A DNA stretch of 39,651 nt from Phycisphaerae bacterium (GTDB lineage: Bacteria > Planctomycetota > Phycisphaerae > Phycisphaerales > SM1A02), in NCBI GenBank assembly GCA_002709295.1, contig PAQL01000039.1:1-39651 (forward strand). Direction: 5' to 3'. Within the stretch, counting starts at the first letter, position 1. The number at the start of each line of letters is the position of its first letter. The position numbers and the translations under genes are program-made. Positions 1 to 39,651 of the stretch are shown one piece after another. The notes beneath the pieces are model-generated. The model saw nothing but the letters and a program-made list of their open reading frames with translations, ran no database searches and was not told the DNA's origin.

Positions 1-1536
1 CTGGCTCGAGATGGTGTAACCCGAAGCACCACGGAGACCGCACGAGGTGGTTCCGACGAGCTCCTGGCTGGTGACAGCGAGGGGGCTGGCGGCATCCTGC
101 TTGTACAGGTTGATGATGCAGGGCATGTACGAATCAGCGTCGTTCATGAACCAACCGAAGTTGACGCAGCTGACGTTGAAGGCGCCACCGAAGGCGGCGG
201 CGGGGTAGGAACGCGCGAGCACGTTCTCGGCGGTCGCACCGCACCAGACGCCGCCGGAGATGGTGAGGGCATCGTCGGCAGTGATGATCTGCGAGACGGT
301 GGTTCCACCGGGGTTGTCGCAGGCCGGATCCGGCAGCTGCGGGGCGGGGTCTTCCCAGCTGATGGTGATGTCACCGGTGCCGGTGGCACCCTGGAATCCG
401 CCGAGGCGGACGAGGTACTGGCCGGCGGTCAGGCCGGTCGCGATCAGTTCGGAGCTGAAGAAGTCCGGGTCGTCGCAATCCTCGTTGCAGGCGATGAAGA
501 CGTCGGGCAGGTTCGCGGGGTCGAAGGTCGAGCCCACCGCACCGGCGTCGTAGATCGCGATCTTGGTGTCGAAGCCCGCCGTGTTGCAGCAGGTCGCGGT
601 GACGGTGGAGTCACCGGTGAGCTCGATCATGTACCAGAGGTCCGAGTGGATCGGAAGGTCCTCGTAGGCCGAGCCGCAACCGACTTCGTCGGGGCCATCG
701 GTGTTGGCACCGGTGGTGTTGAACGCGATGGTCTCACCGTTGGTGACCATCATCGGGTTGGTGGCACAATCGTTGTCGTAGGCCGGGGCATCGCAGGAGT
801 ACTGGAAGATGCCGCAGAGAGCGACCGCGAGGCTGACGCAGGTGCTGTCCCAGCTGCTGTCGCAGCAGAAGGGGTCGCCGCCGGCATCGGCATCACAGGT
901 CAGAGCACAGCAGCTGAGGTCGGAGCAGCCGGGCTCGGGGTGCACTTCGCCGCAGGAACCGGTGGCTCCTTCGCAACCGGCGGGAATGCCGGCCGAGAGG
1001 GGGAAGTAGAAGTCGGCGGTGTTGCACTCGGAGTGACGAAGGCCGGTGCCATCGTTCCAGGTGCTCACGATGCCGGTGTTCACGATGCCGGACGCATCGA
1101 CCCTGTAGGTGAAGGGGGCCAGCGGCGTCTCGGTCTCGGCCAGGGCCTGGCGGTTGGAGCAGGTGTCGGGGGTGTCCGCACCGGTGTCGTCGCCGGCGAA
1201 CGGGGAGGTGGTCAGGCCGTAGGCCGTGTCGGCACCATTCTCCGAGGTGTCGAAGGCGAAGACGACTTCAGACGCCCAACCGGTGTAGCTCGATCCGCCG
1301 TTCCAGCAGATGTCGATGTCGACGTTGGACCAGCCGAAGGCACCGAGGTACCGGCCGGGATCGGCGGTATCGGTCGCCTGGGCGTTTGCGGGCACGCCGC
1401 CGCCGGCGAAGTCGACGAAGAAGATGTCGACGTCGCTGAAGCTGACGTCGAAACGAGTGGCGTCGCCTGCATAGGCGCCACCAACGATTCCGACCGTGCC
1501 GAGGGCGGCACAGGTCTTGATGAACTGAGACTGCAT
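1..1536 (-). CDS. Secreted Cys-rich protein with PPC-like domain (3' end off window)
   Basis: An open frame of 512 codons runs off the window edge without a stop, so the C-terminus is missing. It starts at ATG 1536 with GGAGG eight bases upstream. Residues 1-22 form a signal peptide ending AYA. Residues ~25-190 look like an all-beta domain. Residues ~195-245 hold a dense Cys module (CSDLSCC ... DPFCCDSSWDSTC) of a kind I know from planctomycete exported proteins. Residues ~258-385 resemble a PPC-type beta-sandwich (FNTTGANTDGP, DLWYMIELTG, DTKIAIYDAG, YLVRLGGFQGATG). The likely role is extracellular, perhaps adhesion or surface structure. No catalytic motif is visible and the function is unknown. 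The presence and reading frame of the gene are secure; the domain names rest on motif memory. Confidence 0.85.
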   Translation of the reverse strand, partial: MQSQFIKTCAALGTVGIVGGAYAGDATRFDVSFSDVDIFFVDFAGGGVPANAQATDTADPGRYLGAFGWSNVDIDICWNGGSSYTGWASEVVFAFDTSENGADTAYGLTTSPFAGDDTGADTPDTCSNRQALAETETPLAPFTYRVDASGIVNTGIVSTWNDGTGLRHSECNTADFYFPLSAGIPAGCEGATGSCGEVHPEPGCSDLSCCALTCDADAGGDPFCCDSSWDSTCVSLAVALCGIFQYSCDAPAYDNDCATNPMMVTNGETIAFNTTGANTDGPDEVGCGSAYEDLPIHSDLWYMIELTGDSTVTATCCNTAGFDTKIAIYDAGAVGSTFDPANLPDVFIACNEDCDDPDFFSSELIATGLTAGQYLVRLGGFQGATGTGDITISWEDPAPQLPDPACDNPGGTTVSQIITADDALTISGGVWCGATAENVLARSYPAAAFGGAFNVSCVNFGWFMNDADSYMPCIINLYKQDAASPLAVTSQELVGTTSCGLRGASGYTISSQ

Positions 1537-1608
1537 CCGTGAATCCTCCAATATCGGATCTTGCCAGACGAGGGCGGAGGGCCCCCATCGCATCAATGGG
1601 CATGGAAA

Positions 1609-1623
1609 GCCCTCAGAGAGGGC
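1609..1623 (-). other. Small hairpin in the 5' leader
   Basis: GCCCTC-AGA-GAGGGC is a perfect 6-bp stem with a 3-nt loop. It falls just downstream of the predicted promoter and about 73 nt before the start codon. It could affect mRNA stability. No riboswitch-like architecture is evident around it. Confidence 0.4.
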
Positions 1624-1632
1624 CGTCCCTTA

Positions 1633-1660
1633 AATGTAGTCAGGCGAGATACCCGGTCAA
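1633..1660 (-). promoter_or_regulatory. Sigma70-like promoter for the secreted Cys-rich gene
   Basis: On the minus strand TTGACC (1660-1655) is followed after 16 bp by TACATT (1638-1633). It lies about 97 bp upstream of ATG 1536, which leaves a leader of roughly 90 nt. It is the best -35/-10 pair in this gap, but it has not been tested. Confidence 0.5.
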
Positions 1661-1775
1661 TCCGCAATCACGGCAAATGATCGGTGCCGCGTCAAATCCC
1701 ACGAGAAAGGAGCGGTTCAGACTGTTTTTCCAGCAAGAATCGGGGTTGGCCATGATTACCGGACTCTTGCGGCCA

Positions 1776-2813
1776 TCAGTGCGACCGCCAATCCACAACG
1801 AGGTTGCCGAATTGAGCGCCGCTTTCGAGCCTCTCCCAGGCCGACCCCGCCTCGGAGGGGTTCACCACGCGATCCAGGACCGAGTCGAGTCGGCCAAGCT
1901 CGAACAACCGGACGATCTCTCGAAACTCCGTCATGCTGCCCATGGTCGAGCCGAGGATCGAAAGCTGGTTCCAGAAGATGCGGGTCAGATCGGTGGCGGC
2001 ATCCCCCCCGGTGGTGGCCCCACAGGTCACCAGTCGCCCGCCCCTTGCCATTGATCGCATGCAGGAGGCGTGAATGGCCTTGCCGACGGACTCCACGCAG
2101 ACATCGACCCCCCGCCTTCCCGTGGCCGTTCGAACGCCGCGACTCCAGTCCTCTCCTTCATCGAGCAGAGCCTCATCGGCCCCGAGTTCAATCGCCCGAT
2201 CCAGCTTCCACTGGTGACGACTGGTGACGACGGTCCGACACCCGAGGGTCCGGCAGATCCCAAGGGCCGCCAGGGCCACACCACCTCCGATTCCCGGAAT
2301 CAACACCCATTCACCGGGCCGGACCCGGGCCCTGGTCACCAGCATCCGCCACGCGGTCAGATGCGTGAGGCCGAAGGCTGCGGCCTGATCCGCGGCATGG
2401 TGATCACCGATCTCCAGCACATTCGAGGCCGGGGCCACGAAGGCCTCCGCCATCGTTCCGGGCGTGTGCTCGCCGACCAGGTGAAACACCTCGCCGGCAG
2501 GAAGGCCGCCCGGCACATCGGGTTCGACGACGGGGACCGCGGCATTCATCACCACCCGCTTTCCGACCCAGTCCGATCCGACGCCCTCCCCCACCGCGTC
2601 GATGCGACCGACGCCGTCACACCCCGTGACCCTCGGCCATGGTCGTTCGACCCCGGGAATCCCCTGTCCCACCCAGAGGTCGAGGTGGTTGAGCCCCGCA
2701 GCCTCCGTACGGACTCGAACCTCGCCGAGCCCCGGCTCCGGCAGCGGGATCTCGATGAGCTGGACGTTCGGGGCCACGGGGGCCCCGCCGGTCATGACGG
2801 CGATCGCTTTCAT
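1776..2813 (-). CDS. Zinc-independent MDR-family alcohol dehydrogenase / quinone oxidoreductase
   Basis: This 345-residue medium-chain dehydrogenase/reductase has an N-terminal GroES-like fold (GLNHLDLWVGQGIPG, GCDGVGRIDAVGEGVG). A Rossmann NAD(P)-binding core follows, with the glycine motif IPGIGGGVALAALG near residue 175. The lobe that binds structural zinc in related enzymes is retained around residues 90-120 but has no cysteines. The catalytic-zinc Cys position is also not Cys, so it probably works without metal as an NADPH:quinone-type or enoyl reductase. The substrate is unknown. ATG 2813 is chosen because the protein aligns from there and TAGACT sits 7 nt upstream. The open frame continues to 4253, but that extension lies antisense to the DUF1573 gene and is not coding. 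It is divergent from that lipoprotein gene. Confidence 0.85.
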   Translation of the reverse strand: MKAIAVMTGGAPVAPNVQLIEIPLPEPGLGEVRVRTEAAGLNHLDLWVGQGIPGVERPWPRVTGCDGVGRIDAVGEGVGSDWVGKRVVMNAAVPVVEPDVPGGLPAGEVFHLVGEHTPGTMAEAFVAPASNVLEIGDHHAADQAAAFGLTHLTAWRMLVTRARVRPGEWVLIPGIGGGVALAALGICRTLGCRTVVTSRHQWKLDRAIELGADEALLDEGEDWSRGVRTATGRRGVDVCVESVGKAIHASCMRSMARGGRLVTCGATTGGDAATDLTRIFWNQLSILGSTMGSMTEFREIVRLFELGRLDSVLDRVVNPSEAGSAWERLESGAQFGNLVVDWRSH

Positions 2814-2820
2814 CCCGGGG

Positions 2821-2826
2821 AGTCTA
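2821..2826 (-). promoter_or_regulatory. -10 hexamer TAGACT, leaderless-type
   Basis: On the minus strand TAGACT is followed by CCCCGGG and then ATG 2813, a 7-nt spacing. There is no convincing Shine-Dalgarno sequence. The geometry places transcription start at or next to the start codon. Confidence 0.5.
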
Positions 2827-2860
2827 GAGCCATCGGCCACAGCCCATGTCTTCTCTGCCC

Positions 2861-2866
2861 TACCGT
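2861..2866 (+). promoter_or_regulatory. Probable -10 (TACCGT) of the DUF1573 lipoprotein gene
   Basis: TACCGT fits TANNNT and lies 31 nt before ATG 2898. That leaves a short leader containing AAGGAG at 2886-2891. It contrasts with the leaderless-type promoters elsewhere in the window. The 84-bp gap also serves the divergent oxidoreductase gene. Confidence 0.35.
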
Positions 2867-2897
2867 ATGGGGGCACCGCCCTCTCAAGGAGCCTCCG

Positions 2898-4112
2898 ATG
2901 ACTTCGCTGCCGATCTCCTCCGGCCTCCGTCTCACCGCCATGACGCTCGCGATCGCACTGCTCCTTCCGGGATGCGGCGATGCCGAGAAGAACACCCAGA
3001 CCACCAGCACGGGCCAGCCGGCCGGCGGCTCCACGGCCGCGGTGGCACCGGCCGCCACCGGAGACACGGCGCCGACTCCCTCCGGACCCTCGAGCCCGGC
3101 GGCCTCCGATTCCGAGGCCTCCCTGGAAGGGATCATCTATCAGAGCGGCTCCATCCCGATCCGACCGGGTGCCACCGCGGTCTACGGGGATCCGGCGGAC
3201 GTGGACTTCGGCGTGGTGACCCCGGGATCGAAACTTCGGACCGAGATCAGGCTCGTCAATCCGACCGACCAGCCGGTGGTGCTGAGGGCCGCGGTTCCGA
3301 CCTGCCAGTGCACCACCGTGAACGTGGACGGAACGATCATTCCCTCCATGGGCGCCGTGGGCATCCCCATGACCCTCCAGGTACCGAGCACCACCGGTGA
3401 GAAGAAGGCGGCGGTCAACACCGTTCTGGTTCCGGGGGGCAAGGGACCGCGTCTCACCCTGCGAGCGATCGCCGCCTATGCGGTCCGGGCCACCGCTTCC
3501 ACGTCGGCGGGCGGTCCCTCGACCCTGTGGGTGGACGCTCTGAAGCCCGCAGGCATCAGCGGCCGGATCCAGCTCGACTCCACCGACGGCCGACCCTTCA
3601 GGGTGCTGTCCGTGAACGGGGAGACGCCGATGTTCCTGCAGGGCACCGGCCAGCCGGCCACGACCCAGTCGATCGCCTACGACCTGAGCGGCCGGACCTC
3701 GGCCACGATGCCGAAGTGGATGCTGATCGAGACCGACCATCCGGACGCACCGATGGTCGAGATGCGGGTCCGGCACATGGCCTCCCGGCTTCCGCATCAG
3801 TTTCAGAACTACAAGGTGAAGGTCCAGTTCGACGGCTACATCGCCAACGTCGGCCGGATCAGCCCGGGGAGCACCGCGGAGTTCTCCGTGGAGCTCAAGC
3901 AGTTCAAGCGGCGCACCCTGTCCGGACTTCGCTCGGGCAATCCCGACTTCGTCGTGAACCTGCTGCAGCGCAAGGACGGCGATGGCGACCGGGTTCGAAT
4001 CACCGGCAGCATCACCCCGAAACCGGGTTTCAACGGCCCCTTCATCTGCCCCGTGCAGTTCAACACACCGGAAGGTGCCGAGACGATGTACGTGATCGGG
4101 ACGATCCGCTGA
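2898..4112 (+). CDS. DUF1573-domain lipoprotein
   Basis: The 404-residue product begins with a lipoprotein signal peptide. A hydrophobic stretch ends in LLLPGC, with the lipidated Cys at residue 26. A Thr/Pro/Ala/Ser-rich linker runs to about residue 85. A DUF1573 Ig-like domain follows (VDFGVVTPGSKLRTEIRLVN, then TCQCTT with Cys136 and Cys138). The C-terminal half repeats a beta-rich pattern (VGRISPGSTAEFSVELKQF), probably a second Ig-like domain. It should be anchored in a membrane facing the periplasm. DUF1573 proteins are common in Bacteroidetes and planctomycetes and have no agreed function. The start is fixed by AAGGAG six bases before ATG 2898. Confidence 0.85.
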   Translation: MTSLPISSGLRLTAMTLAIALLLPGCGDAEKNTQTTSTGQPAGGSTAAVAPAATGDTAPTPSGPSSPAASDSEASLEGIIYQSGSIPIRPGATAVYGDPADVDFGVVTPGSKLRTEIRLVNPTDQPVVLRAAVPTCQCTTVNVDGTIIPSMGAVGIPMTLQVPSTTGEKKAAVNTVLVPGGKGPRLTLRAIAAYAVRATASTSAGGPSTLWVDALKPAGISGRIQLDSTDGRPFRVLSVNGETPMFLQGTGQPATTQSIAYDLSGRTSATMPKWMLIETDHPDAPMVEMRVRHMASRLPHQFQNYKVKVQFDGYIANVGRISPGSTAEFSVELKQFKRRTLSGLRSGNPDFVVNLLQRKDGDGDRVRITGSITPKPGFNGPFICPVQFNTPEGAETMYVIGTIR

Positions 4113-4140
4113 GCAGGCGGAAGAACACCTGAGCTCCGGA

Positions 4141-4407
4141 TCACCCCGCCGCGGGGTCGCCGCCGGTGCCTTCCGGTGACGCCTCGATCGCATCCAGTCG
4201 AGCCTCGATCGAGTCCAGTCGTCGTTCGATCGCCCGGCCGGGACCGGCATCAAGCCACTCGTTCACAGCGGCCCGCAGTCCGTCCGTGAGAGCCGCGGCA
4301 TCGATGCCGCCGACCTCCAGACTCGGATCCCCCTCCAGCAGAGCCTCTCGAAAAGCCTTCCACCACTCGGAGTCGGGAAGGCCCCGGTCTTCACCTGATT
4401 CGATCAT
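4141..4407 (-). CDS. Small hypothetical protein (88 aa)
   Basis: I do not recognise this family. From ATG 4407 the product is 88 residues and acidic. It has a Trp-containing segment (DSEWWKAFREALLEGDP), a helix (LTDGLRAAVNEWLDAG), then a heptad-like stretch (AIERRLDSIEARLDAIEA) that looks like a short coiled coil. No signal peptide or membrane segment is present, so it should be cytoplasmic and perhaps oligomeric. AGGA lies about 8 bases before ATG 4407; the open frame extends to 4473, but that extension looks less protein-like. It sits convergent to the DUF1573 gene and divergent from the secreted repeat protein. Codon use resembles its neighbours, which supports a real gene. Confidence 0.6.
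   Translation of the reverse strand: MIESGEDRGLPDSEWWKAFREALLEGDPSLEVGGIDAAALTDGLRAAVNEWLDAGPGRAIERRLDSIEARLDAIEASPEGTGGDPAAG
4143..4157 (+). terminator. GC hairpin after the DUF1573 gene
   Basis: ACCCCG-CCG-CGGGGT forms a 6-bp stem 30 nt past the stop at 4112. It overlaps the last codons of the convergent small gene. No T-run follows, so it is only a possible terminator or 3'-end stabiliser for the plus-strand transcript. Confidence 0.3.
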
Positions 4408-4477
4408 GTCGTCATCCTGGCAGGTCGCAACGCTGGGAAAATGGGCATCCGTGCTCACTCGGATCCCTGCCAAAGGC

Positions 4478-4483
4478 TAGCCT
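4478..4483 (+). promoter_or_regulatory. -10 hexamer TAGCCT, leaderless-type
   Basis: TAGCCT is followed by seven bases (taccggc) and ATG 4491. No Shine-Dalgarno sequence is present in the 20 bases before the start. Confidence 0.5.
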
Positions 4484-4490
4484 TACCGGC

Positions 4491-5933
4491 ATGGAATCGC
4501 ACAACACCCATCGCTCTCCGACCATTCGCCCACTCCACCTCGGACTCGTCGTCACGATGATCACCGCTGGTGCCGGATTCGCCTCCGGGACGGGGGACGG
4601 GCCCCCTCGACGACCGGTGCGTCTCACCGAGGAGATTCGCGAACTGGTCGAACGACCGGCGGACAAGGAACTCGATCCGCGCATCAAGTCCGAACGGATC
4701 ACCATGCTTCCGGAGACCCGGGTGCCGGAGACGGTGGTGATGCCGACCGCACCGGTCCACCGGATCGCCCGCGACCGGAACCAGACCGATCTGTCTCCCG
4801 AGGACTGGCAGGCCGCGACGGCCGCCCTCGCCGGAGGGCTCCGGTGGCTCGCTTCCAACCAGTCGTCAAGGGGCGCCTGGATGGAGGGAGAGCTGGTCGA
4901 ACCGACCGATCAACCCCCCCGCGAGGCCGCAGCCTCGATCGCGGTGACCGCGATGGCCATGAAGGCGCTCGCCCAGGCGGATCCGGACAAGCCCGCCCTT
5001 CGATCCGCTCGCGACCAGGCCCTGCAGTTCGTGCGCAGCGAACTCGAGACCCGGGGATTCAGCGGGATCGATTCCACCGGCCTCGGCAACTACGTGACCA
5101 GTGCGGTGGCCATGGGACTCGCGGCCCTCGGCTCGGATTCCGATCCGGGAGACGCAGCCCTGCTCACCGGAGCGGTCGATCACCTCACCGGCGGCCAGTG
5201 GGATCAGGCGGAGGGCGTCGGTCCCGGCCGGGACTGGTTCGGGGGCGCGGGGTACGGTCGTCATGGTCGCCCCGATCTCTCCAACACCCAGATGATGCTG
5301 GATGCGCTGTACGACGCCGGCGTGAGCCCCGATGAACCCGCGGTGCAACGGGCCCTGGTGTTCCTCGGGCGGAGCCAGAACCTCAAGGCCACCAACCCGG
5401 CCGACTGGGCTCAGGCAGGCTCCGACGACGGCGGCTTCATCTACACCCCCGCCAACGGAGGCGAATCCTTCGGGAGCCAGTCCGCGGGCGAGGGACGCTA
5501 CGGCGAGTCGATGCCGGCAGGTGCGGCCCGCAGTCTGCGCAGCTACGGATCGATGACCTATGCGGGCTTCAAGAGCCTGCTGTTCGCCGGACTCGATGCG
5601 GAGGACCCCCGGGTCAAGGCGGCCCTGGACTGGATCAGAAACCACTGGACCTTCGACGAGAATCCGGGGATCGGTCAACAGGGTCTCTACTACTACCTGC
5701 ACGCCATGGCCCGAGCCCTGAGGGCATCCGGCATCGATGTCATCACGACGCCCGACGGCGTCGAGCACGACTGGCGATCCGAACTGATCGATGCCCTGAC
5801 GAGCCGACAGGAGAGCACCGGATCGTGGCGCAATCCGGTGGACCGGTGGGAGGAATCCAAGCGTCCGCTGGCGACGGCCTATTCGGTGCTGGCCCTCGAG
5901 GAGTGCCTCAAGCCGACCCGTCTGGCGGAGTGA
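4491..5933 (+). CDS. Secreted prenyltransferase/terpene-cyclase-fold repeat protein
   Basis: The 480-residue product has an N-terminal hydrophobic segment (residues ~16-32), probably a signal peptide or anchor. After a linker, residues ~105-475 contain alpha-alpha toroid repeats of the prenyltransferase/squalene-cyclase type. Examples are GGLRWLASNQSSRGAW, ALVFLGRSQN with DDGGFIY, ALDWIRNHW with GLYYYLHAMARAL, and LTSRQESTGSWRNP. The cyclase catalytic DxDD motif is not seen, so it is unlikely to be a hopene synthase. Planctomycete genomes encode many such non-enzymatic or uncharacterised repeat proteins. Its last 26 bp overlap the 3' end of the convergent DUF3179 gene. The fold is fairly sure; the function is unknown. 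Confidence 0.8.
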   Translation: MESHNTHRSPTIRPLHLGLVVTMITAGAGFASGTGDGPPRRPVRLTEEIRELVERPADKELDPRIKSERITMLPETRVPETVVMPTAPVHRIARDRNQTDLSPEDWQAATAALAGGLRWLASNQSSRGAWMEGELVEPTDQPPREAAASIAVTAMAMKALAQADPDKPALRSARDQALQFVRSELETRGFSGIDSTGLGNYVTSAVAMGLAALGSDSDPGDAALLTGAVDHLTGGQWDQAEGVGPGRDWFGGAGYGRHGRPDLSNTQMMLDALYDAGVSPDEPAVQRALVFLGRSQNLKATNPADWAQAGSDDGGFIYTPANGGESFGSQSAGEGRYGESMPAGAARSLRSYGSMTYAGFKSLLFAGLDAEDPRVKAALDWIRNHWTFDENPGIGQQGLYYYLHAMARALRASGIDVITTPDGVEHDWRSELIDALTSRQESTGSWRNPVDRWEESKRPLATAYSVLALEECLKPTRLAE

Positions 5934-7047
5934 GCGCGTCACCGCCGATCGACTTCCGTCCCCGTTCGAGCGCCTCGACCGCGCCCTCGGGATCGGGCGT
6001 CCAGACCGACGACCACATGCCGAACCTGGTGACCAGTCCCCCGGGGTCCACCACCACCGCGGTCGATGCTCCGGCATCCGGGCGGATCACCATGGTTCGA
6101 TCGCCGAAGACCAACCGGGTTCGACCCGCGACGGCATTCGCCTGCAGTTCGGCGATCGGAACCACTCCCAGCACCCTGGCATCGGTGTCCATCACGGTCA
6201 GCACCCTGTCCCGACCCGCAGGAAGATCGGGGTCCGCGCCGGCGGCGGTCCTTCGGGGCGGAATGAGCCAGTCATCGCCATCGAGATATCGTCGGTAGTC
6301 GATCCTTCGGTACCTCCTCATCGACTCTGGATCCCTCAGCGCGACCAAGGTCTCGGGATGCAGGGCGAGCCAGTCCCGCCAGGTACCCACCGAGACGCCC
6401 GGAACGGGCGTCAATCGAGCCCCGACCGCAGGGCCGGCCACGGCTCGCCCGTCATGAGCCGACCAGAGACTCGCCGATTCACTGCCGGTGTCGTACATCA
6501 GAAGCGCGAGATCGACGAGCAATCCGCTCACTCCGAAGTCCATCACCGTTCCATCGGGAAGTCGCCGGTCGTAGACCATGACCTCGTCGGTGAGTGGTGA
6601 TCGGGCGATCACGATGGGCACGCCCCCCACCTCGTCCATCACGATCTCGTGGGCATCCACGATGAACAGCGGATAGGCGCGTATGTCTCCGCCGATCACC
6701 AGCCCGATCACGCGATCACCACTGACCACGTTCTTCTGCCACTTTCTGGATTCACTGGCATTCACGTCCGCGACCTCGGCTCCGGACAGGCTTTCCGGCA
6801 TGAGGTAGGCAGGAAGGAAGTCGCGGGGACTCCCGGTCGAGATGATCGCCTCCCGTTCCACGATCGCATTGGAGAGATCGATGCCGTAGCTCTCCGGATC
6901 GGATCCATCACCGATCGGATCCGGACCGGTGAGGAGACCCGCGAGTCCCCACGCCAGCACCGCGCCTCCGCCGAACAGGCCCAGCAGGATCGACGCGATG
7001 AGCGGCTTGCGACCGGTCGAAACACCTTCAGTCCGGGTTTCACTCAT
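5908..7047 (-). CDS. DUF3179 membrane-anchored protein
   Basis: The product is 379 residues, with one transmembrane helix at about 15-40 (LIASILLGLFGGGAVLAWGL) and a large domain probably outside the cytoplasmic membrane. The body matches DUF3179: DVNASESRKWQKNVVSGDRV, RAYPLFIVDAHEIVMDEVGG, RSPLTDEVMVYDRRLPDG, FGVSGLLVDLALLMYDT and LWSAHDGRAVAGP. The family has no established biochemical role. ATG 7047 overlaps the stop of ctaB by 4 bp, so the two are translationally coupled. That ties this unknown protein to heme O synthesis or oxidase biogenesis by context only. Its 3' end overlaps the convergent repeat-protein gene by 26 bp. Confidence 0.8.
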   Translation of the reverse strand: MSETRTEGVSTGRKPLIASILLGLFGGGAVLAWGLAGLLTGPDPIGDGSDPESYGIDLSNAIVEREAIISTGSPRDFLPAYLMPESLSGAEVADVNASESRKWQKNVVSGDRVIGLVIGGDIRAYPLFIVDAHEIVMDEVGGVPIVIARSPLTDEVMVYDRRLPDGTVMDFGVSGLLVDLALLMYDTGSESASLWSAHDGRAVAGPAVGARLTPVPGVSVGTWRDWLALHPETLVALRDPESMRRYRRIDYRRYLDGDDWLIPPRRTAAGADPDLPAGRDRVLTVMDTDARVLGVVPIAELQANAVAGRTRLVFGDRTMVIRPDAGASTAVVVDPGGLVTRFGMWSSVWTPDPEGAVEALERGRKSIGGDALTPPDGSA

Positions 7048-8081
7048 GATTTTGCTTCTTCAAGGGTCTCGACCGGTGGAGACGGCGCACTCTCCGAGAT
7101 CACCGAGGTCCGACCGCCGCGCAACCATGCATCGGGAGACACCGGGCCGCGATCGAGGACCATCACGGTGAGGATGATCGGCAGGTACGCCAGACTGGCG
7201 AGAAAGACCGACCTCGCCGTGACGTCGTCGGGCTGAAGCCAGAAACTGAGACATCGCATCGTGAACCAGACGCCCAGCAGCACCGATCCCAGAGCCGACC
7301 ACCATCCGGTCACGCCGAACATCGTCGAGAGAAGACCTATCGGGATCAGCATCGCCGCGGTGGTGATCATCCCCTGGCCGGTGATCCGACCCGAGCCGTC
7401 GAGCACCGGAAGCATCTTGTGCCCACCACGTCGATAGTCCTCGCGATAGAGCCAGGCCAGGGCGAAGAAGTGCGGAAGCTGCCATACGAACAACAGGGCT
7501 CCGACCAGCCACGCTCCGACCTCCAGAGCTCCGGTGGCGGCCGCCCAGCCGATCATCGGCGGGATCGCTCCGCAGATCGCGCCCAACAGCGTGTTGACCG
7601 ACGACATCGGCTTCATCGGGGTGTATATGACGACGTAGATCAGGATGTTCGCGATCGCCAGTCCCGCCGCGAGCAGGTCGACTGCGCCTGCCAGCACCAC
7701 GAACCCCGCATAGCCCGACCCCACCCCCGCCATGAATGTGAGGCCCCTGGAAAGCCGGCCGCTGGCGACCGGGCGATCGCGGGTGCGGTGCATCCGGGCG
7801 TCCCGGGATCGCTCCAGAACCTGATTCAGAATCGCGGCGCTGGCCGCAGCCAGTCCGGTGCCCAGCAGCGTCAGTCCGAGACGCGACCAGTCGAAGTCGG
7901 AGGCGCCGAACCGACCCAGCCCGTACCCGACCGCGGTGGTCACCAGAACGAGGATGTTGAGCCTCATTTTGGTGAGATCGGCCATCATCGCCCGGAAACC
8001 CGGCTCGGCAGACACCTCACCATTCTCCACGGAAGCGGGTGGATCCACGGAAGTGCTCGGCTTGGTGGCGGCTGCAGGCAT
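7044..8081 (-). CDS. ctaB: Protoheme IX farnesyltransferase (heme O synthase)
   Basis: This integral membrane UbiA-family enzyme farnesylates heme B to heme O, the first step to heme A for the caa3 oxidase encoded nearby. From ATG 8081 it has 345 residues. The Asp-rich prenyl-diphosphate motif is NQVLERSRDARMHRTRDRP. The family signatures YVVIYTPMKPMSSVNTLLGA, PPMIGWAA and LPHFFALAWLYREDYRRGGHKMLPV follow. About eight to nine membrane helices are evident. An in-frame GTG at 8105 would add eight residues. I prefer ATG because TACACT, a -10-like hexamer, lies only 10 nt upstream of it and overlaps the GTG extension. It precedes the DUF3179 gene with a 4-bp overlap. Confidence 0.92.
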   Translation of the reverse strand: MPAAATKPSTSVDPPASVENGEVSAEPGFRAMMADLTKMRLNILVLVTTAVGYGLGRFGASDFDWSRLGLTLLGTGLAAASAAILNQVLERSRDARMHRTRDRPVASGRLSRGLTFMAGVGSGYAGFVVLAGAVDLLAAGLAIANILIYVVIYTPMKPMSSVNTLLGAICGAIPPMIGWAAATGALEVGAWLVGALLFVWQLPHFFALAWLYREDYRRGGHKMLPVLDGSGRITGQGMITTAAMLIPIGLLSTMFGVTGWWSALGSVLLGVWFTMRCLSFWLQPDDVTARSVFLASLAYLPIILTVMVLDRGPVSPDAWLRGGRTSVISESAPSPPVETLEEAKS

Positions 8082-8091
8082 GGGTCGGATC

Positions 8092-8097
8092 AGTGTA
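8092..8097 (-). promoter_or_regulatory. -10-like TACACT near ctaB start
   Basis: On the minus strand TACACT lies 10 nt before ATG 8081, which predicts a leader of only a few nucleotides. It favours the ATG over the upstream GTG as the ctaB start. Confidence 0.35.
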
Positions 8098-8288
8098 GAT
8101 CCCACGACCCGACCGGTACGGCGGCAGGGCTCCGGATCCCGGATACCGGACGGACTTCAGCACCTGCGGCCCGGGATCGGCCATCCAAACTCGGAATTCC
8201 ATCTGATCCCGCGATCCGGTCATGCGGATCCGGTTCTCAAGGTCTTCGATCCGAGCGTCAGACGAGAGACCCGGGGCACCGCGACAGA

Positions 8289-8294
8289 TAGAAT
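8289..8294 (+). promoter_or_regulatory. Probable -10 (TAGAAT) of ctaA
   Basis: TAGAAT matches five of six consensus bases and sits 49 bp before ATG 8344. The leader contains GGAG about 10 nt before the start. No good -35 is seen. The rest of the 262-bp ctaB-ctaA gap shows only GATCCGGT-type short direct repeats (8209-8233) and nothing I can assign. Confidence 0.4.
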
Positions 8295-8343
8295 CCCCCT
8301 TTCCTCCGCAGCGAAACCGGAGTGACCTCGGAGTCCTGATCGC

Positions 8344-9714
8344 ATGAGTGATCCAAGCCCATCCCCAGCCGATCGCCGCAGCCTGGTTCTGGGCTTCGGG
8401 TTCGCCACCGCGACCGCGATGTGGGCGCTGGGTTACGTGGCCTTCATGAACCCCGGCTTCATCCTCGGCGAGATCGTCTTCGTCCTTGAACTGCTCCTGA
8501 TCAGCGCGGGCGGAGCATTCGCCGGACGACGGCTTGGAAAGATCTCCGCCGGCCTCTGGACGGGCGTGGTCTCGGCGGTCGTGAACCTGCTGATCATCGG
8601 AAGCATCGTCCGGGGCGGCGGATCGGATCTGATTCTCTGGATCGCCGGACTCTTCATCGGATCGGGAATCCTTGGTGCCATCGGCGCCGCCGTCGGCCGG
8701 ATCGGTTTCGATCCGGACCGCCCCTGTCGGCTCGACCCCAGCGGCTTCTTCTCGCTGGTCGCGGCGGCGACGGTGTTCGTCCTGATCGTCACCGGGGGAC
8801 TGGTGACCAGCATGGAGGCCGGCCTGGCGGTGCCCGACTGGCCGAACTCCTTCGGGCACAACATGCTGCTCTATCCGCTCAGCGAGATGACCGGTGGCAT
8901 CTTCTACGAGCATGCTCACCGCCTGTACGGCATGCTGGTGGGCTTCACCTCGCTGGTGCTGCTCGCACTGGTCTGGATCCATGACAAGCGGGGCTGGGTG
9001 CGAGGATTCACCTTCGTGATCTTCGCGATGGTCTGCCTGCAGGGCCTGATGGGCGGACTCCGAGTGACCGGACACCTCACCGACAGCCAGGTGGACGTCC
9101 GCCCGAACACCGCACTGGCGATCGCCCATGGGATGTTCGGACAACTCACCTTCATGGCCTTCGTGGTGCTGGCCGCCGTCTCCAGCCGACGCTGGCGGGA
9201 TGCCTCGATTCGCCCGGTGGTCGTTCCCGAGGCCGGTGGCGATCGAAACTGGTCGATGATCCTCGTGGCGGCGATCATCCTGCAGCTCTTCCTCGGTGCG
9301 TGCTATCGACACCTCGCGACACCGCCCCTCGACGGTGCCCCGAAGCCCGAGGCACCAGCCTGGGCGATGCACGGCCACCTGACCTTCTCGATGGTGGTTC
9401 TCGTGGTCGCCTTCATCGCCGGCATCCGCGCCAGCACCCGCAAGGAGGTCGGCGTCCTCGTGGTGCCGGGATTCGGAAGAGCGGTGAACGCTCTCGTGGG
9501 CATCCAGTTCCTGCTCGGGATCATCGCCTTCGTGACCACGGTCATCCGCAAGACCACCGAGATCCCGGTCTGGGAGCTGGTGCCCACCTCTGCCCACCAG
9601 GCCAACGGCGCCCTCCTTCTCGCGGCGGCCGCAGCCCTGATGGTCACGGTCCGGCGGTACGAATGCCCCGATCCGGCATCGAGCGACGTGCCCCGCGAGC
9701 CTCTGCCCGCCTGA
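8344..9714 (+). CDS. ctaA: Heme A synthase with extra N-terminal four-helix domain
   Basis: This membrane enzyme oxidises heme O to heme A for the caa3 oxidase. Residues ~135-450 are the COX15/CtaA domain: VTGGLVTSMEAGLAVPDWPNSFG, FYEHAHRLYGMLVG, GGLRVTGHLTDSQVDVRPNTALAIAHGMFGQ, WAMHGHLTFSM and SAHQANGALLL. These carry the four heme-ligand histidines in the order expected for the eight-helix core. Residues 1-130 are unusual. They form about four extra hydrophobic helices (14-33, 38-58, 68-88, 94-117) rich in Gly and Ala, with no family I recognise. At 456 residues the protein is longer than common CtaA (~300-350). It is convergent with the oxidase locus and divergent from ctaB. Confidence 0.92.
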   Translation: MSDPSPSPADRRSLVLGFGFATATAMWALGYVAFMNPGFILGEIVFVLELLLISAGGAFAGRRLGKISAGLWTGVVSAVVNLLIIGSIVRGGGSDLILWIAGLFIGSGILGAIGAAVGRIGFDPDRPCRLDPSGFFSLVAAATVFVLIVTGGLVTSMEAGLAVPDWPNSFGHNMLLYPLSEMTGGIFYEHAHRLYGMLVGFTSLVLLALVWIHDKRGWVRGFTFVIFAMVCLQGLMGGLRVTGHLTDSQVDVRPNTALAIAHGMFGQLTFMAFVVLAAVSSRRWRDASIRPVVVPEAGGDRNWSMILVAAIILQLFLGACYRHLATPPLDGAPKPEAPAWAMHGHLTFSMVVLVVAFIAGIRASTRKEVGVLVVPGFGRAVNALVGIQFLLGIIAFVTTVIRKTTEIPVWELVPTSAHQANGALLLAAAAALMVTVRRYECPDPASSDVPREPLPA

Positions 9715-9718
9715 TCCA

Positions 9719-9739
9719 CCCCGGCGATGGTGTCCGGGG
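9719..9739. terminator. Hairpin between convergent ctaA and second ctaE
   Basis: CCCCGG and CCGGGG form a 6-bp stem with a 9-nt loop in the 34-bp gap between convergent genes. A second GGGGC-AGG-GCCCC pairing overlaps it at 9736-9748. There is no T-run, so this is a plausible bidirectional terminator but not a textbook one. Confidence 0.4.
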
Positions 9740-9748
9740 CAGGGCCCC

Positions 9749-10345
9749 TCAGACGCTCGTCGCCCACCAGAGGGTGGCGTAGAGGCCGAGCCAGGCGACG
9801 TCGAGGAAGTGCCAGTACATACCCACGTAGGTCACACCTCGGTGGTTCTCCACCGAATACTCGTGACGGCGAGCACGCTCGGTGACCACGGCCATGGGAA
9901 TGATCCCGCCGAGGACATGCAGAGCGTGCAGGGCCGTGAGGACGTAGAAGGTCCAGGACCACAGGTCCGTGTCAAGGCCGATGCCCAGATCGAGCAGCTC
10001 CCACCACGCGATGCCCTGGGCCATGAGGAAGAGGATCGCCAGTACGAAGGTCGCGATCATCCAGCGGGCCAGTCCCGGCCCGTCACCGACGCGAGCCGAC
10101 CTGTTCGCCGCGACCATGGTGCCGCTGGAGATGACGAGCACCACCGTACTGGCCAGCAGGACGGGAGGAAGACCCACCTCCCCGCCCGGAGGCCATGATC
10201 CCGGATCCTGAAGCCTGACCACCACCACGGCGAGGATCGTGGCTGCGAACACCATGACCAGGGAGATGATGAAGCACGCCATCCCGAACACCCCGGCGTT
10301 CGCACGCTCCTGCGGGTCCTCGAATGGCGAGACCGTGTTGGCCAT
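9749..10345 (-). CDS. Heme-copper oxidase subunit III family protein (second copy)
   Basis: The 198-residue product has about five membrane helices and a subunit III signature (ALHALHVLGG, HRGVTYVGMYWHFLDVAWLGLYATL). It closes the oxidase locus and is distinct from the longer subunit III gene at 10901-11872. Its N-terminus (NTVSPFEDPQERANAGVFGMACFI) and short length resemble the compact subunit III of some caa3 and bacterial oxidases. Either it is a second structural subunit or it belongs to a variant complex; the sequence does not decide. ATG 10345 is preceded by GGA about 10 nt upstream. A strong hairpin lies between it and ctaF. Confidence 0.85.
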   Translation of the reverse strand: MANTVSPFEDPQERANAGVFGMACFIISLVMVFAATILAVVVVRLQDPGSWPPGGEVGLPPVLLASTVVLVISSGTMVAANRSARVGDGPGLARWMIATFVLAILFLMAQGIAWWELLDLGIGLDTDLWSWTFYVLTALHALHVLGGIIPMAVVTERARRHEYSVENHRGVTYVGMYWHFLDVAWLGLYATLWWATSV

Positions 10346-10377
10346 GGGCTTGGTTTCCGATGCTCCGGAGGAACGAA

Positions 10378-10401
10378 GGAACCCCGGCGTAGCGGGGTTC
10401 C
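10378..10401 (-). other. Intercistronic hairpin upstream of second subunit III gene
   Basis: GGAACCCCG-GCGTAG-CGGGGTTCC is a perfect 9-bp stem with a 6-nt loop, 33 nt before ATG 10345 in an 87-bp gap. No U-run follows on the transcript strand. It may act as an attenuator, processing site or mRNA 3' stabiliser that sets the second subunit III apart from the rest of the operon. Confidence 0.6.
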
Positions 10402-10432
10402 GATTCCAGACGCGGGGAATCGGCCGGTGGAA

Positions 10433-10852
10433 TCAGTCGAGTTGGGCCTTCTGGGTGATGGGAGCTCCCGGAGCCACCATGTCCAGGGTCTCCTGAACAT
10501 CGTCGGGGTTGCCGGCGATGATCTGCGGCGAGTACTGACCGGAATCCATCAGCACGAAGACCATCAGCAGCACCGCGAACAGGATTGATCCCACCAGCAT
10601 CAATGCGTTGAAGGGCCGGTCCCATCGCAGGTGCATGAAGTAGAGGCAGACGAGAGTCGCCTTGAAACCGGCGATCGAGAGTGCGATCGGCATGTTCAGC
10701 TCACCGGCGTCGACGGCATGAACCGCGACCGTGAGCACGGTGAGGACGATGAGGGCCAGAGCGGTTCCCACCAGGGGACCGTAGCCGACGATGTGGGCGA
10801 GACCGTGTTCCTCGTGCTCTTCGTGGTGGTTGGCTTCGGCTTCTTGGGCCAT
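10433..10852 (-). CDS. ctaF: Cytochrome c oxidase subunit IV family protein
   Basis: This small membrane subunit of caa3/aa3-type oxidases has 139 residues. Three helices are visible at about 25-47, 55-77 and 84-105, with the family-typical FKATLVCLYFMHLRWDRPFNALM between the second and third. The N-terminal tail is rich in His and Glu (NHHEEHEEHG), one of several His-rich segments in this locus. The C-terminal ~30 residues are hydrophilic. It follows ctaE by 48 bp on the same strand. The role is structural and assembly-related in the oxidase. Confidence 0.88.
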   Translation of the reverse strand: MAQEAEANHHEEHEEHGLAHIVGYGPLVGTALALIVLTVLTVAVHAVDAGELNMPIALSIAGFKATLVCLYFMHLRWDRPFNALMLVGSILFAVLLMVFVLMDSGQYSPQIIAGNPDDVQETLDMVAPGAPITQKAQLD

Positions 10853-10900
10853 GGCTGCAATTCCGTGAACGGGGTCGGGGACGATCGGGATCCGAACCGG

Positions 10901-11872
10901 TCAGTGGATGAGATAGAAGAGAGGGAACAGGAAGATCCAGATCAGGTCGACGATGTGCCAGTAGAGACCACCCAGATCGACCGGCGTGAAGTATCTCGGG
11001 CCGAAGTCGCCTCGGTGGGCCCGCCAGATGAGCCACCCGATAAGACCCATGCCGATGATGACGTGGATTCCGTGCAGCCCGGTCATGCAGAAGTAGATGC
11101 CGAAGAACAGGTGGGTGTTGACGGGCATCTCGGGATCGCTCAGATGCTGCTTCCCATGACCCTTGCCGGCGTCGTGGGTGTCCGCCTCCTCGATGGCGGC
11201 CTCCTCGGCGGCGATGGGCGCCGCGAGACCTCTCGGTCCGATCGCTGCGTTGGCGACACTCGAGGCCGCCTCCTCGGGGCGATTGACGATCGAGGCCATC
11301 GACTCGACTCGCGCGTTTTCGGCACTGACTCCCTGCTGGGCGGTGAAGATCGGCGTGAGCAGATCCTCTTCGACCTCGGCAAGGTCGTCCGCCTGCTGTT
11401 CGTCGACCGGATCGTAGAACCCGGTGCCCCACACAAGGTTCTCGTGGAACTTGTGGTTGTACTCGAAGGCCTTGATCACGAGGAAGCCCACGGCACCGGC
11501 CATGGTGAGCCACAGACAGATGCAGAGCAGACGCTTCCTGCCCTCCTGGGCATACCGGACCGCGAGAGCCATGGTGAGGCTCGAGGCGATGAGAACGCAG
11601 GTGTTCAGGCCACCCATCATCGTGTCGAGGTAGAGACTCGCGTAGGAGAACACCTCGGGATTTCGAGCACGAAGCACCACGTACGCCGCGAACAAGGCAC
11701 CGAAGAACAGCACCTCCGTCGCAAGGAACAGCCACATTCCGAGCTTTCCGGAATCGAGCTGCTGTTCCATCGATTCGAAATGGTGGGCGAGGTGCGGATC
11801 ATGCCCGTGGCCGTGGTCGTCGTGACCATGGTCGTCCGCGTGATCCGAGGGATTGGCCTGGATGGAAGACAT
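10901..11872 (-). CDS. ctaE: Cytochrome c oxidase subunit III with large loop insertion
   Basis: The 323-residue subunit III starts with a His/Asp-rich tail (residues 10-31, DHADDHGHDDHGHGHD). A first helix block follows (GMWLFLATEVLFFGALFAAYVVLRARNPE). Helices at ~87-105 and 115-135 come next, then the block from LFFGIYFCMTGLHGIHVIIGMG to the C-terminal VDLGGLYWHIVDLIWIFLFPLFYLI. Residues ~152-250 are an unusual hydrophilic, Ala/Glu-rich insertion in an inter-helix loop where the family normally has a short turn. ATG 11872 has GGAG eight bases upstream. It lies between ctaD and ctaF in the caa3 operon. The identity is firm; the insertion's role is unknown. Confidence 0.9.
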   Translation of the reverse strand: MSSIQANPSDHADDHGHDDHGHGHDPHLAHHFESMEQQLDSGKLGMWLFLATEVLFFGALFAAYVVLRARNPEVFSYASLYLDTMMGGLNTCVLIASSLTMALAVRYAQEGRKRLLCICLWLTMAGAVGFLVIKAFEYNHKFHENLVWGTGFYDPVDEQQADDLAEVEEDLLTPIFTAQQGVSAENARVESMASIVNRPEEAASSVANAAIGPRGLAAPIAAEEAAIEEADTHDAGKGHGKQHLSDPEMPVNTHLFFGIYFCMTGLHGIHVIIGMGLIGWLIWRAHRGDFGPRYFTPVDLGGLYWHIVDLIWIFLFPLFYLIH

Positions 11873-11923
11873 CCGATTGGCTCCGTGTCTGACTCGACCG
11901 CTGTCGGCCGCGATTGAATCCGG

Positions 11924-13633
<1,710 letters not shown>

Positions 13634-13656
13634 CGGAAACCTCAGAGCAAATGTTC

Positions 13657-13672
13657 GGTCGGACGTCCGACC
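13657..13672 (-). other. 16-bp perfect palindrome upstream of ctaD
   Basis: GGTCGGACGTCCGACC is self-complementary and lies 24 bp before ATG 13633. As RNA it would form a 6-bp stem with an ACGT loop; as DNA it could be an operator. A weaker stem (CGAAGA/TCTTCG) lies about 25 bp further upstream. Confidence 0.55.
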
Positions 13673-13736
13673 CTTCGGGGTGCCTGTCTGGTCGATCGCG
13701 AAGACGTCGGCGATCTTCGATTCGTGGTTCGTTCCG

Positions 13737-13775
13737 GCGGCCACCCCGACCGTCGGCAGAACCTGTGGTGGCCGC
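13737..13775 (-). terminator. Strong hairpin just after ctaC
   Basis: GCGGCCACC and GGTGGCCGC pair perfectly over 9 bp. The 21-nt loop contains a second mini-stem, CCGA-CCG-TCGG. It begins 16 nt after the ctaC stop, inside the ctaC-ctaD gap. There is no U-run, so partial termination or 3'-end protection of the upstream act-ctaC message is more likely than full termination. Confidence 0.45.
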
Positions 13776-13790
13776 TCGCTCGGCCTGCTT

Positions 13791-15080
13791 CTACTCGGAC
13801 TCCGTTCCCTCTCCGCCTGCGGCGGACACCGAGGGCAGTGTGCCCTTGAATCTGCCGGCGGCGTCGAACTCGTCGATCTTCGCCATCATCATGATGAGAC
13901 CGTCGATGCCGCGTTCGTCGATCTGGCCGCGGAAGTGTGGCATGTTGGGTCCGTATCCCGCAACCAGAAGCTCGCCCGGGTTGAGGATCGAGGCCCGGAT
14001 GTAGTCCTCCGGGGTGCCGTAGAGCTTTCCTTCGCCGATGTAGTCGGCGAGGGTGGTGCCGGGCTTCCCCTTGGTGCCGCCGGTCACCGGCGTGGTGCCG
14101 TCCTTGGTCCGCTTCCAGACGTCGCCCAGACCAGCCAGCGAGCCGGACGTGGGATCTCCCCAGGAAGGACCGGTGTTGGCTCCGCCGTCGATGGTGTGAC
14201 AGTTGGAGCACTTGGAGTAGAGCCTCGGCCCCGCGACCGCATAGAGATCCTCGTCGGGCACGCTGTCGAGCCAGCGTGCCTGCTCCTCCTCCCAGGCCTC
14301 GAAGTCGTCCTGAGGAAGCACGTAGACCACCCGGTTCATGTTGGAATGACCGGTTCCGCAGTACTCGGTGCAGAACAGGTAGTGGCCGGTCTCGACGGAA
14401 GTGTCGGATTCCGGGAATCCCGCGATCTCGTCCGCCTGGAACCAGAGATAGGAGTACCGACCGGGAACGACGTCCTTCTTCACCCGGAAGGCCGGGATGT
14501 AGAGGCTGTGCAGAACGTCGGAGCTCCTCATGATCAGCTTGACGGGCTGGCCAACGGGCACGATGAGGTTCTCACTGGTCGCGCCGTTGGGGTACTTGAA
14601 TCCCCATCCCCACTTGAACGCGGTGACCCGGATCTCGTAGGAATCCTTGGGTGGGGTCGAGAGATCGAGGAAGCCCTTGAAGCCCATGAAGAAGATGGCG
14701 ATGCAGAGGAGAAGCGGAACCACGGTCCAGCCGACCTCGAGCGGCGTGTTGTGGAGCGGAGCATCGGCCTGATAGACGACTTCGTTCCCCTTCTGGCGGT
14801 ACTTCCAGGTGAAGTACACGAGGGCGATCACGATGCCCGCGAAGCAGATGTAGCAGAGCCAGGTGATCGCCATGAACGCCCAGTCCATGCTGGGTGCCAG
14901 CGTGCTCTGCGGCTCGGGAAGCCAGAAGGTTCCACCGAGATCACGCATCGGCCGTCCGGTCTCCTCGACGATTTCCGTGGTGGCCTGCGCGGCCTGCACG
15001 GTCTCTTCCGCCGGAGCGGTGGACTGCGCGACGGTCGCGGCGAGCGGGGTCAGGATGTTTTCGAGAAGGTTCGGCATCAT
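13791..15080 (-). CDS. ctaC: Cytochrome c oxidase subunit II fused to cytochrome c (caa3)
   Basis: This subunit receives electrons through its own heme c and passes them via CuA to subunit I. From the ATG pair at 15080 it has 429 residues. Two membrane helices lie at ~67-92 and ~115-138. The cupredoxin domain at ~145-265 has CuA ligands His191, Cys237, Glu239, Cys241, His245 and Met248 ([12 protein letters not shown]). A cytochrome c domain follows, with CSNCH at 291-295 and probable Met ligand 380 (GPNMPHF). The frame extends upstream to a GTG at 15197, but that would overlap sco. The chosen start lies 34 bp after the sco stop, though it lacks a clear Shine-Dalgarno sequence. The fused heme c makes it a caa3-type oxidase. 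Confidence 0.95.
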
Positions 15081-15114
15081 CGTGTTCGTCGAAAGAGTTT
15101 CGGACAGATCGGAG

Positions 15115-16074
15115 TCAGGAATCGTTTCCGGTGGTGGGAGCCGGCGAGGGTGACTGGACGACACGGTTTCGGTCGCGAAGCCAGAGCAATCCGACACCGC
15201 AGACCATGACCAGCACCGTGGCGACCCCCCCCAGCTGCATCACCCGGAAGGCGAAGAGGTGGTAGGAGCCTGAATCCGGATCGTAGACGTGGCACCAGAG
15301 GATGAATCGCTGGAGGGTCGATCCGATCCGTCCCTCGCTGCCCTCCATGATGGCGAAGCGAAGGGTCTTGGGCTGGTAGTCGACCCCGTAGAGGTAACGG
15401 GAGATCCGACCGTCGGGGGTGATGATGAAGAGAGCGGCCGCGTGGGCGTACTCGCCATCCTCCTGTCGAGCGAAGCCGAAGCCCACTGCATCCGCGAGCG
15501 CCTTGGAGTTCTCTCCCGGTCCGGTCAGGAAGTGGAAGCCCCTCGAAGCGCCTGGCCGGTCGTACCTGAGCAGATAGCCCTTCTCCTTGAGCTCCGCGAT
15601 GTCCGGCCCCTCCTCGGGGTTCACGCTCACCGAGACGAGATCGAAGTCCTTGCCGGCGGTGAGATCCTCGACGCCGAGCAGGCCTTCCATCGCCTGATTG
15701 AGGACGAGGTCGCACAGCATCGGGCACCGGTAGTAGCCCATCTGCAGGATGGCGGGTCGGGTTCCATCGATGATGTCGCCGAGCCGGACCGCCTCCCCCT
15801 GCTCGTTGACGAACTCCAGATCCAGGGGAAGTCGCTCGTCGAGGTGCTCGATGATGTCGACGCCCTGGAGCTCGTCGGGGAGATCGTCATTGAAGTCGGA
15901 GGGTGGTGCGTTGAGGGTGGATCCCCCGTCGGCCTCCTGCAGGGGTGCACCCGTGGCCGGCGACAGGAGGATCCCGAGGATCGGAAGCACCGCGGCCAGA
16001 GTCCACGACACCATCGCGGCGGGCCGCACTGGTCCGCCGGATCCGGTCGAGGTTGTCCGCTCCATGTCGGTCAT
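15115..16074 (-). CDS. sco: SCO1/SenC-family copper chaperone
   Basis: Thioredoxin-fold SCO proteins deliver copper to the CuA site of oxidase subunit II, encoded directly downstream. The protein has 319 residues. An N-terminal hydrophobic segment at ~20-42 is a signal or anchor. The thioredoxin-like domain spans ~75-265 with the copper-binding YYRCPMLCDLVL (CxxxC) and the distal His in GEYAHAAALFIITPDGRISRYLYG. A second membrane helix lies near the C-terminus (~275-300), which is longer than minimal SCO proteins. ATG 16074 overlaps the stop of the upstream small gene by 4 bp. Confidence 0.92.
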   Translation of the reverse strand: MTDMERTTSTGSGGPVRPAAMVSWTLAAVLPILGILLSPATGAPLQEADGGSTLNAPPSDFNDDLPDELQGVDIIEHLDERLPLDLEFVNEQGEAVRLGDIIDGTRPAILQMGYYRCPMLCDLVLNQAMEGLLGVEDLTAGKDFDLVSVSVNPEEGPDIAELKEKGYLLRYDRPGASRGFHFLTGPGENSKALADAVGFGFARQEDGEYAHAAALFIITPDGRISRYLYGVDYQPKTLRFAIMEGSEGRIGSTLQRFILWCHVYDPDSGSYHLFAFRVMQLGGVATVLVMVCGVGLLWLRDRNRVVQSPSPAPTTGNDS

Positions 16075-16448
16075 CTGGTGGCCATAGTCCCCGAAGGTTC
16101 GGATTCCGCCTCCGAACGTGACCGTTCGTCGGCAAGCACGAGATCCATCGCCTGATTCACGGGTATGCGGATCCGCTTCACCGGGTTTCCGTCCGCATCC
16201 TCCATCTCGTAGGTCCCGTACTCCGTGAGGACCTTCTGCTGATCCAGCTTCAGCGTCTCGAGCGACATGGCGGGCCGATCGACGATCTTGCGGTCGATCT
16301 CGGCGTCCGCGAAGTCGAAGAACATCACCACGAGGCCCAGAACGGTGACCACCATCACGACCACGCTCACCACCGAGAGGAACCAGGTGGAACCGGCCTC
16401 CGGGTCGTCGAGCATCTCGGCATCGTCTTGAATCGGTTCGTCGCTCAT
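16071..16448 (-). CDS. Small single-pass membrane protein of the ACIII locus
   Basis: I do not recognise this as a named family. The product has 125 residues: an acidic N-terminus, one strong helix at ~22-44 (WFLSVVSVVVMVVTVLGLVVMFF), then a soluble domain of ~80 residues that includes EYGTYEMEDADGNPVKRIRIPVNQAMDLVLAD. That last pattern (tyrosine-glycine linker, then 'IPVNQAMDLV') resembles small proteins often placed between actF and sco in planctomycete loci. It may be an extra subunit or assembly factor of ACIII or the oxidase. It overlaps sco by 4 bp and follows actF after a 100-bp gap with no clear signal. Confidence 0.75.
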   Translation of the reverse strand: MSDEPIQDDAEMLDDPEAGSTWFLSVVSVVVMVVTVLGLVVMFFDFADAEIDRKIVDRPAMSLETLKLDQQKVLTEYGTYEMEDADGNPVKRIRIPVNQAMDLVLADERSRSEAESEPSGTMATR

Positions 16449-16548
16449 GAGTGGTTCGTCGTCTGTGGTGTTCGCAGAAGCGTCAGGGTCGGATCAGCCT
16501 TGGGCAGGAATCGGAGACGAATGCTCGCCCCCTCCTCAAGGCCCGATA

Positions 16549-18024
16549 TCACTGGTTTTCGAAGGCAAGGCTTTCGGAGAGTCGCGGATCTCTGATGGCG
16601 AGAAGCCGGTGGTTTCGGAACCGACGCATCGTCATCCAGATGTAGAGCCCGCCGACACCGGCGAGCATGGTGAAGTTCAGAGGATTGGTGATCCCGGTCG
16701 TGTCGTTCACGTGGGCCTCGACGACCTCCATGTAGGTCTCGGCCGTCATGATGTCCATGGGGATCACGGGCATGACCAGCCAGAAGAGATCCAGCCAGGC
16801 GAAGGCGAGCATCCAGATCGCGGCGACCATCAGGGCCCAGCGCATCCGCTTCACCCACTTCGAGATGATCGCCACGAAAGGGATCACGAAGTGGCCGAAG
16901 AGCAGCAGGAAGGAGATCGTTCCCCAGCCCCCGATCTGCCGGGCGAGGAACCATCCGGTCTCCTCGGGGATGTTGGCGTACCAGATCAGCATGTACTGGC
17001 TGAATCCGATGTAGGCCCAGAAGATCATGCCGAAGGCGAAGAGGAGCTTGCCGAGATCCTGATAGTGCTCGGCGTTGACCAGGCCCTGCAACCGGCCGAA
17101 CGACTGGAGTCGCTGGGTCGCGAGGATGATCATCGAGAAGCCCGTCGTGCAGCATCCGCAGAAGAAGTAGACGCCGAACATGGTGCTGAACCATCCCGGA
17201 CTGAGCGACATGATCCAGTCGAAGGCCGCGAAGGTGATCGTGAGACCGAATCCGATCGCCATCGGCCCGGACCACTTCTGCATGGTCGAGGTGAGTCCGA
17301 CCTCTCCGGACTCGTCCTGGGCGGTGCTTCGCTTCAGGTACCAGCGCCCTGCAAAGGCCCAGAAGACCACGTAGATCAGATTTCGGATCCAGAAGAACGT
17401 GGAGTTCAGGTACGCGACCTTGCCCGAGACGAGATCGTATTCCGCGGGGTTGTGGGACTTCATGGCCTCCATGTCGGCCCACGGGAAGACGATTCCGGGC
17501 CCCCATCCGGCATGACCATGACCGTGACCGCCGCCGTGTCCGTCTCCATGGCCGTCCCCGCCCCCGCCTCCGGCGCCGAGCGTGGCGGCCGGTTCGGACG
17601 AGTAGGAGACCTGGGCCATGTCGGGAGCGTCGAATGCATGCGAGGCGGCGGCATCGTGACTTCCGCCGCTCAGCCAGAGCACCACGAGGGGCACGAGGCC
17701 CAGCCATGCCCACTGGAGGTTTCCGGCGAGCAGTTCCGCGACCCGCCGCACCGTGGCGCTCCATCCGGCCCGGGCGAGGAACTGGATGAAGACGAAGAAG
17801 AGCGCGCCCAGCGAGATGGAGAGCACGAACATGTAGTTCTGCAGCCAGCTCTTCACGAAGAAGTCGTGAGTGGTCCCGAACATGCCGGTGAACCCGATCA
17901 CGGCGCTTGCAAGGAGGCCGCAGATGCCGACGATGGCGGCGGCCTGCTGGATCTTCTCGCCGGCCGTGCCCAGACGCACGTTCGAATCGGAGAGATCGGG
18001 TTTGCTGGCGTGGGAGCTGCTCAT
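16549..18024 (-). CDS. actF: ACIII subunit ActF (NrfD-like quinol-binding membrane subunit 2)
   Basis: ActF is one of two NrfD-family membrane subunits of alternative complex III, the quinol:cytochrome c oxidoreductase that replaces bc1. From ATG 18024 the protein has 491 residues and about ten helices. Typical segments are FIQFLARAGWSATVRRVAELL, WAFAGRWYLKRSTAQD, GLTITFAAFDWIMSLSPGWFSTMFGVYFF, FAFGMIFWAYIGFSQYMLIWYANIPEET and ALMVAAIWMLAFAWLDLFWLVMP. A Gly/His-rich loop (about residues 142-168, GDGHGDGHGGGHGHGHAG) is an oddity. The start overlaps the actE stop by 4 bp. A longer open frame upstream lies inside actE and is not used. Confidence 0.93.
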   Translation of the reverse strand: MSSSHASKPDLSDSNVRLGTAGEKIQQAAAIVGICGLLASAVIGFTGMFGTTHDFFVKSWLQNYMFVLSISLGALFFVFIQFLARAGWSATVRRVAELLAGNLQWAWLGLVPLVVLWLSGGSHDAAASHAFDAPDMAQVSYSSEPAATLGAGGGGGDGHGDGHGGGHGHGHAGWGPGIVFPWADMEAMKSHNPAEYDLVSGKVAYLNSTFFWIRNLIYVVFWAFAGRWYLKRSTAQDESGEVGLTSTMQKWSGPMAIGFGLTITFAAFDWIMSLSPGWFSTMFGVYFFCGCCTTGFSMIILATQRLQSFGRLQGLVNAEHYQDLGKLLFAFGMIFWAYIGFSQYMLIWYANIPEETGWFLARQIGGWGTISFLLLFGHFVIPFVAIISKWVKRMRWALMVAAIWMLAFAWLDLFWLVMPVIPMDIMTAETYMEVVEAHVNDTTGITNPLNFTMLAGVGGLYIWMTMRRFRNHRLLAIRDPRLSESLAFENQ

Positions 18025-18695
18025 TGGCCGAGATTCCCCCGCTTGTCGGTCGGGACATCCTGCACGGTCGCGTTCTGGCTCCGCTGCAGGGCCTTGACGT
18101 ACACCGCGATCGCCCAGCGGTCCTTCAGGGACACCTGCGATCCGTAGCCCGCCATGGAGTTCTTGCCGTTGGTGATCGTGTTGTAGATCTGTCCGATGGG
18201 CTGTTCGCTCCAACCCGGGTCATGCAGGTTGCGGGCCTGGGTCCAGCTCGTGCCGTGGGGAGGACCATCGGCGTAGTCCATCAGGTCGGTGGCGCGGACG
18301 TTGATCGGACCATCACCCATGCCGTTCCACCCATGACAGGGTGCGCAGTAGATGTTGTAGCGACCCTGCCCCCGCTGGATGAACTCGCGATCGAGCTCGA
18401 TCGCGGTCGGCATGGTCGTGGCCCATGCTCCATCGACGACCCCGTTCTCGAGATGGGTGTCGAGAAGAGTCTCCCCCTGCGCGACGGTCCCAACCACCTC
18501 CGGTCGCATCGACCGCTGATCGGCGAAGAGCGGGTTGAGGGTCTGGGCCTCGAACTTCGCCTGGATGTCCATGTCCTGGATGATGTGGATGGGCCTCTTC
18601 TCGGAGACCGTGGCCCGGGTGCGAGCGGCGACCACCGGCGGAATGAGGGCCAGCATCAGGAGGATCATCACGCTGAAGACGATGAACCGCGGCAT
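18021..18695 (-). CDS. actE: ACIII subunit ActE (monoheme cytochrome c)
   Basis: The 224-residue product has an N-terminal hydrophobic segment (1-24) and a class I-type cytochrome c domain. The heme site is CAPCH at 117-121, preceded by FIQRGQGRYNIY. The likely axial Met lies in NSMAGYGSQVSLKDRWAIAVYV. In ACIII this subunit sits at the periplasmic face and passes electrons toward the oxidase cytochrome c domain. Its ATG overlaps the actD stop by one base (TGATG), and its stop overlaps the actF start by 4 bp. The placement D-E-F is the normal act order. Confidence 0.93.
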   Translation of the reverse strand: MPRFIVFSVMILLMLALIPPVVAARTRATVSEKRPIHIIQDMDIQAKFEAQTLNPLFADQRSMRPEVVGTVAQGETLLDTHLENGVVDGAWATTMPTAIELDREFIQRGQGRYNIYCAPCHGWNGMGDGPINVRATDLMDYADGPPHGTSWTQARNLHDPGWSEQPIGQIYNTITNGKNSMAGYGSQVSLKDRWAIAVYVKALQRSQNATVQDVPTDKRGNLGQ

Positions 18696-19357
18696 CAGTC
18701 CATCTCCTCGGTCATGTCGTCATCCCGGACCTCTTCAACCGCCGTCGCCCCCAGTGATTCGAGGAAGGCTTCGGTCCGGGATCGGAAGTACTTGGGATCT
18801 CGAGCCTCGATCACCACGAAGAAGCGGTCATCGGTCACCTTGCGGAACCGGTCGCTGTTGAACAACGGATGGTGGAGACGCGGAAGTCCGTTCATGGTGA
18901 ACATGCCGAACACCGTCGTCAGGGCGGAGAAGAGAATGGTGACCTCGAACATCACCGGGATGAAGGCCGGCATCGAGATCATGGGCTTGCCCGAGATCAG
19001 GTACGGATAGCCGGTCACCCAGACGAGGGCCCAGATCGACAGGCTCGAGGCGTTCGTGAAGGCCTGCAGGATGAAGGCGGCGATCGTTCCGGTCATGCCC
19101 GCGAAGAAGACCATGATCGGAAGGATGGTCGGCTTGATGCCCATCGCGCCATCGAGTCCGTGAACGGGGAACGGCGTGCAGCAGTCCCACCAGCGGTAAC
19201 CGGCCTTGCGGACCTCCTCGGCCGCCTTGAGCACCTCACCCGGACTCTCGAACTCCGCGATCAACCCGTAGGCGGGTCGCAGATCGGGATCACCGGTGTC
19301 GATTCCCGGTGCGCCGCCGGGAGCCTGCGTGGGGATGGTGGTCTGTGTGGATGTCAC
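18695..19357 (-). CDS. actD: ACIII subunit ActD (DUF3341)
   Basis: ActD is a small membrane subunit of ACIII with 220 residues. The N-terminal cytoplasmic-type domain contains [44 protein letters not shown], the DUF3341 signature. Two helices follow at ~85-108 and ~140-165, then [12 protein letters not shown] near the C-terminus. It starts at GTG 19357, which overlaps the actC stop by 4 bp. AGGAG sits seven bases before it, which decides the start over the longer open frame to 19759. Confidence 0.92.
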
Positions 19358-20832
19358 GGCGCATCTCCTGTCGGGGCTGCGGAGGGTTCGTCTTCGTGCG
19401 CGTGATGATCGTCGTGGTGTTCCCCGTGGTGGGGATCGGCCTGGGGCATGATCATCTTCACCTCGGCGATGGCGATCATGGGAAGGAAGCGACAGAACAG
19501 GAGGAACATCGTGAAGAAGAGACCGAAGGCCCCGAGCATCGTGCCGATGTCGACCCAGGTGGGCGTGAAGAACTCCCACGAACTCGGCAGGAAGTCGTTG
19601 GCCAGCGAGGTGACGATGATCACGAATCGCTCGAACCACATGCCGATGTTCACCACCAGGCTGAGGAAGAACATGATCGGAATGCTGGTCCGAATCGCCT
19701 TGAACCAGAACAGCTGCGGGGTGATCACGTTGCAGCTCACCATGATCGCGTAGGCCCACCAGTACTGTCCGAAGGCCCGATTGATGAAGGCGAACTTCTC
19801 GTAGATCGCGCCCGAGTACCAGGCGATGAAGAACTCCATGGCGTAGGCGTAACCCACCATGGAACCCGTCACCAGCACGATCTTGTTCATGTTGTCAAGG
19901 TGACGGAGGGTGATCAGATTCTTCAATCCGAACACCTCACGGGCGGGCACCGCGAGAGTGACCACCATCGCGAATCCCGAGAACACCGCACCCGCCACGA
20001 AGTACGGCGGGAAGATGGTGGTGTGCCATCCGGGCAGCTGGCTGGTGGCGAAGTCGAAGGACACCACCGAGTGCACGGAGAGCACGAGGGGGGTGGAAAG
20101 GGCCGCGAGCAGCAGATATGCCCGCTCGTAACGGTGCCAGTGCCGGTTGCTTCCACGCCAGCCGAGAGCGAAGAGACCGTAGGCGAGCTGTCGGATCCGA
20201 CCCTTGGCGCGATCCCGCAGGGTCGCCAGGTCGGGGATCATGCCCGTGTACCAGAAGAGCGAGGAGACCGTGAAATAGGTGCTGACCGCGAAGACGTCCC
20301 AGAGCAGAGGGCTCCGGAACTGAGGCCACATCTCCATCTGATTCGGCAGTGGGAACAGCCAGTAGACGCACCACACCCGCCCGACATGGATGCCGGGGAA
20401 GATCCCGGCGCACATGACGGCGAAGATCGTCATCGACTCCGCGAAACGGTTCACCCCCGTCCGCCAGTTCTGACGGAAGAGGAAGAGGATCGCGGAGATG
20501 AGCGTGCCCGCGTGGCCGATGCCCACCCAGAACACGAAGTTGGTGATGTCGTATGCCCAGGCGACCGGGGTGTTGAGACCCCAGACTCCGACCCCGGTGA
20601 ATATCAGGTAGAGGATGCAGAATCCGAGCAGGCCGAGAAGGCCGAGGGATCCGGCGAAGCCGATGTACCAGGCGATCGGAGTTCGGGGAGTCTCTGCGAC
20701 CCTCGCCACCTTTTCGGTGACTTCACCGAAGGTGTCCATGTTGAGGACCAGCGGAGCTCGCTCTCCGGGGGTCTCGGAGGTGTTGTCGACGATCCGTTCG
20801 CGGCCGAATCCGTCGGCGGGGAGGGTGGTCAT
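19354..20832 (-). CDS. actC: ACIII subunit ActC (NrfD-like quinol-binding membrane subunit 1)
   Basis: The 492-residue NrfD/PsrC-family membrane subunit is thought to bind menaquinol or ubiquinol and work with ActB. About ten helices are visible. Conserved blocks include [90 protein letters not shown] and [14 protein letters not shown]. The C-terminal tail is His/Asp-rich ([17 protein letters not shown]), matching the His-rich tail of ActB. ATG 20832 overlaps the actB stop by 4 bp and the actC stop overlaps actD, so translation is coupled along act. Confidence 0.94.
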
Positions 20833-23800
20833 GACCGGACTCCTTCCGCGAGATCGGCGGCTGCGGCATGGCCGTCCTTGCCTGAATGGCCGTCGTGACC
20901 GTGGTCACCATGGCCATGGCCACCGTGGCCGTGGCCGTGGCCGTCGTCGGAGGACCCCATCGGCACCGCGGGATTCGAGACGCGGGCGAGATACCGGATG
21001 CGTGGCTTGGTGTTGAGTTCCTCGAGGAGCTCGTAGGCGACCTGCTTGGAGAAGAGCCTGGAGACCTCGCTCTTCGGATCATTGAGGTCTCCGAACACGA
21101 TGGCCCCGGTGGAGCACGCCTGGGCGCAGGCGCAGTGGATCGCACCGTCGGGGATCGACCAGTCCGGACTGAACTCGGTGCCCCCTCTGCGAGCCCACTC
21201 GTTCTTGTACTTGATCTTCGCTTCCTGGATCCGCTGGGTGCAGAAGTTGCACTTCTCCATGACGCCGCGGGTTCGAACCGTGACCTCCGGATTGAACTGC
21301 ATCCGCCGCCACTGGTTCGGGCCTTCGGAGGTGTAGTAGTCGGGCTTGACCGCGAAGATGCCGTCCTGCTCGCGGACCGGATCCCGCCGCCAGTAGTCGA
21401 ACCAGTTGAAGCGGCGAACCTTGTAGGGGCAGTTGTTGCTGCAGTAGCGAGTGCCGATGCAGCGGTTGTAGACCATGACGTTGAGGCCGTCCTTGTCGTG
21501 CACGGTGGCAGCGACAGGACAGACCTGCTCGCACGGTGCGTTCTCGCACTGCATGCACATGACGGGCTGGACGAAGACCGCCTCGGGACGGTTGGGATCG
21601 GTGCCCTTGAAGTACCGGTCGATCCGCATCCAGTGCATCTCACGTCCGCGGGCGATCTGGTCCTTGCCCACCACCGGGATGTTGTTCTCGGCCTGGCAGG
21701 CCGTGATGCAGGCCCCGCACCCGGTGCAGGTGTTGAGATCGACCGTCATCGCCCAGCGGAACTTCGCTCCGTCGAGGTTGGTCTCCTCCCAGAGACTGAG
21801 TCGGTGGGCGACGTGCACCCGGTGCTTGGCGAAGTCGGGGTGCGAGCGATAGTCGTCAAGCGTGGTCTCTCGCACGAGGGTGGGGAGACGTTCCTGAATC
21901 CCGGCCTCCGGCACCTCGGGGTTGAGCGCGTCGGCGGCCCCGTGGTCCTGGGTCTGGGCGAAGAGGTATTTCTCACCGGTGGGCTCGATGCTCACCCCGG
22001 ACGAGGCGATCCAGGGAGTGCTTGTGGTGCGGATCGGATAGGCGTCGAATCCCGCGTCCATTCCAACCGGTCCGGCCGCCTCCCCGCGTCCCCAGCCGAT
22101 CGCCATCGCCATGGTCCGGGTGTCCATGCCCGGGACCGGGAAGACCGCGGCCTTCACGGAACGGCCGTCGACCTTCAGAGTCACCAGATCGCCCTCGCTG
22201 AGGCCGCGGGCCTTGCAGAGCGAGGGACTCACCAGCAGGGCGTTGTCCCAGGTGATCTTGGTGATGGAATCCGGGAGCTCCTGCAGCCAGCCGTTGTTGA
22301 CGAAGCGACCGTCATAGACGGTGGAGTCTGACAGGAACTGGAACTCGAGGTCCTCGGGGCTGATCCCCCTGCGGGATTCGATCGTGGCGGCGACCGCCCG
22401 GGCGATGCTCCCGGCCTCGAAGTCGGCCGGGGTCGCGACCGGCCAGGTCGTCCCCGCGACGACGCCCTTGTCGAGGATGGTCCGCCAGTGCGCCTCGAAG
22501 GTCGCGCCGCTGGTGCCCGAACGCATGGCCTCGGTGGCCCGCACGATCGAGTAGCCGTCGGAAGGTTCGGCTCCGCAGAGGGCCGCGACCAGTTCGATGG
22601 GGCTCCAACCCTTCTGGGCCAGATCGATCATCGGCTCGATCAACGGCTGGGTCATCGCGAGCATGCCGTCGTGGGCGGTGGTGTCCCCCCATGACTCGAG
22701 GAAGTGCGTCCGGGGCAGGTGCCATTCCGAAGCGAGCGAGGTCTCGTTCTGCTCGTACGAGAGATGCACGACGTGTGACGCCTTCTTCATGGCCGACGGG
22801 AAGTCGAGATCGGCCGGCGCGTCGTAGACGGGGTTTCCGCCGATGATGACCAGGGTGTCGATGCCCTGGTCGAGCTTCTTCACCAGGGAGGAGATCGAAG
22901 CGAGTCGACTGTCGCCGGAATCCGCGGTGTAGACCACGGTCTTCCCGACGTTTCCGAGCGCGACGTTCATCGCGGCGGCCAGGGCGTGCACCACCGGTGA
23001 CTGTCCTTCGCCGGCCATGACGATCCCCGAGCCTCGATGGGACTCGAGATCCTTCACCATGGCCTCGAAGATCTCGAGGTCGATCCCCTCGAGCTCACGG
23101 GTCGCCGCAAGCTCGGTGGCGCCGTCGATCTTCACCCCGAGTCGCGAGGCGAGGCGGGCCGCGATCGCCGGAACGTCGCCGGGACGGACCGGGATCCGGT
23201 CGTCGGCCATGATGCCGGTGACAGACATGATCCCTTCGAGGCAGTACACCCGGCTGAGCTGCTGCTGGCTGGCGTCCTTGGCCTCCAGACGACGCCGGAC
23301 CGCCCAGTCCCGTGAGAGACGAGTGGAGGCGGAGTGCCCGTGGAGGGGATCGGCATCGAGACAGACGATCACGTCCGCCTTCTCCAGCATCGGCAGCGCC
23401 TTGTGGGGTGCGCCGAACGCGATCCGGGTGCCTTCCCGTTCCGCGTCTCCGTCGATCGGCTCCCACTCGTGCCAGGTGGCCTGGGGGAACCGGGCGGCGA
23501 ACTCCTCGCGCATCCGAGCCATGCTCGGGCTGCCGGAGGCCTCCGCGAGAACCGCCATCGAACCGGTGCCCGTGGGGTTCACGCCGAGGGTGGTGCCGTG
23601 TTCGGCGATCCAGGACTCGAAGTCCGCGGCCGACGACGCCTTGCCGTCCCGATGCACCGTACGGCTTCGGTGGGGGTCGTACAGACCGAGGATCTCGCTC
23701 TGCGTGATCGCATCGCAGCCGCCGACGGTCGTGGGGTGATCGGGGTTGCCCTCGATCTTCACGGGCCTGGCGTCGTAGCTGCGGACGACGACCCCGTGGC

Positions 23801-24170
23801 CGATCCCGCCTCGCTCGACACTTGAGGCGTAGTTGATGAACGTCCCGGGAATCCGCTCCTGGGGGCGGGTCGCGTAAGGGACGATCTTCTGCTCCGGAAT
23901 CCGACGGCAGGCGGCCGCTCCCAGTCCCGCGAGCGCGAAGGAGGCCCCCATCAGCTTCATGAACTGACGGCGGTCGTCACCCTCCAGCAGATCCGCGTTG
24001 GAGGGAAACTCCCGGTGCATCCAGGCTCGGAAGTCCTCTGATCCCTGGAGCTCGTTGAGACTCCGCCAGTACTCGCGGCGTGCGGGCACCGGCGCCTCCG
24101 CGCCATCACGAGGGGCGGAGCTGCATCCATCGGCCGCAGGCCTGTCGTCGCTCGGATTCAGCGATGGCAT
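20829..24170 (-). CDS. actB: ACIII subunit ActB (molybdopterin-like plus Fe-S fusion)
   Basis: ActB is the large peripheral subunit of ACIII, here 1,113 residues. A twin-arginine-like segment ([24 protein letters not shown], residues ~65-88) suggests Tat export. Residues ~90-750 form a molybdopterin-oxidoreductase-like domain with no clear Mo or Fe-S ligand motif, as is known for ActB. Residues ~780-1050 form a ferredoxin-like domain with four Cys clusters: [37 protein letters not shown] with CNFC, and [10 protein letters not shown]. The last ~40 residues are a His/Gly/Asp repeat tail. ATG 24170 overlaps actA by 13 bp; the open frame continues upstream inside actA, which I reject. Confidence 0.95.
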
Positions 24171-24811
24171 GTGGAGCAGTTTTCCGAAGGATTGATGTGG
24201 TAGAGGTTCTTGAGCGCAACTCGTTCCTCGTAGGTGAGTTCGGTGCGCTGGTCGTAGGCGAGATTGGTGACCTGATCGACCGGTCGCAGGTTGTCGACCG
24301 GGTTTCGGTGGCAGTCGAGACACCAGCCCATCGAAAGCGGCTCGTGCCGCTGGACGATCTCCATCTGATCGACCCGCCCGTGACATTCGACGCATCCGAC
24401 ACCACGATTGACGTGCGCGGAGTGATCGAAGTAGGAGTAGTCCGCGATGCGGTTCACCCAGATCCATTCGATGGGTTGACCGGTCTCGTAGCTCATCTGG
24501 ACCTTCTCGAGCTTCGGACTCTCCGGTCGCACCCACTTGTGACAGTTCATGCAGGTCTGAGTCGGAGGGACCGCCGCATGCGCCGCCTTCTCGACCGTGT
24601 TGTGGCAGTACCGGCAGTCCATGCCGAGTTCACCGGCGTGGAGCGCGTGGCTGAAAGGCACCGGTTGCTCCGGTGCGTAACCGACCTCCAGAGTCTTGGG
24701 ACTGAAGCCGTAAGCAACGAACATGACCACGTACAGAGGCAGCAGAGCCCCGACCACCATCAGGGTGGGCAGGAGTGCGTTGCTCCATCGAGGAAAAAGA
24801 AATCTGCTCAT
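24158..24811 (-). CDS. actA: ACIII subunit ActA (pentaheme cytochrome c)
   Basis: The 217-residue membrane-anchored multiheme cytochrome is the first gene of the act operon. An N-terminal helix spans ~12-34. Five CxxCH heme sites lie at 66-70 (CRYCH), 87-91 (CMNCH), 140-144 (CVECH), 164-168 (CLDCH) and 212-216 (CSTCH), with further His residues (FSHALHAG, FDHSAHV) as likely distal ligands. It relays electrons from the ActB Fe-S clusters to periplasmic cytochrome c. ATG 24811 has GAGG four bases upstream. The promoter at 24893-24922 drives it. Confidence 0.95.
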   Translation of the reverse strand: MSRFLFPRWSNALLPTLMVVGALLPLYVVMFVAYGFSPKTLEVGYAPEQPVPFSHALHAGELGMDCRYCHNTVEKAAHAAVPPTQTCMNCHKWVRPESPKLEKVQMSYETGQPIEWIWVNRIADYSYFDHSAHVNRGVGCVECHGRVDQMEIVQRHEPLSMGWCLDCHRNPVDNLRPVDQVTNLAYDQRTELTYEERVALKNLYHINPSENCSTCHR

Positions 24812-24892
24812 GGCTCCTCGGAATCCGGGTCAGGATCCGGAAAGACGTCTCGAACGGTGGTTTGTTCTTTTTTTCACGAAGTCGGACATTCC

Positions 24893-24922
24893 ATCTTATC
24901 TGGCTGGTGACCCCAAGGTCAA
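24893..24922 (-). promoter_or_regulatory. Sigma70-like promoter of the act-cta operon
   Basis: On the minus strand TTGACC (24922-24917) is separated by 18 bp from TAAGAT (24898-24893). It lies 82 bp before ATG 24811, giving a leader of about 75 nt with an A-rich middle (24865-24875). It is the best -35/-10 match in the window and is followed by 13 co-directional genes. Confidence 0.6.
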
Positions 24923-24974
24923 CGTTTTGGGGGACATCGACAGCCACTCTGCGGTTTGGTCAGAAAGCCGCACG

Positions 24975-25045
24975 CCCCCCCGATCACCTGGTTTTTCACC
25001 CCCCCCGATCACCAAGTTTTTCACCCCCTCCGAGCACCATGTTCA
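24975..25045. repeat. Three tandem 25-bp repeats upstream of actA
   Basis: Three head-to-tail units share a C-run, then GATCACC, then GTTTTTCA (plus strand). The GATC/GAGC anchors are at 24982, 25007 and 25032, so the period is exactly 25 bp. Units 1 and 2 differ mainly at three central bases (TGG/AAG). Unit 3 is degenerate. They lie 53-123 bp upstream of the act promoter -35 and within the act-EIIA divergent region, so they could be binding sites for a regulator. Confidence 0.65.
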
Positions 25046-25133
25046 CGGCTTCCGGATGACGGTTCGGAGAAATATATCCAGCAGGCCCCTCAGACGCAGC
25101 AACCCCGCCCGAGAGCCTCTGAGATTGGGCTAA

Positions 25134-25149
25134 TTGACACTCGTTCTCA
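25134..25149. promoter_or_regulatory. Fur-like dyad overlapping a TTGACA -35
   Basis: TGACACTCGTTCTCA (25135-25149) has the 7-1-7 layout of the Fur consensus TGATAATNATTATCA and matches 11 of 15 positions. It overlaps TTGACA (25134-25139), a perfect -35 hexamer. A good -10 is lacking at the right spacing. It lies 47-62 bp upstream of the EIIA-like gene. Iron control is only a suggestion. Confidence 0.35.
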
Positions 25150-25183
25150 TTTAGTTGGCCATGACGGACGACCATTCGGGGGG

Positions 25184-25189
25184 TAAGGT
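25184..25189 (+). promoter_or_regulatory. -10 hexamer TAAGGT, leaderless-type
   Basis: TAAGGT is followed by tccttc and then GTG 25196, a 6-nt spacing. AAGG within the hexamer could alternatively serve as a Shine-Dalgarno sequence, so this case is ambiguous. Confidence 0.4.
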
Positions 25190-25195
25190 TCCTTC

Positions 25196-25654
25196 GTGGC
25201 ACTGGCTCCCTACCTCTTTGATTCCGGCGTCCTGATTCTGGATTCCGCAGCCGACCGCAATGCCGTTCTGGCGGCAGCCGCGAAGGCTGTCGCCGGGGTC
25301 CTGACCGGTGTCGAGGAGGACACGCTGCTGGGGGCCCTCGTGGCCCGCGAATCCCAGGCCGCGACGGGGACCCCCGAGGGAATCGCCTTTCCTCACGCCA
25401 TGGTGCCGGATCTCCCCGACTCCAAGGTCGTGGTGATCAGGACCTCCACACCCGTCGATTTCGGAACCGGATGTCGGTGTGATCTCGTCTTCGCGATGTT
25501 CGGGGATGCGAACCAGCCCTGGGAACACGTCCGACTGCTCGCCCGACTCGCCCGGATCACGAACCGTCCCGACTCCAGGGAACGACTCCGTTCGGCCCCC
25601 GATGCAGCCTCCCTGCTGCTCGCCCTCCAGAGCGAGGATGCTGCCAATGCCTGA
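25196..25654 (+). CDS. PTS EIIA-like (PtsN/fructose type) regulatory protein
   Basis: The 152-residue product has the EIIA-2 fold signature. The probable phospho-His is His67 in GTPEGIAFPHAMVPDLP, preceded by LLGALVARESQAATG. The segment CDLVFAMFGDANQPWEHVRLLARLARI matches the later helical part of the domain. No EIIB, EIIC or HPr gene is nearby, so it is probably a regulator in the manner of PtsN rather than part of a sugar transporter. The start is GTG 25196. Its stop overlaps the next gene by 8 bp, and two antiporter genes follow, which suggests it controls ion transport. PtsN is known to affect K+ systems in proteobacteria; extending that here is inference. Confidence 0.8.
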   Translation: MALAPYLFDSGVLILDSAADRNAVLAAAAKAVAGVLTGVEEDTLLGALVARESQAATGTPEGIAFPHAMVPDLPDSKVVVIRTSTPVDFGTGCRCDLVFAMFGDANQPWEHVRLLARLARITNRPDSRERLRSAPDAASLLLALQSEDAANA

Positions 25655-25976
25655 CGCAGGCCATCGGCTTCTCATCCTGATCGCCAGGAACGAGGATGCG
25701 TTCGATCCTCTGGTGACCGGTCTCCTCGATGTCGGCATCACCGGGGCCACCATCATCGAGAGTCGTGGCATCGGCGCCGTGATCCGCGAGGACATGCCGT
25801 TCTTCGCCGGACTCGCCGCTCTCCTGCCGCAGCACACCGGCAGCCGGATGCTCGTCTCGGTCGCGACACCCGATCGCATCGAAGGGCTGCTGCGGTATCT
25901 CGACCAGCTCCGACCCGAGCAGAGACCGGTCGGCGCAGTCCTTCCGGTCGAAGCCGTGATCGGCTTCGGACACTGA
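25647..25976 (+). CDS. PII-like (GlnB-superfamily) small regulatory protein
   Basis: The 109-residue product has a ferredoxin-like beta-alpha-beta pattern. It consists of RLLILIARNEDAFDPLVTGLLDVGITGATIIES, then a loop (RGIGAVIREDMPFFAGLAALLPQHTG) at the T-loop position, then SRMLVSVATPDRIEGLLRYLDQL. The second half ends in GAVLPVEAVIGFGH. This is the PII superfamily layout, but the canonical T-loop Tyr and ATP-site Lys/Arg signatures are not evident, so ligand and modification are unknown. ATG 25647 overlaps the EIIA stop by 8 bp; an in-frame ATG at 25638 is also possible. It precedes two antiporters, like other transporter-linked PII-like proteins. Confidence 0.7.
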   Translation: MPDAGHRLLILIARNEDAFDPLVTGLLDVGITGATIIESRGIGAVIREDMPFFAGLAALLPQHTGSRMLVSVATPDRIEGLLRYLDQLRPEQRPVGAVLPVEAVIGFGH

Positions 25977-26029
25977 CCCGATGATCGCTCACGCCTGACT
26001 TCTCAACCGGCGCGTGGAGAACTCGCTTC

Positions 26030-27307
26030 GTGACCCCCCTGCTCGTGCTCGCTGAATCCGGTGGTGGAGCCACCCGCGTGCTGTTCATCTTCGTCGGCAT
26101 CGCGCTGGTGGGGATCGCCGCGACCTTCGCGACCACCCGGATCTACGCGAGGCTTCAGCGTCACCGTTGGATCGCCGCACTCACCGCCGGCGGGTGGTTC
26201 GCGATGATCACCGGGGTCCTGATCGGTCCTCGAGTGCTGGCGGTCGTAGACGATTCGGGGCTGCAGCCGATGCTGCCCCTCCTTGATGTCGCACTGGCAT
26301 GGATCGGACTCATCGTCGGACTCCAGCTGCGACGGGTCCTGGTCTCCGCGATCCCCGGCGACCTCGTCCGATGGCTTCGCAACGACACCGCCGCATCCAT
26401 GCTGGCCGGAATCGGAACCTTCGCGATCTGGTGGGCGATCGTGCGACCCGACATCGGAACGGGAATCCTCGGCATCGCCGCCCTCGGGCTCGTGGCCTCG
26501 TTCATCGGCTGGGCTCCGGAGACGCGATCCCTCCGCCCCGCGCTGACCCCTCGAAGCGGCGAGCTCGCCCAGCTCGTCCAGGCCGGCGGCGGCCTGGGTT
26601 CGGTGCTCGCCATCCTGCTGTTCGGGTGCGGCACGCTCTTCGTCCGCTTCGGCCCCGGCGATCCCACGGTCGTCGCACCGTGGATCGGACTGCTGGAACT
26701 CGGACTCAGCGGCATCATCGCGATCCTTCTCGGATTCGGAGCCCGAACCCTGCTTCGCCTCACCAGCGGAGCGCCTCAGGAATCCCTGGTCATCACCCTC
26801 GCCCTCGTGATGCTCGGAGCCGGGTTCGCATCTGCGCTCGGGCTCAGTCCGCTCCTCAACGGGCTGCTCACCGGCGCAGTCATCGCGAACCTGCGCGATC
26901 CGATCCTTCGCGACCTCGAACGCGCCCTGCAGCGTGCAGAACCCGGCATGGCCGTCATGATGCTGATCGCATCGGGTTCCCTCGCCAGCAACGCCGATCT
27001 CGGGCAGGCGGTGATCCTCGGATGCTCGATCGCAGGCATCCGGTTGATCATGAAACCGCTCATCGCCCGCTCGACCGTCGGTTCGGCGTTCGGAGATCTT
27101 CCCGCCCGGGATCCGCTGTTCCTTGGCCCCGCGCGGGTCCCGTTCGTCGCGATCGCGATCGCGATCGGACCGGCGGTCGCCACCGAGGATCCCCTGGCCG
27201 ACACCGTTCTCGCGTCGGTGATGATCGCCACCCTGCTGGGTGCGGTGCTCCCCGGAATCGCCGGCCGACGTTCCGTCGGTGAGCCGCTCACGGAGGTGAC
27301 GAAGTGA
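26030..27307 (+). CDS. CPA-type antiporter-like membrane protein, possibly non-catalytic
   Basis: This 425-residue protein has about 12 hydrophobic segments and the two-repeat feel of CPA2 sodium/proton exchangers (GGWFAMITGVLIGPRVLAVV, WIGLIVGLQLRR, GLSPLLNGLLTGAVIANL). Where the next gene has the acidic CPA2 motif (KDLVLV), this protein reads VQAGGGLGSVLAILLFG with no Asp. It may therefore be a regulatory or structural partner rather than an independent exchanger. It starts at GTG 26030, with GGAGA about nine bases upstream, 53 bp after the PII-like gene. Its stop overlaps the next gene by 4 bp, which suggests 1:1 production of the two proteins. The family call is moderate. Confidence 0.7.
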   Translation: MTPLLVLAESGGGATRVLFIFVGIALVGIAATFATTRIYARLQRHRWIAALTAGGWFAMITGVLIGPRVLAVVDDSGLQPMLPLLDVALAWIGLIVGLQLRRVLVSAIPGDLVRWLRNDTAASMLAGIGTFAIWWAIVRPDIGTGILGIAALGLVASFIGWAPETRSLRPALTPRSGELAQLVQAGGGLGSVLAILLFGCGTLFVRFGPGDPTVVAPWIGLLELGLSGIIAILLGFGARTLLRLTSGAPQESLVITLALVMLGAGFASALGLSPLLNGLLTGAVIANLRDPILRDLERALQRAEPGMAVMMLIASGSLASNADLGQAVILGCSIAGIRLIMKPLIARSTVGSAFGDLPARDPLFLGPARVPFVAIAIAIGPAVATEDPLADTVLASVMIATLLGAVLPGIAGRRSVGEPLTEVTK

Positions 27308-28707
27308 GCAGCGATTCCAGAAGACTTCTCGCGATCGCGGGCATCCTCGTCCTGCTGGTCTCGCTGGTGTTCGTCGCGAACGGATTCGAGCCCACCCTCG
27401 CGGCGAACATGGACGGCGCGGTGACGGCGAACGACTCGGCCTCGCCGGACCAGGAACGCGCGATCAACGGATTCACGCTCGCCCTCGGCTTCGTCATGCT
27501 GGGCGCATGGCTGCTCGGCGAACTCGCGGCCCGGATCGGGCTGCCCCGGGTGGTTGGCTACCTGTCGTTCGGAGTCCTTGCGGGACCGGGACTCCTTCCC
27601 ACCGCCTTCGGACTTCCCGCGCCGATCTCCGGAGGGGAACTCGATCTGCTCAAGCAGCTCGACGCCCTCGCGATCTCGCTGATCGCCCTCGTCGCCGGAG
27701 GGGAGATCAAGGTCTCCTTCCTGCGCGGCATGCTCGGTCGGATCGCGACCCTGCTCGGATTGCAGATCGGCATCATCCTGGTCGGGGTGGCCCTCGTCGC
27801 GTTCCTCCTCGTCCTGCCCTCGATCCCCTCCCTCCGTGAACTGCCGCTGTCCGCATCGATCCACCTCGCGTTGGCGATGGGCCTGCTCTGCGTGGCCAAC
27901 TCGCCCGCGATCGTGATCGCGATGATCAACGAGACCGGAGCCCGGGGCCCGATGTGCGACACCGCCCTCGCGGCGACGGTCTGCAAGGACCTCGTGCTGG
28001 TCATCCTGATCTCGATCCTTCTGGCCTTCGTTCCGATCGCCTTCGCGACCGAGACCGAGACCGGAAACATGGCGCTGGCCGGGGAGGCCGCCTGGCACCT
28101 GATCGGATCGATCGGTTTCGGGATGTTCGTGGGCGTGGCCATGCACTACGCGGCGCTCCGCATCGAACGGCAGATCGACGTCTTCATCGTGCTGTGCGGA
28201 TTCGCGATCGCCTTCGCGAGCAATGCCCTGCACTTCGCCCCCCTGCTCGTGGCCCTGGTCGCGGGCTTCACTCAGGCGAACATCTGGCCGGATCGAAGCG
28301 AACGCATGTTCCATTCGATCGAGAAGCTCCTGCTTCCGGTCTACTGCATCTTCTTCGCGACCGCAGGTGCGGGCATCCCCATCGACGCGGTCATCCAGCT
28401 CTGGCCGGTAGCCCTGCTCCTTGTCGCCACGAGACTCCTTCTCGTCTGGGCCGGCACCACCAGCGGCGCGAAGTTCGCCCGCCTCGATGTCGGCGTCCGG
28501 CCGTGGATCTGGACCGCCTTCACGCCGCAGGCGGGCGTGGCGATCGCCCTCGCGCTCGAGCTCGCCAACATCCTGGGCGATCGACCATTCGTGAGCGATC
28601 TCACGGCGCTGCTGCTGGCGGCGATAGCGATCAACGAGGTGCTCGGTCCTCTGCTCATGAAGTGGGGGCTGCAGCGTGCGGGCGAGGTGCCCGTTCCGGC
28701 ACGCTGA
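27304..28707 (+). CDS. CPA2-family Na+(K+)/H+ antiporter
   Basis: The 467-residue membrane protein has about 13 helices. A first helix (10-28) and a short extracytoplasmic segment precede the exchanger domain. Recognisable blocks are LGELAARIGLPRVVGYLSFGVLAGPGLLP, DALAISLIALVAGGEIKVSFLRG and VANSPAIVIAMINETGARGPMCDTALAATVCKDLVLVILISILL. The last is the CPA2 core, with Lys-Asp where Kef-type proteins have Gln-Asp. Further blocks are LLVALVAGFTQANIW and FTPQAGVAIALALELA. There is no TrkA-N (RCK) domain, so the EIIA and PII-like proteins may supply control. GTG 27304 overlaps the previous stop by 4 bp. Confidence 0.8.
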   Translation: MSSDSRRLLAIAGILVLLVSLVFVANGFEPTLAANMDGAVTANDSASPDQERAINGFTLALGFVMLGAWLLGELAARIGLPRVVGYLSFGVLAGPGLLPTAFGLPAPISGGELDLLKQLDALAISLIALVAGGEIKVSFLRGMLGRIATLLGLQIGIILVGVALVAFLLVLPSIPSLRELPLSASIHLALAMGLLCVANSPAIVIAMINETGARGPMCDTALAATVCKDLVLVILISILLAFVPIAFATETETGNMALAGEAAWHLIGSIGFGMFVGVAMHYAALRIERQIDVFIVLCGFAIAFASNALHFAPLLVALVAGFTQANIWPDRSERMFHSIEKLLLPVYCIFFATAGAGIPIDAVIQLWPVALLLVATRLLLVWAGTTSGAKFARLDVGVRPWIWTAFTPQAGVAIALALELANILGDRPFVSDLTALLLAAIAINEVLGPLLMKWGLQRAGEVPVPAR

Positions 28708-28748
28708 CCACGATCCCGTGATCTCCGCGGCCATCAAGCCCACGCCGA

Positions 28749-28754
28749 TACCCT
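28749..28754 (+). promoter_or_regulatory. -10 hexamer TACCCT, leaderless-type
   Basis: TACCCT is followed by seven bases (gcccgtc) and ATG 28762, with no Shine-Dalgarno sequence. It predicts a separate leaderless start for tatD despite the co-directional antiporter gene 54 bp upstream. Confidence 0.5.
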
Positions 28755-28761
28755 GCCCGTC

Positions 28762-29547
28762 ATGTTCGACACCCACTGTCACCTGACCTTCGACTGCTAC
28801 GAGGGACGGATCGAGGAGCTCCTCTCCGCCGCCCGGACCGCCGGGGTCCGCGGCTGCATCTCGATCTCGACCACCACCGGCGACCTCGATCGTCTCGTGG
28901 GGATCACCGACACCCACGACGGGGTCTGGTGTTCCGCGGGAGTGCATCCCCTCTACAGCGACAAGCCCATCGACTGGGAGGTCATGGTCCGGGCGGCCCG
29001 CCATCCCCGATGCGTCGCGTGGGGCGAACTCGGACTCGATCGACACTACGACCACCCTCCCCTCGACACCCAGCGTCGGGTCCTGGAGGAGCAGTTGGCC
29101 CGGGTCGAGGGCTGGACCGACGAGGGACTCTCCAAGCCCGTGGTCGTCCATTGCCGCGAGGCGTTCGACGATCTTCTTCCCGTGCTCGATGCATCGAGGC
29201 TGCCGAACGATCGATTCGTCTTCCACTGCTTCACAGGCGACGAGTCGGATGCCGGCAAGGTGCTGGACTTCGGCGGCTGGATCTCGTTCACCGGCATCGT
29301 GACCTTCGCCAACGCCCGGGAGGTCGCCACGGCCAGCGACCTGGTTCCCGAGGACCGGATCATGGTCGAGACCGACGCCCCCTTCCTGACCCCCGAGCCG
29401 CATCGAACCGTCCGCCCCAACGAACCTCGGTTCGTCGGTTGCGTGGCCGAGTTCCTGGCCCGCCGACGCGGGGTCGCCCCCGAGGAATTCGAGGCCGTGC
29501 TCGATCGCAACGCGGAACGATTCTTCGGCATCGAGATCCCGGCCTGA
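28762..29547 (+). CDS. tatD: TatD-family metal-dependent hydrolase
   Basis: The 261-residue TIM-barrel protein has all the TatD metal-site signatures. These are FDTHCHLTFD (His5, His7), WGELGLDRHYD, KPVVVHCREAFDDLLPVL, FVFHCFTGDESDAGKVLDFGGWISFTGIVTF and MVETDAPFLTPEP. Family members are cytoplasmic 3'-5' exonucleases or deoxyribonucleases linked to DNA repair. Despite the name, they are not part of the Tat translocon. Its position next to tatC is therefore a chance echo of the E. coli name, or a retained neighbourhood. A leaderless-type promoter precedes the ATG. Confidence 0.9.
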   Translation: MFDTHCHLTFDCYEGRIEELLSAARTAGVRGCISISTTTGDLDRLVGITDTHDGVWCSAGVHPLYSDKPIDWEVMVRAARHPRCVAWGELGLDRHYDHPPLDTQRRVLEEQLARVEGWTDEGLSKPVVVHCREAFDDLLPVLDASRLPNDRFVFHCFTGDESDAGKVLDFGGWISFTGIVTFANAREVATASDLVPEDRIMVETDAPFLTPEPHRTVRPNEPRFVGCVAEFLARRRGVAPEEFEAVLDRNAERFFGIEIPA

Positions 29548-29579
29548 ACGACCGACTCGGATTCAGGCCCGCTCCCCCG

Positions 29580-29585
29580 TACAAT
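29580..29585 (+). promoter_or_regulatory. -10 hexamer TACAAT, leaderless-type
   Basis: TACAAT matches five of six consensus bases and sits 8 nt before ATG 29594. GGGA just before the start is only a weak Shine-Dalgarno match. Confidence 0.5.
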
Positions 29586-29593
29586 CCGGGACC

Positions 29594-30763
29594 ATGGCAA
29601 CACCACCCAGGGAACGAGACCTCGCACAGGGCGTGATGAGCTTCGGCGATCACCTCGAGGAGCTGCGTCGTCGCGTGGTGCTCTGCCTGGTGGTCCCCCT
29701 CCCCGCGGCGATCCTCCTCTTCCTCGTCGCCCCCGACATCCGTGATCTTCTCACCGCTCCGGCGCTGGTCGCGATGGAGGCCAACGGCCTGCCCGCCCGA
29801 ATGCAGGCCCTCGGGCCCGCGGAGGTGCTCACCACGGATCTCAAGCTGAGCATCATCGGGGCGCTGGTGATCACCGCCCCGTGGATCGTGTGGCAGGGAT
29901 GGAAGTTCATCGAGCCGGGCCTGTACCGACAGGAGAAGCGGTTCGTCCGTTTCCTCGTCCCCGGCAGCGCGCTGCTCACCATCGCCGGCCTGGCCTTCCT
30001 CTACTTCGTCATGCTGCCGCTGATGCTGCAGGTGCTGATCAGCTTCGGCATCCCGGGTCCCGAGAACGCCTTCGGCATCCCCGATCCCGAGACTCGGATC
30101 GAAGCCACGGCCGCGGAGGGCGCCACCGTCATTCCGGTGCTCACGGACGCCCCGACGGATCCCGCCCCGGGACAGGCCTGGATCGATCCGGTGACCCGCT
30201 CGCTGATGATCGTGGTGCCCACCACCGCAGACGGCACCAGCTACGAACTCCTCTCCACTCCTCTGGGTCGGGAAGGGACGATCAGCCAGGAGTTCCGGCT
30301 CGGCGAGTACATCGGCTTCGTGCTCACGCTCGCCATAGCCATCACCATCGCGTTCCAGATGCCGTTGGTGATCGTGCTCATGGGATGGATCGGCATCGCC
30401 CAGCGTTCGTTCCTGACCAGAAACCGTCGATACGCCCTGCTGATCTGCGCCGTACTGGGCGCCATCCTCACCCCGGCCGACATCGTCAGCATGGTGCTGC
30501 TGTTCGTTCCCCTCTATCTCCTGTACGAGTTCGGAATCCTCCTTCTCGCGATCGCCCCCGCGGACAAGGTGGCCAGTGGAACACTGATCCCCGGCTTCGG
30601 AGGTGATGGTTCCCGGACTTCCGATGACGAGGACGAGACGACACATGGTTCGCATCCGGGACAGAGCGACTCGAAGGCCGGATCCGATGAGGTGAATTCG
30701 CCGCTCGATGAGGAGGACGATCCACCGACGTCCGATGACGACCCGAGACCGGGGGCGTCCTGA
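29594..30763 (+). CDS. tatC: Sec-independent translocase TatC with enlarged periplasmic loop
   Basis: TatC is the multi-spanning receptor of the Tat pathway that exports folded proteins such as ActB, whose leader has a twin-arginine-like motif. The 389-residue protein shows MSFGDHLEELRRRVV (residues 15-29), APWIVWQGWKFIEPGLYRQEKRF, FLYFVMLPLMLQVLISF, then FVLTLAIAITIAFQMPLVIVLMGWIGI and LLICAVLGAILTPADIVSMVLLFVPLYLLYEFGIL. Ordinary TatC is about 250 residues. Here residues ~155-230 are an inserted hydrophilic domain between the third and fourth helices, and the last ~50 residues are an acidic Asp/Glu/Ser tail. The identity is certain; the roles of the additions are unknown. Confidence 0.94.
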   Translation: MATPPRERDLAQGVMSFGDHLEELRRRVVLCLVVPLPAAILLFLVAPDIRDLLTAPALVAMEANGLPARMQALGPAEVLTTDLKLSIIGALVITAPWIVWQGWKFIEPGLYRQEKRFVRFLVPGSALLTIAGLAFLYFVMLPLMLQVLISFGIPGPENAFGIPDPETRIEATAAEGATVIPVLTDAPTDPAPGQAWIDPVTRSLMIVVPTTADGTSYELLSTPLGREGTISQEFRLGEYIGFVLTLAIAITIAFQMPLVIVLMGWIGIAQRSFLTRNRRYALLICAVLGAILTPADIVSMVLLFVPLYLLYEFGILLLAIAPADKVASGTLIPGFGGDGSRTSDDEDETTHGSHPGQSDSKAGSDEVNSPLDEEDDPPTSDDDPRPGAS

Positions 30764-30873
30764 GGATGCGATCCCGTAAACACATGAGATCGAGGTCCGG
30801 CACGAGATCGTCCGGATCCCGGGGTGGTGCCGACGGAAGCATCGCACGCGTCCGTCGCAGGAGAGTTCGTCAC

Positions 30874-31386
30874 ATGAGCAGGGTCCGAATCGCCACTCGC
30901 AGGCATCCCGAGGTCGAACCTCTCGATCTGCGGATGATGGAGCGTGCGATCGAACTCGCTCGTTCGGCCGCCGTCGCCGACGAGATCCCGGTCGGTGCCG
31001 TCATCTACCGGGGCGAGGAGATCCTCGCGGAAGCCGCGAACAACCGGGAGGCGACCGGCGATCCCACCGGCCACGCCGAACTCGTGGCCCTGCGCATCGC
31101 GGGAGAACGACTCGGCTCGTGGCGACTCGAGGGATGCTCGATGGCGGTCACGCTCGAGCCCTGCCCGATGTGCGCCGGCGCCCTCGTGAACGCCCGCCTC
31201 GGGCGACTGATCTACGGTGCCTTCGACCGCAAGGCGGGAGCCTGCTGCTCGCTCTTCCGGATACCGGAGGATCAACGACTCAATCACCGGGTCGAAATGA
31301 TCGGCGGGGTCGAGGAGGAGCGTTGTGCGGAACTGCTTCGATCCTTCTTCAGACGACGACGGGCGGAGAATCGTCAGGCGGGCTGA
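30874..31386 (+). CDS. tadA: tRNA-specific adenosine deaminase
   Basis: TadA converts A34 to inosine in the tRNA anticodon wobble position (tRNA-Arg ACG). From ATG 30874 the product has 170 residues. The zinc and catalytic motifs are GHAELVAL (His67, Glu69) and EPCPMCAGALVNARL (Cys97, Cys100), with GAFDRKAGACCSLF following as in the family. AGGAGA lies about nine bases before ATG 30874. The open frame also begins at ATG 30766, only 3 bp after tatC. That would add 36 Arg/Ser-rich residues with no family match, so I choose the internal start. Confidence 0.92.
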   Translation: MSRVRIATRRHPEVEPLDLRMMERAIELARSAAVADEIPVGAVIYRGEEILAEAANNREATGDPTGHAELVALRIAGERLGSWRLEGCSMAVTLEPCPMCAGALVNARLGRLIYGAFDRKAGACCSLFRIPEDQRLNHRVEMIGGVEEERCAELLRSFFRRRRAENRQAG

Positions 31387-31410
31387 ACCCCGATCGCCGC
31401 AGGCCGGACG

Positions 31411-31416
31411 TATCCT
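31411..31416 (+). promoter_or_regulatory. -10 hexamer TATCCT, leaderless-type
   Basis: TATCCT is followed by tccatc and ATG 31423, a 6-nt spacing with no Shine-Dalgarno sequence. The same hexamer precedes cydA at 32115, there with a leader. Confidence 0.5.
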
Positions 31417-31422
31417 TCCATC

Positions 31423-32037
31423 ATGATCGTCTGCTTCGACATCGGAGGCGTGCTCGTCCGCATCTGCCGGACCTGGGAGGAAGGCTGCCGGGCGGCCGGG
31501 GTGCCGGTCCGTCCCTTCGAAGACAAGTCGGATCAAGTGGAACGAAGACAGTCCCTGGTGGCGGCGCTTCAGCGTGGAGAGATCGAGGACGCCGACTTCC
31601 ACCGGCGTCTCAGCGATCTCTTCGAAGGGACCTGGAGCCCCGAGGAGGTCGCGCGCATCGACACCGCATGGCTGCTCGAGGCCTATCCCGGCACCCTCGA
31701 GCTCATCGGCGAACTCCATGATGCGGGAGTGCGCACCGCCTGCCTCTCCAACACCAGCGGAGGCCACTGGAGCGCTCTGCTCGAGTACGACAACGTCGCG
31801 GGTCTCGGCACCCGCCATGCGTCGCATCTGCTCGGCCTCGCCAAGCCCGATCCCCGCATCTACACCGAGTTCGAGCGACTGGTCGGCGTCGGGTCCGAGG
31901 AGATCCTCTTCTTCGACGATCTCGAGGCGAACGTGGAGGCCGCCGCCGCCGGGGGGTGGGATGCGGTGCGCATCGACCACGAGACCGACACCGCGGCGCA
32001 GATGCGGTCAGCCCTTCGGATCCGCGGCATCCTTTGA
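31423..32037 (+). CDS. HAD-family (YihX-like) phosphatase
   Basis: The 204-residue product is a HAD superfamily hydrolase. Motif I is CFDIGGVLV with nucleophile Asp6. The second Asp of the usual DxD is Gly8, as in the YihX/epoxide-hydrolase-N subgroup (DxG[N/G]V). Motif II is CLSNTSGGHW (Ser109-Asn110), motif III is LLGLAKPDPRIY (Lys141), and motif IV is ILFFDDLEANVEAA (Asp165-Asp166). A helical cap at ~18-85 fits subclass IA. The substrate, perhaps a sugar phosphate or haloacid-like compound, cannot be told. It lies 36 bp after tadA but has its own leaderless-type element. Confidence 0.87.
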   Translation: MIVCFDIGGVLVRICRTWEEGCRAAGVPVRPFEDKSDQVERRQSLVAALQRGEIEDADFHRRLSDLFEGTWSPEEVARIDTAWLLEAYPGTLELIGELHDAGVRTACLSNTSGGHWSALLEYDNVAGLGTRHASHLLGLAKPDPRIYTEFERLVGVGSEEILFFDDLEANVEAAAAGGWDAVRIDHETDTAAQMRSALRIRGIL

Positions 32038-32066
32038 ACGTTCATTCCATTTCTTTTGACGTTCAA
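32034..32066. promoter_or_regulatory. Paired palindromic operator-like element upstream of cydA
   Basis: TTGAACGTTCA (32034-32044) contains the perfect palindrome TGAACGTTCA. TTGACGTTCAA (32056-32066) is a near copy 22 bp further on, two helical turns away. The outer arms TTGAACGT/ACGTTCAA also form an 8-bp inverted repeat. It lies about 50 bp upstream of the cydA -10 (TATCCT, 32115-32120), fitting a dimer-pair regulator. An AT-rich stem with a 17-nt loop and no T-run makes a terminator for the HAD gene less likely. Confidence 0.5.
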
Positions 32067-32114
32067 GGGATCCTCGACCATGGACCGGGGCTGACTCGGG
32101 AGATCGATCACTGA

Positions 32115-32120
32115 TATCCT
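32115..32120 (+). promoter_or_regulatory. Probable -10 (TATCCT) of cydAB
   Basis: TATCCT lies 41 bp before ATG 32162, predicting a ~35-nt leader. GGTGG about four bases before the start is a weak ribosome site. No strong -35 is seen, consistent with activation from the upstream paired element. Confidence 0.4.
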
Positions 32121-32161
32121 GGGGTCGTCCGGAGGTCGCCCTCCCCGAGATTGGTGGTCCC

Positions 32162-33886
32162 ATGGATTTCCTGACAGACACCGAGATCATGTCGCGGATC
32201 CAGTTCGCGATCACGATCTCCTTCCACTATCTCTTCCCACCCATCACCATCGGACTCGGATTCCTCCTCGTCGCCATGGAGTGGAAGTGGCTTCGAACGG
32301 GCGATCCGGTCTGGGAGCGGACCGCCCGCTTCTGGACCTCGATGTTCGCGATCAACTTCGCCCTCGGGGTGGCGACCGGAATCGTGATGGAGTTCGAGTT
32401 CGGAACCAACTGGTCCGAATACTCCCGCTTCGTCGGGGACGTGTTCGGATCGATGCTCGCCGCAGAGGGGCTCTGGGCATTCTTCCTCGAATCGGGATTC
32501 CTCGCGATCCTGGTCTTCGGGTGGGACAAGGTCTCGCGCCGCTTCCACTTCTTCGCCACCCTGATGGTCTGCCTCGGCTCCACCTTCAGCTCGATCTGGA
32601 TCGTCATGGCGAACAGCTGGATGCAGACCCCCACCGGTTTCGCGGTGGAGCCGATGATCCGCGATGGAGTCCCCTGGATCATCGACGGCCAACCGGTCAA
32701 CCGTGCGGTCCTCACCGACTTCTTCGCCGCGATCCTCAACCCATCCTCGATCAACCGCATCACCCACGTCTGGGTCGGCGCGGCGACCATGGGTTCCTTC
32801 TTCGTCCTCTCCATATCCGCCTACTGGATCATCCGCGGTCGCCATCTGGCCGTGGCCACCAGGTCCTTCGGTCTCGCACTCATCCTGGCGGCGATCGGAA
32901 CCGTCGGAGCGATGCTGACCGGAGACGCCAATGCCCGAATGGTCGCGGTGCACCAGCCGGTGAAGCTCGCGGCCATGGAGGGGGTCTACGACACCACCGA
33001 CCAGATCGCCACTCTGACCATCGTCGGGATGCCCGATGATGCGGAATCGAAGATGGACTGGGAGATCGGTGTCCCCGGAGCCCTGACCGCGCTGGTCTAC
33101 CGTCGACTTCACGACAAGGAGGGCGACCCCCTCTCCATCCCGGGCCTGGACCTGGTGCCCGAGGACGATCGACCGATGACCGCGGTGGTGTACGCATGCT
33201 TCCACATCATGGTGGGTTGCGGGACGTTCCTGGTCGGCGTGGTCGGGCTCGGCATCTATCACTGGCTGCGAGGCACTCTCTGGAACACGAAGTGGCTCCT
33301 TCTGCTGTTCATCATCGGAGTCGCGCCGGCGGCGATCGCGAACCAGACCGGCTGGTTCACCGCGGAGACGGGTCGACAACCATGGGTGGTCCATCCGGCC
33401 AGTCCCCGGGTCGATCCCGACAAGGGAGCGATGAGCCCGTTGTGGCTGATCAACACCACCATGCCCGAGTCCGAGCAGGTCCGGTTGTGGACCCCCGGAG
33501 ATCCGGTCGACGATCTCGAGGGATGGCACTATCCCTACGGCAGGATGGTGGTCACCGACCAGAAGGGTGATCATCGCGTCCTGGAGGCGAACGTCGAACC
33601 CGGGGACGACGTCACGATCTCATACGACGGCACGAAGTCGATGCGGACCAGCGAGGGATTCTCCAAGGCCCTCCGCAGCGGGGCGGTGCTCTGGGCCTGC
33701 GTGATGTTCCTCCTCATCTACTTCATGCTGAGCATCCTCTGGATCATGGTTCTCAACCACAAGATCCACAAGGGTCCGGACGACTACACCCCGAGCGGCG
33801 GAGAGGGCGGACTGATCTCCGCGATGCGAAGAGCCCTGGGTGAAATCACCTCGATGACCGGACTGCGTGGAGGATCGTCACGGTGA
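32162..33886 (+). CDS. cydA: Cytochrome bd oxidase subunit I with periplasmic insertion
   Basis: CydA carries the three hemes and the quinol site of the high-affinity bd oxidase. It has 574 residues and about nine helices. Landmarks are ISFHYLFPPITIGLG (heme ligand His22), EFEFGTNWSEYSRFVGDVFGSMLAAEG, ITHVWVGAATMGSF, GDANARMVAVHQPVKLAAMEG and AETGRQPWVV (GRQPW at 403-407). In ordinary CydA, GRQPW runs directly into LRTxDAVS. Here about 80 residues (~411-492, mostly polar, VDPDKGAMSPLWLINTTMPE ... VTISYDG) are inserted before MRTSEGFSKALRSGAVL and the last helix. Its stop overlaps cydB by 4 bp. Confidence 0.95.
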   Translation: MDFLTDTEIMSRIQFAITISFHYLFPPITIGLGFLLVAMEWKWLRTGDPVWERTARFWTSMFAINFALGVATGIVMEFEFGTNWSEYSRFVGDVFGSMLAAEGLWAFFLESGFLAILVFGWDKVSRRFHFFATLMVCLGSTFSSIWIVMANSWMQTPTGFAVEPMIRDGVPWIIDGQPVNRAVLTDFFAAILNPSSINRITHVWVGAATMGSFFVLSISAYWIIRGRHLAVATRSFGLALILAAIGTVGAMLTGDANARMVAVHQPVKLAAMEGVYDTTDQIATLTIVGMPDDAESKMDWEIGVPGALTALVYRRLHDKEGDPLSIPGLDLVPEDDRPMTAVVYACFHIMVGCGTFLVGVVGLGIYHWLRGTLWNTKWLLLLFIIGVAPAAIANQTGWFTAETGRQPWVVHPASPRVDPDKGAMSPLWLINTTMPESEQVRLWTPGDPVDDLEGWHYPYGRMVVTDQKGDHRVLEANVEPGDDVTISYDGTKSMRTSEGFSKALRSGAVLWACVMFLLIYFMLSILWIMVLNHKIHKGPDDYTPSGGEGGLISAMRRALGEITSMTGLRGGSSR

Positions 33887-35010
33887 CCCCGGCGACCCTC
33901 GTGATCGGTGCGATTCAGGACGCCCTGCCGGCGGCCGAGATCCTCGCTCCGGACTGGATGGCCCATCTCTGGTTCATCCTCCTCTGCCTGCTGCTGACCG
34001 GCTATGCGGTCCTCGACGGCTTCGATCTCGGAGTCGGGATCATCCATTTCATGATCGGCAGGAACCGCCGGGAGAGAACCGTCCACACCAACGTGATCGG
34101 TCCCATATGGGATGGGAACGAGGTTTGGCTGGTGACCTTCGGCGGCGGACTCTTCGCCGCATTCCCGCTGGCCTACGGTTCGATCTTCAGCGCATTCATG
34201 GTCCCACTGGTGATCGTCCTGTTCTGTCTCATCACGAGGGCCACCTGCCTCGAATTCAGATCCAAGGCCGACAACCGGTGGATCGTTCTCGCCTGCGACG
34301 TGCTGTTCTCGCTCGCATCGATCGTGGCGACCCTCGTCCTCGGAGTCGCGACCGGGGCGGTCATGGAGGGCATTCCGATCGATCAGGCCGGGAATCTGGT
34401 CCTCGCGGGCCCCGCGGATGCTGCTCCCGGTCTCCTTGCGGAGATCACCTTCGCCCTGACACCATTCACCGTCTCCTGCGGTGTCCTCGCCCTGACCCTC
34501 TTCGCCCTCCACGGCGCGATGTTCCTCAACCTCAAGGCGACCGGGATCACCGAGCGACGGATCCGCCGCTCCTTCCCCCTGATGTACGTCGCGTTCCTGA
34601 TCTCGTTCCTTGTCGCGACCTTGCTGGCCTTCAGGGACGTGGACGCGGTGACCGGCCTGACCCCTCTGGGGATCGTCACGACGATCCTCAACGTGCTTGC
34701 GATCCTCAACCTCGCATGGGCCATGCGGGACCGGAGCAAGTGGCGATGCTTCCTCGCCAGCACCGTCATGGTCTCCGCGATGATCGTGCTCTTCGGGTCG
34801 ACCATCCACCCCAATCTGCTGGTGAGCACCCTGGATCCCGCCTGGAACATAACGATCCTCGACGCCGTCAGCACCCGGGCCACCCTTCTCACGATGTTCG
34901 TGGTGGTGGTGGTTGGAATCCCGTTCGTTCTGCTCTACACCGCCATGACCTACTGGACCTTCCGAGGCACGGTCTCCGCGGAGGACCTTTCGGAGGATCG
35001 GGCCGGATGA
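33883..35010 (+). CDS. cydB: Cytochrome bd oxidase subunit II
   Basis: The 375-residue partner of CydA has about nine helices. The family signature is LLLTGYAVLDGFDLGVGIIHFMIGRNRRERTVHTNVIGPIWDGNEVWLVTFGGGLFAAFPLAYG. LFCLITRATCLEFRSK, LTPFTVSCGVLALTLFALHGAMFLNLK and the C-terminal FVLLYTAMTYWTFRG follow. The start is GTG 33883, overlapping the cydA stop (GTGA). The stop overlaps the next small gene's ATG. No cydCD or canonical cydX is seen nearby. Confidence 0.94.
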   Translation: MTPATLVIGAIQDALPAAEILAPDWMAHLWFILLCLLLTGYAVLDGFDLGVGIIHFMIGRNRRERTVHTNVIGPIWDGNEVWLVTFGGGLFAAFPLAYGSIFSAFMVPLVIVLFCLITRATCLEFRSKADNRWIVLACDVLFSLASIVATLVLGVATGAVMEGIPIDQAGNLVLAGPADAAPGLLAEITFALTPFTVSCGVLALTLFALHGAMFLNLKATGITERRIRRSFPLMYVAFLISFLVATLLAFRDVDAVTGLTPLGIVTTILNVLAILNLAWAMRDRSKWRCFLASTVMVSAMIVLFGSTIHPNLLVSTLDPAWNITILDAVSTRATLLTMFVVVVVGIPFVLLYTAMTYWTFRGTVSAEDLSEDRAG

Positions 35011-35423
35011 ACGAGAACCCCGAAACCGGCAAGAACGAACCCCTGCCTCTTCCCCGGTTGAGTCGCAGGATGGCGATCCTGGGATCCCTCGGTGCCTTCG
35101 GTGCGACCGGACTGGTGTGGTTCGTGATCACCACGATCGCTCCCGACTTCTTCGCGTCGAGCAAGAGTCCGTTCTCCAACCTGTTGGTGATCGGAGTCGT
35201 CCTGCTGCTCTTCGGAGGACTGATCATCGGACAGATCCGCGCGGTCCGGGCGTGGTTCGCATCCCTCGCGGAGACCGACGGCGTGCGACGAAAGACGGTG
35301 GGTCGCCTGAGACTGGTCGTCTCCATGTGGGTGTTCATCAGCCTGATCGCCGGCATCGCGATCTTCCTCTTCACCCAGCTGGTCTGGATGCCCGAGGTGC
35401 GGAGGATCGTCGGCGATGGCTGA
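35007..35423 (+). CDS. Small three-helix membrane protein of the cyd operon
   Basis: I do not recognise this family. The 138-residue product has three hydrophobic helices, at ~22-44 (RMAILGSLGAFGATGLVWFVITTIAP), ~52-72 (LLVIGVVLLLFGGLIIGQI) and ~104-126 (VVSMWVFISLIAGIAIFLFTQLVW). A basic loop lies between helices two and three. ATG 35007 overlaps the cydB stop (ATGA), so it is translationally coupled to the bd oxidase. Possible roles are an accessory subunit or an assembly factor. It is much larger than CydX (~37 residues), so I do not equate the two. Confidence 0.75.
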   Translation: MNENPETGKNEPLPLPRLSRRMAILGSLGAFGATGLVWFVITTIAPDFFASSKSPFSNLLVIGVVLLLFGGLIIGQIRAVRAWFASLAETDGVRRKTVGRLRLVVSMWVFISLIAGIAIFLFTQLVWMPEVRRIVGDG

Positions 35424-35444
35424 ACGGGATCCCCGACCCCGGCC

Positions 35445-35465
35445 GGATCGGATCAGGATCGATCC
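35445..35465. terminator. Weak hairpin at convergent cyd/truD ends
   Basis: GGATCG and CGATCC form a 6-bp stem with a 9-nt loop spanning the 29-bp gap and the last codons of truD. No T-run follows. It is only a tentative bidirectional terminator. Confidence 0.25.
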
Positions 35466-36859
35466 TTGAAGGCCTTGCGATCACGGCGATCCCGGCGGTG
35501 AGCCTCCACCCCGTCGTCACCGATGATCTCCCGAAGAACCACGGTCGCATAGGACCCTCGGGGAAGATCGAAGGCGACCCTGACGTAGGAGCCATGCTCA
35601 TCGAAACCTGAATCGAGCTCCAGATTGCCGATCCGGACGCGATACGGGCGTCTGGTCCCACGGAAGTCGAACTCGCTCTGCTCGAAAAGACGGTCATCGA
35701 CATCCGCGGCCTTGAACGCGGCACGCTCCCTGTCCAGCACGGTTCCCGTCGCCTGGGGCATGCCCGGACCGACGATGGGGCCGGCCGGGGAGATCTCGAA
35801 CTGCGAGACCTCCCCGGCGAGATCGCCGGCGTCGATGGCGGCCTGGTCCACGAGAAACGACTTGCGGGTCTGATGACGAAAGGCCACGTCTCCGAGTTCG
35901 ATTCGATCGAAGGTCCCGTCGGCCAGTCGTTCCTCGAGCAGGTGGTTGAAGATCGATGACTGGAGCGCACTGACCCAGAAGGCCCGCATGTGCCGCGAGA
36001 CGGCCCGCACCGCCTTCTCCGGAGAGGCGCCGGACGCCAGTGCCTTGAGCACGCGACGCTCCGCGATGTCCCTTCGGCCCCAGCCGGACTTCGCCTTCGC
36101 GAGATCGCCCGCATCGAAGGCCTCCCGCGGGACTCTCTGATGCGCCGGAAACCACGACCCCTTCGCTCCGAGGAGTTCGGCGACCAGACCCTCCCAGTCC
36201 TTGCGCAGCACCATCGCGCCGAGCCGGTGGGTGTTCCGGCGGTAGCCGAATCGCTGGGTCCCGTAGTGATTGGGAACCCCCCTCTGCTCGATCTCACGGA
36301 GACCTCTCCAGACCGACGGAGCCTGGAGCGGATCGAGATCCCGGATCCGGATCGAGAAGCGATTGCCCTGCAGGTGACCGCGACGCAGCTTGTTGCCGTG
36401 CCAGTCCGCCCAGACGACCTGGATCTTCGGATGATCCAGAGCCGCGGCGGCGGCCGCGGCGGAACTCACCTCCGAGGATCGACCCGGAAGGTGGATGGAG
36501 AAGGTCTGGCTGGTCGCCGCGACCCGGTCCTTCATGCCCGCCGCGCCGATCGCATCCTCCCGGACGTTGAAATGCTCCTTCAACCCCTCGACGAGTTCGG
36601 TGTGGGCCAGCCCCATCTTCTGCACCCGGATGTAGAGATGCTCCCCCTCTCCACAGGGTTCGTAGAGCGGAATCTCATCGACCATGAAGTCGTCGTCGCG
36701 CAGCTTGATCCGACCCGGCAGCGGGTCGGAGCTCAGAACCCGCCCCCGCGGCATGGGGTCGCCGAGCACGCCGGGGGCCTCCGCCGGTGCGACGTGCAGC
36801 TGGTCCTCATCCTCCGCTGACGCATCTCCGACCGGTGGGGTCGATCGATCCTCGGACAT
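35453..36859 (-). CDS. truD: tRNA pseudouridine(13) synthase
   Basis: TruD isomerises U13 of tRNA-Glu. From ATG 36859 the product has 468 residues. The catalytic motif is AAGMKDRVAATSQ with Asp111, followed by LRRGHLQGNRFSIRIRDLD, GVPNHYGTQRFGYR (the TRUD-domain NxxGxQRFG motif), ALQSSIFNHLLEERL and PIVGPGMPQATG. The first ~45 residues are a non-conserved acidic leader, and the length exceeds E. coli TruD (~350). The ATG overlaps the stop of the upstream gene by one base (TGATG). An adjacent in-frame GTG at 36862 is possible but unnecessary. Confidence 0.93.
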   Translation of the reverse strand: MSEDRSTPPVGDASAEDEDQLHVAPAEAPGVLGDPMPRGRVLSSDPLPGRIKLRDDDFMVDEIPLYEPCGEGEHLYIRVQKMGLAHTELVEGLKEHFNVREDAIGAAGMKDRVAATSQTFSIHLPGRSSEVSSAAAAAAALDHPKIQVVWADWHGNKLRRGHLQGNRFSIRIRDLDPLQAPSVWRGLREIEQRGVPNHYGTQRFGYRRNTHRLGAMVLRKDWEGLVAELLGAKGSWFPAHQRVPREAFDAGDLAKAKSGWGRRDIAERRVLKALASGASPEKAVRAVSRHMRAFWVSALQSSIFNHLLEERLADGTFDRIELGDVAFRHQTRKSFLVDQAAIDAGDLAGEVSQFEISPAGPIVGPGMPQATGTVLDRERAAFKAADVDDRLFEQSEFDFRGTRRPYRVRIGNLELDSGFDEHGSYVRVAFDLPRGSYATVVLREIIGDDGVEAHRRDRRDRKAFKDRS

Positions 36860-37335
36860 CACTGAAACTCCGAGTCGTCTTCATCGAGATCCTCGTCGAA
36901 TCCCGGTGAGTCGGAGGTCCCTCCGATCTCGTCCGGAGCCACGTGACCCGCCTCCTCGATCACGGAATCCTCGACGAAGATCGGAGTGTCGCTGGCGACT
37001 CCGAGGGCGAGCGCATCGGAGGGTCTCGAATCGACCGCGAACGTCCTGCCGTCCTGATCGAGGATGAGACGGGCGTGAAAGGTTCCCGAATCCAGATCGT
37101 GGATCTCGATCCTGACCAGGGTCGCGCCCATGGAGGAGATGACCGATTCCAGCAGGTCGTGCGTCTGGGGTCGAGGCGGCACGGCCCCGCTCATCCGCCG
37201 CTCGATCGCGAAGGCCTCGTTCAATCCGATGGCGATCGGAAAGCTGCGGGACCCCTCGATCTCCTGAAGGGTGACGAACTGCGAATCGGCCATCTCACGG
37301 ATGAGCAGTCGCGAGATGTTGACGGGGACGAGCAT
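36859..37335 (-). CDS. Bifunctional nuclease family protein (DUF151/BFN)
   Basis: The 158-residue product matches the DUF151 fold: FVTLQEIEGSRSFPIAIGLNEAFAIERRMSG, RPQTHDLLESVISSMGATLVRIEIHDLDSGTFHARLIL and VDSRPSDALALGVASDTPIFVEDSVIEEAG. Plant members were described as bifunctional nucleases. In bacteria the role is less clear, with RNA/DNA cleavage or stress response suggested. The C-terminal ~25 residues are strongly acidic (FDEDLDEDDSEF). ATG 37335 has GGAG about 10 bases upstream, and TAGGAT (37371-37366) is a probable -10. It is coupled to truD by a one-base overlap. Confidence 0.87.
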   Translation of the reverse strand: MLVPVNISRLLIREMADSQFVTLQEIEGSRSFPIAIGLNEAFAIERRMSGAVPPRPQTHDLLESVISSMGATLVRIEIHDLDSGTFHARLILDQDGRTFAVDSRPSDALALGVASDTPIFVEDSVIEEAGHVAPDEIGGTSDSPGFDEDLDEDDSEFQ

Positions 37336-37365
37336 GAGGGCGGAACTCCGTGCGGATCGGTGTTC

Positions 37366-37371
37366 ATCCTA
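37366..37371 (-). promoter_or_regulatory. Probable -10 (TAGGAT) of the BFN-truD unit
   Basis: On the minus strand TAGGAT lies 30 nt before ATG 37335, giving a short leader that contains GGAG. It overlaps the 46-bp gap after the nitroreductase stop. Confidence 0.4.
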
Positions 37372-37381
37372 GCCACCCGCC

Positions 37382-38125
37382 TCATTCGAAGTCGGCCCCG
37401 CACGCTCGATACCACCCTGCATTCCGGGTTCGATGAGGCTCCTCGAAATGACCTTCGATCCTCGCGGACCACCCCGGAACGTCCATCCCCTGCCTCCGGT
37501 ACCAGGCCGCCATGCGATCGTCGTACTCGTCGATGAAGGCCAGCATCGACTCGTCCGTCGGATAGGACTCCTCGAGGAGGACGGCATCGGTGTCCAGTCG
37601 CGGACGGGACTCGGGGCTCTGGGCGGGCCGACCGATGCAGAGACCGAACACCGGCCAGATCCCTTCCGGGGTGTCGAGCACCTCGTGCACCGCCGGCAGA
37701 TCGTTTCGCAGACCACCGATGTAGCAGGTTCCATAGCCCATGGACTCGAGGGCGACGACCAGATTCTGCGCGAACAGGCTTGCGTCGATGACCGCGAGCA
37801 TGAAGGCTTCCAGGTTGGAGACGTGAGGTCGACCCGCCCGTCCGGCGACGAGACGGTGCCGGCGGGTGTCACCGCAGATGACCAGGAAGGCTCCGCATTC
37901 GGCGACCTTCCTCTGCCCGCCGGTCAGCTCCACCAGACGCTCGAGTCGCCCCTGCTCCCGGATCCTGATCGCACAGTAGGCCTGGATGTTCGAACTGGTC
38001 GCGGCCTGCTGCCCGGCGACGACGGCCCGGCGGAGATCCTCCTCCGGGACGGGTTCCGTCGAGAAGCGACGGATCGAGCGGTGGGCGCGGAGACAGTCGA
38101 GAACGGTGTCGGATGGATCTGGCAT
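37382..38125 (-). CDS. Nitroreductase-family (NfsA/flavin reductase-like) oxidoreductase
   Basis: The 247-residue FMN-dependent oxidoreductase has the N-terminal signature CLRAHRSIRRFSTEPVPEEDLRRAVVAGQQAATSSNIQAYCAIRI. It continues with VAECGAFLVICGDTRRH, DASLFAQNLVVALESMGYGTCYIGGLRNDLPAVHEVLDTPEGIWPVFGLCIGRPAQSPESRPRL and a C-terminal YRRQGMD stretch. The layout matches NADPH-dependent NfsA/Frp proteins, which reduce nitro compounds, quinones or flavins in the cytoplasm. The substrate cannot be told. ATG 38125 is chosen because the family begins there and TACGAT lies six bases upstream. The open frame continues to 38929, antisense-frame to the subtilase, and is not used. Confidence 0.9.
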   Translation of the reverse strand: MPDPSDTVLDCLRAHRSIRRFSTEPVPEEDLRRAVVAGQQAATSSNIQAYCAIRIREQGRLERLVELTGGQRKVAECGAFLVICGDTRRHRLVAGRAGRPHVSNLEAFMLAVIDASLFAQNLVVALESMGYGTCYIGGLRNDLPAVHEVLDTPEGIWPVFGLCIGRPAQSPESRPRLDTDAVLLEESYPTDESMLAFIDEYDDRMAAWYRRQGMDVPGWSARIEGHFEEPHRTRNAGWYRACGADFE

Positions 38126-38131
38126 GATCCC

Positions 38132-38137
38132 ATCGTA
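38132..38137 (-). promoter_or_regulatory. -10 hexamer TACGAT, leaderless-type
   Basis: On the minus strand TACGAT is followed by GGGATC and ATG 38125, a 6-nt spacing. It lies in the 44-bp gap after the subtilase gene, so the nitroreductase probably has its own start. Confidence 0.5.
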
Positions 38138-38169
38138 GATGGATGACCGTCTCCGCCCCGGAACGGGGA

Positions 38170-39651
38170 TCAGCCGGTCCAGTCGAGCAGCAGGAGACCG
38201 AGATCCTGACCGTCGACGATGCAGTCGCCGTTGAGATCGGCACCGCACACCTCCTCGCAGTCGTCCGGGCAGGGACCCCACTGGACGAGCATCAGGCCGA
38301 AGTCCTGGCCGTCGACCCTGCCGTCGCGATCGAGGTCTCCGGGAGCCGGCGGCTCGGGATCGAGAGCGAGCACCGCCGCCTCGATGTCCAGTCGTCCCGA
38401 TCCGCTGAGATCGTCGAAGCCGCTGCCGAGGATGTCCACCGCCGTCGACCTGAGCACCACCCTCGCGGTGACGGGATCGAGATCGGGCTCGAGGGACTTC
38501 ATCAGCCCGAGCGCTCCGGTCACGAAGGGCGCCGCCATGCTCGTGCCGTTCTTGTAGACGTAGTTGAAGCTCGACGAACAGGAGTAGACGCGCCAACCCG
38601 GTGCGGCGAGATCGATCTCGGGCCCGGCGCTCGAACTCGGCCAGTGCTGATCCCGGTTGTCGATCGCGGCGACCGCGATGGTCTCCGCGAAACGGGCCGG
38701 CGCCTGGACGTCGTCCGCTCCACCGGTGTTTCCCGCGGCCGCGACCTGGATCACCCCCGCCGCATGTGCATAGGCCACCGCATCCGCGAGCAGCTGGTTC
38801 CCCGCGGAGTACTGCAGGCTCATGTTGATGATGTCCGCCCCCCGGTCGACCGCCCAGATGATGCCTTCGGCGACCCAGGACTCGAATCCCGTGCATCCGT
38901 CCACCACCACCACCGGCATGATCCGGCAACCCCAGTTGACACCGGCGACGCCCTGATCGTTGTCACCCTCGGCGGCCATGATCCCCGTGACGTGCGTGCC
39001 GTGACTCGAACATTCGTCCGCGAAGGAATCGGTGCCGTCCGGCACGTTCCATCCCTCGGTGAGTCTGGAGGCGAACTCCTCATGGGTGTCGATGCCGGAA
39101 TCCAGCACTGCGATGACGACGTCCGAGGAACCGGTGGACCAGTCCCAGGCCGGGAGCACGTTGACGTCGGCGCCGGGCACGCCGATCACGCCGGCGATGT
39201 TCTGACCGGTGTTCCGGATGCCGTACTGGAGATCGAGCCAGGGATCGGACGGCAGGGACGAGGCGACGCCCCCCCGGCCATCGAGTTCGGCCATCTCGAC
39301 CGGCCCCCCCAGTTCGGCCAGGTCGGCGACCGAGCGAACCGCCCGCGCTGCGCCTTCTGCGGTGTCGAAGGTCGCGACCACCCAGCGATCCAGACCGATC
39401 TCCGAGGCGATCCCGGGATGGGCGGCTTCGAAGGGCAGAACGGATTCCATCGACTCCAGCCCCGAGGCGAGCAGGTCCTCATGCAGGATCCGAGCGAAGA
39501 GCATGTCCTCGAACCGCAGGGAGCGCCGGGTCGGCTCGGGAAGAAGCCATCGCCCACCTCGGGCGTCCACATGAACGACGGTGTCCGGAGCGAGGCGAAG
39601 CAGGACCCTGTCGCTGGCGATCTCGGCTGTCGACGCCGCGGTCACCGCACC
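38170..39651 (-). CDS. Subtilisin-family (S8) secreted protease with dockerin-like tail (5' end off window)
   Basis: The frame is open to the window edge (494 codons visible). The first visible residues (GAVTAASTAEIA) look like the end of a signal peptide, so the true start is outside. A prodomain-like segment covers residues ~10-130. The S8 catalytic domain follows, with Asp184 (VIAVLDSGIDTHEEF), His217 (CSSHGTHVTGIMA), oxyanion Asn308 (VAAAGNTGG) and Ser371 (KNGTSMAAPFVTGA). Residues ~437-494 hold two EF-hand-like calcium loops (DLDRDGRVDGQDFG, DLNGDCIVDGQDLG), a dockerin-type module frequent in planctomycete exported proteins. It is probably a cell-surface or extracellular protease. All catalytic residues are present. 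Confidence 0.92.
   Translation of the reverse strand, partial: GAVTAASTAEIASDRVLLRLAPDTVVHVDARGGRWLLPEPTRRSLRFEDMLFARILHEDLLASGLESMESVLPFEAAHPGIASEIGLDRWVVATFDTAEGAARAVRSVADLAELGGPVEMAELDGRGGVASSLPSDPWLDLQYGIRNTGQNIAGVIGVPGADVNVLPAWDWSTGSSDVVIAVLDSGIDTHEEFASRLTEGWNVPDGTDSFADECSSHGTHVTGIMAAEGDNDQGVAGVNWGCRIMPVVVVDGCTGFESWVAEGIIWAVDRGADIINMSLQYSAGNQLLADAVAYAHAAGVIQVAAAGNTGGADDVQAPARFAETIAVAAIDNRDQHWPSSSAGPEIDLAAPGWRVYSCSSSFNYVYKNGTSMAAPFVTGALGLMKSLEPDLDPVTARVVLRSTAVDILGSGFDDLSGSGRLDIEAAVLALDPEPPAPGDLDRDGRVDGQDFGLMLVQWGPCPDDCEEVCGADLNGDCIVDGQDLGLLLLDWTG

Follow-up and report, generated by a model that had tools for sequence, protein, structure and literature searches.

An operon that joins an EIIA protein and a PII-like protein to two non-equivalent CPA-fold membrane proteins in Planctomycetota

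In Escherichia coli, the unphosphorylated form of the EIIA protein PtsN (EIIA-Ntr) inhibits the CPA1 K+/H+ antiporter YcgO, to which it binds in a phosphorylation-dependent manner and on whose CorC/RCK tail it acts (PMC11808508). YcgO is the product of one gene, with neither a linked PII gene nor a pseudo-antiporter partner. The second ptsN gene of alphaproteobacterial kdp operons likewise lies within a cation-transport operon, albeit for a different transporter class, and no PII-like gene is described there (PMC13104625). In cyanobacteria, the PII-like protein SbtB accompanies the trimeric bicarbonate transporter SbtA, a system without EIIA, and inserts its T-loop into the inter-domain cleft of SbtA (PMC8352866). 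Lastly, in the K+/H+ exchanger KefC, a CPA2 antiporter with the ancillary protein KefF, nucleotide sensing resides in RCK domains of the same chain, and the protein is a homodimer (PMC11150392). The operon described here shares one feature or another with each of these systems: an EIIA-type protein is encoded beside antiporters of the CPA superfamily, a PII-like protein likewise accompanies a transporter gene, and a putative nucleotide-sensing module accompanies a CPA2 antiporter, although here EIIA and the PII-like protein are separate chains.

The operon was found in a Phycisphaerae bacterium (assembly GCA_002709295.1, contig PAQL01000039.1), within a stretch of 39,651 nucleotides that was analysed as a whole and is called the window in the following. 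As an earlier note on this DNA had stated, four tightly packed genes lie on the forward strand, at 25196-28707. They encode an EIIA protein of the PTS_EIIA_2 type, Ntr/Fru-like, with a phosphorylatable His67 (25196..25654, GTG start, 152 aa), a PII-like signalling protein (25647..25976, ATG start, 109 aa), a CPA-fold membrane protein, ANTa (26030..27307, GTG start, 425 aa), and a CPA2-type antiporter, ANTb (27304..28707, GTG start, 467 aa). The genes for EIIA and the PII-like protein overlap by 8 bp, a 53-bp gap precedes ANTa, and ANTa and ANTb overlap by 4 bp. The EIIA start codon that fits the orthologues is at 25196, the position 25184 given earlier being 12 bases upstream of it. A 25-bp tandem repeat of 2.8 copies in the intergenic region 5' of EIIA (24975..25043, strand unassigned) is possible regulatory DNA. 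In agreement with the earlier note, we found no RCK domain in ANTa or ANTb, and unlike YcgO, neither has a cytoplasmic tail domain of the CorC/RCK kind; the conserved unit of EIIA, PII-like and antiporter genes includes no permease gene either. A plasmid search gave no match.

The note had proposed a search for the four-gene order across Planctomycetota, and this order, EIIA-PII-CPA-CPA, is indeed conserved across the phylum. We sampled 392 Planctomycetota genomes and fetched 23 strong PII-like loci from them; a CPA gene adjoins the PII-like gene at 20 loci and an EIIA gene at 18. Beyond the phylum, all four genes are found together in MAGs labelled Deltaproteobacteria, Myxococcota and CSSED10-310; Clostridia, a MAG of Desulfovibrio and a single locus from Caldiserica have a simpler PII-CPA pair. 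Furthermore, one planctomycete family has EIIA fused to the PII-like protein, as seen in five genomes, and a CPA protein is fused to EIIA at two loci (L013 and L015). Because this order is found again in further families and phyla, and such fusions accompany it, the linkage is real and old, not a product of chance. The PII-like gene stands alone in a few lineages (L062, L123, L125, L126 and Cryosericum-type loci). Two further observations run counter to the main reading given below: at one locus (L075), the part in view encodes an EIIA~PII fusion and an ANTa-like protein but not ANTb, and in the EIIA~PII fusions the EIIA part is degenerate around the active-site His.

The classification of the 109-residue protein as PII-like, for which a structural check had been suggested, is upheld by profile homology and predicted fold, the two features by which it belongs to the PII superfamily. 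Taken alone, the protein remains below the threshold of PF00543 (E 0.022, 15.5 bits, gathering cut-off 25), and a single-sequence search of the PDB yielded nothing relevant; a profile was needed, and that of the family matches the solved PII protein 2eg1 at E 3.6e-5. Its AlphaFold (AF2) model, calculated for the monomer, shows a PII fold with a pLDDT of 87.5. With this model, Foldseek retrieved GlnK2 at 1.2e-4, and the Foldseek and VIA matches comprise GlnK, PstA, CPII and SbtB; the VIA superpositions on PII-like proteins reach a Z of 10.1 with rmsd values of 2.3-3.2 over 77-83 residues, and the similarity to SbtB corresponds to a Z of about 9-10. A likeness to ATP phosphoribosyltransferase (hisG) was partial and weak (E 0.07-0.1) and was rejected. 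With a median identity of 40% across loci, the PII-like protein is the best conserved of the four products (27-32% for the others), and its family displays a conserved hydrophobic T-loop region, MPxFAGLAxLxP, at about residues 50-61. The canonical PII residues for ATP and 2-oxoglutarate are not conserved in the family: when its profile is aligned with 2eg1, the GDGK B-loop reads GsGi and the C-terminal arginine pair is missing. The C-terminal CGPxGC redox hairpin of the SbtB type is also absent, the protein containing no Cys; this motif occurs in only some SbtB homologues (PMC8352866). The genome encodes no canonical PII, which leaves the PII-like protein as the only member of the PII family found in it, and no AmtB; it does encode a c-di-AMP cyclase.

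The EIIA protein matches PF00359 with an E of 3.6e-18 (66.3 bits, gathering cut-off 27), and its active-site His67 is retained in 51 of 52 aligned rows, fused forms among them, in line with the phosphorylatable histidine read from the sequence earlier. Its nearest solved relatives are PtsN proteins (1.4e-9), and it scores 62.7 bits against the PtsN equivalog TIGR01419, under the cut-off of 138.7. By sequence, it is thus EIIA-Ntr-like, and we do not file it as PtsN. The earlier remark that no HPr gene is present holds for the window and not for the genome, which encodes one HPr, beside another EIIA, as well as two EI N-terminal (EI-N) domains. Given these proteins, a phosphate donor chain exists, and the idea of an EIIA without phosphate donor was rejected.

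ANTb is readily recognized as an antiporter, with a match to PF00999 at E 3.2e-18 (66.2 bits, cut-off 26.2). A single-sequence PDB search with it gave nothing relevant; again a profile was needed, and that of its family matches the Na+/H+ antiporter NapA over the full length (6.2e-9), with D157 in register. ANTa, by contrast, has no significant match in Pfam, PF00999 included, or in NCBIfam, and its profile finds nothing in the PDB by sequence, related structures being reached by fold only. The homology of the two profiles (hhalign probability 99.6%) and the NapA-like fold of the ANTa model (pLDDT 88; Z 28.1 and rmsd 4.9 over 370 residues against NapA) nevertheless led us to reject the notion that ANTa is not a CPA protein; as modelled, it is a full CPA fold and no fragment. 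We file it as a CPA-fold protein and not as an antiporter, because none of the 41 members of its family has the Asp of NapA D157.

Known CPA antiporters require an Asp at this position for transport. When the catalytic residues are mapped on D156, D157 and K305 of NapA, ANTb has K228, D229 and V381 (the K228-D229 or 'KD' codons at 27985..27990, +, placed by alignments and the NapA profile match), whereas G190-S191 of ANTa (26597..26602, +, placed by MAFFT and hhalign) replace the lost DD motif and K342, the TM11 Lys, corresponds to K305. This split extends to the families: position 157 is Asp in 40/40 distinct ANTb sequences and 0/41 of ANTa, while position 305 is Lys in 0/40 of ANTb and Lys or Arg in 41/41 of ANTa. 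Unlike in NapA, the catalytic set is therefore divided over two paralogues, and the supposed 'twin' antiporters are not equivalent. Misalignment as the source of the missing Asp was rejected, MAFFT and hhalign agreeing on the register. Within the ANTa family, R338 and K342 are invariant and E304 is the sole conserved acidic residue; this invariant pair and the full fold imply that ANTa is under selection. CPA proteins that occur singly with a PII-like gene mostly retain Asp157 (24/28), Asp156 (25/28) and Lys305 (27/28); in 4/28, DN or DS replaces DD, so a missing D157 may not always mean a lack of transport. In the tree, ANTa forms one clade (support 0.98) and ANTb another (0.88), the latter grouping with seven single PII-linked CPAs at a support of 1.0. 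The ANTa and ANTb distances correlate over 33 loci with an r of 0.97, a value confounded by shared genome history. Lacking D157, ANTa is probably the non-transporting partner, or 'pseudo-antiporter', of a heteromer, and it appears more likely that the pair consists of one catalytic and one regulatory or scaffold subunit.

We consider it an even bet that the operon encodes one regulated heteromeric cation/H+ antiporter complex, gated by EIIA and the PII-like protein. In this complex, ANTb would be the transport-competent subunit, with a CPA2/NapA-like core and the essential Asp229, and ANTa, a diverged paralogue of the same fold, would be non-transporting; in the simplest arrangement it would form the second half of the CPA dimer, and the cytoplasmic face of the complex would then be asymmetric. 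EIIA would report the phosphorylation state of the PTS relay (PEP-EI-HPr) and, unphosphorylated at His67, bind and then inhibit (or release) the exchanger. The PII-like protein, as a trimer, may report an adenine-nucleotide-type ligand (ATP/ADP/AMP, cAMP or c-di-AMP) and gate the exchanger via its hydrophobic T-loop region. Energy and carbon state would thereby determine whether the complex exchanges Na+ or K+ for H+ or stays closed, and the two small proteins would take over what the RCK domain does in KefC. More tentatively, we propose an obligate heteromer, in which an ancestral DD+K exchanger was duplicated and the copies reciprocally lost active-site residues, leaving a catalytic and a pseudo-antiporter subunit under joint control of EIIA and the PII-like protein. 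Several points speak against the main reading. Known CPA antiporters are homodimers with the ion site within each protomer; the split of residues is therefore not simply complementation across the dimer. The CorC/RCK tail on which E. coli PtsN acts is absent from both proteins, and the symmetries of a PII trimer and a CPA dimer do not match, although PII does bind the ABC transporter NrtBCD, as in entry 8wm7, one of the Foldseek matches of the PII-like model.

It is also conceivable, if rather unlikely, that ANTa and ANTb act as two separate homodimeric transporters, a cation/H+ antiporter and a diverged carrier that differs in substrate or mechanism, co-regulated by EIIA and PII because both serve one pathway. 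The whole CPA fold and the invariant R/K pair of ANTa would suit a working carrier, some single PII-linked CPAs are kept despite lacking D157, and L075 has an ANTa-like gene without ANTb; however, E304 as the only conserved acidic residue of the ANTa family argues against it, as does the fact that ANTa is at almost all loci directly followed by ANTb and that the two co-diverge. A functionless ANTa, decaying after duplication, is scarcely credible: its catalytic Asp is gone and its identity is the lowest of the four, but intact frames over large distances, a clade of 41 members, the invariant R338/K342 and the good fold confidence contradict decay.

The remaining alternatives concern what is controlled. 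EIIA and the PII-like protein might share an operon with the antiporters and never touch them, serving a separate signalling branch such as gene expression or nitrogen metabolism. We regard this as improbable: although the PII-like gene does stand alone in a few lineages and its product is the only PII-family protein found in the genome, PII-CPA linkage recurs in unrelated phyla, EIIA is fused to CPA in L013 and L015, and the genome lacks AmtB. The pair might also carry a substrate other than Na+ or K+, such as NH4+ or an organic anion, in which case PII would signal the state of nitrogen supply. The unusual KD motif of ANTb and its non-basic residue in place of K305 suggest that its ion chemistry may differ from that of NapA or KefC, and nitrogen transport is a classical target of PII proteins; yet D157, the hallmark of cation/H+ exchange, is invariant in ANTb and the canonical nitrogen-sensing residues of PII are absent, which makes this a quite improbable alternative.

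The two-sensor control suspected in the earlier note stands in so far as EIIA, the PII-like protein and antiporter-type proteins are encoded together in a conserved unit, while its description as unusual is softened by precedents (PMC11808508, PMC8352866). The parts are of known kinds; their combination appears undescribed in the open-access literature that we searched, which covered PII-like proteins with antiporters, EIIA with antiporter domains and heterodimeric CPA proteins and gave no account of such a module. If our reading is correct, the operon would represent a class of two-input, split-subunit exchangers that spans several phyla, and an exchanger of the CPA type that has its own non-transporting paralogue would be a natural experiment on the roles of D157, D156 and K305. 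It would also give a function to a widespread but poorly annotated family of PII-like proteins, tie a PTS relay and a PII-like sensor directly to ion and pH homeostasis, and bear on the question of why potassium is under the control of PTS-Ntr systems.

Four tightly packed genes on the forward strand make up the operon: an EIIA gene (25196–25654; PF00359, 3.6e-18) overlaps that of a PII-like protein (25647–25976; sub-threshold Pfam match, 0.022) by 8 bp, a 53-bp gap leads to the CPA-fold membrane protein ANTa (26030–27307; no significant family match), and ANTa overlaps the CPA2-type ANTb (27304–28707; PF00999, 3.2e-18) by 4 bp. The earlier note had the coordinates and junctions right, apart from the EIIA start, which it had placed at 25184. 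A TatD nuclease gene follows; on the minus strand, opposite the operon, a divergent gene pair encodes a multihaem cytochrome and an iron-sulphur/molybdopterin-type oxidoreductase (20829–24811), which we take to be alternative-complex-III-like. The gap between EIIA and the cytochrome gene holds a 25-bp tandem repeat of 2.8 copies (24975–25043; CCCCCCCGATCACCAAGTTTTTCAC).

The second gene product is PII-like, but not a GlnB/GlnK protein. A profile of 14 homologs matches solved PII proteins (2eg1, 3.6e-5), and the protein's AlphaFold model (pLDDT 87.5), with a β-α-β/β-α-β topology, matches GlnK, PstA, CPII and SbtB (top Z 10.1, many rows tied), while family alignments reveal no conservation of the canonical phosphate-binding B-loop lysine or the C-terminal arginines, and the T-loop-equivalent region carries a conserved hydrophobic stretch, MPxFAGLAxLxP. 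It is the only PII-family member found in this genome; neither a canonical GlnB/GlnK nor AmtB was found, absences that are provisional because the genome is ~95% complete. HPr, EI, one c-di-AMP cyclase and two further EIIA genes are present. The closest relatives of the operon's EIIA among known structures are PtsN proteins, and its active-site histidine is present in 51 of 52 aligned rows.

An ANTa search of a sample of 392 genomes of the phylum yielded ten complete EIIA-PII-ANTa-ANTb loci within one bacterial order, including that in the window, and a scan with one genome per species yielded 80 PII-like loci. All four genes are found together in Planctomycetota as well as in MAGs labelled Deltaproteobacteria, Myxococcota and CSSED10-310. 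Only a PII gene and a single CPA gene are present in Clostridia, a Desulfovibrio MAG and one Caldiserica locus. Of the 23 strong PII-like loci retrieved from the 392-genome sample, 20 lie next to a CPA gene and 18 next to an EIIA gene. EIIA and PII share a single open frame in five genomes of one family (L026, L029, L133, L134, L140). In two planctomycete loci, CPA and EIIA form a single protein with NN at the expected DD motif (L013:1351-3126, L015:892-2703), which may be a further antiporter-like sensor without the aspartate that binds the ion. Stand-alone PII-like members, with no CPA or EIIA nearby (L062, L123, L125, L126 and Cryosericum-type loci, e.g. L081), possibly have other partners.

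Judged by their sequences, ANTa and ANTb are different in kind. In a NapA-anchored alignment of distinct sequences, assigned by gene order along the direction of transcription and not by residues, ANTb has Asp157 in 40/40, but Asp156 (Lys in 31) and Lys305 in 0/40. ANTa never has Asp157 (0/41; Ser, Ala, Val, Gly or Asn instead), has Asp156 in ten of 41, all outside Phycisphaera-type lineages, and always has Lys or Arg at 305 (41/41). Single PII-linked CPAs, which lie beside a PII-like gene without such a pair, mostly possess all three (Asp157 24/28, Asp156 25/28, Lys305 27/28). The window's proteins read G190-S191 and K342 (ANTa), and K228-D229 and V381 (ANTb); hhalign of the family profiles gives the same register. 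ANTa is nonetheless modelled as a complete CPA fold (pLDDT 88; NapA Z 28.1, rmsd 4.9, 370 residues), with R338 and K342 invariant. In the tree, ANTa forms one clade (support 0.98) and ANTb another (0.88), which groups with seven single PII-linked CPAs (support 1.0). This makes the two an ancient pair that plausibly arose by duplication of a PII-linked exchanger. One Phycisphaera MAG has a third CPA gene after ANTb, also of ANTb type (KD; L053:9194-10678). Two CPA genes in tandem at L016:737-3294, with DD..K and DD..L and without a visible PII neighbour, may be similar to the split at an early point.

Each part belongs to a known kind, and both forms of control have precedents. The CPA1 K+/H+ antiporter YcgO is bound and inhibited by PtsN in its unphosphorylated form (PMC11808508), and SbtB, as a PII-like regulator, inserts its T-loop into a cleft of the transporter SbtA (PMC8352866). 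In the open-access literature searched, we found no description of these four genes together or of the reciprocal way in which the key residues are split between ANTa and ANTb. Most likely, ANTb would be the transporting subunit and ANTa its non-transporting partner, with EIIA and the PII-like protein gating the pair; for ion, ligand, stoichiometry and sign of control, we can only infer. Several points weaken this model: a PII trimer and a CPA dimer differ in symmetry, EIIA has no cytoplasmic tail to hold on to, D157 is missing from four single CPAs, and in one lineage an ANTa-like gene occurs where no ANTb is visible. In a stronger reading, which we consider a serious possibility though not quite the probable one, the operon would encode an obligate split-subunit, two-input exchanger.
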